Under the pieces are notes generated by a model that was given only the letters and a program-made list of their open reading frames with translations, made no database searches and had not been told where the DNA came from. Below, piece by piece: positions 1 through 38,924 of a stretch of 38,924 nt of DNA. A program made the translations under genes and the position numbers. Every line of letters starts with the position of its first letter. Position 1 is the first letter of the stretch. The stretch is from Candidatus Eiseniibacteriota bacterium (lineage in GTDB: Bacteria > Eisenbacteria > RBG-16-71-46): positions 1-38,924 of the forward strand of contig JANXPZ010000231.1 in assembly GCA_025357055.1 (NCBI GenBank). The letters are read 5' to 3'.

Positions 1-71
1 TCCGCGTTGGTGATGCTGCCCTGCTCGGCTGCCCGGACCAGGCCGGGCCGGGGTGCTTCCTTCTGGCTCAT
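1..71 (-). CDS. N-terminus of a transposase (ISNCY/IS1202-like), cut by window edge
   Basis: Reading leftward from an ATG at 71, an open frame runs off the window edge. It begins MSQKEAPRPGLVRAAEQGS and continues ITNA. This looks like the start of the helix-turn-helix segment of ISNCY/IS1202-group transposases, where a short basic leader is followed by a 'RA...G.ITN' helix before the recognition helix. Only 23 residues are visible, so the family call rests on this short stretch and on the repeats just outside it (92-136), which resemble ends of that IS group. No good Shine-Dalgarno is visible. It could instead be another HTH protein. Confidence 0.4.
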   Translation of the reverse strand, partial: MSQKEAPRPGLVRAAEQGSITNA

Positions 72-91
72 CGTGAGGTATCCCATGGGGA

Positions 92-136
92 GGACACTTT
101 CACGTTGCAGTTAGGGCGGACAGAATCATGTAGCAG
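92..136. repeat. Two 26-nt-spaced direct repeats, probable IS end
   Basis: Two imperfect 19-nt direct repeats begin GGACA at 92 and at 118, 26 nt apart. Both share the pattern GGACA-n3-TCA-n-GT-n-GCAG. They lie between the partial minus-strand transposase and yggS. Paired GGACA...TCA...GCA boxes are typical transposase-binding repeats at the ends of IS481/IS1202-like elements, so the element probably ends near 118-145. This is inference because the other end is outside the window. Confidence 0.4.
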
Positions 137-196
137 CCACAGCCGGTCCGATTCCTCTTGCGGCCGGCCGGTCCGGGCGCTTAGTCTCGCGCGCTT

Positions 197-898
197 GTGG
201 ATTTCGATGGGGACACCCTCCTGCAGCGGCTGGACGACATCCGTGGCCGCATCGCTGCGGCGGCGGCCCGCTCGGGGCGCCCCGCGGAGCGGGTGACGCT
301 GGTCGGAGTCACCAAGACGGTGGCAGTGGAGGCGGTGCAGGCGGCGGTCGCCCTCGGTCTGGCCGATCTGGGCGAGAGCCGGGTGCAGGAAGCGCAGGCC
401 AAGATCCTGGCCGTGGGCCGGGACCGGGCGCGCTGGCACCTCATCGGCCACCTGCAGCGCAACAAGGCCGGCCGGGCGGTCGAGCTGTTCGACCGGGTTC
501 ATGGTGTGGACGACGTGGATCTGGCCGGGGCGCTCTCCCGGCACGCCGTCTCGTCCGGACGGTCGCTGTCGGTGCTGGTGGAAGTGAACGTGAGCGGCGA
601 GGCCACCAAGTTCGGCGTGGCCCCGGAAGGGCTCGAGCCCCTGCTCGAGCGCATCGCGGCCCTGCCGGGCCTGAGGCTCGACGGCCTCATGACCGTGGGG
701 GCGCTGGTCGAGCGGGCGGAGGCCGCGCGCTCGGGATTCGCCCGGTTGCGCTCGCTGCGCGACCAGGCGGAGCAGCAGCTCGGGCGGACGCTGCCCGAGC
801 TCTCGATGGGCATGAGCGGTGATTTCGAGGTGGCGGTCGAGGAAGGCAGCACGATGGTGCGCGTGGGCTCGGCGATCTTCGGAGCGCGGTCCGCGTAG
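197..898 (+). CDS. yggS: YggS/PROSC-type pyridoxal-phosphate homeostasis protein
   Basis: A 233-residue protein of the YggS/PLPBP family, single-domain TIM barrels that bind pyridoxal 5'-phosphate and buffer cellular vitamin B6; no enzyme activity is established for the family. The PLP lysine is K40 in the VGVTK motif, followed by the family's G-ES-V-E run (LGESRVQEAQAK). The C-terminal signature SMGMSGDFEVAVEEGST with VRVGSAIFG is intact. The start is a GTG at 197. No clear ribosome site precedes it, and the region just upstream is an IS end, so the native promoter may have been displaced. It heads a co-directional housekeeping run, and yggS-yggT-yggU is a common bacterial order. Confidence 0.92.
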   Translation: MDFDGDTLLQRLDDIRGRIAAAAARSGRPAERVTLVGVTKTVAVEAVQAAVALGLADLGESRVQEAQAKILAVGRDRARWHLIGHLQRNKAGRAVELFDRVHGVDDVDLAGALSRHAVSSGRSLSVLVEVNVSGEATKFGVAPEGLEPLLERIAALPGLRLDGLMTVGALVERAEAARSGFARLRSLRDQAEQQLGRTLPELSMGMSGDFEVAVEEGSTMVRVGSAIFGARSA

Positions 899-923
899 CG
901 ACGGATTCGGGGAGGCTCGCGGC

Positions 924-1223
924 ATGTTCGTGGTCGGCAATTTCCTGGGGGCGGTGGCGGGCTTGCTGGACATCATCCTGCAGGCCCTGCTGATCGTGAT
1001 CCTGATCAACGCCGTGCTCTCGTGGGCGCGGCCGGATCCCTCGAACCCCATCGTGGCGTTCCTGGACCGCGTCTCGGACTTCGTCTGTGCGCCGTTGCGC
1101 CGGTTGTTCCCGACGGTGTTCGGCGGCATCGACTTCGCGCCCTTCATCGCCATGCTGGCGATCTACTTCATCCAGCAGTTCGTGGTGGCGTCGTTGCGCG
1201 GTGTGGCCCTGCGGATGGGCTAG
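924..1223 (+). CDS. yggT: YggT family integral membrane protein
   Basis: A 99-residue membrane protein with two hydrophobic hairpin segments (about residues 2-30 and 68-95). Between them lies the family hallmark VLSWARPDPSNPIV...FLDRVSDFVCAPLRRLFP, a re-entrant loop ending in the conserved PLRR. YggT proteins sit in the cytoplasmic membrane. Their role is not firmly settled, although links to osmotic tolerance and cell division have been proposed. The start ATG at 924 follows GGGAGG at 910-915 at a good distance. The gene lies 25 nt after yggS and 2 nt before yggU, so the three are almost certainly co-transcribed. Confidence 0.9.
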   Translation: MFVVGNFLGAVAGLLDIILQALLIVILINAVLSWARPDPSNPIVAFLDRVSDFVCAPLRRLFPTVFGGIDFAPFIAMLAIYFIQQFVVASLRGVALRMG

Positions 1224-1225
1224 GC

Positions 1226-1543
1226 ATGCCGGTCCGCCTGCAGGTGCGGGTGCACCCCGGCGCGCAACGGCCGGGCCTCGTGGGGCGGCTGGCGGACGGC
1301 TCGCTCAAGGTGGCGGTGGCCGAGGCCCCCGAGGGGGGCCGGGCGAACCGGGCGGTGGAGGTGCTGGTGGCCGGCGTGCTGTCGCTCCGGCGCACGCAGG
1401 TGAAGGTGGTGGGCGGCGCAGCCGCACGTCTGAAACAGGTCGAGATCGAAGGTCTGGACGCGGCGGAGGTCGAGCGCCGGCTCGTCGAGGCGCTCGCTGG
1501 AGCACGCGGAAGACATGGCCGAGAGGCGTCCCATGGCAAGTGA
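1226..1543 (+). CDS. yggU: DUF167/YggU family protein
   Basis: A 105-residue small alpha/beta protein of the DUF167 (YggU) family, function unknown. The family core is present: V-V-PGA near the N-terminus, then EGGRANRAVEVLVAGVL, then a basic V-GG-ARLKQVEIEGL strand. These match the usual 'GkAN.al...la...V.iv.G..sR.K.v.i' pattern. The glycine-alanine-asparagine motif near residue 45 is the most diagnostic. The start ATG at 1226 comes 2 nt after the yggT stop, so translation is probably coupled. The last codons overlap the next gene. Confidence 0.85.
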   Translation: MPVRLQVRVHPGAQRPGLVGRLADGSLKVAVAEAPEGGRANRAVEVLVAGVLSLRRTQVKVVGGAAARLKQVEIEGLDAAEVERRLVEALAGARGRHGREASHGK

Positions 1544-2369
1544 GTACCTGAAGCAGATCGAAGAGGCGGCGGCGGCGGTGCGCGCGCGCACGCGGGTGCG
1601 GCCCGAGGCCGGCGTGATCCTCGGCACCGGGCTGGGCGACTTCGCGGACGCGCTCGAACTGGAGACGGTGCTGCCTTTCGCGGAGATCCCGCACTTCCCG
1701 GTCTCGACCGTGGAGAGCCACGCGGGCGAGCTGCACCTGGGCCGGCTGGCCGGCCGGCCGGTGGCGGTGATGAAGGGGCGCGTCCACTACTACGAAGGCT
1801 ACACCATGCGCCAGGTCGCCTTCCCGGTGCGCGTGCTCCGGGCCCTCGGCTGCGGCACGCTGGTCATCACGAACGCGGTGGGGGGGATGAACCCCGACCT
1901 GCCGGCGGGGTCCATCGTGGTCACGACCGACCACATCAACCTGATGGGCGACAACCCGCTCGTCGGCCCCAACGACGACGAGCTGGGTCCGCGCTTTCCC
2001 GACATGAGCGAGCCGTACGCACGGGCGCTGGTCGTGCTCGCGGAGCGCGTGGCCCTCGATCTCGGGATCGCGCTGCAGCGTGGCGTGATGGTCGCGGTGC
2101 CGGGCCCGAACCTGGAGACTGCGGCCGAGTACCGCTTCCTGCGGGCGGCCGGCGCCGACATCGTCGGCATGTCGCTGGTGCCCGAGAACCTCGCCGCCGT
2201 GCACGGCGGGCAGCGGGTGCTGGCGCTCAACGTGGTGACCGACAGCTGTCTTCCGGACGCCCTGATGCCGGTCAGCATCCCCGAGATCCTGGCGTGCGCA
2301 GGGCGCGCGGCCCCCACGCTCATCCGGCTGGTGACCGAGGTCATCCGCCGCCTGGGCGACGAGAAGTGA
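1533..2369 (+). CDS. Purine nucleoside phosphorylase, trimeric (PNP/MTAP) type
   Basis: Phosphorolysis of purine nucleosides to free base and (deoxy)ribose-1-phosphate, in purine salvage. The trimeric PNP/MTAP fold is clear: GVILGTGLGDF (phosphate loop), STVESHAGEL, KGRVHYYEGY, TNAVGGMNPD, TDHINLMGDNPL, GPNLETAAEYRFL with the base-contacting Glu, and VGMSLVPE. At the purine-recognition position this copy has VVTDSC (Asp237 from this start), where classic inosine/guanosine enzymes have T-N. This may change base preference toward 6-amino purines (inference). ATG at 1533 is chosen because GAGAGG at 1521-1526 sits 6 nt upstream; ATG at 1515 is an alternative adding six residues. A second paralog lies at 35227-36105. 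Confidence 0.9.
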   Translation: MASEYLKQIEEAAAAVRARTRVRPEAGVILGTGLGDFADALELETVLPFAEIPHFPVSTVESHAGELHLGRLAGRPVAVMKGRVHYYEGYTMRQVAFPVRVLRALGCGTLVITNAVGGMNPDLPAGSIVVTTDHINLMGDNPLVGPNDDELGPRFPDMSEPYARALVVLAERVALDLGIALQRGVMVAVPGPNLETAAEYRFLRAAGADIVGMSLVPENLAAVHGGQRVLALNVVTDSCLPDALMPVSIPEILACAGRAAPTLIRLVTEVIRRLGDEK

Positions 2370-2409
2370 GATCGAACTCCCGTCTGATCAACGATACGGA
2401 GGTGTGACG

Positions 2410-3420
2410 ATGGCCAGTCAGCGCAAGTCCGCAAGCCCGGCCCGAACCGCGAAGCCCGTGAAGCGGAAGGCGGCGCGCCCCGTGAAGTCCGCGGCGAAGG
2501 CGCGGCCGCGGTCGGCCGGCTCGGCTGCGTCCCGTCACCCCCGGTCCGTGAAGCCCACTCGAAAGGCACCCGCGCCGAAGAAGAAGGCGGTGACCGTGCA
2601 GAAGAAGAAGGCGACCCCCGTGACCAGGAAGGCCACCCCTGTGGCGAAGCAGAAGGCGGTGACCGTGCAGAAGCAGAAGGCGAGCCTCGCGGCCAGGAAG
2701 GCCGTCCCGGCGGCGAAGAAGGCCGCCCCGGTGGCGAAGAAGGCCGCCCCGGTGGCGAAGAAGGCGGTTCCTGCGTCCAGGAAGGCCGTTCCCGCGTCGA
2801 AGAAGTCCGCCGCCAAGGCGGTCCCGGCGGTGAAGACGCCCCCGCGCCGCATGAAGGCGGTGCCGCGTCCGCACACGCCCGGCCCCACGGTGCGCCCGCT
2901 GGGCGTGCTGCCGCCGGAGGCGCGCGCGCGCGGCATCGAGCGCCCTGCGCACGCGCCCGCGGTCTCGCCTCGGCCTGCGACCGCGCCCGCGCGGCCGGCG
3001 AAGCCGGCCCCGAAGGCCCAGGGGCTGCAGCGCGTGACGGAGAAGGACCTCAAGGAACTCGAGGTGCTGCTGCTCGCGGAGCGGGTCCGCGTGATGAAGG
3101 AGATGGGGCACCTGGAGAGCACGGTGCTCAAGGTGAATCCGCGCGAGAGCGCCGGCGACCTCTCCGGCTACTCGTTCCACATGGCGGACGCGGGCACGGA
3201 TGCGTACGAGCGCGAGAAGGCCTTCCAGTTCGCCTCGAACGAGGGACGGCTGCTGCTGGACCTCGACGAGGCGCTCCGCCGGCTCTACCGCGGGGAGTAC
3301 GGCAGCTGCGAGTCGTGTGGCAGCGCGATCGCGAAGGCGCGACTCGAGGCGATGCCCACCGCACGGCTGTGCCGTGACTGCAAGGAGAAGGAGGAGCGGG
3401 AGAATCGCCCGCAGCAGTGA
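2410..3420 (+). CDS. DksA/TraR-type zinc-finger protein with long histone-H1-like tail
   Basis: A 336-residue protein in two parts. Residues 1 to about 205 are a low-complexity Lys/Ala/Pro/Arg tail with many KKA and KKAAPVA units, resembling bacterial histone-H1-like proteins. Residues 205-336 are a DksA/TraR domain: a helical segment (TEKDLKELEVLLLAERVRV), the acidic tip-like stretch ADAGTDAYEREK, and a C4 zinc finger C300-x2-C303-x17-C321-x2-C324. DksA proteins enter the RNA polymerase secondary channel and tune initiation. The tail might add DNA or RNA binding (inference). ATG 2410 is preferred over GTG 2404 because GGAGGT at 2398-2403 lies 6 nt before it. The stop overlaps the lspA start. 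Confidence 0.85.
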   Translation: MASQRKSASPARTAKPVKRKAARPVKSAAKARPRSAGSAASRHPRSVKPTRKAPAPKKKAVTVQKKKATPVTRKATPVAKQKAVTVQKQKASLAARKAVPAAKKAAPVAKKAAPVAKKAVPASRKAVPASKKSAAKAVPAVKTPPRRMKAVPRPHTPGPTVRPLGVLPPEARARGIERPAHAPAVSPRPATAPARPAKPAPKAQGLQRVTEKDLKELEVLLLAERVRVMKEMGHLESTVLKVNPRESAGDLSGYSFHMADAGTDAYEREKAFQFASNEGRLLLDLDEALRRLYRGEYGSCESCGSAIAKARLEAMPTARLCRDCKEKEERENRPQQ

Positions 3421-3968
3421 GACGTTCCCTGCCCCTGCTGGCGGCGCTGGCCGTCGCCGTGGTCGCGCTGGACCGCTGGACCAAGCACTGGGCCAGCACG
3501 ACGCTGCCGTTCGGCCAGCCGATCCAGGTGGTGGGCGACTACCTGCGCCTCACCTACACCCGCAACTCGGGCGTGGCGTTCGGTATCGGACAGGGCACCG
3601 GCTTCCCGTACTACGTCTTCTCGCTGGTCGCCATCGTCGCGATCGTGTGGATGTTCCTGCGCGGCCGGGTGGGGCACGATCCGGTGCGCAGGACCGCGCT
3701 CACGCTCATCCTGAGCGGCGCGGTCGGCAACCTCGTGGACCGCGTGACGAGCGGCGAGGTGGTGGACTTCATCGAGGTGGGGATCCCGCAGTGGCACTGG
3801 CCGATCTTCAACGTGGCGGACTCCGCGGTCACCGTGGGCGTGGTGCTCTTCGCGCTCGCCTGGTCGCGGGGGGGCGAGCCGGCGGGCGCGCCGGACGAGG
3901 GACCCGCGAACGCGGCGGGCGGCGATGAGCCGGCTCGACCTGAAGGTCCCGGAGTCGTGCGCCGGTGA
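3417..3968 (+). CDS. lspA: Lipoprotein signal peptidase (SPase II)
   Basis: A 183-residue integral membrane aspartyl protease that cleaves the signal peptide of prolipoproteins before the lipidated cysteine. Four hydrophobic segments are visible. Family motifs are DRWTKHW near residue 19, TRNSGVAFGI, GAVGNLVDR and FNVADS; the catalytic aspartates are D108 and D135. The C-terminal 30 residues are a hydrophilic Ala/Gly/Pro/Glu extension. The GTG start at 3417 overlaps the previous stop (GTGA), indicating translational coupling. The 3' end overlaps rluD by 44 nt. Client lipoproteins in this window include the Ig-domain protein at 12434 and the efflux adaptor at 24886. Confidence 0.95.
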   Translation: MRRSLPLLAALAVAVVALDRWTKHWASTTLPFGQPIQVVGDYLRLTYTRNSGVAFGIGQGTGFPYYVFSLVAIVAIVWMFLRGRVGHDPVRRTALTLILSGAVGNLVDRVTSGEVVDFIEVGIPQWHWPIFNVADSAVTVGVVLFALAWSRGGEPAGAPDEGPANAAGGDEPARPEGPGVVRR

Positions 3969-4902
3969 ACGGCTGGACCGCTTCCTGGCGGCGGCACAGA
4001 AGGACCTCTCCCGCAGCCGCCTGCAGACCCTGATCCGCGAGGGCCGCGTGCTGGTCGAGGGCCGCGCGGCGCGCGCCTCGCAGCACCTGCGCGCGGGCGA
4101 GCGCGTGCTCGTCGAACTGCCGGAGCCGCGCCAGGTGGCGCTCCTGCCCGAGGCGATCCCGCTCGCCATCGTGCACGAGGACGGGCACCTGCTGGTCCTG
4201 GACAAGCCCGCGGGGCTCGTCGTCCACCCCGGCGCGGGGGTGGCGAGCGGCACGCTGGTGCACGCCCTGCTCCACCACGCGCCCGCGATCGCCGACGTGG
4301 GCGGAGCGGGCCGTCCGGGCATCGTCCACCGCCTCGACAAGCAGACCTCGGGGCTGATGGTGGTGGCCAAGAGCGCCGCGGCCTACCGGGCCCTGGTCGA
4401 GATGCTGCGCGCGCGCACCGTGCGGCGGCGCTACCTCGCGATCGTCTGGGGCGTGCCGCCCGCGACGGGCACGGTCGAGGGCGCGATCGGCCGCGACCCG
4501 CGGCAGCGCAAGCGCATGGCCGTGGTCGCCCGCGGAGGCAAGCCGGCCCGCACGCGCTGGCGCGTGCGCGAGCGGCTCACCGGGGCCGCGTTGCTCGAGG
4601 TCACGCTCGACACCGGGCGCACCCACCAGATCCGCGTGCACCTCGCGCACCTCGGCCACCCGGTGGCGGGCGACCCGCTCTACGGCGGGCGTGGGAAGGT
4701 CCAGTTGAGCGGAACCGCGCAGGAGCGTAGTCTCCGCTCCGCCGTGCTCGAAGAGTTGTCGCGCCAGGCCCTCCACGCGACGGAACTCGAGTTTCCGCAC
4801 CCCGTCACGGGAGAGCTCATGCGCTTCACCTCGCCCGTGCCGGAAGACTTCGAACGCGCGCTGGAGAACCTGCGCCCGTCCGCCATTCCGAGGACGCACT
4901 GA
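3925..4902 (+). CDS. rluD: RluD-family 23S rRNA pseudouridine synthase
   Basis: A 325-residue RluA/RluD-class pseudouridine synthase. An N-terminal S4 RNA-binding domain (about residues 10-70; RLDRFLAAAQKDLSRSRLQTLI) precedes the catalytic domain. The catalytic motif is HRLDKQTSGLMVVAKS with Asp138. The family's GRTHQIRVHLAHLGHPVAGDPLYG follows near residue 230. RluD modifies uridines of helix 69 in 23S rRNA; the exact target here is inferred. ATG 3925 lies inside the lspA 3' end, and lspA-rluD is a very common gene pair. No ribosome site is obvious, so coupling from lspA is likely. Confidence 0.93.
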   Translation: MSRLDLKVPESCAGERLDRFLAAAQKDLSRSRLQTLIREGRVLVEGRAARASQHLRAGERVLVELPEPRQVALLPEAIPLAIVHEDGHLLVLDKPAGLVVHPGAGVASGTLVHALLHHAPAIADVGGAGRPGIVHRLDKQTSGLMVVAKSAAAYRALVEMLRARTVRRRYLAIVWGVPPATGTVEGAIGRDPRQRKRMAVVARGGKPARTRWRVRERLTGAALLEVTLDTGRTHQIRVHLAHLGHPVAGDPLYGGRGKVQLSGTAQERSLRSAVLEELSRQALHATELEFPHPVTGELMRFTSPVPEDFERALENLRPSAIPRTH

Positions 4903-4910
4903 GTTCCGAC

Positions 4911-5351
4911 ATGTCCGACGATCCGCTCGTCCCCGAAGCCGTCAGCCTGCGCATCCCGGGGCGGCTCGAGCTGCTGGGCCTGTTCGACCGCGTGAGCACG
5001 CTGCTCTGCGAGCGCGCGGGCTTCAGCGAGGACGCCTGCACCCAGGTGACGCTGTCGGTGATCGAGGCGGGCACCAACGCCATCCAGCACGGCTCCAGGA
5101 GCGACCCCGCCAGGTCCGTGGACGTGGTCTTCACCCTCCATCCCGACCGCCTCGAGGTGACCGTGCACGACCAGGGCCCGGGCTTCGTCCTCGAGGACGT
5201 GAACGGCGACATCACCTCGCCGGAGCGCCTGTTCGATGCGCGTGGCCGGGGCATCTTCATCATGCGCGCCTGCATGGACTCGGTGGACTACACGTTCGAC
5301 GGGTCCGGCACGACCTGCCGCCTCGTGAAACGCCGCCCGTCCGGGGGCTGA
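4911..5351 (+). CDS. Anti-sigma regulatory factor (SpoIIAB/RsbW-like serine kinase ATPase)
   Basis: A 146-residue HATPase_c_2 (GHKL) protein. The N box is IEAGTNAIQHG (E52, N56, H60), the G1 box is HDQGPGF and the G2 box is RGRGIFIMRACMD, so ATP binding looks intact. Family members phosphorylate a STAS-domain antagonist or bind a sigma factor in partner-switching regulation. No STAS protein, PP2C phosphatase or alternative sigma factor is nearby, so its target is unknown. It begins 8 nt after rluD and ends 8 nt before ruvX, so it is embedded in a housekeeping run and may report on growth. Confidence 0.85.
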   Translation: MSDDPLVPEAVSLRIPGRLELLGLFDRVSTLLCERAGFSEDACTQVTLSVIEAGTNAIQHGSRSDPARSVDVVFTLHPDRLEVTVHDQGPGFVLEDVNGDITSPERLFDARGRGIFIMRACMDSVDYTFDGSGTTCRLVKRRPSGG

Positions 5352-5359
5352 CCCGCGCC

Positions 5360-5797
5360 ATGCGCGTGCTGGCGGTGGACTGGGGCGAGCGCCGGATCGG
5401 CCTCGCGGTGAGCGACCCGCAGGAGGTGATCGCCAGCGGCCTCAAGACCCTGCTGGTGCGGAGCGCGGCCCAGGGCGTGCAGGGCGTGGTCCGGGTCGCG
5501 CGCGAGCTCGAGGCCGAGTGCGTGGTGGTGGGATTGCCGCTGCTCATGGACGGCGGGCGCGGGACGGCCGCCGAGGCGGCGCAGCGCTTCGCCGACCTGG
5601 TGCGCGAGCAGAGCGGACTGCCGGTCGAGACCTACGACGAGCGCCTCACCTCCGCGCTCAGCCAGCGCCGCCTGCACGAGACCGGTGTGCGCACCGGCCA
5701 CGCCAAGGAGCGCGTCGACCAGGGCGCGGCCATCGCCTTGCTGGAATCCTACCTGACGCGGCTCAAGGTGCGGCGCGCCCAGGAGGATGCGCCGTGA
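5360..5797 (+). CDS. ruvX: Putative pre-16S rRNA nuclease YqgF/RuvX
   Basis: A 145-residue RNase H-fold protein of the YqgF family, involved in 5'-end maturation of 16S rRNA. The family motifs are complete: MRVLAVDWGERRIGLAVSD with the first acidic residue D7, VVVGLPLLMDG, and YDERLTSALS. The final acidic cluster appears as KERVDQGAAIALLESYL. It follows the anti-sigma gene by 8 nt, and its stop overlaps the mltG start (GTGA). ruvX-mltG adjacency is common across bacteria and supports the call. Confidence 0.92.
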   Translation: MRVLAVDWGERRIGLAVSDPQEVIASGLKTLLVRSAAQGVQGVVRVARELEAECVVVGLPLLMDGGRGTAAEAAQRFADLVREQSGLPVETYDERLTSALSQRRLHETGVRTGHAKERVDQGAAIALLESYLTRLKVRRAQEDAP

Positions 5798-6927
5798 GCG
5801 GTCCGCGTCCGCCCGGCCTGCCGCGTCCGCGTCTGCGGATCTTCCGGCCGCGGCGCTGGGCCCTGTTGCTGGTGCTGGGCGGGGCGCTGGCGGTGGCCGC
5901 CGACCTGTTCTTCCCGGCCGGCCCGTTCCCGGCGCACGAGCGCCGCGCCATCCTGGTCGAGCGCGGCCAGACGCTGGGCCAGGTCGCCGGCGAGCTGCAG
6001 CGCGTGGGGCTGCTGCGCGGCACGCTCGCCTTCCAGGTGCTGGCGCGGCTCATGCGGCTCGATCGCCACATCCAGGCTGGACAGTACGACTTCGCGCTCG
6101 GCACGCCGGTGCCCGGACTGCTGCGCGCGCTGGCGTCCGGCATGGGCGCGCTGAACCTCATCACCTTCCCCGAGGGCCTCACGCTGCAGGAGACCAGCGC
6201 GCTGCTCGCGCACCATCTGGGCGTGCCCGCCGCGGTGTTCGATTCGCTGGGACACGACCCCGCGTTCTGCGATTCGGCGGGGGTGGAGGCGTCCTCGCTC
6301 GAGGGCTACCTGGGGCCCGACACCTACTCGTTCCTGGTGGGCACGCCGCCCGAGGTGGCGCTGCGCACCATGGTCGCGCGGCAGAAGGAGGTGCTGCGCC
6401 ACGCCGCGGCCGGGCGCGACTCGCTCCCGCTCCGCCTGTCGCTCCCGCAGCTGCTCGTCCTCGCCTCGATCGTCGAATCCGAGGCGCAGCGGCCCGCCGA
6501 GCGCGCGCGCATCGCGCGGGTCTACCTGAACCGCCTCGAGAGCGGCATGAGGCTGCAGGCCGACCCGACCGTGGCCTACGGTCTGGGCATGCCGCCGCGC
6601 TCGCGCCTGTTCCTCAGGAACCTGCGCAGCGACTCGCCCTACAACACCTATCTGCACGAGGGACTGCCGCCGGGGCCCATCTGCAATCCGGGCGCGGCCT
6701 CCGTCGTGGCGGCGTTGAACCCCGTGCCGCCCGAGCCCGCGCTCTACTTCGTGGCCCGCGGCGACGGCAGCCATCTGTTCGCGCGCACCTACGAGGAGCA
6801 CCTCGCGAACATCCGCCGCGCGCACGTCCTGCAGGCGGACGCGGCGGCGGGCGCCGAGACGCAGGGCGCGCCGGACTCGCTCGGGACGCGCACGGCGGCG
6901 CCGCGCGGGAATCCGGCGCCGCGCTGA
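5794..6927 (+). CDS. mltG: Endolytic murein transglycosylase MltG
   Basis: A 377-residue membrane-anchored endolytic transglycosylase that cuts nascent glycan strands and so sets their length. A basic N-terminus leads to one transmembrane helix (about residues 23-42), then a LysM-like region (RRAILVERGQTLGQVAGEL) and the YceG catalytic domain. Characteristic stretches are LEGYLGPDTYSF, LASIVESEAQ with catalytic Glu228, ADPTVAYGLG, SPYNTYLHEGLPPGPI and HLFARTYEEH. GTG 5794 is chosen because it overlaps the ruvX stop and AGGAGG (5781-5786) lies 7 nt upstream. The final codons and the stop lie inside a 29-nt tandem repeat. Confidence 0.94.
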   Translation: MSGPRPPGLPRPRLRIFRPRRWALLLVLGGALAVAADLFFPAGPFPAHERRAILVERGQTLGQVAGELQRVGLLRGTLAFQVLARLMRLDRHIQAGQYDFALGTPVPGLLRALASGMGALNLITFPEGLTLQETSALLAHHLGVPAAVFDSLGHDPAFCDSAGVEASSLEGYLGPDTYSFLVGTPPEVALRTMVARQKEVLRHAAAGRDSLPLRLSLPQLLVLASIVESEAQRPAERARIARVYLNRLESGMRLQADPTVAYGLGMPPRSRLFLRNLRSDSPYNTYLHEGLPPGPICNPGAASVVAALNPVPPEPALYFVARGDGSHLFARTYEEHLANIRRAHVLQADAAAGAETQGAPDSLGTRTAAPRGNPAPR

Positions 6928-7008
6928 ACCGCGGCGGGAACCCGGCCGCGCGCTGAACCGCAGCGGGAATCCCGCCCCTCGCTGAGCCGCGGCGGGAGGC
7001 CGGGCCCG
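6901..7008. repeat. 29-nt tandem repeat spanning the mltG stop codon
   Basis: Three full units begin CGCTGAACCGC or CGCTGAGCCGC at 6922, 6951 and 6980, exactly 29 nt apart. A partial unit precedes them (6901-6921). The common core is CGCTGAnCCGCnGCGGGAA followed by a variable CG-rich end. The mltG stop TGA (6925-6927) is part of the first full unit and recurs in each copy, so the array looks like duplication of the gene's terminus. It may also form CG-rich hairpins that reduce read-through. Confidence 0.75.
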
Positions 7009-7364
7009 GCGCTCCGGCGCCTGCTGGAGCGCCAGGGGCAGGACCTTCCGCGGGTGGACTGAGCGGAACCGGCCCCCCAAACCGTGCATTCCGCACGCCG
7101 CACGCGGCGCGATCGCCTCCCGCCGCGCGGCCTCCCCGGTGCCTTGAAATCGTTGTAGACGGTGGTGGCCCGTGCCGATACCAGCCTCGGAAGCGGGCGT
7201 GCCTCGCCGGGTTCGGACGCGTGGCACGCGGGCTGCTACTCCTTTACGGATCTTCCGCCGAGGGTTCTTCCGCGGCGGGGCAGTTCGGCGATTCACCCCG
7301 TGAAGCCACAGCGGGTTCATGGGGACGGGCTCTCGGGGCTTCTCAGGGCTGGCAGAGGCGGGGT
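7009..7364 (+). other. Intergenic leader upstream of the pilin cluster
   Basis: No credible gene was found in this stretch; open frames here lack a family signal and a ribosome site. TGTAGAC at 7155-7161 is a possible -10-like element, but no convincing -35 accompanies it. A CG-rich region with local inverted segments (7255-7320) precedes the first pilin. I looked for a c-di-GMP (GEMM) aptamer, which often controls pilus operons, and did not find its conserved core. Confidence 0.4.
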
Positions 7365-7778
7365 ATGCGGCGAGATCGCGAAGTCGGCTTCACGCTCATC
7401 GAGATCTGCGTGCTGATCGCGGTTCTGGGCACGATCTTCGGCATCGCCGTGGTCGGGACCTCGCGCATGGTCCGCTCCAGTCGCCTGGTCGGCACCGCGA
7501 ACCTCATGGTCGCGGATGTCCGCTACGCGCGGATGCTCGCCACTTCCCAGGGCAGGAACTTCGAGATCCGGTTTCGGCCCGCCGGGTATTCCGTCGTCCG
7601 CGTCACGCCTCCGGCCACGATCCTGACTCGCACGTGTCAGTCCGGGGTGACGTGTTCCGCCACCGACACGGCGACCTTCTACGCCTGGGGCCTTACCGCC
7701 CCGGTCACGATCACCCTCGCCGCCTCAGGGGGCTCGAGAGTCATTCAGCTCGGCGCAAACGGGAGCATCACACGATGA
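7365..7778 (+). CDS. GspH/FimT-family minor pilin (type IV pilus)
   Basis: A 137-residue type IV prepilin. The class III leader MRRDREVG is cleaved by PilD-type prepilin peptidase before F9 in G/FTLIEICVLIAVLG; the conserved Glu lies at +5 of the mature form. The hydrophobic N-terminal helix is followed by a GspH/FimT-like globular part with VADVRYARMLATSQG. It is the first of four small pilin-like genes before pilY1, the usual minor-pilin order in which these subunits prime pilus assembly. ATG 7365 is chosen because earlier in-frame starts would place a long non-leader sequence before the cleavage site. Its stop overlaps the next start (ATGA). Confidence 0.85.
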   Translation: MRRDREVGFTLIEICVLIAVLGTIFGIAVVGTSRMVRSSRLVGTANLMVADVRYARMLATSQGRNFEIRFRPAGYSVVRVTPPATILTRTCQSGVTCSATDTATFYAWGLTAPVTITLAASGGSRVIQLGANGSITR

Positions 7779-8146
7779 CACGGGGAACAGGACTGCGACG
7801 GCCGGGCGAGGGTGGCTTCTCGCTCGTGGAGCTGATGGTCGTGCTGGTGTTCATCTCCATCGGCGTCCTGGCGCTCTCCAGCGTGCAGGTCACGTCCTTC
7901 ACGGACGTCTACGCGACCGGGCGGTACACCCGCGCCCTCGATCTCGCCCAGACGCGGATGGAGACCGCGCGGGCGGTCGGATACTCGCTCGCGCAGTCCG
8001 ACTCGGGGTCCGTGGACGGGTTCACCTGGCTGTGTCTCGTGGACTCGGGCGGCGTGGCCCTCAAGCGCGTGACCACCACCGTGTCCTGGACGGACAAGCG
8101 TGGGGCGCGCTCCGTACGGCTCATGAACCTCATCTCCGCCCGATGA
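7775..8146 (+). CDS. pilV: PilV-like minor pilin
   Basis: A 123-residue prepilin with leader MTRGTGLRRPGEGG, cleavage before F15 (G/FSLVELMVVLVFISIG), Glu at +5 and a hydrophobic helix of about 22 residues. The following segment LALSSVQVTSFTDVYATGRYTRALDLAQTRME resembles the PilV pattern, in which the helix leads into a region that aligns paired residues with the pilus core. ATG 7775 overlaps the previous stop, and its own stop overlaps the next start, so translation is probably coupled through the minor pilins. The short C-terminal domain gives no further clue. Confidence 0.8.
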   Translation: MTRGTGLRRPGEGGFSLVELMVVLVFISIGVLALSSVQVTSFTDVYATGRYTRALDLAQTRMETARAVGYSLAQSDSGSVDGFTWLCLVDSGGVALKRVTTTVSWTDKRGARSVRLMNLISAR

Positions 8147-8754
8147 CCCGCTTCATCGTGAGCACCCCGCGCGCGCCCGGCCGAAGCTCCGCCGGATTCA
8201 CCCTGGTCGAGCTGCTCGTCTCGCTGACGATCTTCGCGATGGTGGCGGGTGTCCTGACCACGGTCCTGATCACCGCGAATCGCACGCACCGGCAGACGAC
8301 GCACCGTGCCGAGATCCAGGGCGCCAGCCGGCAGGCCCTGTCCTTGCTGACCGCGGAACTGGCCCAGGCCGGGGCGGACCCCATGATCCCGCCGGCCGGC
8401 ATCACCGGGATCGTCACCGCGGACTCGACCTCGCTCCGGGTGCGGGCGGACCTCAACGCGAACGGCACCATCCAGACCACGGAACCGTCGGAGGACATCA
8501 CCTACACCTACGACGCGGGCGCGCAGACCCTGTCCCGGAATCCGGGGTCGGGCGCCGCAGTGGTGCTCCAGAACGTCACCGACCTGCGCTTCACGTACTT
8601 CGACGCGGCCGACCAGCCGCTGTCGACGCTGCCCCTTTCCGCCACCCATCGCGCGCTGGTGCGCTCGATCGGCATCACCTTGACCAGCTCGGACCGGGAC
8701 TCCCATCCGTTCACGCACGATACCCGGATCACGCTGCGGAACCTGGCCAACTGA
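8143..8754 (+). CDS. pilW: PilW-like minor pilin
   Basis: A 203-residue prepilin with leader MTRFIVSTPRAPGRSSAG, cleavage before F19 (G/FTLVELLVSLTIFAMVAG) and Glu at +5. The larger globular domain contains the PilW/GspJ-like segments IQGASRQALSLLTAELAQAGADP and VTDLRFTYFDAADQPL. In known systems PilW sits with PilV, PilX and PilY1 in the tip or priming complex. The start overlaps the pilV stop (ATGA). The next frame begins at the stop, with the better supported pilX start 33 nt further on. Confidence 0.82.
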   Translation: MTRFIVSTPRAPGRSSAGFTLVELLVSLTIFAMVAGVLTTVLITANRTHRQTTHRAEIQGASRQALSLLTAELAQAGADPMIPPAGITGIVTADSTSLRVRADLNANGTIQTTEPSEDITYTYDAGAQTLSRNPGSGAAVVLQNVTDLRFTYFDAADQPLSTLPLSATHRALVRSIGITLTSSDRDSHPFTHDTRITLRNLAN

Positions 8755-8786
8755 TGGACGACCCCTTCCGCGCGAGGAGAAGCCCC

Positions 8787-9233
8787 ATGACACCCGACCA
8801 GAGGGACGAACGAGGCTCGGCCATGGTGCTGGCCCTCGGCGTGCTGACGGTGGTCGCGATCCTGGCGATCATCATCATCGCGGTCGTCGTCTCCGAGAAG
8901 CGGACCTCCGCTTCCGCGTATGCGCAGGATCGCGCGTTCTACTCCGCCGATGCGGCCACGGAAGCGGCCGTCAACTGGATCCGGAACCAGCGCAGCCCTG
9001 CCGCCATCGTGGACTCGGTCAATACCGTGGGGACGTCCGCGGGGACCGTCGCGCTGGCCACCGACCACAGCTACACCTTCGACGTCACGTACGTGCGCAG
9101 GCAGTTCCGCCCAGGCTGGAGCGCGGAGTACAAGGACTACGTCTACCGCATCGAGACCGAGGGCACGAGCGCCCAGCAGTCCCAGGCGGCGCTGGAAGTC
9201 AACGCTACGCGGCTGTACCGGGAGGGTTACTGA
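8787..9233 (+). CDS. pilX: PilX-like minor pilin-associated protein
   Basis: A 148-residue protein with the PilX N-terminal pattern ERGSAMVLALGVLTVVAIL, a very hydrophobic helix of about 25 residues and the downstream DRAFYSADAATEAAVNWI segment typical of PilX_N proteins. The canonical G/F cleavage site is replaced by RG/SAMV, which is normal for this family. ATG 8787 is preferred over ATG 8754 because GAGGAG at 8774-8779 sits 7 nt upstream. It lies one base before pilY1. It presumably joins FimT, PilV and PilW in the priming complex. Confidence 0.8.
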   Translation: MTPDQRDERGSAMVLALGVLTVVAILAIIIIAVVVSEKRTSASAYAQDRAFYSADAATEAAVNWIRNQRSPAAIVDSVNTVGTSAGTVALATDHSYTFDVTYVRRQFRPGWSAEYKDYVYRIETEGTSAQQSQAALEVNATRLYREGY

Positions 9234-9234
9234 C

Positions 9235-11976
9235 ATGCGGCGTTCCCGATGTCTGCTGGCTTTGGCGTGCGCGTCGCTGCTCGGCCGCGCGCCGATGGCG
9301 TCTGCACAGTGCGAGATCCCGGTGATCATCGGCGGCACCGGCATCACGGCGAACGTGATCATCCTGATGGACAATTCCGACAGCATGAACGAGATCGTGT
9401 TCCACGACGCGTACAACCCGGCCACGACCTATCCCGGCCTCAGCAGCACGATCAAGTTCGGCACGAACACGATGTACCAGATCACTTCCGACCTCAGCCG
9501 CACGCCGAGGGCCATCACCAACAACAACGCCTGGCCGACCACGCCGAGCGCCATGCTGGTCAACAGTGACGGCGGCAAGGCGGGGGTGTACCGGGGGAAT
9601 TACCTGAACTGGGTCTACTTCAACGCCACGGCCGCGCAACGCGCCGCCATCCCGACCTACACCAAGTTCCAGGCGGCCAAGACCGTCATCACCGCGCTGC
9701 TGGGCAACGTCACCAGCGCCCGTTTCGCGATCGAGGTCTACAACAACCCGATGAGCGGCGGGAACGGCGGCACGATCATCTCGCCGTTCGGCACCGCCGT
9801 GGCGACCATGCAGGCCCAGGTCAACGCGCAGGTGACGGGCTACTGGACGCCGCTGGCCGAGAGCATGGTGACCGCGCTCAACTACTACGCGACCACCGGC
9901 GCGAGCGCCCCGATCCAGGCCGGCTGCCAGAAGTCGTTCGTGGTCGTGGTCACGGACGGCATGCCCACGGAGGACGCGAACATCCCCTCGTACCTCCTGG
10001 GCGTTGCAAACGACTGCGGCCACAACGATCCCGGAACCTGCGCGGGGCTGAGCCCGGGCGAAGGGTATCCCGAGAGTTACCAGTGCCGCGCCTACCTCGA
10101 CAACGTCACGTGCTGGTTGTACCGGAACGACCTGCGCGCCGACCTGCCGGGTATCCAGAACGTGGCTACGTACGTGGTGGGGTTCCAGGTCAATAACCCG
10201 TTCCTCCAGACGTCGGCGAACGTGGGGGGCGGCGAGTACTTCACGACCGGCTCGCTGGCCGGTCTGACGGAAGCGCTCAACGAGGTGCTCATCTCGATCG
10301 GCCGGCGCGTGGCGGCCAACTCCTCGGTGGCCGTGGTCACGGCCGAGGACCGGATCAACAACCGGCTCTTCCGGGCGCGCTACGAGTCGGGGACCTGGCG
10401 GGGCTATGTCGAAGCCTACGACCTGCCGTTCCAGGCCGGTTCGCCCGCGCTCTGGGAGGCGGGCAGCCGGCTGGTGGCCAACGGGCCCGGCAGCCGGACG
10501 ATCCACACCACCACGAACGGATCGAGCCTCACGAGTTTCACCACGGCCAATGCGTCGGCCCTGAGGACCTATCTCGCGGCGGCGGATGTCACCGAGGCCA
10601 CGAACATCATCACCTACGTCCGCGGCGATTCCGTTGCCGGCTCGCGGGCCCGCGAGGGGTGGATCCTCGGGGACATCGTGGACGCCGCCCCGGTCGCCGT
10701 CGGCAAGCCGACGGGCTTCAGCAGCCTGGCGGGGTATGCCGATTTCCGACTCACGCACGCCTCGCGGGGCGAGGTGCTCTACGTGGCAGCGAACGACGGG
10801 ATGCTCCACTGCTTCGACACCTCGACCGGCGACGAGCTGTGGGCCTACGTCCCCAAGACGCAGCTGCCCCGGCTGAAGAACCTGATGAGCACCGGCTATT
10901 GCCACCAGTACTTCGTGAACACGACCCCGGCGGTCTACGACCTGCCCATCGGGGGGCAGTGGAAGACGGTCCTGTTCGGGGGCGAAGCCGCCAGCGGCAA
11001 CGGCATGTTCGCGCTCGACATCAGCAACCCGACCAGCGGCCCTTCACTGCTCTGGGACGTGGACGTCTCGGGACTGAAGGGCTCCTCGAACACGCCCACG
11101 CTGATCCGGGATCCCCAGCTCAATGCGAATGTCCTCTGCGTGGGCACCGGGTATTCCGCCACCTCCTCCGCCGACTCGTTGATCGTCCTCAACCCCGCGA
11201 CCGGTGCGGTGCTGAACCGCATCCTGCTGGGCACGGCGGTGGCGGGCAACAAGACGACGCGGGCGGTCGCGATCGACAAGGACTTCAACGGCTACGAAGA
11301 CTGCGTCTACATCGGCGATTTGGCGGGGCGCCTGTGGCGCCTGAACCTCAACACCAACCCCTGGACCAAGACCCTGCTGTTCAGCGGCAGCCAGCCCATC
11401 CAGGGCAACCCGGTCGTCACCATGGACGCCCTGGGCCGGCCGATGGTCTTCTTCGGCACGGGGCAGTTCCTCACGGCCACCGACCCCACGACGACCACGA
11501 CGCAGTCGATCTACGGCATCATCGACAACGGCACCACCGCGACGTGCACGGTGGACAGCCTGGTGAACCAGACGTCCGCGATCAACGCCGTGCCTGCCGG
11601 CAAGCGCGGCTGGTACGTCAACCTGGTGAACGCCAGCGGCGAGCGGTCGACCCGGAACCCGGCGCTGATCAACGGCACGCTGTATGTGACGACCTACCTG
11701 CCCAGCACGGATGCCTGCGCGGGCGGCGGGCAGTCCTGGCTCTACGCCCTCGACTACAAGGACGGCTCCGCGCCGAATCACTCGAACGGCACCGAGAACA
11801 ACACGACGGCGGGGCGCAGCCAGTCCATGGGCGATGGCCTGCTCTCGGACCCGACCGTGGACCTCGTCAACGAGTGCATCCTGCTGCAGTCCTCCAACGC
11901 GGTCGTCATGTCCGAGGGTATCGATGGCGGCCTCAAGAAGCTCGTGGTGCGCGGCTGGCACCGGAAGTGGAACTGA
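9235..11976 (+). CDS. pilY1: PilY1-type pilus tip adhesin with von Willebrand A domain
   Basis: A 913-residue secreted protein. A signal peptide (about residues 1-24) is followed by a VWA-like domain with the MIDAS motif D46-x-S48-x-S50 (ILMDNSDSM) and VVVVTDGMPTEDANIPS. The C-terminal half is the PilY1 beta-propeller, with GWILGDIVDAAPVAVG, VLYVAANDGMLHCFD and VLFGGEAASGNGMFALD. The EF-hand-like calcium loop D681-K-D683-F-N685-G-Y-E-D689 matches the site that in Pseudomonas PilY1 controls pilus extension and retraction. GGAGGG at 9221-9226 precedes ATG 9235. It is the largest gene of the pilus cluster and likely forms the pilus tip. Confidence 0.93.
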   Translation: MRRSRCLLALACASLLGRAPMASAQCEIPVIIGGTGITANVIILMDNSDSMNEIVFHDAYNPATTYPGLSSTIKFGTNTMYQITSDLSRTPRAITNNNAWPTTPSAMLVNSDGGKAGVYRGNYLNWVYFNATAAQRAAIPTYTKFQAAKTVITALLGNVTSARFAIEVYNNPMSGGNGGTIISPFGTAVATMQAQVNAQVTGYWTPLAESMVTALNYYATTGASAPIQAGCQKSFVVVVTDGMPTEDANIPSYLLGVANDCGHNDPGTCAGLSPGEGYPESYQCRAYLDNVTCWLYRNDLRADLPGIQNVATYVVGFQVNNPFLQTSANVGGGEYFTTGSLAGLTEALNEVLISIGRRVAANSSVAVVTAEDRINNRLFRARYESGTWRGYVEAYDLPFQAGSPALWEAGSRLVANGPGSRTIHTTTNGSSLTSFTTANASALRTYLAAADVTEATNIITYVRGDSVAGSRAREGWILGDIVDAAPVAVGKPTGFSSLAGYADFRLTHASRGEVLYVAANDGMLHCFDTSTGDELWAYVPKTQLPRLKNLMSTGYCHQYFVNTTPAVYDLPIGGQWKTVLFGGEAASGNGMFALDISNPTSGPSLLWDVDVSGLKGSSNTPTLIRDPQLNANVLCVGTGYSATSSADSLIVLNPATGAVLNRILLGTAVAGNKTTRAVAIDKDFNGYEDCVYIGDLAGRLWRLNLNTNPWTKTLLFSGSQPIQGNPVVTMDALGRPMVFFGTGQFLTATDPTTTTTQSIYGIIDNGTTATCTVDSLVNQTSAINAVPAGKRGWYVNLVNASGERSTRNPALINGTLYVTTYLPSTDACAGGGQSWLYALDYKDGSAPNHSNGTENNTTAGRSQSMGDGLLSDPTVDLVNECILLQSSNAVVMSEGIDGGLKKLVVRGWHRKWN

Positions 11977-11988
11977 GAGGAGTCCATC

Positions 11989-12399
11989 ATGCGCAACCGC
12001 ATCTGGATCATTCTGGGGATCGCGCTCGTTCTTCCGGTCACGGCGACCCTGGTGTTCGGCGGTTCGGCCCGCGAGCGGAAGCACCGGCCGTACGTGGATG
12101 AGCTGATCAACGCGGAACACTTCACCGACGTCGGCGAGTTCACGGGGGCGCTCGAGGGGATCATCGTCCTCAACGGCACGCCCTACCGGCTGGCCGCCAA
12201 CGTCTGCATCTACGACATCGGCCGCGGGGCCCTGCCCGTGGGCACGTTCCTGGGAGGTGCCATCGTGGCCTGCTCCGGCGTCACCCTGCGGGGCTCCCAG
12301 GTCGTCGACCAGATCATCGTTCGCCCCGGCGTGGATGGTCGGGCGGTCGATGCCGCCCCGATCCGCGCCGTTCGCATCGAGGACGCAGGTCCGAGGTAG
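11989..12399 (+). CDS. Small single-pass membrane or secreted protein in the pilus operon
   Basis: A 136-residue protein not recognised as a family. Residues 4-25 are hydrophobic (WIILGIALVLPVTATLVF), a membrane anchor or uncleaved signal. The rest is a small beta-rich domain with regular hydrophobic strands (LEGIIVLNGTPYRLA, VGTFLGGAIVACSG, QVVDQIIVRPG). An AGAGGAG at 11976-11982 lies 6 nt before ATG 11989, 12 nt after pilY1, so it belongs to the pilus operon. It may assist PilY1 or the minor pilins (inference from position only). Confidence 0.7.
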   Translation: MRNRIWIILGIALVLPVTATLVFGGSARERKHRPYVDELINAEHFTDVGEFTGALEGIIVLNGTPYRLAANVCIYDIGRGALPVGTFLGGAIVACSGVTLRGSQVVDQIIVRPGVDGRAVDAAPIRAVRIEDAGPR

Positions 12400-12433
12400 C
12401 CGGAGTCCCACCGCCAGGAAAGAGGTCTTCGAC

Positions 12434-13360
12434 GTGATTCGACGCCCGACGTTCCAGGGAGTGGTCGCCCTCGCGTGCGCGTTCGTCCTCGGTGGCTGCT
12501 CGGCCGGGGGGGATGCCCGCCAGGCCGCGGTCCACGGCGACGGGCAGATGTCGCTCTCGCCGGACCCCGCATTCGCCGGCGCGCAGATCACGGTCGTGTT
12601 CAAGGACCGCGACCTGCGGCCGGAACAATGCCGCTACGAGTGGCGGAGGAACGGGACCGTGATCCCCCAGGCCGGCTCGAACGCGCTGGAGCCTGCCCTC
12701 TTCGCGAAGGGCGATCGAATCGAAGTGTCCGTGGTGGCTCCGCGGACCGACCCCGGGAAGGAACGACGCCTGCGCGCGGAGGTCCGCGTCGTGAACACGC
12801 CGCCGACGATCCTGCGCGTGACCGTCGTTCCGGCCGCCACCTCGGACCGCGCGGAGTTCCGCGCGATCCCGGAGAGCCTCGACCAGGACGGGGACTCCCT
12901 GACCTACGCCTATCGCTGGTCGCGCAACGGGACGCTCATGGAGGCCGAGACGGGCCCGAGCCTGCCGTTGGACTCGCTCGCACTCGGCGATCAGATCGCC
13001 GTCGAGGTCGTGGCGAGCGATGGCGAGAGCGAGTCACCTCCCGTGCGCGGCGAATCCGCTCCCCTCCAGAATCGCCCGCCACGCTTCACGTCGCAGCCTG
13101 CGGCGCCGGGCCCGACGGACAGCGAGTTCCGGTACCGGGCGGTCGCGTCGGACCAGGATCAGGACCCCCTCCGCTATGAGCTGGTGAGTGGTCCCTCCGG
13201 GATGGTGGTGAACCCGGATGGGAACGTCCTCTGGACGGTGCCGGCCGGTGCGGGGCGGCGCGGCGAGTACACCGTCACGGTACGGGCGGTCGACTCCAAG
13301 GGCGGCGCGGCGACCCAGCAGTTCACCATCCGACTCGATCCTCCGGTCGCGAAGCGCTGA
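12434..13360 (+). CDS. Lipoprotein with tandem Ig/cadherin-like domains
   Basis: A 308-residue lipoprotein. The signal peptide ends in the lipobox LGGC, giving lipidated Cys22. Beta-sandwich-like repeats follow, built from 'RYEWRRNGTVIP...' and 'TYAYRWSRNGTLMEAETGPSLP' units, with the calcium-friendly ESLDQDGDSLTY and ASDQDQDPLRYELVSGP stretches seen in cadherin/PKD-like domains. GTG 12434 follows AGAGG (12421-12425) by 8 nt. It is the last gene of the pilus cluster and is followed by a strong hairpin. A role as an outer-membrane partner of the pilus is plausible but unproven. Confidence 0.75.
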   Translation: MIRRPTFQGVVALACAFVLGGCSAGGDARQAAVHGDGQMSLSPDPAFAGAQITVVFKDRDLRPEQCRYEWRRNGTVIPQAGSNALEPALFAKGDRIEVSVVAPRTDPGKERRLRAEVRVVNTPPTILRVTVVPAATSDRAEFRAIPESLDQDGDSLTYAYRWSRNGTLMEAETGPSLPLDSLALGDQIAVEVVASDGESESPPVRGESAPLQNRPPRFTSQPAAPGPTDSEFRYRAVASDQDQDPLRYELVSGPSGMVVNPDGNVLWTVPAGAGRRGEYTVTVRAVDSKGGAATQQFTIRLDPPVAKR

Positions 13361-13391
13361 CTCCGCCGCCGCCCGAATTGGCTTCTCCCTG

Positions 13392-13432
13392 GTCGCCACG
13401 GGGATGTGCTAACTTCCATTCCCCGTGGCGAC
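13392..13432 (+). terminator. Perfect 13-bp hairpin ending the pilus operon and spanning the larE start
   Basis: GTCGCCACGGGGA (13392-13404) pairs perfectly with TCCCCGTGGCGAC (13420-13432) around a 15-nt loop. It lies 31 nt after the last pilus-operon gene. There is no T-tract, so it may act as a rho-assisted terminator or a block. The larE GTG start lies in the right arm and a -10-like element in the loop, so on read-through transcripts the start codon would be buried. Confidence 0.6.
13407..13415 (+). promoter_or_regulatory. Extended -10 promoter element for larE
   Basis: TGcTAACTT reads as an extended -10 (TG-n-TAnnnT type), 9 nt before the larE GTG. No -35 at 16-18 nt is convincing. The predicted start of transcription is at or next to the start codon, giving a leaderless mRNA that would escape the hairpin around it. 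Confidence 0.45.
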
Positions 13433-14303
13433 TTCCCCTGTGATCCGGCCCGGCGGGCCCGCTTCCGCCCCGTCCGCCCACCCGCTCGACGGCCTTTCCT
13501 GGCCCGAGCGGCTGGAGCGCCTGCGGGCGCTGCTGCGTGAGCTCGGCAGCGTGGTCGTGGCCTACTCCGGCGGCGTGGACTCGAGCCTGCTGCTGCGCGT
13601 GGCGCACGAGACGCTCGCCGAGCGCGCGCTGGGCGTGATCGGGCGTTCCGACTCCTACGCGGCCCGCGAGCTGGAACTGGCCCGCGCGCAGGCGGCGTCC
13701 TTCGGGGCGCGGCTCGAGGTGGTGACCACCGGCGAACTGGCCGACCCGGCCTTCCGGGCGAACCCCGCCGAGCGTTGTTATCACTGCAAGAACGAGCTTT
13801 ACCGGCAACTGGAGGCGGTGGCGCGCCGCACGGGCGCGGTGGTCGTGGACGGCACCATCGTGGACGACCTGACCGACTGGCGGCCCGGCCGGCGCGCGGC
13901 CGGGGAGCACGGCGTGCGTTCGCCTCTCGCCGAACTGGGCTTCTCCAAGGCCGAGGTGCGCGCCGCGGCGGCCCACTACGGCCTGGCGAGCGCGGGCAAG
14001 CCGGCCTCGCCCTGCCTGGCCTCGCGCATCCCGTACGGGACCGAGATCACCCGGGAGAACCTGGCCATGGTCGAGCAGGCGGAGGCGCTCCTGCGCTCGC
14101 TGGGATTCGCCGAACTGCGCGTGAGGCATCACGGCGACACGGCCCGCATCGAGTTGCCGCTCGCGGACCTCGCCCGCCTCGGCGAGCCGGGCCTGCGCGA
14201 GCGGGTGGTCGAAGGCCTCAAAGCACTGGGATATCGCTACATCACGCTGGATCTCGAGGGCTTCCGCTCGGGCAGCCTCAACCGCGTCCTGCTGGATGGA
14301 TAG
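13425..14303 (+). CDS. larE: LarE-type ATP-dependent sacrificial sulfur transferase
   Basis: A 292-residue PP-loop ATPase of the LarE/NadE-like superfamily. LarE adenylates a pyridinium carboxylate precursor and transfers sulfur to it during synthesis of the nickel-pincer cofactor of lactate racemase. The PP-loop AYSGGVDSS lies at residues 46-54. Three cysteines stand out: C118-x2-C121 (ERCYHCKNELY) and C197 (ASPCLASR), the last at the position of the sacrificial cysteine. A three-cysteine set suggests the cluster-binding type of LarE rather than the single-cysteine sacrificial type (inference). GTG 13425 sits in a hairpin arm. No larB or larC is in the window. Confidence 0.88.
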   Translation: MATSPVIRPGGPASAPSAHPLDGLSWPERLERLRALLRELGSVVVAYSGGVDSSLLLRVAHETLAERALGVIGRSDSYAARELELARAQAASFGARLEVVTTGELADPAFRANPAERCYHCKNELYRQLEAVARRTGAVVVDGTIVDDLTDWRPGRRAAGEHGVRSPLAELGFSKAEVRAAAAHYGLASAGKPASPCLASRIPYGTEITRENLAMVEQAEALLRSLGFAELRVRHHGDTARIELPLADLARLGEPGLRERVVEGLKALGYRYITLDLEGFRSGSLNRVLLDG

Positions 14304-14412
14304 GCGGGCCGGGGCCGGACGCCATCGGCGGAAGGCTGGCGGGGCGCACCCGGAGCGCGGCTGTCCCCGGGGCCGTTTGCGCCCCCGGTCAGGACCCTGA
14401 GAATATCTGGAA

Positions 14413-14564
14413 CCGCCGTCCCCTGTGGCCGGGTACTACCCGATACGCCCCACAGAGGCGGCGGCACGAAAAAGCGGTCTTCGCTGGGACCGTCGGTGCC
14501 CTGGGCCGTTCTGGCCTCGAAACGCCGATGATCTCGGTCCGGCCGCCCGGTCCGAGGCATCGGC
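14413..14564 (+). promoter_or_regulatory. Structured leader with two multi-helix hairpins
   Basis: Between larE and the next gene (14304-14598 has no gene) two compact structures stand out. First, CCGCC (14413-14417), CTGTGG (14423-14428) and GGGT (14431-14434) pair in nested order with ACCC (14438-14441), CCACAG (14450-14455) and GGCGG (14457-14461). Second, GCCGATG (14524-14530) and CTCGG (14533-14537) pair with CCGAG (14552-14556) and CATCGGC (14558-14564). Together they may be a 5' leader of the small membrane protein, a terminator for larE, or a small RNA. No known riboswitch core was recognised. Confidence 0.45.
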
Positions 14565-14598
14565 ATTCGTGTCTTCCGCCCGCGGCAGGAGGTCGAGG

Positions 14599-14844
14599 AT
14601 GAGCGCAGTGAAGACAGCCCGTCAGAGAGCGCAGCGACGGGCCCTGGAAGTCGACCTGGGGTTCAGCTGGGGCCTGGCGAACAGCGTCCTGCTGGCTCTG
14701 GGGGTGGGGGTGCTGGCGGTGGGTTATGTGACCCTTTCGCGGGGTTCCATCACCCTGTCCCCGGTGCTCCTGGTGTTCGGCTACTGCGTCCTCATCCCGG
14801 GATCCCTGCTGTTTCGTGGGCGAAAGACAGGTTCGGGCGAATAG
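14599..14844 (+). CDS. Small two-helix membrane protein, DUF3098-like
   Basis: An 81-residue protein with a basic N-terminus (KTARQRAQRRALEVDL) and two transmembrane segments, about residues 25-45 (ANSVLLALGVGVLAVGYVTL) and 51-71 (ITLSPVLLVFGYCVLIPG). The topology, the 'SRGSITLSPVLL' turn and the end RG-K resemble DUF3098 proteins of the FCB group. These often sit near ftsX and uppP, which are not in this window. AGGAGG at 14587-14592 lies 6 nt before the ATG. The last 10 nt, including the TAG stop, are also the first bases of tRNA-Val. Confidence 0.65.
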   Translation: MSAVKTARQRAQRRALEVDLGFSWGLANSVLLALGVGVLAVGYVTLSRGSITLSPVLLVFGYCVLIPGSLLFRGRKTGSGE

Positions 14845-14910
14845 CTCAGCTGGCAGAGCGCTTGCCTTACAAGCAAGAGGTCACAGGTTCGAGCCCTGTT
14901 TCGCCCACCA
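14835..14910 (+). tRNA. tRNA-Val (anticodon TAC)
   Basis: A 76-nt cloverleaf. The acceptor arm GGGCGAA pairs with TTCGCCC, the D arm is GCTC...GAGC, and the anticodon stem is CTTGC/GCAAG around loop CTTACAA (anticodon TAC, reading GTA and probably other valine codons). The T arm is ACAGG-TTCGAGC-CCTGT. The 3' CCA is encoded (14908-14910). Its 5' end overlaps the 3' end of the upstream coding sequence by 10 nt. Confidence 0.97.
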
Positions 14911-15022
14911 GTGGGGCGCTGAGATCAAGGGGAGCACCGGCCGGTCCGGCCCCGAGGGGCTGGAAACGCCGGAGAAGGCAGGAAAACCGCAGAGAATGGC
15001 AGTTCGAGGGCCAAAAAGAGTC
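14911..15022. other. Spacer after tRNA-Val, no gene seen
   Basis: No open frame with family signal or ribosome site lies between the tRNA and the promoter at 15023. The sequence is purine-rich from about 14960 to 15020. No repeat of the tRNA 3' end, as would mark an integrated element, was found downstream. Confidence 0.5.
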
Positions 15023-15052
15023 TTGACAGTGTGCTGGCAAGACCCATAAACT
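15023..15052 (+). promoter_or_regulatory. Strong sigma70-like promoter
   Basis: A consensus -35 TTGACA (15023-15028), an 18-nt spacer and -10 TAAACT (15047-15052, five of six to TATAAT by the usual allowance). It is the best promoter in the window. It would start a leader of about 160 nt before the secreted dockerin-like protein at 15223. Confidence 0.8.
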
Positions 15053-15059
15053 CACTCCC

Positions 15060-15222
15060 GGCATCAAACGCCTTGTCAACGCAGCCGATAACATCGCCTG
15101 GAGACTCGAACTCGCACTCTCGATGAGTTCGAAAGGAGGTGGCAGCAAACCAGACCTGTTTGCTCGCAACTGAGCCTTGCTCGATCTCAGCAACAGGGTG
15201 AACCATCCATGGAGGTGCAACA
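15060..15222 (+). promoter_or_regulatory. Structured 5' leader with three hairpins and a possible 16-codon uORF
   Basis: Three consecutive hairpins are visible: TCGAACTC/GAGTTCGA (15106-15113 with 15125-15132), AGCAAAC/GTTTGCT (15144-15150 with 15158-15164) and CTGAG/CTCAG (15170-15174 with 15186-15190). An isolated AAAGGAGGT (15132-15140) sits between the first two. A 16-codon frame starts at ATG 15123 (MSSKGGGSKPDLFARN, stop at 15171-15173); its ribosome site is weak. The real gene has its own GGAGGT at 15211-15216. No known riboswitch was recognised. Confidence 0.5.
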
Positions 15223-15876
15223 ATGACTGGTGTGATTCGCAAGGCTACGGTTTTCGTAGCGCTCGGACTCGTGGCGGCTTCGGCTGCGATGGCCGGGATT
15301 CCCAGTGCGGCCAATTGTACGGTGCCGGCCTTCATCAAGGTCGTTGGCACTAAGGTCGGAGTTCCCGATCCGCGCGGCACGTTCAGCATCACCGTCCGTG
15401 ACATCGGCAACTTCCCGGTCGTCGGCAGCAACGTGGTGTTGAATTTCGCGGCCTGCACCGACACGCGCCTCTGCAGCGGCACGAATGTGACCTGCGCCGC
15501 GCCTGCGCGAGTGACGGGAATCACGAATGGCTCCGGCGTCGTGACCTTCACGGTCGTCGGCGGCGGTCTGCACCCCGGTGGAGTCTTCGCTGGCGCTGCC
15601 GCCGGCTGCGTCACGATCCTGGCGGACAGCTACGTGATCGGCAATGCCACCGCGAACGTCTACGACTTGAACGGCGCTCTTGGTGGAGCCAAGAACGGCG
15701 TCGCGGTCACGGACATGCCGCTCTTCCTGGCGGACTGGGCCGGGTCTGCCACGTATCGTGGTCGTTCGGACTTCAATCAGAACGGCGCCATCGCCATCAC
15801 GGACCTGCCGATCTGGCTCCAGTGCTGGGGCAGCGGCAATTCGGTGACCGGTTGCACCACCACGTACTGCCCTTGA
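15223..15876 (+). CDS. Secreted protein with C-terminal dockerin-like calcium repeats
   Basis: A 217-residue exported protein. A signal peptide (about residues 1-24, ending AAMA) is followed by a small beta domain (residues 30-140) with several cysteines (ACTDTRLCSGTNVTCAA). The C-terminal region carries two dockerin/EF-hand-like units, VYDLNGALGGAKNGVAVTDM and RSDFNQNGAIAITDLPIW, each with D-x-N-x-(G/A) loop residues and a following helix ending L-x-x-W-x-GS. Such modules bind calcium and anchor or stabilise secreted proteins. GGAGGT lies 6 nt before ATG 15223. No cohesin is in the window, so an anchoring partner is unknown. Confidence 0.72.
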   Translation: MTGVIRKATVFVALGLVAASAAMAGIPSAANCTVPAFIKVVGTKVGVPDPRGTFSITVRDIGNFPVVGSNVVLNFAACTDTRLCSGTNVTCAAPARVTGITNGSGVVTFTVVGGGLHPGGVFAGAAAGCVTILADSYVIGNATANVYDLNGALGGAKNGVAVTDMPLFLADWAGSATYRGRSDFNQNGAIAITDLPIWLQCWGSGNSVTGCTTTYCP

Positions 15877-16019
15877 TGTAGAAGGATTCGAGGGTCGCGT
15901 TTCAGATGCCGTCGCATGTTCCTGGCGAAAGGTGGTGATGTGACGACCCGCGATGCGTCTCAGTAATGAAAAGACAATGTCCCCCGTTACCCCCTAAGCT
16001 CTGCATCTTGGAGGAAGCA

Positions 16020-16790
16020 ATGAAGAAGATCCTTCTCACCGGTACGATGCTCTGCCTGACGGCTTCCATGGCGTTGGCTTCCGGCCTGAACTTCACTTGG
16101 AGCCCGACGGTGCAGTGCCCGGCGGCGCCGATCGCGAATCAGACTTGGGATTGCACCACGCTGCCGGGCGCCAACGACGCCTTCCTCACCATGGTCATCT
16201 CGGTCATGCCCAACATCCCGGTCGTGGGCTTCAATGCCATGGACGTCCGCATCGACGGCCAGGGCGTCGGCCCCGTGCCCGCGTGGTGGCAGATGTTCAA
16301 TGCCGGTTCGTGCCGTGAGTTCAGCATCACGCCTGGCGTGATGACCTCGGGCAACTTCACCGCGCCGTGCGCCGGCACCGCCGCCACGAAGCTGTGGACC
16401 ACCGCCCCGAGCGGCGGCATGGCGAACTGGAACATCGCGGGCAACCGCTTCAGCACGCTGATCGGCTTTGCGACGGCTGGCAATCGCGTGAACCCGCTGG
16501 TCATCACCACGCAGTACAACGCGTTCAACTTGGTCCTGGACACGAACGGCTCGGTCACGGATCCGGACATGGGCGTCGTCGAGTGCGCTGGTTGCGCCGA
16601 GGGCATGACGCTGGTGCTGAACGAGATCGGGCTGTACGGCTCGGGTGCTGAAGACCATGTCACGCAGGTTGGGACCACGGTCGGCGCTCAGATGTGCATC
16701 CAGTGGCAGGGTGGCGCGGGCGCTGGTGTCTGCGCTGCTACCCCGGCCCGCAACACGACCTGGGGCCAGGTCAAGAGCCTGTACCGGTAG
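16020..16790 (+). CDS. Secreted protein of unknown function, tandem family member 1
   Basis: A 256-residue exported protein. Its signal peptide MKKILLTGTMLCLTASMALA is less GC-driven than its neighbours. No known domain was recognised. The mature part is rich in W, C, N and T, with LNFTWSPTVQCP, VPAWWQMFNAGSCREF, VVECAGCAEGMTLVLNEI and a C-terminus CIQWQGGAGAGVCAATPARNT ending TWGQVKSLYR. The same landmarks recur in the next gene, so the two are paralogs. GGAGG (16010-16014) lies 5 nt before ATG 16020. A clear hairpin terminator follows. Even cysteine numbers suggest disulfides outside the cytoplasm (inference). Confidence 0.75.
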   Translation: MKKILLTGTMLCLTASMALASGLNFTWSPTVQCPAAPIANQTWDCTTLPGANDAFLTMVISVMPNIPVVGFNAMDVRIDGQGVGPVPAWWQMFNAGSCREFSITPGVMTSGNFTAPCAGTAATKLWTTAPSGGMANWNIAGNRFSTLIGFATAGNRVNPLVITTQYNAFNLVLDTNGSVTDPDMGVVECAGCAEGMTLVLNEIGLYGSGAEDHVTQVGTTVGAQMCIQWQGGAGAGVCAATPARNTTWGQVKSLYR

Positions 16791-16818
16791 TCTCGTCAGA
16801 ACCCGTAGAACGATTCAG

Positions 16819-16853
16819 CGGCGGCCACCTCTTCGGTGGGGGCCGCCGTTTCT
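16819..16853 (+). terminator. Hairpin terminator after tandem family member 1
   Basis: CGGCGGCC plus ACC (16819-16829) pairs with GGT plus GGCCGCCG (16835-16848), with a three-base GGG bulge at 16838-16840 and a CTTCGG-type tight loop, followed by TTTCT. It lies 28 nt after the stop and is a good rho-independent terminator candidate. Confidence 0.75.
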
Positions 16854-16929
16854 GCTGTGCCCGGCAGGGGCGCCGACTCTGAGGTGGCCCGGTTCGGCGG
16901 ACGTTCTGCCGCGCTCGTCCGTCTGGTGT

Positions 16930-16959
16930 TTGGGAGCCGCTGCAAGCGTGGGCTAGAAT
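16930..16959 (+). promoter_or_regulatory. Promoter for tandem family member 2, leaderless
   Basis: TTGGGA (16930-16935), an 18-nt spacer and TAGAAT (16954-16959). The -10 ends only 7 nt before ATG 16967, so transcription should begin at or next to the start codon. The in-frame ATG at 16958 overlaps the -10 and cannot be the start of this transcript. Confidence 0.6.
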
Positions 16960-16966
16960 GCCGCGC

Positions 16967-17734
16967 ATGAATGCTCACCGTCCCAACCACGCGCTCGCAG
17001 GGCTCCTCACGGGGCTCCTCCTGTGTGGTGCCGCCGGCCCGGCCGCGCGCGCCGACGAGGGGCTCTTCCTCACCTGGGGTGACTGCGCGCTGGGGACCTC
17101 CGCTCACGACCGCTCAAACCCCTGCGACACGAACGTCGGGGACCAGAAGCTCTTCTGCGCCTTCCGCCTGCCCTTCGCCGCGGACAGCGTGCTGGGGCTT
17201 GAGTTGGTGGTGGACGTGCAGCACTCGGCCGCCAGCATGCCCAGTTGGTGGATGTTCGCCCCGGGTGGCTGCCGCGCCGGATCCCTGCGGCCGGCGTTCG
17301 ATTTCACGGGGCGGTCGTCGTGCCGGGACTTCTTCCTGGGGAACGCGACCGGGAGCTTGCAGAGCTACACCGTGGGGCAGCCTCACGGCGGCGCCAACCA
17401 GGCCCGCATCCAGATGGCGGCGGCGATGCTTCCCAGCTTCGGCTACGCGACGCTCAACGACACCGACATGTACTACGCCGCGGTCCTGACCATCCCGAAC
17501 GACTTTACCGTGGGCGGCACGGTCTGCAGCGGTTGCGCCGGCCCCGCCTGCCTGGTGCTCAACTCCATCCTCGTCCGCCGCCAGCCCGGGACGGCCGGTG
17601 GCGACATCTCCCTGACCGTGCCGGGCCCGGATGGCGCCAACTTCGCCACCTGGCAGGGTGGCGTGGGCGCGGCCTGCGCCGCGGTGCCCGTGAGGGCCGT
17701 GACCTGGGGCCAGATCAAGGGACTCTACCGATGA
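16967..17734 (+). CDS. Secreted protein of unknown function, tandem family member 2
   Basis: A 255-residue exported protein with signal peptide MNAHRPNHALAGLLTGLLLC... ending ARA. It aligns by landmarks with the preceding secreted protein: GLFLTWGDCALG near the mature N-terminus, MPSWWMFAPGGCRAG, VCSGCAGPACLVLNSILV, and the C-terminal FATWQGGVGAACAAVPVRAV followed by TWGQIKGLYR. No catalytic motif or known domain was recognised. ATG 16967 is chosen because the upstream ATG overlaps the -10 element. The stop overlaps the start of the next gene (ATGA), so members 2 and 3 are translated together. Confidence 0.75.
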   Translation: MNAHRPNHALAGLLTGLLLCGAAGPAARADEGLFLTWGDCALGTSAHDRSNPCDTNVGDQKLFCAFRLPFAADSVLGLELVVDVQHSAASMPSWWMFAPGGCRAGSLRPAFDFTGRSSCRDFFLGNATGSLQSYTVGQPHGGANQARIQMAAAMLPSFGYATLNDTDMYYAAVLTIPNDFTVGGTVCSGCAGPACLVLNSILVRRQPGTAGGDISLTVPGPDGANFATWQGGVGAACAAVPVRAVTWGQIKGLYR

Positions 17735-18648
17735 CGCGTCTGGCTCGAAGCCTGGGCGCGACAGCGGCGCTCGCAGCCCTCGTGGCGCTGCTCGGGGGCG
17801 CCGCCCCCGCCGCCGTGACGCAGGCCGCGAAGCCAGCGTCCCCTCCCGCGCCCGTCGCTCCGGCCGCGGCCGTGACGCAGGCCGCGAAGGCGGCCCCACC
17901 CGGGCCCGTCGCTCCCGCCGCGGCCCAGGGTGCCCCGGGGGCTCGCCGGGCTCCGCCCGGCTCCGCCAGGTTCGAGTCGTCCGACGTCGATTCGTTCGCT
18001 CCACCGCAGCTCTTCATCGCCTGGCACGCGCCCTACGGCACGCCCGGGGCCACCGACACCATCTCCTTCGGGGCCGGCGACTCGAACCGCGTGGACACGC
18101 TTTTCATGTCCTTCGAGATCGGGCGCAACACCCCCCAATTCCTGGGGATGACCGCGCGGCTCTATTTCCATCCCGCCAACGGCGACACGCTCGGCACCTA
18201 CTGGCGCTACGACTCCGGGTCGCCCAACTACCGCAACCTGGAGATCGAGTTCGACCCCGACGGCTCGTTCCCCTGCCCGCAGCCCTGGAACCGCAGCGGC
18301 GCAGGCCTCGTCGATTTCGAGTTCGATGCCGGTGGGGCCAGCCTGGACCTCACCTACGTCATCACGGCCATGCAGAACGTCATCCCGGCGGACGGCCGCG
18401 TCCGGTATTGCTTCGCCCGGGTGATGTTCCGCCAGAGGCGCTGGGACCTCCCGGGTGCGCGCCAGCCGGTCTGCCTCGAGTGGGCGGTCTCGCGCTTCTC
18501 GTCCGGGCTCGACGAGGCGACCGCGCGGAGCGGACCGGGCCGCTGCATCTCGATGAACTCGCCGGATGGGAGCGTGTGTGTGCCGTACCGCCGCAACCCC
18601 GGCCCCCTCCCCTGGGCACCACCCCGTCCAGTGATCGGTCGGCCCTGA
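17731..18648 (+). CDS. Secreted protein with Ala/Pro-rich linker, tandem family member 3
   Basis: A 305-residue exported protein. After a signal peptide (about residues 1-27) comes an Ala/Pro linker made of two 19-residue repeats beginning AVTQAAK (residues 28-65), which could span the cell wall or surface. The C-terminal 210 residues form a beta-rich domain with LFIAWHAPYGTPGATDT, FMSFEIGRNTPQFLGMTARL, YWRYDSGSPNYRNLEIEF and VCLEWAVSRFSSG. These loosely follow the plan of the two preceding genes, so I treat it as a distant member. It ends 7 bp before an insertion sequence; the extreme C-terminus (PLPWAPPRPVIGRP) looks unstructured. Confidence 0.7.
   Translation: MTRLARSLGATAALAALVALLGGAAPAAVTQAAKPASPPAPVAPAAAVTQAAKAAPPGPVAPAAAQGAPGARRAPPGSARFESSDVDSFAPPQLFIAWHAPYGTPGATDTISFGAGDSNRVDTLFMSFEIGRNTPQFLGMTARLYFHPANGDTLGTYWRYDSGSPNYRNLEIEFDPDGSFPCPQPWNRSGAGLVDFEFDAGGASLDLTYVITAMQNVIPADGRVRYCFARVMFRQRRWDLPGARQPVCLEWAVSRFSSGLDEATARSGPGRCISMNSPDGSVCVPYRRNPGPLPWAPPRPVIGRP
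17812..17925 (+). repeat. 57-nt tandem repeat encoding the Ala/Pro linker
   Basis: Two 57-nt units start GCCGTGACGCAGGCCGCGAA at 17812 and 17869. They keep frame and encode 19-residue AVTQAAK... units in the secreted protein. In-frame duplication explains the linker length. Confidence 0.75.
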
Positions 18649-18706
18649 CGGTTGGGTTGTGCTCTGAGGATTGTGTCTGGCAAGGGGTGTGCGATGTCCC
18701 TCCGGC

Positions 18707-19807
18707 ATGTCTGCGTCGTCCGCCTGTTTCAAGCCCCCCTGCTGCCCCAACCCCGACTGTCCATTCCATTGTTGCACTGAGGGCTGGCGCTTCAAGCGCA
18801 TCGGCTTCTTCGCCCGGCTGGCTGCGCCCCACCGTATCCAGCGTTACCAGTGCCGTCACTGTCGGAGGAGCTTCTCCACCCAGACCTTCTCCACCAGTTA
18901 CTGGCTGCGCCGCCCGGAGCTGCTCCAGCCCCTCTTCTTCCGCCTGCTGGCCTGCTCCGGGTTCCGCCAGATCGCCCGCGAGTTCGCCGTCAGTCCCACC
19001 ACCATCCTCGGTCAGAGCGCCCGCCTGGGGCGCCACTGCCTGCTCTACCAGCATCGTCACCGGCCCCGCGCCGCGCCCGCGGAGCCCCTGGTGCTCGACG
19101 GCTTCGAGAGCTTCGAGTTCAGCCAGTACCACCCCTGCCACTTCCATGTCGTGGTCGGCCAGGAGTCGCACTTCTTCTACTGTTTCACCGACTCGGAGCT
19201 GCGCCGCAAGGGTCGCATGACCGCGCACCAGCGGGACCGGCGCCGCTGGCTCGAGCAGCACTTCGGCCGGCCCGACCCGCGCTCGATCGAGCTCGAGGTC
19301 GCCCAGGCCCTGCAGTTGGTGGTACCGCCAGGCTCGCTGACCGAGCTGCACTCGGATGACCACCCGGCCTACCCGCGGGCCCTGAACGGCCTGGCGGAGC
19401 ACCGCTTCCGCCACCGGGTGACGCCCGGCAGCGCGCCACGCACCGCAGCCAACGCCTTGTTCCCGGTGAACCTGCTGGACCTGCTGATCCGCCACGGCAG
19501 CGCCAACCACAAGCGCGAGACCATCGCGTTCTCCAAGCGGCGCCAGAGTGCGATCGAACGACTGACGGTGCTGCAGGTCTGGCGCAACTTCATCAAGCCG
19601 TTCTCGGAACGGCGACGCAACAGTCTCACCCCGGCGGAGCGCCTGGGGCTGTGCAAGTGGAGGCTCAGGGTGGCCGAGGTCCTCAAGGAGCGGCTGCTGC
19701 CCAGCCAGGTGCGACTACCCGAACGGCTCGAGCGCTACTATCGCCGCGAGGTGCCCACCCGACGCATCCCCCACGGCGCGCGCCACCGACTGCGCTACGC
19801 CGACTGA
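18707..19807 (+). CDS. IS transposase with N-terminal zinc ribbon and DDE-like core
   Basis: A 366-residue transposase. The N-terminus holds a zinc ribbon with paired cysteines (CCPNPDCPFHCC and YQCRHCRRSF), as in IS1/IS1595-type enzymes, then an HTH-like segment (FRQIAREFAVSPTTILGQSARL). Candidate catalytic residues are Asp in LVLDGFESFEF, Asp in LTELHSDDHPAY and Glu in NHKRETIAFSKRR. The C-terminus is very basic. ATG 18707 is chosen; a TTG at 18671 would start inside the left inverted repeat. The frame is intact, so the enzyme may still be active. The exact IS family cannot be fixed by eye. Confidence 0.85.
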   Translation: MSASSACFKPPCCPNPDCPFHCCTEGWRFKRIGFFARLAAPHRIQRYQCRHCRRSFSTQTFSTSYWLRRPELLQPLFFRLLACSGFRQIAREFAVSPTTILGQSARLGRHCLLYQHRHRPRAAPAEPLVLDGFESFEFSQYHPCHFHVVVGQESHFFYCFTDSELRRKGRMTAHQRDRRRWLEQHFGRPDPRSIELEVAQALQLVVPPGSLTELHSDDHPAYPRALNGLAEHRFRHRVTPGSAPRTAANALFPVNLLDLLIRHGSANHKRETIAFSKRRQSAIERLTVLQVWRNFIKPFSERRRNSLTPAERLGLCKWRLRVAEVLKERLLPSQVRLPERLERYYRREVPTRRIPHGARHRLRYAD

Positions 19808-19810
19808 ACC

Positions 19811-19846
19811 AGAAGCGCCGGGGGCGCATGGCCCCCCGGCGCTTCT
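19811..19846 (+). terminator. 14-bp perfect hairpin after the transposase
   Basis: AGAAGCGCCGGGGG (19811-19824) pairs perfectly with CCCCCGGCGCTTCT (19833-19846) around an 8-nt loop, 3 nt after the transposase stop. There is no T-tract. It probably stops transcription leaving or entering the element. Confidence 0.65.
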
Positions 19847-19872
19847 GCCCGGACACAATCCTCAGAGCACAA

Positions 19873-21696
19873 CTAATCCTGCAAGGGGTCGGTTAGTCTT
19901 ACGAGCATGATGCGCTCGGGGTGGAGCACGATCCGGTGCTCCAGCCGGTGGCGGGCGATGAACTCCTTCAGCATCTGCTCACCCTTGATGTTCTGCAGCG
20001 ACTCGTCCACGATCTTCTCGACCTCGTCGTAGCGGAGCTGGCGGCCCGGGTCGTGTTCGAGCTTCTGGATCACCGCGTACTCGTCATCCTTGACCGGCCC
20101 CTGCACCATGACGTCGCCCGGCTTCAGGTCCTGGGAGAGCAGGGCGAAGAACGGGCCCGGCTGGTTCTCGCGCTCGGAGCGGATGGAGCCGGTGCTCCGG
20201 CCCAACCGGAGCGAGTCCTCCCGCATGATCGCCTCCGCTGACTCACCGTGGCGGATCCGGTCGGCCAGCGAATCGGCCGCGGCCCTCGTGCCCCGGGCGA
20301 TCGCCGCGTAGCGCACGCCCTGGTAGGTCCAGAACTCGCGGAGCCGTGACTGGTAGTACTGCTGACGCTCCTCGGGGGTGATCCAGACCTTCGCCTGGAC
20401 CGAGTCCTCGAACAGGTGCTGCACCATCAGCTCTTCCCGCTTCCTCTCGATCTGGGAGATCGTCAGCGGATCGCGGTCGATGCCGCGCTCGGTGCCCAGG
20501 TCGGCCATGTAGGGCTCGAGCAGGCTGCCGTCCAGGAACGAACGGAACGACTCGAAGGTCTGCACTTCCGGGCGCCTGACCGGCGATACGCCCCGGTAGA
20601 CCGAGAGGAAGCGGCGCAGCGTGAACTGCCCGGCCTTCCAGCGGGCGAGCACCCGGCCGGTGTCGGCCGGGGTGACCCGGGGGATGCTGCTCGACAGGTC
20701 CAGCGTGGGCTCGCCGTCCGCCGGACGCTTCTTCAGGGCCGCCGTCTTCGCGAACAGGTCCGCGGCCCACGCGATGTTCGTGCTGTCGTAGGCCAGTCCG
20801 GTGCGCTCCCGCAGGACGCCACGCATCTGCTCGACCCGCTGGTTGATCTTCAAGGGCGTGAGCTGGTCGGCGAGGATGCTGTGCATCCGCTCGTAGGGCG
20901 GCATGGGATTGGGCCTCCGCCCCAGCAGGCGCAGGACCTGGAAGCCGTCCTTGTCCATGTACACGTGCGAGATCTGGCCGTCCTTGAGATCGCAGAGGGC
21001 GAAGCCCTGGTTCAAGGGGAGCGCGGAGCGCTGCACCCAGCCCATGTCGCCGTCCGGTCCCGAGTCCTGCTGCGCGATGGAATAGCGCGCCACCGCCTGC
21101 GGCCAGGTGATCCGCCCGGCGGCCAGCTCCTTGCGTACCTGCTCGGCGTCGGCGCGCGTGGCCGTCAGCACGTGCTGGAAATGCCGCAGCTGGAGGCTCT
21201 GGTCGTAGGCGCGCCGGATTTCGGCCTCGGAAGGGACTGCGGAATCCGCCACGAGGCGCTGGAAGGTCATGTTCGAGAGGACCCGCTGCGTGTGCTCGCG
21301 AAGCACGGCGCGGTCCTCGAAGGTGGACGGCCGGTTCACCCGGCGGGCCAGCCGGGCCAGGACCTCCTTGTCGGTCATGGCCGTGAGGAACTGGAAGCGC
21401 CCGGCGCTGTCGGGTGCCGGCCGGTCCAGGGCATAGGAGGAGTACCAGTTCTGGCGGAACTCGAGGACGCTGAACCGCCGGTCGTCCACGCTTCCCAGCA
21501 GCGCGGTGTCGGGCAGGAACTGCCCGGTGTCGGGGACGCCGTTCACGTAGGTCACGTACTTGCGGGGGGCGGACTGTGAGTCGGCCGGTGCGGCGGGCTT
21601 TCCGGCCGCGGGCGTCCATGGCTTGACCGGGGCGGCGGCGAAGGTCACGGAGCCGAGCAGGAGCAGGGCGAAGGAGGCGAGCGCGCGACGTTTCAT
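19873..21696 (-). CDS. SurA/PPIC-like periplasmic peptidyl-prolyl isomerase, copy 1
   Basis: A 607-residue exported protein. The signal peptide is MKRRALASFALLLLGSVTFA. A SurA_N-like helical region includes FLTAMTDKEVLARLARRVNR, and a parvulin domain at about residues 170-265 contains LRHFQHVLTATRADAEQV and GPDGDMGWVQRSALP. A second degenerate helical/parvulin part follows (VWITPEERQQYYQSRLREFW, RYAAIARGTRAAADSLADRI). Such proteins escort outer-membrane proteins. ATG 21696 follows GGAG at a good distance; the frame opens upstream to 21786, but the promoter lies there. The stop TAG uses one base of the adjoining IS end, so the last residues may not be native. Paralogous to 26175-27638. Confidence 0.82.
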   Translation of the reverse strand: MKRRALASFALLLLGSVTFAAAPVKPWTPAAGKPAAPADSQSAPRKYVTYVNGVPDTGQFLPDTALLGSVDDRRFSVLEFRQNWYSSYALDRPAPDSAGRFQFLTAMTDKEVLARLARRVNRPSTFEDRAVLREHTQRVLSNMTFQRLVADSAVPSEAEIRRAYDQSLQLRHFQHVLTATRADAEQVRKELAAGRITWPQAVARYSIAQQDSGPDGDMGWVQRSALPLNQGFALCDLKDGQISHVYMDKDGFQVLRLLGRRPNPMPPYERMHSILADQLTPLKINQRVEQMRGVLRERTGLAYDSTNIAWAADLFAKTAALKKRPADGEPTLDLSSSIPRVTPADTGRVLARWKAGQFTLRRFLSVYRGVSPVRRPEVQTFESFRSFLDGSLLEPYMADLGTERGIDRDPLTISQIERKREELMVQHLFEDSVQAKVWITPEERQQYYQSRLREFWTYQGVRYAAIARGTRAAADSLADRIRHGESAEAIMREDSLRLGRSTGSIRSERENQPGPFFALLSQDLKPGDVMVQGPVKDDEYAVIQKLEHDPGRQLRYDEVEKIVDESLQNIKGEQMLKEFIARHRLEHRIVLHPERIMLVRLTDPLQD

Positions 21697-21752
21697 GTGC
21701 TTCTCCGGTGAGTGGCTCGGTGGACCGGGCCGGAAGGGGGAGTCGAAGGACG

Positions 21753-21806
21753 GAAAAAGTCTAGAGGTGGCGCCGGGGGCGGTCAACCGCCGCTCCCGGC
21801 GCCACC
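21753..21806 (-). terminator. Terminator of the RND operon, 12+6 bp stem with T-tract
   Basis: On the minus strand, 3 nt after the RND pump stop, GGTGGCGCCGGG (21766-21777 plus-strand) pairs with CCCGGCGCCACC (21795-21806). An inner helix forms between GGCGGT (21778-21783) and ACCGCC (21786-21791). A run of five T follows on the minus strand (21758-21754). The next gene's promoter overlaps the same bases. Confidence 0.75.
21758..21786 (-). promoter_or_regulatory. Promoter of SurA-like copy 1, embedded in the upstream terminator
   Basis: On the minus strand TTGACC (21786-21781), a 17-nt spacer and TAGACT (21763-21758). The predicted start is near 21751, giving a leader of about 55 nt. The -35 lies in the inner stem and loop of the RND operon terminator and the -10 just after its stem. 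Confidence 0.72.
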
Positions 21807-21808
21807 GC

Positions 21809-24800
21809 TCAAGCGGTCGGCGCCGTCCTGCGGCCGCGCAGGCGGCGCTGGAACGAGTCGAGGTAGGTGTAGACCACCGGCGTGATGTAGAGCGTGATCA
21901 ACTGCGAGAACGCCAGCCCGCCCACCACCGCGAGCCCCAGCGGGCGGCGCGACTCCGCGCCGGCGCCGAAGCCGATCGCGATGGGCAGCGTGCCCATCAG
22001 CGCGGCGAAGGTGGTCATCATGATCGGGCGGAAGCGGATGCTGCAGGCCTGCAGGATCGCCTCGCGCGCCGACTTGCCCTCGTTGCGCTCGGCCTCGAGC
22101 GCGAAGTCGATCATCATGATGGCGTTCTTCTTCACCAGCCCCACCAGCATGATGATGCCGACGTAGGCGTAGATGGTCAGCTCGGTGCGGAAGATCATCA
22201 GCGTGAGCAGCGCGCCGAAGGCCGCGAACGGGAGGCCCGAGAGGATCGTGAGCGGGTGGATGAAGCTCTCGTAGAGGATGCCGAGCACCAGGTAGATCAC
22301 CAGGATCGCCAGGACCAGCAGGGCGAGCAGCCCCTTCTGGCTGGACTGGAACACCTGCGCGGTGCCGAAGAAGCCGGTCGAGATGGTCGAGGGCAGCACT
22401 TCGCGCGCGGTGCGCTCCACCACGGCGGTGCCGGTGCCGAGCGCGGTGCCGGACCGCAGGTTGAACGAGATGGTCACCGCGGGGATCTGGCCCTGGTGGT
22501 TCATGGTGAGCGGGCCCACGCTGGGCGAGAGCTTCGCCACGGCGCCGAGCGGTACTTGCTCGCCGCGCGAGGAGCGCACGGTCAGCAGCGAGAGCGCCGA
22601 GGCGTCCAGCTGGTACTGGGGCATCAGCTCCATGATGACCCAGTACTGGTCGCTGGGCGTGAGGATGGTCGAGACCTGACCCGAACCGTAGGCGTTCGCC
22701 AGCGCCTCCTCGATCTGGAAGACCGAGATGCCGAGCGCCGAGGCGCGGTCGCGGTCGATCGCCACGTGCACCTGCGGGTTCTTGATCTGCAGGTCGCTGG
22801 TCACGTCCTGCAGCTCGGGCGCCTGGTTCAGCCGGGCCAGCAGGTCGGTGGCGCCCTGGTAGAGCGCCTCGACGTCGGTGCTCTGCAGGGTGAACTGGTA
22901 CTGGCTCCGCGAGACGCGCCCGCCCACGCTGATGACCGGCGGGTTGATGAGGTAGGCGCGGATGCCCGGGATGCGCGAGAGCTTCGGCTGCAGCTCGCGG
23001 ATGACCTCGTCGGCCGAGAGCCTGCGCTGGGAGCGCGGCTTCAGGCGGATGAACACGCGCCCGGAGTTCGCTCCGCCGCCGCCGCCGCCGCCCGCCGAGG
23101 ACAGGATGCTCTCGACGTTCGGGTCGGCTTCGATGACGGCCGCCACGGCCTTCTGGTGCGTCACCATGGCCTCGAACGAGGTGCCCTCGGCCGTCTCGGT
23201 CGAGCAGTTGATCAGCCCGGTGTCCTCGCTCGGGAGGAAGCCCTTCGGCACGATCCGGAAGAGCACCACGGTGCCGACCAGGATCGCCAGCGAGACCAGC
23301 ATCGCCGCGCGGCGGTGGTCCATGACCCACGCCAGCGTGACCTCGTAGAGCCTGAGCGAGTCCAGGTAGACCCGCTCGATGGCCTCGTAGGCGCGGCCGT
23401 GCCGCTGGGCGTGCTCGGGCTTGAGGAAGCGGCTGCAGAGCATGGGCGTGAGCGTGAGCGAGACGAAGCCCGAGACCAGGATGGCGACGCTGATGGTGAT
23501 GGCGAACTCGTGGAACAGGCGCCCGAGGATGCCGCCCATGAGCAGCACGGGGATGAACACCGCCACCAGCGAGACCGTCATCGAGAGGATGGTGAAGCCG
23601 ATCTCGCGCGAGCCGTCGAAGGCCGCCTGCAGTGGCGACTTTCCCATCTCCATGTGACGGTGGATGTTCTCCAGCATGACGATGGCGTCGTCCACCACGA
23701 AGCCGACGGAGAGCGTGAGCGCCATCAGCGAGAGGTTGTCGAGGCTGAACTTGAGCTGGTGCATCGCCGCGAACGTGCCCACCACCGAGAGCGGCAGCGC
23801 CAGGCTCGGGATGATGGTGGCGGGCAGGTTCCGCAGGAACAGGAAGATCACCAGGATCACCAGCAGCAGCGTGAGCAGCAGCGTGAACTGGACGTCCTTG
23901 ACCGAGTTGCGGATGGACTCGGAGCGGTCGTACATCAGGTGGGCCTCGACCGAGGCGGGCAGCTGCGGGCGGAGCCGCTCGATCATGGCGCGCACGTCGC
24001 GGGAGACCTGCACCGTGTTCGTGCCGGGCTGGCGCTGGATGGCGAGCATGATGGCCCGCTCGCCCTTGAACCAGGCCGCGTTCCGGTTGTTCTGCACGCC
24101 GTCGATCACGCGTCCGAGGTCGCGCAGGCGGATGGCGCGCCCGTTGCGCCAGGCCACGATCAGCTCGCCGAAGCCCTTCGCGTCCTGCAACTGGCCCGCG
24201 GCCTCGACCGTGGTGGTGCGGTTCGGACCCCAGAGGATGCCGGTGGGCAGGTTCACGTTGCCGGCGCCGATGATGTCGGGCAGGTCGGAGATGCCGATGC
24301 CGAGCTGGTTGAGCGCCTTCGGGTCGAGCTGGATGCGGACCGCGTACTTCTGCGAGCCGAAGACCTGCACCGCCGCCACGCCGTTGACCATCGAGAGACG
24401 CTGCGCGAGGAAGCCCTCGGCGTACTCGTTCAGCCGCGAGAGCGGCATCATGGACGAGTTCAGCGTCATCATCAGGACGGGCGAGTCCGCCGGGTTCACC
24501 TTCTGGTAGGAGGGCGGGATGATGCCCGTGGGCAGCCGGCGCTGCACGTGCGCGATGGCCGCGTTCACGTCCTGCGCGGCGGCGTCGATGTCGCGGTCGA
24601 GCACGAACTGGAGCGTGATGTTGGTGCTGCCCTGCCCGGACGAGGAGGTCATGACCTCGATGCCCGGGATGGTCGAGAACTCCTTCTCGAGCGGGGTGGC
24701 CACGGTCGAGGCCATGGTCTCCGGGGAGGCGCCCGGCAGGCTCGCGCCCACCGAGATGATGGGGTAGTCCACGTTCGGGACGTCGCTCACCGGCAGCAGC

Positions 24801-24889
24801 GTGTAGCCGATGGCGCCGAAGAACAGGATGCCGATCATGACCAGCGTGGTCGCGACCGGCCGCTGGATGAAGAGGGTGGAGAAGTTCAC
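21809..24889 (-). CDS. RND-family multidrug efflux inner-membrane pump (HAE1/AcrB type)
   Basis: A 1026-residue proton-driven efflux pump, usual length for AcrB/MdtB. Twelve transmembrane segments and two large periplasmic loops can be followed. Landmarks are FIQRPVATTLVMIGILFFG at the N-terminus, GFVVDDAIVMLENIHRH in helix 4 (the proton-relay Asp pair), AFDGSREIGFTILSMTVSLVAVFIPVL, and YLVLGILYESFIHPLTILSGLPFAAFGALL and GLVKKNAIMMIDFA in the second half. A poly-glycine stretch (AGGGGGGGANSGRVFIRLKP) is unusual in the porter domain. The GTG start overlaps the adaptor stop. No TolC-type outer-membrane factor is in the window. Confidence 0.95.
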   Translation of the reverse strand: MNFSTLFIQRPVATTLVMIGILFFGAIGYTLLPVSDVPNVDYPIISVGASLPGASPETMASTVATPLEKEFSTIPGIEVMTSSSGQGSTNITLQFVLDRDIDAAAQDVNAAIAHVQRRLPTGIIPPSYQKVNPADSPVLMMTLNSSMMPLSRLNEYAEGFLAQRLSMVNGVAAVQVFGSQKYAVRIQLDPKALNQLGIGISDLPDIIGAGNVNLPTGILWGPNRTTTVEAAGQLQDAKGFGELIVAWRNGRAIRLRDLGRVIDGVQNNRNAAWFKGERAIMLAIQRQPGTNTVQVSRDVRAMIERLRPQLPASVEAHLMYDRSESIRNSVKDVQFTLLLTLLLVILVIFLFLRNLPATIIPSLALPLSVVGTFAAMHQLKFSLDNLSLMALTLSVGFVVDDAIVMLENIHRHMEMGKSPLQAAFDGSREIGFTILSMTVSLVAVFIPVLLMGGILGRLFHEFAITISVAILVSGFVSLTLTPMLCSRFLKPEHAQRHGRAYEAIERVYLDSLRLYEVTLAWVMDHRRAAMLVSLAILVGTVVLFRIVPKGFLPSEDTGLINCSTETAEGTSFEAMVTHQKAVAAVIEADPNVESILSSAGGGGGGGANSGRVFIRLKPRSQRRLSADEVIRELQPKLSRIPGIRAYLINPPVISVGGRVSRSQYQFTLQSTDVEALYQGATDLLARLNQAPELQDVTSDLQIKNPQVHVAIDRDRASALGISVFQIEEALANAYGSGQVSTILTPSDQYWVIMELMPQYQLDASALSLLTVRSSRGEQVPLGAVAKLSPSVGPLTMNHQGQIPAVTISFNLRSGTALGTGTAVVERTAREVLPSTISTGFFGTAQVFQSSQKGLLALLVLAILVIYLVLGILYESFIHPLTILSGLPFAAFGALLTLMIFRTELTIYAYVGIIMLVGLVKKNAIMMIDFALEAERNEGKSAREAILQACSIRFRPIMMTTFAALMGTLPIAIGFGAGAESRRPLGLAVVGGLAFSQLITLYITPVVYTYLDSFQRRLRGRRTAPTA

Positions 24890-26058
24890 GGCCGGGCGTC
24901 TCCGCCGGCCCTGCGCACCAGGACCTTCGCGCCCGGCGCGAGGCGGAACTGGCCGTCGGTCACCACCGTCTCGCCGGGCTTGAGCCCGCTCGCGATGACC
25001 GCCGCCACGTCGTCGGTGCGCTGCACGGTCACGGGCCGCGGCGTGGCGGTCGAGTCGGCGTTGAGCACGTAGACGTACGCGCCCCGCTGGCCGACGGTGA
25101 CGGCCGGGGCGGGCACGACGATGGCGTCCCGCTGCACGGTGAGGACCAGCCGCACCTCCACGAACTCGCCGGGCCAGAGCCTGCCGTCGCGGTTCGGGAA
25201 CTCGCCCTTGAGCAGCAGCGTGCCGGTGGCCGGGTCCACCGCGTTGTCCACGAAGGCGAGGTGCCCCGCGATGTCGAGCGAGTCGCCCGCGGAGGCGCGG
25301 ACCAGGACCTGCGGATTCGCGTTCCGGTAGCGCTGGATCACGGGGATCTGGTCCTGGGGCACGGTGAATCTCACGCGAATCGGCTGCACCCGGTTGATGG
25401 TCACCAGCGGTTCGCTGGTGGCGGACTTGACCAGGTCGCCGACGTGCACGTTGACGCTGCCGGTGCGCCCGGAGATGGGTGCGCGGATGCCCGCGAACTC
25501 GAGGTTGAGCCGGGCGTTGGCGACCGTGCCCGAATCGGCCCGCACCGAGGCCTGCAGGCCCTCGGCCACCGCCGCGGCCTTGTCGTGGTCGGAGGTGGAG
25601 ATGAGGTTCTGGGCGAGCAGCTGGTCGGCGCGCTCGGCGTCGAGCCGCGCGCTGCGCCACTGCGCCAGGTCGCGGGCGAGCACGCCGCTGGCCTGCTCGA
25701 GCGCCGCGCGGAAGGGGCGCGGGTCCAGCTCGATCAGCGTCTGGCCGGACTGCACGTCCTGCCCTTCGCGGAAGGCGATGCGGGTGACCACGCCGCCGAC
25801 CTGCGAACCCACGTCGGCGGACTCGACCGGCTCGATGGTGCCGGTGGTGACGATCTGCAGGGGCATGGCGCGCTGCTCGACGCGCGCGACCGTGACGGCG
25901 ACGCGTGGCAGGCGCTGCGCCTTCTTCGCCCCGCAGCCGGGAAGGGTGATGAGCAGCAGGGTCGCGGTGCAGGTCGCGAGCAGGGCCCCGGCGACACGGC
26001 GGGCGGACCGCGGCCCGGGGCGGGACGATGGCGTTCGGTCGAGCGCTTCGAATCGCAT
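24886..26058 (-). CDS. Efflux RND periplasmic adaptor (membrane-fusion) lipoprotein
   Basis: A 390-residue adaptor that links the RND pump to an outer-membrane channel. The lipobox LPGC places a lipidated Cys at about residue 42. The biotinyl-lipoyl half motifs (GSQVGGVVTRIAFREGQDVQSGQTLIELDPRPF and LEFAGIRAPISGRTGSVNVHVGDLV) flank a helical hairpin (residues 110-170). Beta-barrel and membrane-proximal domains follow (VRFTVPQDQIPVIQRY, LLLKGEFPNRDGRLWPGEFVEVRL). The stop overlaps the pump start (GTGA), so the two are translationally coupled. A -10-like TATAGT lies about 80 nt upstream. Confidence 0.93.
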   Translation of the reverse strand: MRFEALDRTPSSRPGPRSARRVAGALLATCTATLLLITLPGCGAKKAQRLPRVAVTVARVEQRAMPLQIVTTGTIEPVESADVGSQVGGVVTRIAFREGQDVQSGQTLIELDPRPFRAALEQASGVLARDLAQWRSARLDAERADQLLAQNLISTSDHDKAAAVAEGLQASVRADSGTVANARLNLEFAGIRAPISGRTGSVNVHVGDLVKSATSEPLVTINRVQPIRVRFTVPQDQIPVIQRYRNANPQVLVRASAGDSLDIAGHLAFVDNAVDPATGTLLLKGEFPNRDGRLWPGEFVEVRLVLTVQRDAIVVPAPAVTVGQRGAYVYVLNADSTATPRPVTVQRTDDVAAVIASGLKPGETVVTDGQFRLAPGAKVLVRRAGGDARP

Positions 26059-26138
26059 GAGGTTCAGTCCCGATCATCCCGCGCCGGGCGCAGGCCTGTA
26101 GGTGGAGTGTGGACTGCCTGGGTACCAAGAGTCCCGAT

Positions 26139-26144
26139 ACTATA
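26139..26144 (-). promoter_or_regulatory. -10 element for the efflux operon
   Basis: TATAGT on the minus strand in an AT-rich island (ACTATACAA on the plus strand) between the two minus-strand genes. No good -35 at 17-18 nt was found, so this may be an activator-dependent promoter (inference). The leader to ATG 26058 would be about 75 nt. Confidence 0.45.
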
Positions 26145-26174
26145 CAACGCGCGTGCCCGCCGCCGCCCGGCCTG

Positions 26175-27638
26175 TCAGGGCTTCGTCAGGGGCGCCCGGG
26201 CGGGCTGGAGACCCTCCGGCGGGCGTGCCACCAGCGCATCGAGCGCCGCCTCGTTGATGACCGTCGCCCTGCACGCCGTGCGCGCCCGGGCAGCCAGCTC
26301 CAGCATGAGCCGCTCGCCCTGCTCGCCGTACCAGCGATGCGCCACCAGGTCCCGCACCTCGGCGAACGGACGCCCGCGCCCGGGCAGCACGGAGATCACC
26401 CGCGCCACCGCCCAGCCGTCCGCGGTCTCGTCCGGCCCGAGCACCGCGCCGGCGCCCGCGCGCAGGGCGCGCGCGAAGAGCGCGCTGTCCTCCGCGGCGC
26501 TCACGTCGACCGACCACTCCACCCCGGCCCGCCGCGCGCGCGCCGCCAGGCTCTCGGCCTCCGCCGCGCCCGCCAGGCGCAGCGCCATCGTGCCCGCCTC
26601 CGGGCGGTTCTGGAGTACGACGCGCACCAGCCGCACGCGCGTCGGCAGCATCCAGTAGCGTTCGGTGTCGCGATGGAAACGCGAGAGCGTGAGCGAGTCC
26701 ATGGCGATGCGCGCGTAGACCTCGCGCCCGACCAGGAGCGAGACGTCGTTGAGCTCGCGCTGGTTCGCGAGCCGCTCCGCGAGGTCCGGCCGCTGCTCGA
26801 GCCCGCGCGCCGCACCCTCCTGGCGCAGGAGCCGCTCGAACAGCCCGTTCATCACGAGCTCGCGCACCTCGGCCGCCGAAGTGACGCGGGGACGATAGAT
26901 CGGGTTCAGCCGCCGCCACGAGGCGAGCAGCTCGCCCGCCAGGAAGTCGCCGGCGGCCGAACGCGCCACCACCCGGCCGGTGTCGGCGGGGTCCACCTGG
27001 GGGCTGGCCCCCAGCATGCGCAGCTGGGCGAAGAGCGAGGAGTCCGCGGTCGGGCGCTTGAGGGCGGCGAAGCCGAGCGCGAGCCGGGCCAGCAGCGAGT
27101 CGTCGTAGACCGGCTGGAGCCGCTCCATCGCCTTCTCCCGGGCGGCCAGGCCCAGCGCCTGGCGGTCGAGCGAATCCCCCGCCGGCCCCAGGGCGATCCG
27201 CGTCGCGGTGAGGGCCGAGTCCAGCATGAGCTCGACCACCAGCCGGTCGCGCAGGGTCTCGAACGCCGCGCTCTCGCGAGCCGTCCAGGTCCAGCGCTCG
27301 CGGGCGACCATCAGGCCCAGGGCCTCCTTGTCGAGCAGCAGATCGAGAAACCGCCGCGCCCCGGCCGGGGTAAGGGAATCAGGCCGTGCGGGGGGCGAGA
27401 GCTGGGACCAGGCGCGGACGAACCGCGCGCGGCCGATCTCGCGGACCGGCTCGCCGGGTCGGCCGCTCCCGATCAGCGCCAGGACGCTGTCCGCGAGGCT
27501 GGCGCGCGTGCCGGGCGGGGCCGGCTTCGCGCGGGCGGCCGCCGGCACCGGGAGCAGCAGGGCTGGCGTCAGCAGGAGCAGGCACAGGAGCGCCCGGAAC
27601 ACCGGGGGGGAGGAGTTCGGTCTTGGGTTGCGCGGCAT
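26175..27638 (-). CDS. SurA/PPIC-like periplasmic chaperone, copy 2
   Basis: A 487-residue exported protein. The signal peptide is about residues 1-38 (FRALLCLLLLTPALLLPVPAAARA), followed by a helical SurA_N-like region (ARRFLDLLLDKEALGLMVARERW) and a C-terminal parvulin-like part (VRLVRVVLQNRPEAGTMALRLAG ... DGWAVARVISVLPGRGRPFAEVRDLV). It shares VDPADTGRVVARSAAGDF with copy 1 (VTPADTGRVLARWKAGQF) and the order of segments, so the two are paralogs. The canonical GPxGDLGW core is weak here, so isomerase activity is doubtful. ATG 27638 is preferred because GGAGG is just upstream. The gene precedes the efflux operon, with its own -10 at 27680-27675. Confidence 0.75.
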   Translation of the reverse strand: MPRNPRPNSSPPVFRALLCLLLLTPALLLPVPAAARAKPAPPGTRASLADSVLALIGSGRPGEPVREIGRARFVRAWSQLSPPARPDSLTPAGARRFLDLLLDKEALGLMVARERWTWTARESAAFETLRDRLVVELMLDSALTATRIALGPAGDSLDRQALGLAAREKAMERLQPVYDDSLLARLALGFAALKRPTADSSLFAQLRMLGASPQVDPADTGRVVARSAAGDFLAGELLASWRRLNPIYRPRVTSAAEVRELVMNGLFERLLRQEGAARGLEQRPDLAERLANQRELNDVSLLVGREVYARIAMDSLTLSRFHRDTERYWMLPTRVRLVRVVLQNRPEAGTMALRLAGAAEAESLAARARRAGVEWSVDVSAAEDSALFARALRAGAGAVLGPDETADGWAVARVISVLPGRGRPFAEVRDLVAHRWYGEQGERLMLELAARARTACRATVINEAALDALVARPPEGLQPARAPLTKP

Positions 27639-27674
27639 CGTGCCTCCGGGGACGGGTATCGTCGGCAAGTCAGC

Positions 27675-27680
27675 AGTCTA
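27675..27680 (-). promoter_or_regulatory. -10 element for SurA-like copy 2
   Basis: TAGACT on the minus strand, identical to the -10 of SurA-like copy 1. The -35 is weak. The leader to ATG 27638 would be about 30 nt. It is divergent to the protease promoter at 27767. Confidence 0.5.
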
Positions 27681-27766
27681 GCCCGCACGCTCGGCCAGCC
27701 GCCACCCGGCGCGCGGCCCGCGACCGCAAGCCATCTCCCGGGGCGCGGTTTCGCACTTCGGTCCGC

Positions 27767-27796
27767 TTGACCCTGTTCGAGAGGCGTCCCTACACT
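27767..27796 (+). promoter_or_regulatory. Promoter of the C25 protease, leaderless
   Basis: TTGACC (27767-27772), an 18-nt spacer and TACACT (27791-27796). The start ATG 27806 is only 9 nt after the -10, with no ribosome site, so the mRNA is predicted to be leaderless or nearly so. Confidence 0.7.
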
Positions 27797-27805
27797 GCCC
27801 CCTTC

Positions 27806-30800
27806 ATGCGACCACTTCCGCTGCTCCTGAAGTCCGCCGCGGCCCTCGCACTGCTCCTCCTGGCGGCCCCGGTGGCGCAGGCCCAGTCCCTGCGCGTGAT
27901 CGCCGCCGACGATCGCGGTGTCACGCTGCGGCTGAGTCTTCCCGGCTATCAGCTCCTGGATTCGCTCCCCGATGGGCGCGTCGAACTGAGCGTGCCCGGT
28001 TACGCCGTCACGAGCCTGCCGGGGCGGGCCCACCTGCCCTATGCGCAGACTCTGGTGGCGCTGCCGCCGGGGGCCGGGGTGCTGGCCCGGGTCGTGGACG
28101 CGGGCGAGGAGGAGGTGCGCGACGGCCTGCGGCTCGCGCTCGGCGCGAAGCCGGTGATGAGGGACGGGCCGGATGGCTTCGGCCCCACGCCCGCGCTCGA
28201 ACCGGTGCCGCCCATCCTGGATGGGCCGTGGCCCGCCTCGCCGGTGGAACTGGGTGAGCCCGCCACCGTGCGCCGCCAGCGCCTGGTGGCCGTGCAGGTC
28301 CGGCCGTTCCGCTACGACGAAGCCACCGGCCGGCTCTGGGTGCGCCGCTCGCTCACCGTGCGCGTGGACTTCACGGGGGTGCCGCCCGGTGCGGTCGCGG
28401 GCCCGGCCGTGACCGACAGCCACTGGGAGCCCGTCTTCCGCAACGCGCTCGCCAACTACGAACAGGGTCGCCGCTGGCGTGCGCCGCAGCGGGCCGCGAT
28501 GGCTTCGCCGGTGAGCGGGCTCCTGGGCGACCGCTCGGCCCTGCCCGCGGCGCTGCGTGGTGTGGCCGCCTTCGACGAGAGCGAGCCCGAGGTCCGCATC
28601 AAGGTGGACTCGACCGGGGTCCATGCCTTCCCGTACACCGAGCTCGCGGCCAAGGGCTATCCGCCGGGCGTGCTCGTGGGCGAGGTCAGCCTGCACCGGC
28701 ACGAGTACGTGGGCCCGTCCGATCCGCCCTACGTCACGATCGAGCTGCCCGTCGAAGTGGACGACGCCAACGCGAACGGCGTCTTCGACGCGGGCGACGT
28801 CATCGTCGCCTTCGTCGCCGACTGGGTCGATCGCTCGGGCGTGACCTCGATGATGCAGCGCGACTGGGGCGACGCCGAGGTGGTCTACGCCACCCGGCTG
28901 GCGAGCGGGGGCCTGCGCATCCCCACGCGCCTCGGCTGGCGGGATGCGGTGAGCCCGGCGCTGCCCACCTCCTACCCCTGGACCCAGCGCTGGGAGCGCA
29001 CCTTCGCCTACTTCGCCTACCCATCGCTGATCGACACGGCGACCGTGGACCGCTTCCTGTGGACGTCCTACCTGCTCTACTACAGCCGGCCCGACTCGTT
29101 CCGCTTCGAGACCAACCACCTCGATCCCTCGCGCCCGGTCGCGTTCCGCACGCGGTTCCTGGGCAAGGACAACAACGCGCACGTCCTGTTCGGGCAGATC
29201 CGGAACGGCCTGGACCAGACCAGCACGGTGGTGGACTCGGCGCTGTGGTACGGCAAGAGCGCGCTGACGGCGAGCGTCACGCTTGCTCCCGGCGCGCTGA
29301 CCGAGGGCGCGACGAACAGCCTCGCGCTCTGGGGGAAGGGCTCGACCGGTCCCCCCGATCCCGTGAGCAACGCCATCGTGAACGCCGGGCTCGACTGGTT
29401 CGAGGCCACGTACTGGCGATCCTACCGCGCGCTCGCCGGCTGCCTCGCGGCCGGCAGCGGCGATGCCACGGGCCTGTACCAGGTGAGCGCCACGGGCTTC
29501 ACCTCGCGGGCGATCCGCGTCTACGACGTGACGGACCCGGTGAACCCGGTGCGGCTCACGGTGGACGCGAGCCACGTCGTCACGGCCGGTGGCGTGTCCA
29601 CGCTCGACTTCCAGGATTCCACCGGCGCGAGCCCGCGCAGCTACGTCGTCTTCGACCGGCCGAAGCTGCTCCCGGCTGGCCGCTACACGCCGGTCACGCG
29701 GCGGCAGCTCACCGCGGCGATCGGGGAGCGCGACTACATGGTCATCGTGCCCGAGGCTTTCCTGACCGCGGTGGACCCGCTCGTCACGCTGCGCCAGTCC
29801 GAGGGGCTCGGCACGGTCGTGGCCCCGCTCGAGTCGGTGTACGACGAGTTCAACGGCGGGCGCAAGTCCCGCTGGGCGATCAAGCGCTTCCTGCGCTACG
29901 CGCTGGATCGCTGGAACGCGCGCTTCGTCGTGCTCGTGGGCGACGGCAGCTCCGACCCGCGGAACCTGCTCGGCACCGCCGGCACCGACTGGGTGCCGGT
30001 CGCGCTCATCCCCGGGCCGGTCTCCTCGGGTGCGCTCGGGCTCGAGATGATCCCGGCCGACCCGTGGTACGGCTGGTGTCTGGATGAGGACCCGGCCTGC
30101 CCGGGCTCGAGCCTGATCGAGCCGGACCTCTACGTGGGCCGTCTGCCCGTGAACTCGCTCCAGCAGGCCCGCGACGTGGTGGCGAAACTGGTCGCCTACG
30201 AGGCCTTCGACGCCGACCAGGCCTGGCGGCGGCACATGCTGCTGCTGGCCGACGACAACTACTCGGGCGTGAGCACCTTCGGCGGGGGCGGTGGCAGCGG
30301 TTACTGCTACCGCAGCTACGAGATCGTCTTCCGGCAGCTCAACCAGGCGGTGTCGGCGATGGTCGCCGATACCGCGGGGATGAGCCTGGCGCAGCCCGAG
30401 GTGCTCGACCTGCGTTCCTACCTGACGGACCCCACGCTCTACCAGGTCAACGGGCCCGGCGACACCTGCCGCGTGGGGCCGGCCGGCGGGCCGGCCAAGG
30501 CCGAGGGCCTCCTGCGCGCCTACTTCAACCCCGTGCTCTTCCAGACCCTCAACGACGGGGTGCTCTGGTGGAACTACCAGGGCCATGCGAACCCCTACGT
30601 GCTCTCGCACGAGGGCTTCTATCGGAACCAGGGGTCGACGCAGGACCGCGACGCCTTCATGAACGACGGGAAGCTGTTCCTGTTCTCGGCCTTCTCCTGT
30701 CACGCGAACGCGTTCGCGGACGTGTCCGAGGCCAACCCCTCGCTCGGGCCCTCGCTGGGCGAGAACATGGTCACGCTGCCGCTGCGCGGAGCCATCGCCT

Positions 30801-32053
30801 CGTGGGCCTCGAGCGGTTTCGAGCTCGTCCCCTCGAACGGCTCCTATCACCTGAACGTCGAGTTCGCCCGCTCGCTCTTCAGCGATCCGCCGCACGACGA
30901 CGAGCTGGGGCGCGGGCTCACCGACCGCGGTGCGCGCGTCCCGCTGGGCGAGGCCATCGCGCTGACCATGTTCAACTACCTGCCCACGGTGCGGTCGTTC
31001 TCGGACCGGCGCGGGGTCGGGCTCACCTACAACCTGCTCGGCGATCCCGCGACCCGGCTGTGGGTGGGGCCCGCGCAGATCACGGTGACGGCGAACGGTC
31101 AGCCCGTGACGAGCGGTCTGCCCGTGCGGCTGGCGAGCGGGGGAGACGCGCTGCAGCTCGAGGCGGAGCTGGTCTCGAACGTCGAGATCCGGTCCATCGA
31201 GCTGCTGCAGTCGGGTCGCGACGGGACGACGGCGGTGCCGCCTTCCCTCTACCAGATCACGCCGGCCTTCCCCGATACCGCGGCCACGGGCCACGGCGGG
31301 CGTCGTTACCACCTCTCGTACGTGACGACGATCGCCGCCAGCTCGCTGCGCTACACGCTGAGGATCACCGACCGCTACGGCGTGACCCAGTCGTTCGACA
31401 TCGTGTTCGAGTTCCAGACCGGGCTGTTCAGCGGCGGCGTGCCCGTGCAGCCGAACGACATCGTGGCTCCCGATGCGGCGCTCACCCTGCTGGTGCTCTC
31501 GCCGGGCACGCTCGATCCCGACAGCCTGCGCCTGGCGGTGGACGGCTCGCCGCAGCCTTTCACCTCCGAGCTGGCGCGTGGTGACACGACGGGGCGCCAG
31601 TATCTCCTCGCCTGGAGCCACGCCCCGTACCCTCAGGGCACTCACACCGTGCGTCTCGAAGCCCCGGGGGGCGTGGTCAAGGAGCACACCTTCCGGGTCG
31701 AGAACCGCTTCGCGCTGCGCGACGCACTGGCCTTCCCGAACCCGTTCGACGACGACCTGGGCACACGCTTCGTCTTCACGCTGACCGGGGAGACCCCGTC
31801 CGATGTGCTGGTGCGCGTGTACACGGTGAGCGGGCGGCGCGTGTACGAGACCCGGCGCGAAGGTCTCCCGCCCGGCCATCACGAGATCCCCTGGGACGGC
31901 CTCGATGAGGAGGGACAGAAGCTTGCGAACGGCATCTACTTCTACAAGCTGGTGGCCCACGGCTCTGCCGGCACCTCGGCGTACGATGGCCGCCTGGTCA
32001 AGCTTCGCCGGCCGCGAAACCCCACCGACCCGGCGGCTGGCACGAATCCGTAG
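27806..32053 (+). CDS. Secreted gingipain-type cysteine protease (peptidase C25) with FlgD-like C-terminus
   Basis: A 1415-residue exported protease. A signal peptide (residues 1-27, ending AQAQ) precedes a long beta-rich N-terminal part (residues 30-640). The C25 domain follows at about 650-1070: DYMVIVPEAFLTAVDPLV, VVLVGDGSSDPRN, EPDLYVGRLPVNS, NYQGHANPYVLSHE with the predicted catalytic His927, and FSAFSCHANAFAD with Cys965. Ig-like domains come next. The final 100 residues are a FlgD-type Ig sorting-like module (ALAFPNPFDDDLGTRFVF ... KLANGIYFYKLVA). Such ends often direct secretion in FCB bacteria. No type IX secretion genes are in the window. The 3' end overlaps the next gene by 68 nt. 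Confidence 0.9.
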   Translation: MRPLPLLLKSAAALALLLLAAPVAQAQSLRVIAADDRGVTLRLSLPGYQLLDSLPDGRVELSVPGYAVTSLPGRAHLPYAQTLVALPPGAGVLARVVDAGEEEVRDGLRLALGAKPVMRDGPDGFGPTPALEPVPPILDGPWPASPVELGEPATVRRQRLVAVQVRPFRYDEATGRLWVRRSLTVRVDFTGVPPGAVAGPAVTDSHWEPVFRNALANYEQGRRWRAPQRAAMASPVSGLLGDRSALPAALRGVAAFDESEPEVRIKVDSTGVHAFPYTELAAKGYPPGVLVGEVSLHRHEYVGPSDPPYVTIELPVEVDDANANGVFDAGDVIVAFVADWVDRSGVTSMMQRDWGDAEVVYATRLASGGLRIPTRLGWRDAVSPALPTSYPWTQRWERTFAYFAYPSLIDTATVDRFLWTSYLLYYSRPDSFRFETNHLDPSRPVAFRTRFLGKDNNAHVLFGQIRNGLDQTSTVVDSALWYGKSALTASVTLAPGALTEGATNSLALWGKGSTGPPDPVSNAIVNAGLDWFEATYWRSYRALAGCLAAGSGDATGLYQVSATGFTSRAIRVYDVTDPVNPVRLTVDASHVVTAGGVSTLDFQDSTGASPRSYVVFDRPKLLPAGRYTPVTRRQLTAAIGERDYMVIVPEAFLTAVDPLVTLRQSEGLGTVVAPLESVYDEFNGGRKSRWAIKRFLRYALDRWNARFVVLVGDGSSDPRNLLGTAGTDWVPVALIPGPVSSGALGLEMIPADPWYGWCLDEDPACPGSSLIEPDLYVGRLPVNSLQQARDVVAKLVAYEAFDADQAWRRHMLLLADDNYSGVSTFGGGGGSGYCYRSYEIVFRQLNQAVSAMVADTAGMSLAQPEVLDLRSYLTDPTLYQVNGPGDTCRVGPAGGPAKAEGLLRAYFNPVLFQTLNDGVLWWNYQGHANPYVLSHEGFYRNQGSTQDRDAFMNDGKLFLFSAFSCHANAFADVSEANPSLGPSLGENMVTLPLRGAIASWASSGFELVPSNGSYHLNVEFARSLFSDPPHDDELGRGLTDRGARVPLGEAIALTMFNYLPTVRSFSDRRGVGLTYNLLGDPATRLWVGPAQITVTANGQPVTSGLPVRLASGGDALQLEAELVSNVEIRSIELLQSGRDGTTAVPPSLYQITPAFPDTAATGHGGRRYHLSYVTTIAASSLRYTLRITDRYGVTQSFDIVFEFQTGLFSGGVPVQPNDIVAPDAALTLLVLSPGTLDPDSLRLAVDGSPQPFTSELARGDTTGRQYLLAWSHAPYPQGTHTVRLEAPGGVVKEHTFRVENRFALRDALAFPNPFDDDLGTRFVFTLTGETPSDVLVRVYTVSGRRVYETRREGLPPGHHEIPWDGLDEEGQKLANGIYFYKLVAHGSAGTSAYDGRLVKLRRPRNPTDPAAGTNP

Positions 32054-34094
32054 CGGCGTCTTCGCCCTCGCCGCCCTCGCGGTGCTGGCCGCTCCGCTCA
32101 GCGCTGGTGCGGCGCCGCAGCGGCGCTCCGCGCAGGTGCCCGCGCCGGTCGCTGCTCCTGCACGGAGCGCCGGGGTCGCGCCGGTCGCAGCTCGCGCACC
32201 CGCCGTCGTCTCCGCGGACACGCTCGCCGCCGCCCGGCTCACGCCGCTGCAACGCATCGCGAAGGCCGAGGACCAGCGCACGCTGGCCGGGGGCACGCTG
32301 GCGCGCTACCTCGACGACCCGGACGCTGCGCTGCGCCGCCGCGCCGCGCTCGCCGTGGGCCGTCTTCAGGATACGGCGGGCACCGCGCTCCTGCTCCCGC
32401 TGCTGCAGGACGCGGACGCCGAAGTGATGCGCGAAGCCCTGTTCGCGCTGGGGCAGATCGGGCTCGCCCACCCCGCGGGTCCCGGACCGACCGCGCCCGC
32501 CTGGATCGCGCCCGCGCGGATCGCGATCGAGCGCCTTGCCGCCCTCGGCGATTCCGCGACCGTGGACCTCGCGCTCGAGGCGCTGGGCAAGCTGGGGGAC
32601 CGGGCGGCGACCCCGCTGGTCGTGTCCTTCCTGGGGGCTGGCCCCTCGTCGCTCCGCGGCAGCGCCGCCGTCGCGTTGTGGCGCCTGGCCGATCCGGCCG
32701 CGCTCGTCCCGCTGCTCGAGGCGCTCGACGACGCCGACGCGGGCGTGCGCTGGCGCGCGCTCTACGCGATCGAGAAGCTCGTGAGCCCGGACCGGGTCGT
32801 GCTGCTGGCCGCGATGCACGTGGACGACGACGACGCGCTCGTGCGCGCCCAGGCCGTGCGCACGCTCGGCCGGCAGAAGTCGCCGCAGGGCACGGCCTAC
32901 GTGCTGCAGAAGCTCGACGACCCGGAGACGGGCGTGGTCGTGAACGCGCTCCGCGCTCTCTCGCTCATCGCCGACACGACCTGCGGCGCGTGCCTGCCGG
33001 CGCTCGTCGGCGCGCTCGAGGCCGGAGATCCCTACGTGCGCGTGACGGCGGCCACGGCCCTGGCCGAGCGCTTCGCCTGGGTCCCGGCCGACTCGGCCGC
33101 GAGCCGGACCGCGCTCGACTCGCTGACCGCGGGCCTGGGCGACCCGGACGCGGCGACGCGCGGGGCCTGCGCGCGGGCGCTGCTCGCGCGGCGGGGCGCG
33201 GCCGCGCTGGAGCTCGCCCGTCCGCTGCTCGCCGATTCCTCGGTCTACGTCCGCGTGGCGGTGCTGCAGGCGCTGGCGCTGGTGTCGGAGCCGGCGGCGC
33301 TCCCGCTGCTCATGGCCCGGCTCGCGCCCGGCACGCCGATGTTCGAGCGCGCCATCGCAGCCGAGGCGCTGGGGACGCTCAACGCGGCCGCCGCGGCGCC
33401 CGTCCTGCGGGAAGCGCTCACCGACACCTCGCTGCTGGTCGTGGCCGCTGCCGCCGGCACGCTGGCCGGACTGCGGGACTCGGCCGCGGTGCCGGCCCTG
33501 CGGCGTGTCTTCGTCGTGCACGCGGGTGACGCCGAGGCCGACGCCCGCGCCGCGCTGCTCGACGCGCTGCGCGCGCTGGCCGACAGCGCCTCCGCCGACA
33601 GCCTCGAGCGCGCCCACCCGGCCCCCGTGGCGCACGCGGTCTACGACTCGGCCTTCTTCGCGGCGTCGGTCGCGCGCGGGGCGGTGCTCCGCACCCGGAA
33701 GGGCGACATCGAGTGGGCCTTCTACGGCGCGGAGGCCCCGCAGACCGTGAAGAACTTCGTGAAGCTCGCCGAACGCGGCTACTTCGACGGCCTCAGCGTC
33801 CACCGGGTGGTGCCCAACTTCGTGATCCAGGACGGCGATCCCACGGGCACTGGTTCCGGCGGCCCCGGCTGGACCCTGCGCTGCGAGTACAACCGACTGC
33901 GCTACGAGGCTGGCATGGTGGGCATGGCGCTGTCGGGCAAGGACACGGGCGGCAGCCAGTGGTTCATCACCCACGCGCCGCAGCCCCACCTGAACGGGCG
34001 CTACACCATCTTCGCGCGCGTCGTGCGCGGCCAGGACGTCGTGGGCCGCATCGTGCAGGGCGACCGCGTCCTGGGCGTGGAGATCCTGAGGTAG
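31986..34094 (+). CDS. HEAT-repeat protein fused to a cyclophilin domain
   Basis: A 702-residue exported protein. A basic N-terminus and a hydrophobic segment (GVFALAALAVLAAPLSAGAA) are followed by about 500 residues of HEAT/PBS-lyase-like alpha repeats (for example RRRAALAVGRLQDTAGTALLLPLL, VRWRALYAIEKLV, VRAQAVRTLGRQKSPQGTAYVL). A C-terminal cyclophilin peptidyl-prolyl isomerase domain (about 565-702) has VKNFVKLAERGYFDGLSVHRVVPNFVIQDGDP, GMALSGKDTGGSQWFITH and HLNGRYTIFARVVRG. The core residues R, F, Q and W appear kept. ATG 31986 lies inside the protease gene; no start fits better. The repeats probably bind a client for the isomerase (inference). Confidence 0.88.
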   Translation: MAAWSSFAGRETPPTRRLARIRSGVFALAALAVLAAPLSAGAAPQRRSAQVPAPVAAPARSAGVAPVAARAPAVVSADTLAAARLTPLQRIAKAEDQRTLAGGTLARYLDDPDAALRRRAALAVGRLQDTAGTALLLPLLQDADAEVMREALFALGQIGLAHPAGPGPTAPAWIAPARIAIERLAALGDSATVDLALEALGKLGDRAATPLVVSFLGAGPSSLRGSAAVALWRLADPAALVPLLEALDDADAGVRWRALYAIEKLVSPDRVVLLAAMHVDDDDALVRAQAVRTLGRQKSPQGTAYVLQKLDDPETGVVVNALRALSLIADTTCGACLPALVGALEAGDPYVRVTAATALAERFAWVPADSAASRTALDSLTAGLGDPDAATRGACARALLARRGAAALELARPLLADSSVYVRVAVLQALALVSEPAALPLLMARLAPGTPMFERAIAAEALGTLNAAAAAPVLREALTDTSLLVVAAAAGTLAGLRDSAAVPALRRVFVVHAGDAEADARAALLDALRALADSASADSLERAHPAPVAHAVYDSAFFAASVARGAVLRTRKGDIEWAFYGAEAPQTVKNFVKLAERGYFDGLSVHRVVPNFVIQDGDPTGTGSGGPGWTLRCEYNRLRYEAGMVGMALSGKDTGGSQWFITHAPQPHLNGRYTIFARVVRGQDVVGRIVQGDRVLGVEILR

Positions 34095-34208
34095 GGCACT
34101 GGCGTCCCGGCCGGTCGAGCCCGCTCCCAGTCGTTCGGGTTCCGGCGCGGAAGCCGGTTGCCTGTCATCAGTTCAGCCCCGGTCCCAGCCCGTCCGGTCC
34201 TGGCGCGG

Positions 34209-34240
34209 GGGCCGGGCGTCCGGCCCGCAGACCTCTTTTC
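34209..34240 (+). terminator. Hairpin terminator after the HEAT-cyclophilin gene
   Basis: GGGCCGG (34209-34215) pairs with CCGGCCC (34220-34226) around GCGT, followed 10 nt later by CTTTTC. It lies in the 241-nt gap between genes, which is otherwise CG-rich with no open frame of interest. Confidence 0.55.
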
Positions 34241-34265
34241 TGCTGCGTCGGGCCCTCCGCGGGGG

Positions 34266-34271
34266 TACAAT
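34266..34271 (+). promoter_or_regulatory. -10 element for the PAP2-like gene
   Basis: TACAAT stands out in a CG-rich spacer, about 65 nt before the predicted start at 34336. The -35 region is not convincing. The resulting mRNA would carry the AAGGAG ribosome site at 34322-34327. Confidence 0.5.
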
Positions 34272-34335
34272 CGAGGCCACGCCACTCCGCTTGGCGCCGT
34301 GACGACCGGGCGCAACCGAGCAAGGAGTCTCCAAA

Positions 34336-35136
34336 CTGCTGCCTTCGCGCCGCACCCCAGCCGCGATCCTGTTCCTGCTGGCGCTCGCGCTGCCCGCCTT
34401 CTGCGGGGGCATGGCTCACGGCGCGTCCGCCCCTGCGGGCGTGGATCCGGCGGCCCCGCTCTCGTCCACGGCCGGCCTGCTTGCCGTTGACCCGTTCGAC
34501 GGCGCGACCGCGCCGGACGCCGACTTCTCCGTCTCCGCGGCCAGCCGGACGGGGCGGGGGACACCGGGGACCCTCAACCTCCAGACCCGGGGCCTGGCGC
34601 GCTTCACCCAGCGCCTCGGCGATCCGCGCATCGTCGGGCCCGCCCTGCTGGCCAGCTACGTCACGGGGCGCATCTCCGGCCTGCCCGATTTCTCGGCGGC
34701 CAGCGCCCGCGTCGCAGGCGCCACGTTCAGCGCGGCCGTGCTGTGCGAGGGGCTCAGGCTTGCGGTGGGACGCGCCCGGCCGGGTGCTTCGCCCGGCGCC
34801 TCCGGCGAACCCGGGTCCTTCGGGTGGCACGACGCGGCCTTCCCCTCGGGGCAGACGACCATCGCCTTCGCTGCGGCCTCCGCCATCGACGCGGAGTCGG
34901 CGGCGCGCTGGGTGCGCTGGGTCGTCTACCCGGTCGCGGCGGCCGCGGGCCTGGCGCAGGTGCACCAGAACGGTTGCGGACTGGGCGACGTCGCCGCGGG
35001 CGCGGCGCTGGGCTTCTGGACCGGCCGCAAGGTGGACCAGATCGAACGCGGCCAGGTGAGGATCTTCGACCGGGCGCGCTTCCTGGTGCGCGGCTCGCCC
35101 CGCAACTTCCGGGTGGGATTCAAAGCACGATTCTGA
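34336..35136 (+). CDS. PAP2-fold membrane or exported protein lacking catalytic residues
   Basis: A 266-residue protein with the layout of PAP2 acid phosphatases but degenerate motifs. Motif 1 is kept in outline (R-x6-RP in RLAVGRARP). Motif 2 PSGH reads PSGQ (Q173). Motif 3 SR-x5-H-x3-D reads AQ-x5-C-x3-D (Q208, C214, D218) with exact spacing. Both catalytic histidines and a phosphate-binding arginine are therefore replaced. The only start that gives a signal-like N-terminus (LLPSRRTPAAILFLLALALPAF) is CTG 34336, 8 nt after AAGGAG; an in-frame TGA at 34300 and the absence of ATG, GTG or TTG before 34411 support it. ATG 34411 would lose the leader. Function unknown. Confidence 0.7.
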   Translation: MLPSRRTPAAILFLLALALPAFCGGMAHGASAPAGVDPAAPLSSTAGLLAVDPFDGATAPDADFSVSAASRTGRGTPGTLNLQTRGLARFTQRLGDPRIVGPALLASYVTGRISGLPDFSAASARVAGATFSAAVLCEGLRLAVGRARPGASPGASGEPGSFGWHDAAFPSGQTTIAFAAASAIDAESAARWVRWVVYPVAAAAGLAQVHQNGCGLGDVAAGAALGFWTGRKVDQIERGQVRIFDRARFLVRGSPRNFRVGFKARF

Positions 35137-35150
35137 GCTGGGGCTCAGGG

Positions 35151-35183
35151 GTGGCCGGTCGTAGCTCTCGGACGGCCGGCCAC
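35151..35183. terminator. Hairpin between convergent genes
   Basis: GTGGCCGG (35151-35158) pairs with CCGGCCAC (35176-35183) between the PAP2-like gene and the minus-strand phosphorylase. Its position suggests a bidirectional terminator. T-tracts are poor on both sides. Confidence 0.5.
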
Positions 35184-35226
35184 TTGTGCGTCGGGGTGCG
35201 CCGGCGCCCGCGCCCGGCTCGCAGCG

Positions 35227-36105
35227 CTATCGGGTCGCGGCCGCGTCCGTCGCCGGCCGGAAGGTCCCGGCGCGCAGGAACTCCTCGAGGATGCGCCGCA
35301 GTGACCCGGCCACCCGGTCCGCCACCTCGGTCACCTCGGAATGGGCCAGCGGGCCCGCGGAGAGCCCGGTCGCGCGGTTGGTGATGCACGAGATGCTCGC
35401 CGCCTCCGCGCCCAGCTGGGAGGCCAGCATGACCTCGTGCACGGTGCTCATGCAGGCCACGTCCGCTCCCAGGTTCGTGGCCATGCGCACCTCGGCAGCC
35501 GTCTCGTACGCGGGGCCGAGCCCGCCCATCAGCACGCCGCGGTGCAGGTGCACGCCCGCGTGCTGCGCGGCCGCGAGCAGTTCCTCGCGCAGACGGGGGC
35601 TGTAGTAGCCCGCCACCGGCCGGCCGGCCCGGCGCGCGGCCAGCTCCTCGCGGGTGAAGAGCCCGCGCTTGCCGATCGAATTGATGTGGTCGGTCGCGAG
35701 CATCAGGTCCCCGGGCGCGTACCCGGGGTTCATCGCGCCCACGGCGTTCGTGAACAGCAGCGTGCGGGCGCCCAGCGCGTGCATCACGCGGACGGCGAAG
35801 GTGACGCGGTCCAGCGTGTAGCCCTCGTAACGATGGCTGCGGCCCGAGAGCGCCGCGACCGGCACGCCCTGCCAGTGTCCGAGCGCCAGCCGCCCGGCGT
35901 GGCCGTGCACCGTCGAGCGCGGCCAGTGCGGCAGCTCCGCGGTGGGGAAGACGACCGCATCGTCGAGCACGTCCACCACGCCGCCCAGGCCCGAACCGAG
36001 GGTGAGCCCCACGCGCGGCAGCAGGTCGGTGCGTGCACGGATGGCGCGCACGGTCTCCGCCACGCGGGCGTCGAGGTCGTGGGAGGGCAGCAGGGCTTCG
36101 CTCAT
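35227..36105 (-). CDS. punA: Purine nucleoside phosphorylase, trimeric type, copy 2
   Basis: A 292-residue PNP. Motifs include GLTLGSGLGGVVDVL (phosphate loop), STVHGHAGRLALG, SGRSHRYEGY, TNAVGAMNPGYAPGDLM, TDHINSIG, GPAYETAAEVRM with the base-contacting Glu, CMSTVHEVMLA and ISCITNRATGLS. Asn243 at the purine site is the residue typical of inosine/guanosine enzymes, unlike the Asp in copy 1 at 1533-2369. The loop after TDHINSIG is longer than in copy 1 (GKRGLFTREELAARRAGRP). No ribosome site precedes ATG 36105, and the -10 GATAAT ends 8 nt before it, so translation is probably leaderless. It is divergent to the S8 protease. Confidence 0.9.
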   Translation of the reverse strand: MSEALLPSHDLDARVAETVRAIRARTDLLPRVGLTLGSGLGGVVDVLDDAVVFPTAELPHWPRSTVHGHAGRLALGHWQGVPVAALSGRSHRYEGYTLDRVTFAVRVMHALGARTLLFTNAVGAMNPGYAPGDLMLATDHINSIGKRGLFTREELAARRAGRPVAGYYSPRLREELLAAAQHAGVHLHRGVLMGGLGPAYETAAEVRMATNLGADVACMSTVHEVMLASQLGAEAASISCITNRATGLSAGPLAHSEVTEVADRVAGSLRRILEEFLRAGTFRPATDAAATR

Positions 36106-36113
36106 GGCCGGGG

Positions 36114-36143
36114 ATTATCCACGGCGAGGCCATGCCGGCGCAA
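36114..36143 (-). promoter_or_regulatory. Promoter of PNP copy 2, leaderless
   Basis: On the minus strand TTGCGC (36143-36138), an 18-nt spacer and GATAAT (36119-36114). The start ATG at 36105 is 8 nt downstream of the -10. Confidence 0.55.
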
Positions 36144-36166
36144 CCACGCCCCCCGCGGGTGCCTGC

Positions 36167-36196
36167 TGGACTGCGACGCTGCGTCCGGTGTCTAAT
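36167..36196 (+). promoter_or_regulatory. Promoter of the S8 protease
   Basis: TGGACT (36167-36172), an 18-nt spacer and TCTAAT (36191-36196) in a small AT-rich island. The leader of about 43 nt contains AGCGGAG before ATG 36246. It lies back to back with the promoter of PNP copy 2. Confidence 0.55.
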
Positions 36197-36245
36197 TATT
36201 GCGTCGTTTCCGATCACCCACCCCACCTCGAAGCGGAGCCTCCGC

Positions 36246-38924
36246 ATGCGCCTCGTCCTGCCACACCCTCGTCGCCTGCTCCTCGCCGCCGCGGCGCTCG
36301 CCAGCCTGCTGTTGCCCCTCGCCGCGATCGCGTCACCGTCACCCGAGTGGCGCCAGCGCTCGCAGGAAGCCCGACTGCTCGCCCCTGCGAGCGGCGAGCG
36401 CGCGGTCGAGACCGCCATCCGCTTCGCGTACGAACTGCCCAAGGGCGCCCGCGAGGCGCGCCTGCTCGTGTCGCGGCGGCCGTTCCAGCCCACGGGCTGG
36501 GCGCAGATCGAGGCGCGTCCCGACCTGACCGTGCTGGACGCCGGCTCCGCTGCGCCGACGCTCGAGGAAGCGGGCGTCACCGTGGACGCCGACACGCCGC
36601 TGTGGTGGGCGGTGAGCTGGCGCGATCCGCTGGACGGCATGCTGCGCTTCAGCGAGGTGCGGCTGTTCACGGCGCTGCGCCGGTTCGCGAACCGCGTGGC
36701 GGCTTCGCCGGTCGTGCTGAAGGAGAAGTCGGGGCGGCTCCCGGAGGCGGAGGTCGCGCCGCGCCGCGCCGCGCTCGCCCTCGGTGCCGCCGCGCCGGCG
36801 CGCCCGCAGATCCACCTGGCGGCCGGATACGACTTCGTGCCCGGCGAGGCCCCGCCCGCGGTTCCCGCCGCGCTCGCGCGCGTGCTGCGCACGCCGGACG
36901 ACGGCGCCGATCCCGTGGGCACGTTCCTGGTCCAGTTCGCCGACCCGCCCAGCGACGCCGAGCGCGCCGCGATCGCCGGGGCCGGCGGCGCGATCGTGTC
37001 GTACATCCCCGACCAGGCATTCCTGGTGCGCATGACCGGCAACTCGTTCGAGAAGCTCTTGCTCGCGCGCGGCGACGTGGCCGTCGCGGACTACCTGCCG
37101 GCGTACAAGGTCAGTCCGTTGGTCGACCAGGCGACCCCGGGCAGCGAAGCGTTCCAGGTGAAACTGTTCGCCGACGCCGACCTGGCGAGCGCCGAGCGCG
37201 ATCTCGCCGCCGCGGGCGCGAGCGGCCTGGAGATCCACGACAACGGCATCAACCGCATCGCGCAGTTCACGCTCGATCGCTCCCAGGTCGCGGCGGTCGC
37301 GACGCTGTCCGCGGTGGAGTGGGTCGAGCCGCGCCCGCGCTACACGATGGACAACGACCTGGCGCAGTGGGTCACCCAGACCGCGATCAACGGCAACCGC
37401 CGCGTCTGGACCGCTGGACTGCGCGGACAGGGTCAGGTGGTGATGACCACGGACAGCGGCGTGCGCACCGACCACAATCAGTTCGTCGATCCGCTCGTGC
37501 CCATCACCGCGTTCGGCGAGTACCCCACCCACCGCAAGGTCATCGCCTACCTGAAGGGCGCTCCGGATCCGCAGATCGAGTTCGGTGACCACGCGGGCGC
37601 GTCGTACCACGGCACCCACACCGCCGGCACCATCTGCGGCAACGACGACCCCACCGCGAACGCGTCCGCGCGCGACGGCATGGCCAAGGAGGCCAAGCTG
37701 TGGTTCATGGACCTCTCGGGCCCGGCGCTGGCGAACGGTATCTTGACCCCGGCCGACCTGAACGACCTCTTCCTGCCCGGCTACACCGGCAACGCCGGCG
37801 GTGCTGCGCGGCTCGCCTCCAACTCGTGGGGCGAGGACGCGCTCGGGGCCTACACGCTGAACTCGCAGCAGGTGGACCAGTTCGTGTGGTCGCACCCGGA
37901 CTTTTTCATCGCCTTCTCCAACGGCAACGCGGCGATGCCCGGCAGCGTCGGCTCGCCCGCGACCGCGAAGAACGCGGGCGGCGTCGGCGGCACCGGCAAC
38001 GGCACCTCGCAGAACTCGCTCTACGGCTCGACGAGCCGCGGCCCGACGGCCGACGGTCGCCGCAAGCCGACCTACTGCGCGCCCGGCAACCTTGTCTTCT
38101 CCGCCAACGGAGCCGGCACCTCCACCTACGTCTCGCTCTCGGGCACCTCGATGGCGTCGCCCGCGGCGACGGGCGCCATGGTGCTCATGCGCCAGTACCT
38201 CACCGAGGGCTGGTATCCCACCGGGGCGGCGGTGCCGGCCAATGGATTCCCGCCCTCGGCGGCGCTGCTCAAGGCCATGGCGATCAACTCGGCCGTGGAT
38301 TCGATGACCGGGTATCTCGCCCCGAACAACAACATCGGGTGGGGTCGCGTCACCGTGGACAGCGTGCTCTTCTTCGCGGGCGATTCGCGCCAGCTGGTGC
38401 TGCTCGACCACACGCAGGGCCTGGGGCAGGGTGACTACGTCGAGTACCAGGTGCGCGTCACCACCAGCCTCATCCCGCTCAAGGTGTCGCTGTGCTGGAC
38501 CGACTACCCCGGCAACCCCGCGGTGACGCGCCAGCTCGTGAACGATCTCGACCTCACCGTTTCGGACGGCGTGAACACGTTCAGGGGGAACGTCTTCACC
38601 GGACGGCGCTCGCTGACGGGCGGCTCGCGCGATTCGCTCAACGTCGAGGAGGGCGTGCGCGTGCCGTCGCCCGGGCCCGGCCTGTGGACGATCCGCGTCG
38701 CCGCCAGGGCCGTGCCCATCGGGCCGCAGCCCTTCGCGCTGGTCGTGACCGGCGGCCTCGGCGCGGGCGCCGGCACGCTGGCCATGGACCGCACGCAGTA
38801 CGGTTCGAGCGGCAACGTCCTGCTGCAGGTGACGGATCCGGATGCCACCGATCCGCTCACGGTGACGGTCGCCTCCGGCACCGAGAGCACGCCCGAGAAC
38901 GTCACGCTCACCGGCGGCAACGGC
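36246..38924 (+). CDS. Secreted subtilisin-like serine protease (S8, KP-43-like), 3' end cut
   Basis: 893 codons are visible and the frame is open at the window edge. A signal peptide (residues 1-29, ending AIA) is followed by a 350-residue N-terminal region that may include the propeptide, with two FxVxL-type inhibitor-like segments (GTFLVQFADPPSDAERAAIA and AFQVKLFADADLASAERDLA). The S8 catalytic domain has Asp403 (VVMTTDSGVRTDH), His455 (SYHGTHTAG) and Ser635 (SGTSMASPAA), plus SRGPTADGRRKPTYCAPG. A jelly-roll-like domain as in KP-43 proteases follows (LKVSLCWTDYPGNPA, QLVNDLDLTVSDG), then repeat-like beta modules at the edge. It is probably extracellular. Confidence 0.92.
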   Translation, partial: MRLVLPHPRRLLLAAAALASLLLPLAAIASPSPEWRQRSQEARLLAPASGERAVETAIRFAYELPKGAREARLLVSRRPFQPTGWAQIEARPDLTVLDAGSAAPTLEEAGVTVDADTPLWWAVSWRDPLDGMLRFSEVRLFTALRRFANRVAASPVVLKEKSGRLPEAEVAPRRAALALGAAAPARPQIHLAAGYDFVPGEAPPAVPAALARVLRTPDDGADPVGTFLVQFADPPSDAERAAIAGAGGAIVSYIPDQAFLVRMTGNSFEKLLLARGDVAVADYLPAYKVSPLVDQATPGSEAFQVKLFADADLASAERDLAAAGASGLEIHDNGINRIAQFTLDRSQVAAVATLSAVEWVEPRPRYTMDNDLAQWVTQTAINGNRRVWTAGLRGQGQVVMTTDSGVRTDHNQFVDPLVPITAFGEYPTHRKVIAYLKGAPDPQIEFGDHAGASYHGTHTAGTICGNDDPTANASARDGMAKEAKLWFMDLSGPALANGILTPADLNDLFLPGYTGNAGGAARLASNSWGEDALGAYTLNSQQVDQFVWSHPDFFIAFSNGNAAMPGSVGSPATAKNAGGVGGTGNGTSQNSLYGSTSRGPTADGRRKPTYCAPGNLVFSANGAGTSTYVSLSGTSMASPAATGAMVLMRQYLTEGWYPTGAAVPANGFPPSAALLKAMAINSAVDSMTGYLAPNNNIGWGRVTVDSVLFFAGDSRQLVLLDHTQGLGQGDYVEYQVRVTTSLIPLKVSLCWTDYPGNPAVTRQLVNDLDLTVSDGVNTFRGNVFTGRRSLTGGSRDSLNVEEGVRVPSPGPGLWTIRVAARAVPIGPQPFALVVTGGLGAGAGTLAMDRTQYGSSGNVLLQVTDPDATDPLTVTVASGTESTPENVTLTGGNG

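Follow-up and report, generated by a model that had tools for sequence, protein, structure and literature searches.

A short C-terminal tail on unrelated exported proteins of Candidatus Eisenbacteria and related phyla as a candidate protein-sorting tag

We found that a ten-residue tail, T-W-G-x-x-K-x-x-Y-R, shared by two neighboring secreted proteins, sits at the end of hundreds of otherwise unrelated exported proteins in Candidatus Eisenbacteria and related phyla, and it looks like an undescribed address label that may send proteins to the cell surface through the type IX secretion system (T9SS). The starting point was a stretch of 38,924 nucleotides from a Candidatus Eiseniibacteriota bacterium (contig JANXPZ010000231.1, assembly GCA_025357055.1; hereafter the window), in which an earlier note had pointed out a tandem family of three exported proteins, here named A, B and C. 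The features on which our analysis relies are as follows.

13425..14303 (+), PP-loop ATPase (LarE-like by eye; only sub-threshold Pfam PP-loop matches), conserved flank of the locus
15223..15876 (+), Ig/invasin-like exported protein with two dockerin-like EF-hand repeats, a conserved gene just upstream of the array in six other loci
16020..16790 (+), protein A (256 aa, start at ATG 16020): signal peptide, six-cysteine body predicted as a cohesin-like beta-sandwich, tag
16725..16787 (+), linker and C-terminal tag of A (...PARNTTWGQVKSLYR-stop; strict tag codons 16758-16787)
16958..17734 (+), protein B (258 aa): paralogue of A, same body and tag
17669..17731 (+), linker and C-terminal tag of B (...PVRAVTWGQIKGLYR-stop; strict tag codons 17702-17731), a low-confidence detached helix in the model
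17731..18648 (+), protein C (305 aa): distant, tag-less member whose start overlaps the stop of B; orthologues close the tagged array in 10 other genomes
19873..21786 (-), PpiC/SurA-type peptidyl-prolyl isomerase (PPIase), convergent conserved flank of the locus

The observation made in the earlier note is confirmed. A and B are homologues that align at 34% identity (E 3e-14), whereas C shows nothing in pairwise BLAST but is a genuine, remote member by profile-profile comparison (hhalign probability 95%, E 3e-8 for C alone; 99%, E 1.9e-18 with its orthologues). The landmarks named in the note are real: an N-terminal [LF]-x-W, a WW/YW followed by GCR/SCRE, C-x-GC...LVLN and, in A and B, a C-terminal TWGQ(V/I)K-LYR that is absent from C. 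The Ala/Pro linker of C, described there as repeat-built, comes from a duplicated DNA segment, with copies of 36 and 31 nt at 89–90% identity. One detail is not supported, namely that the three genes use different promoters: the ATG of C overlaps the stop of B (ATGA at 17731-17734) and these two are almost certainly co-transcribed. Only A and B are separated, by 167 nt containing a hairpin of ordinary strength (z -1.0) and a promoter-like match at 16930-16959. The dockerin-like call for the upstream protein rests on two D-x-N-x-x-G-x-x-x-x-x-D-[LM] repeats; the window protein itself has no Pfam Dockerin_1 hit, and a single orthologue reaches E 0.02, below the cut-off (15.5 bits against 22.9). 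Pfam and NCBIfam searches with the window proteins returned nothing.

The note had proposed a profile search and a count of copies and contexts per genome as checks. A profile of 13 members, which share six cysteines (three possible disulfides), detects the family in all 20 genomes of the taxonomic family group of the window, at 1–22 matches per genome. Matches in other families are few and weak, and those listed cover only the C-terminal part with the tag. Named relatives include the Candidatus Eisenbacteria records JACOSV010000023 and JACOSU010000188. The locus is conserved and consists of a PP-loop ATPase, a small protein, the dockerin-like protein, one to nine tagged copies in the inspected loci, one tag-less C-type protein and the convergent PPIase. 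C-type orthologues were found in 10 other genomes, next to the last tagged copy wherever the contig allows this to be seen. All 49 full-length A/B-type members in these loci, the window included, end in the tag or a near variant (RAWG, GSWG, TWSD, one shifted end) and all 11 C-type members lack it. In the window, an ORF at 18671-19807, with a zinc-ribbon-like N-terminus resembling an IS transposase but no significant Pfam match, lies between C and the PPIase gene; since these are direct neighbors in other genomes, it looks like an insertion.

A first structure model built from 13 sequences was too poor to use (pLDDT 65). With 53 sequences, the model of B reached pLDDT 93 and pTM 0.89, showing a beta-sandwich body (pLDDT about 95) and a detached, low-confidence helix made of the tag (residues 217-225 of the mature protein, pLDDT about 60). 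The closest solved fold is the cohesin 2vo8 (Foldseek probability 1.00); many other hits are cohesins as well, but an E-value of only 8e-4 and a TM-score of 0.58 by target length against 0.39 by query length leave the assignment to the cohesin jelly-roll fold undecided. A PDB sequence search with the family profile found nothing. Together with the dockerin-like gene upstream, these results suggest, but do not show, a cohesin–dockerin type of assembly; the evidence for it is genetic proximity only, as dockerin binding was not assayed.

The interpretation of the note, a lineage-specific surface or matrix system, is partly supported: the family is real, tandem, exported and lineage-specific, it has a confident common fold, and a surface role fits, but its most informative shared segment does not belong to the family. 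Searching the same genome with A gave hits that matched only the last 18–21 residues. A DNA pattern for T-W-G-x-[ILV etc.]-K-x-x-[YF]-R-stop then found 13 sites in this genome against 0 for the reversed pattern, and 12 of these 13 are ends of proteins with a visible signal peptide and mostly unrelated bodies. The tag is present in 44 of 47 genomes of the phylum and in 25 of 26 of high quality, with up to 30 per genome and about 415 in total, again with 0 for the reversed control. In 298 Pseudomonadota genomes there is none besides one chance hit in no ORF. A scan of 84,980 species genomes returned at least 115 stretches, nearly all of them ends of exported proteins; the named ones are mainly from Eisenbacteria, Krumholzibacteriota, Latescibacterota, Zixibacteria, Ignavibacteria, Kapabacteria, Calditrichota and KSB1, mostly FCB phyla, a range that is a sample and not a census.

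The 134 signal-peptide-bearing carriers examined fall into 65 clusters of unrelated bodies, 41 of them singletons, and include LTD, beta-helix, NHL, CBM20, CHRD, P-domain and choice-of-anchor E and Y domains. By a crude hydrophobicity test, 83 of 98 tagged frames have a signal peptide against 93 of 326 background frames. None of the 134 proteins matches a known C-terminal sorting model in NCBIfam (June 2026) or Pfam (2025), and none matches TIGR04183, TIGR04131 or the ChiA-type model at E <= 0.01. In the literature searched, no paper contains the tag strings tried and none links C-terminal sorting signals to Eisenbacteria. C-terminal sorting signals are a known kind of element; this version, with neither membrane helix nor beta-domain, appears to be undescribed.

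Conservation acts on the peptide and not on the DNA. We counted 212 distinct 33-mers, which use all four Thr and Gly codons and six Arg codons, while the x positions vary freely. The consensus extends upstream as [TVS]-[PSA]-[VTA]-[ED]-x-[STR]. Dropping the stop from the pattern leaves the count in this genome at 13, and the extra sites in other families end 1–6 residues after the tag in 21 of 21 inspected cases; so the tag is C-terminal but need not be the very last residues. In some families, at loci of three genomes, the extra residues number 1–5 and are often acidic (E, EGTD, EDTD, EATD), mostly on beta-helix-type proteins.

In Ignavibacteria, Kapabacteria and KSB1, exactly one protein per examined genome carries the tag, a small protein with a single FN3-like domain. 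The same genomes hold many more copies of that FN3, and in all 18 inspected (17 distinct) it is followed by 88–103 residues of T9SS tail, with the type A model TIGR04183 above cut-off in 10 of 10 tested. Thus, the tag stands where a T9SS signal stands. A search for a dedicated enzyme beside the tagged gene in single-tag genomes, an approach that works for rhombosortase, found only Maf, EamA, methylmalonyl-CoA mutase-type and other housekeeping neighbors; the tagged FN3 gene of Ignavibacteria-like genomes often sits next to a Maf-type gene and an EamA transporter gene, for which we have no explanation. Genomes with several tags almost always have SprA: it is found in 46 of 47 genomes of the phylum and in 44 of 50 other tag-bearing genomes reached through named records. 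Five of the six without it have only one or two tags, at least one of these being a chance match outside any gene; one MAG with five tags, labelled Rokubacteria, lacks SprA but may be chimeric or incomplete. Tags in genomes without SprA (three loci, labelled Acidobacteriota, Rokubacteria and Kerfeldbacteria) may reflect mis-binned contigs, mislabelled genomes or real transfers. Type A sorting domains (TIGR04183, Por_Secre_tail) are present in 47 of 47 genomes of the phylum, often more than 50 per genome. T9SS, therefore, appears to be general in Candidatus Eisenbacteria, although reviews describe it as restricted to Bacteroidota (PMC10202324).

What the sequences themselves establish is a modular tag at the extreme C-terminus (0–6 residues from the end), carried mostly by proteins with Sec signal peptides, conserved as protein, and taking the place of the T9SS type A domain on the same FN3 body; who reads it is our inference. 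We hypothesize that, after Sec export, the tag, a mobile amphipathic helix on a flexible linker, is recognized in the periplasm or outer membrane and routes the folded protein to the cell surface. We are confident that it is a sorting tag of some kind. The most likely reader is T9SS (SprA with a PorV- or PorP-like shuttle), which would make the tag a fourth, very short T9SS signal beside types A, B and C, but we regard this part as somewhat less likely than not: secretion, cleavage and dependence on SprA were not measured, the tag lacks the beta-sandwich and motifs of every known T9SS C-terminal domain (CTD), and SprA co-occurrence may only reflect FCB ancestry. Three genomes of the phylum with T9SS lack the strict tag (two of them 81–88% complete), one taxonomic family group (f11) has 0–2, and PorV-family copy number does not explain tag number (rho 0.29, a weak correlation with genome size as a confounder). 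On the other hand, the last 22 residues of one T9SS CTD are reported to suffice to export GFP (PMC4804311) and T9SS reads several families of signals (PMC12618676; PMC10202324), so a short alternative signal is plausible. For the window locus, A and B would be tagged six-cysteine, cohesin-fold proteins delivered to the surface, C their tag-less partner and, more speculatively, the dockerin-like protein a binding partner.

Alternatively, the tag could be an anchoring or docking peptide: the proteins would leave by another route and the helix would then bind a surface receptor, glycan or outer-membrane component. A short mobile helix after a linker is what docking peptides look like, it tolerates 0–6 extra residues, and it replaces anchor signals on choice-of-anchor bodies. 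The exact replacement of the T9SS CTD on FN3 proteins and the near-restriction to SprA-bearing genomes fit a T9SS signal better but do not exclude anchoring, which we keep as a tentative possibility. A quality-control tag, read by a periplasmic protease or a SurA/PpiC-type chaperone, is unlikely. The tail is aromatic-rich and a PpiC/SurA-like PPIase flanks the array in most inspected family loci, but this gene belongs to this one locus, none is seen beside the single-copy tagged genes, and PPIases are far more widespread than the tag.

That the motif is simply inherited with the family as part of its fold, in line with the reading of the earlier note, is very unlikely. A and B are indeed homologous over their whole length and the array is conserved, but the tag occurs on 65 unrelated body families, is the disordered part of the model and is missing from the C-type members; this reading is refuted for the tag and still valid for the body. 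A mobile 3′ DNA cassette, copied between genes without function as a peptide, would account for many unrelated genes sharing the tail but is contradicted by the 212 DNA versions, with free synonymous and x positions while T, W, G, K, [YF] and R are fixed across phyla. The fixed positions are partly imposed by the search pattern, but they recur as invariant columns in family members found by their bodies, and we consider this explanation all but excluded.

In the broadest reading, about as likely as not, the tag defines a new class of outer-membrane sorting signal, a minimal helical peptide read by a dedicated component, either a new T9SS shuttle or an unknown pathway, which spans several FCB phyla and began as a single-copy FN3 protein before spreading to dozens of proteins per genome in Eisenbacteria and relatives. 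Ten residues give a simple handle to predict the surface or secreted proteins of several mostly uncultured phyla, extend protein sorting with a signal that has neither membrane helix nor beta-domain and make it possible to test directly how small a T9SS signal can be.

Among known systems, the T9SS CTDs of type A (TIGR04183/PF18962), B (TIGR04131) and C (ChiA-type) are also C-terminal and modular, are carried by unrelated Sec-exported proteins in the same genomes, take the same place after the same FN3 body and end in hydrophobic/aromatic and then basic residues. However, they span about 70–235 residues instead of 10–16 and form a beta-sandwich instead of a predicted mobile helix. GlyGly-CTERM, PEP-CTERM, LPXTG and MYXO-CTERM tripartite signals are likewise short tails shared by otherwise unrelated secreted proteins, many per genome, with alternative tails on homologous bodies (PMC3237569, PMC11980579). 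The tag, in contrast, has no transmembrane helix and no separate basic cluster, no hydrophobic helix follows it, no CTERM model matched at the tail and no partner intramembrane protease or sortase was found; exosortase, sortase and rhombosortase were rejected as readers on this anatomy and not by searching for the enzymes. Regarding the bodies, cohesin and CBM3-type beta-sandwich modules are the closest known systems, B matching cohesin 2vo8 with a dockerin-like gene upstream, but at 8–12% identity, with extra insertions and six conserved cysteines.
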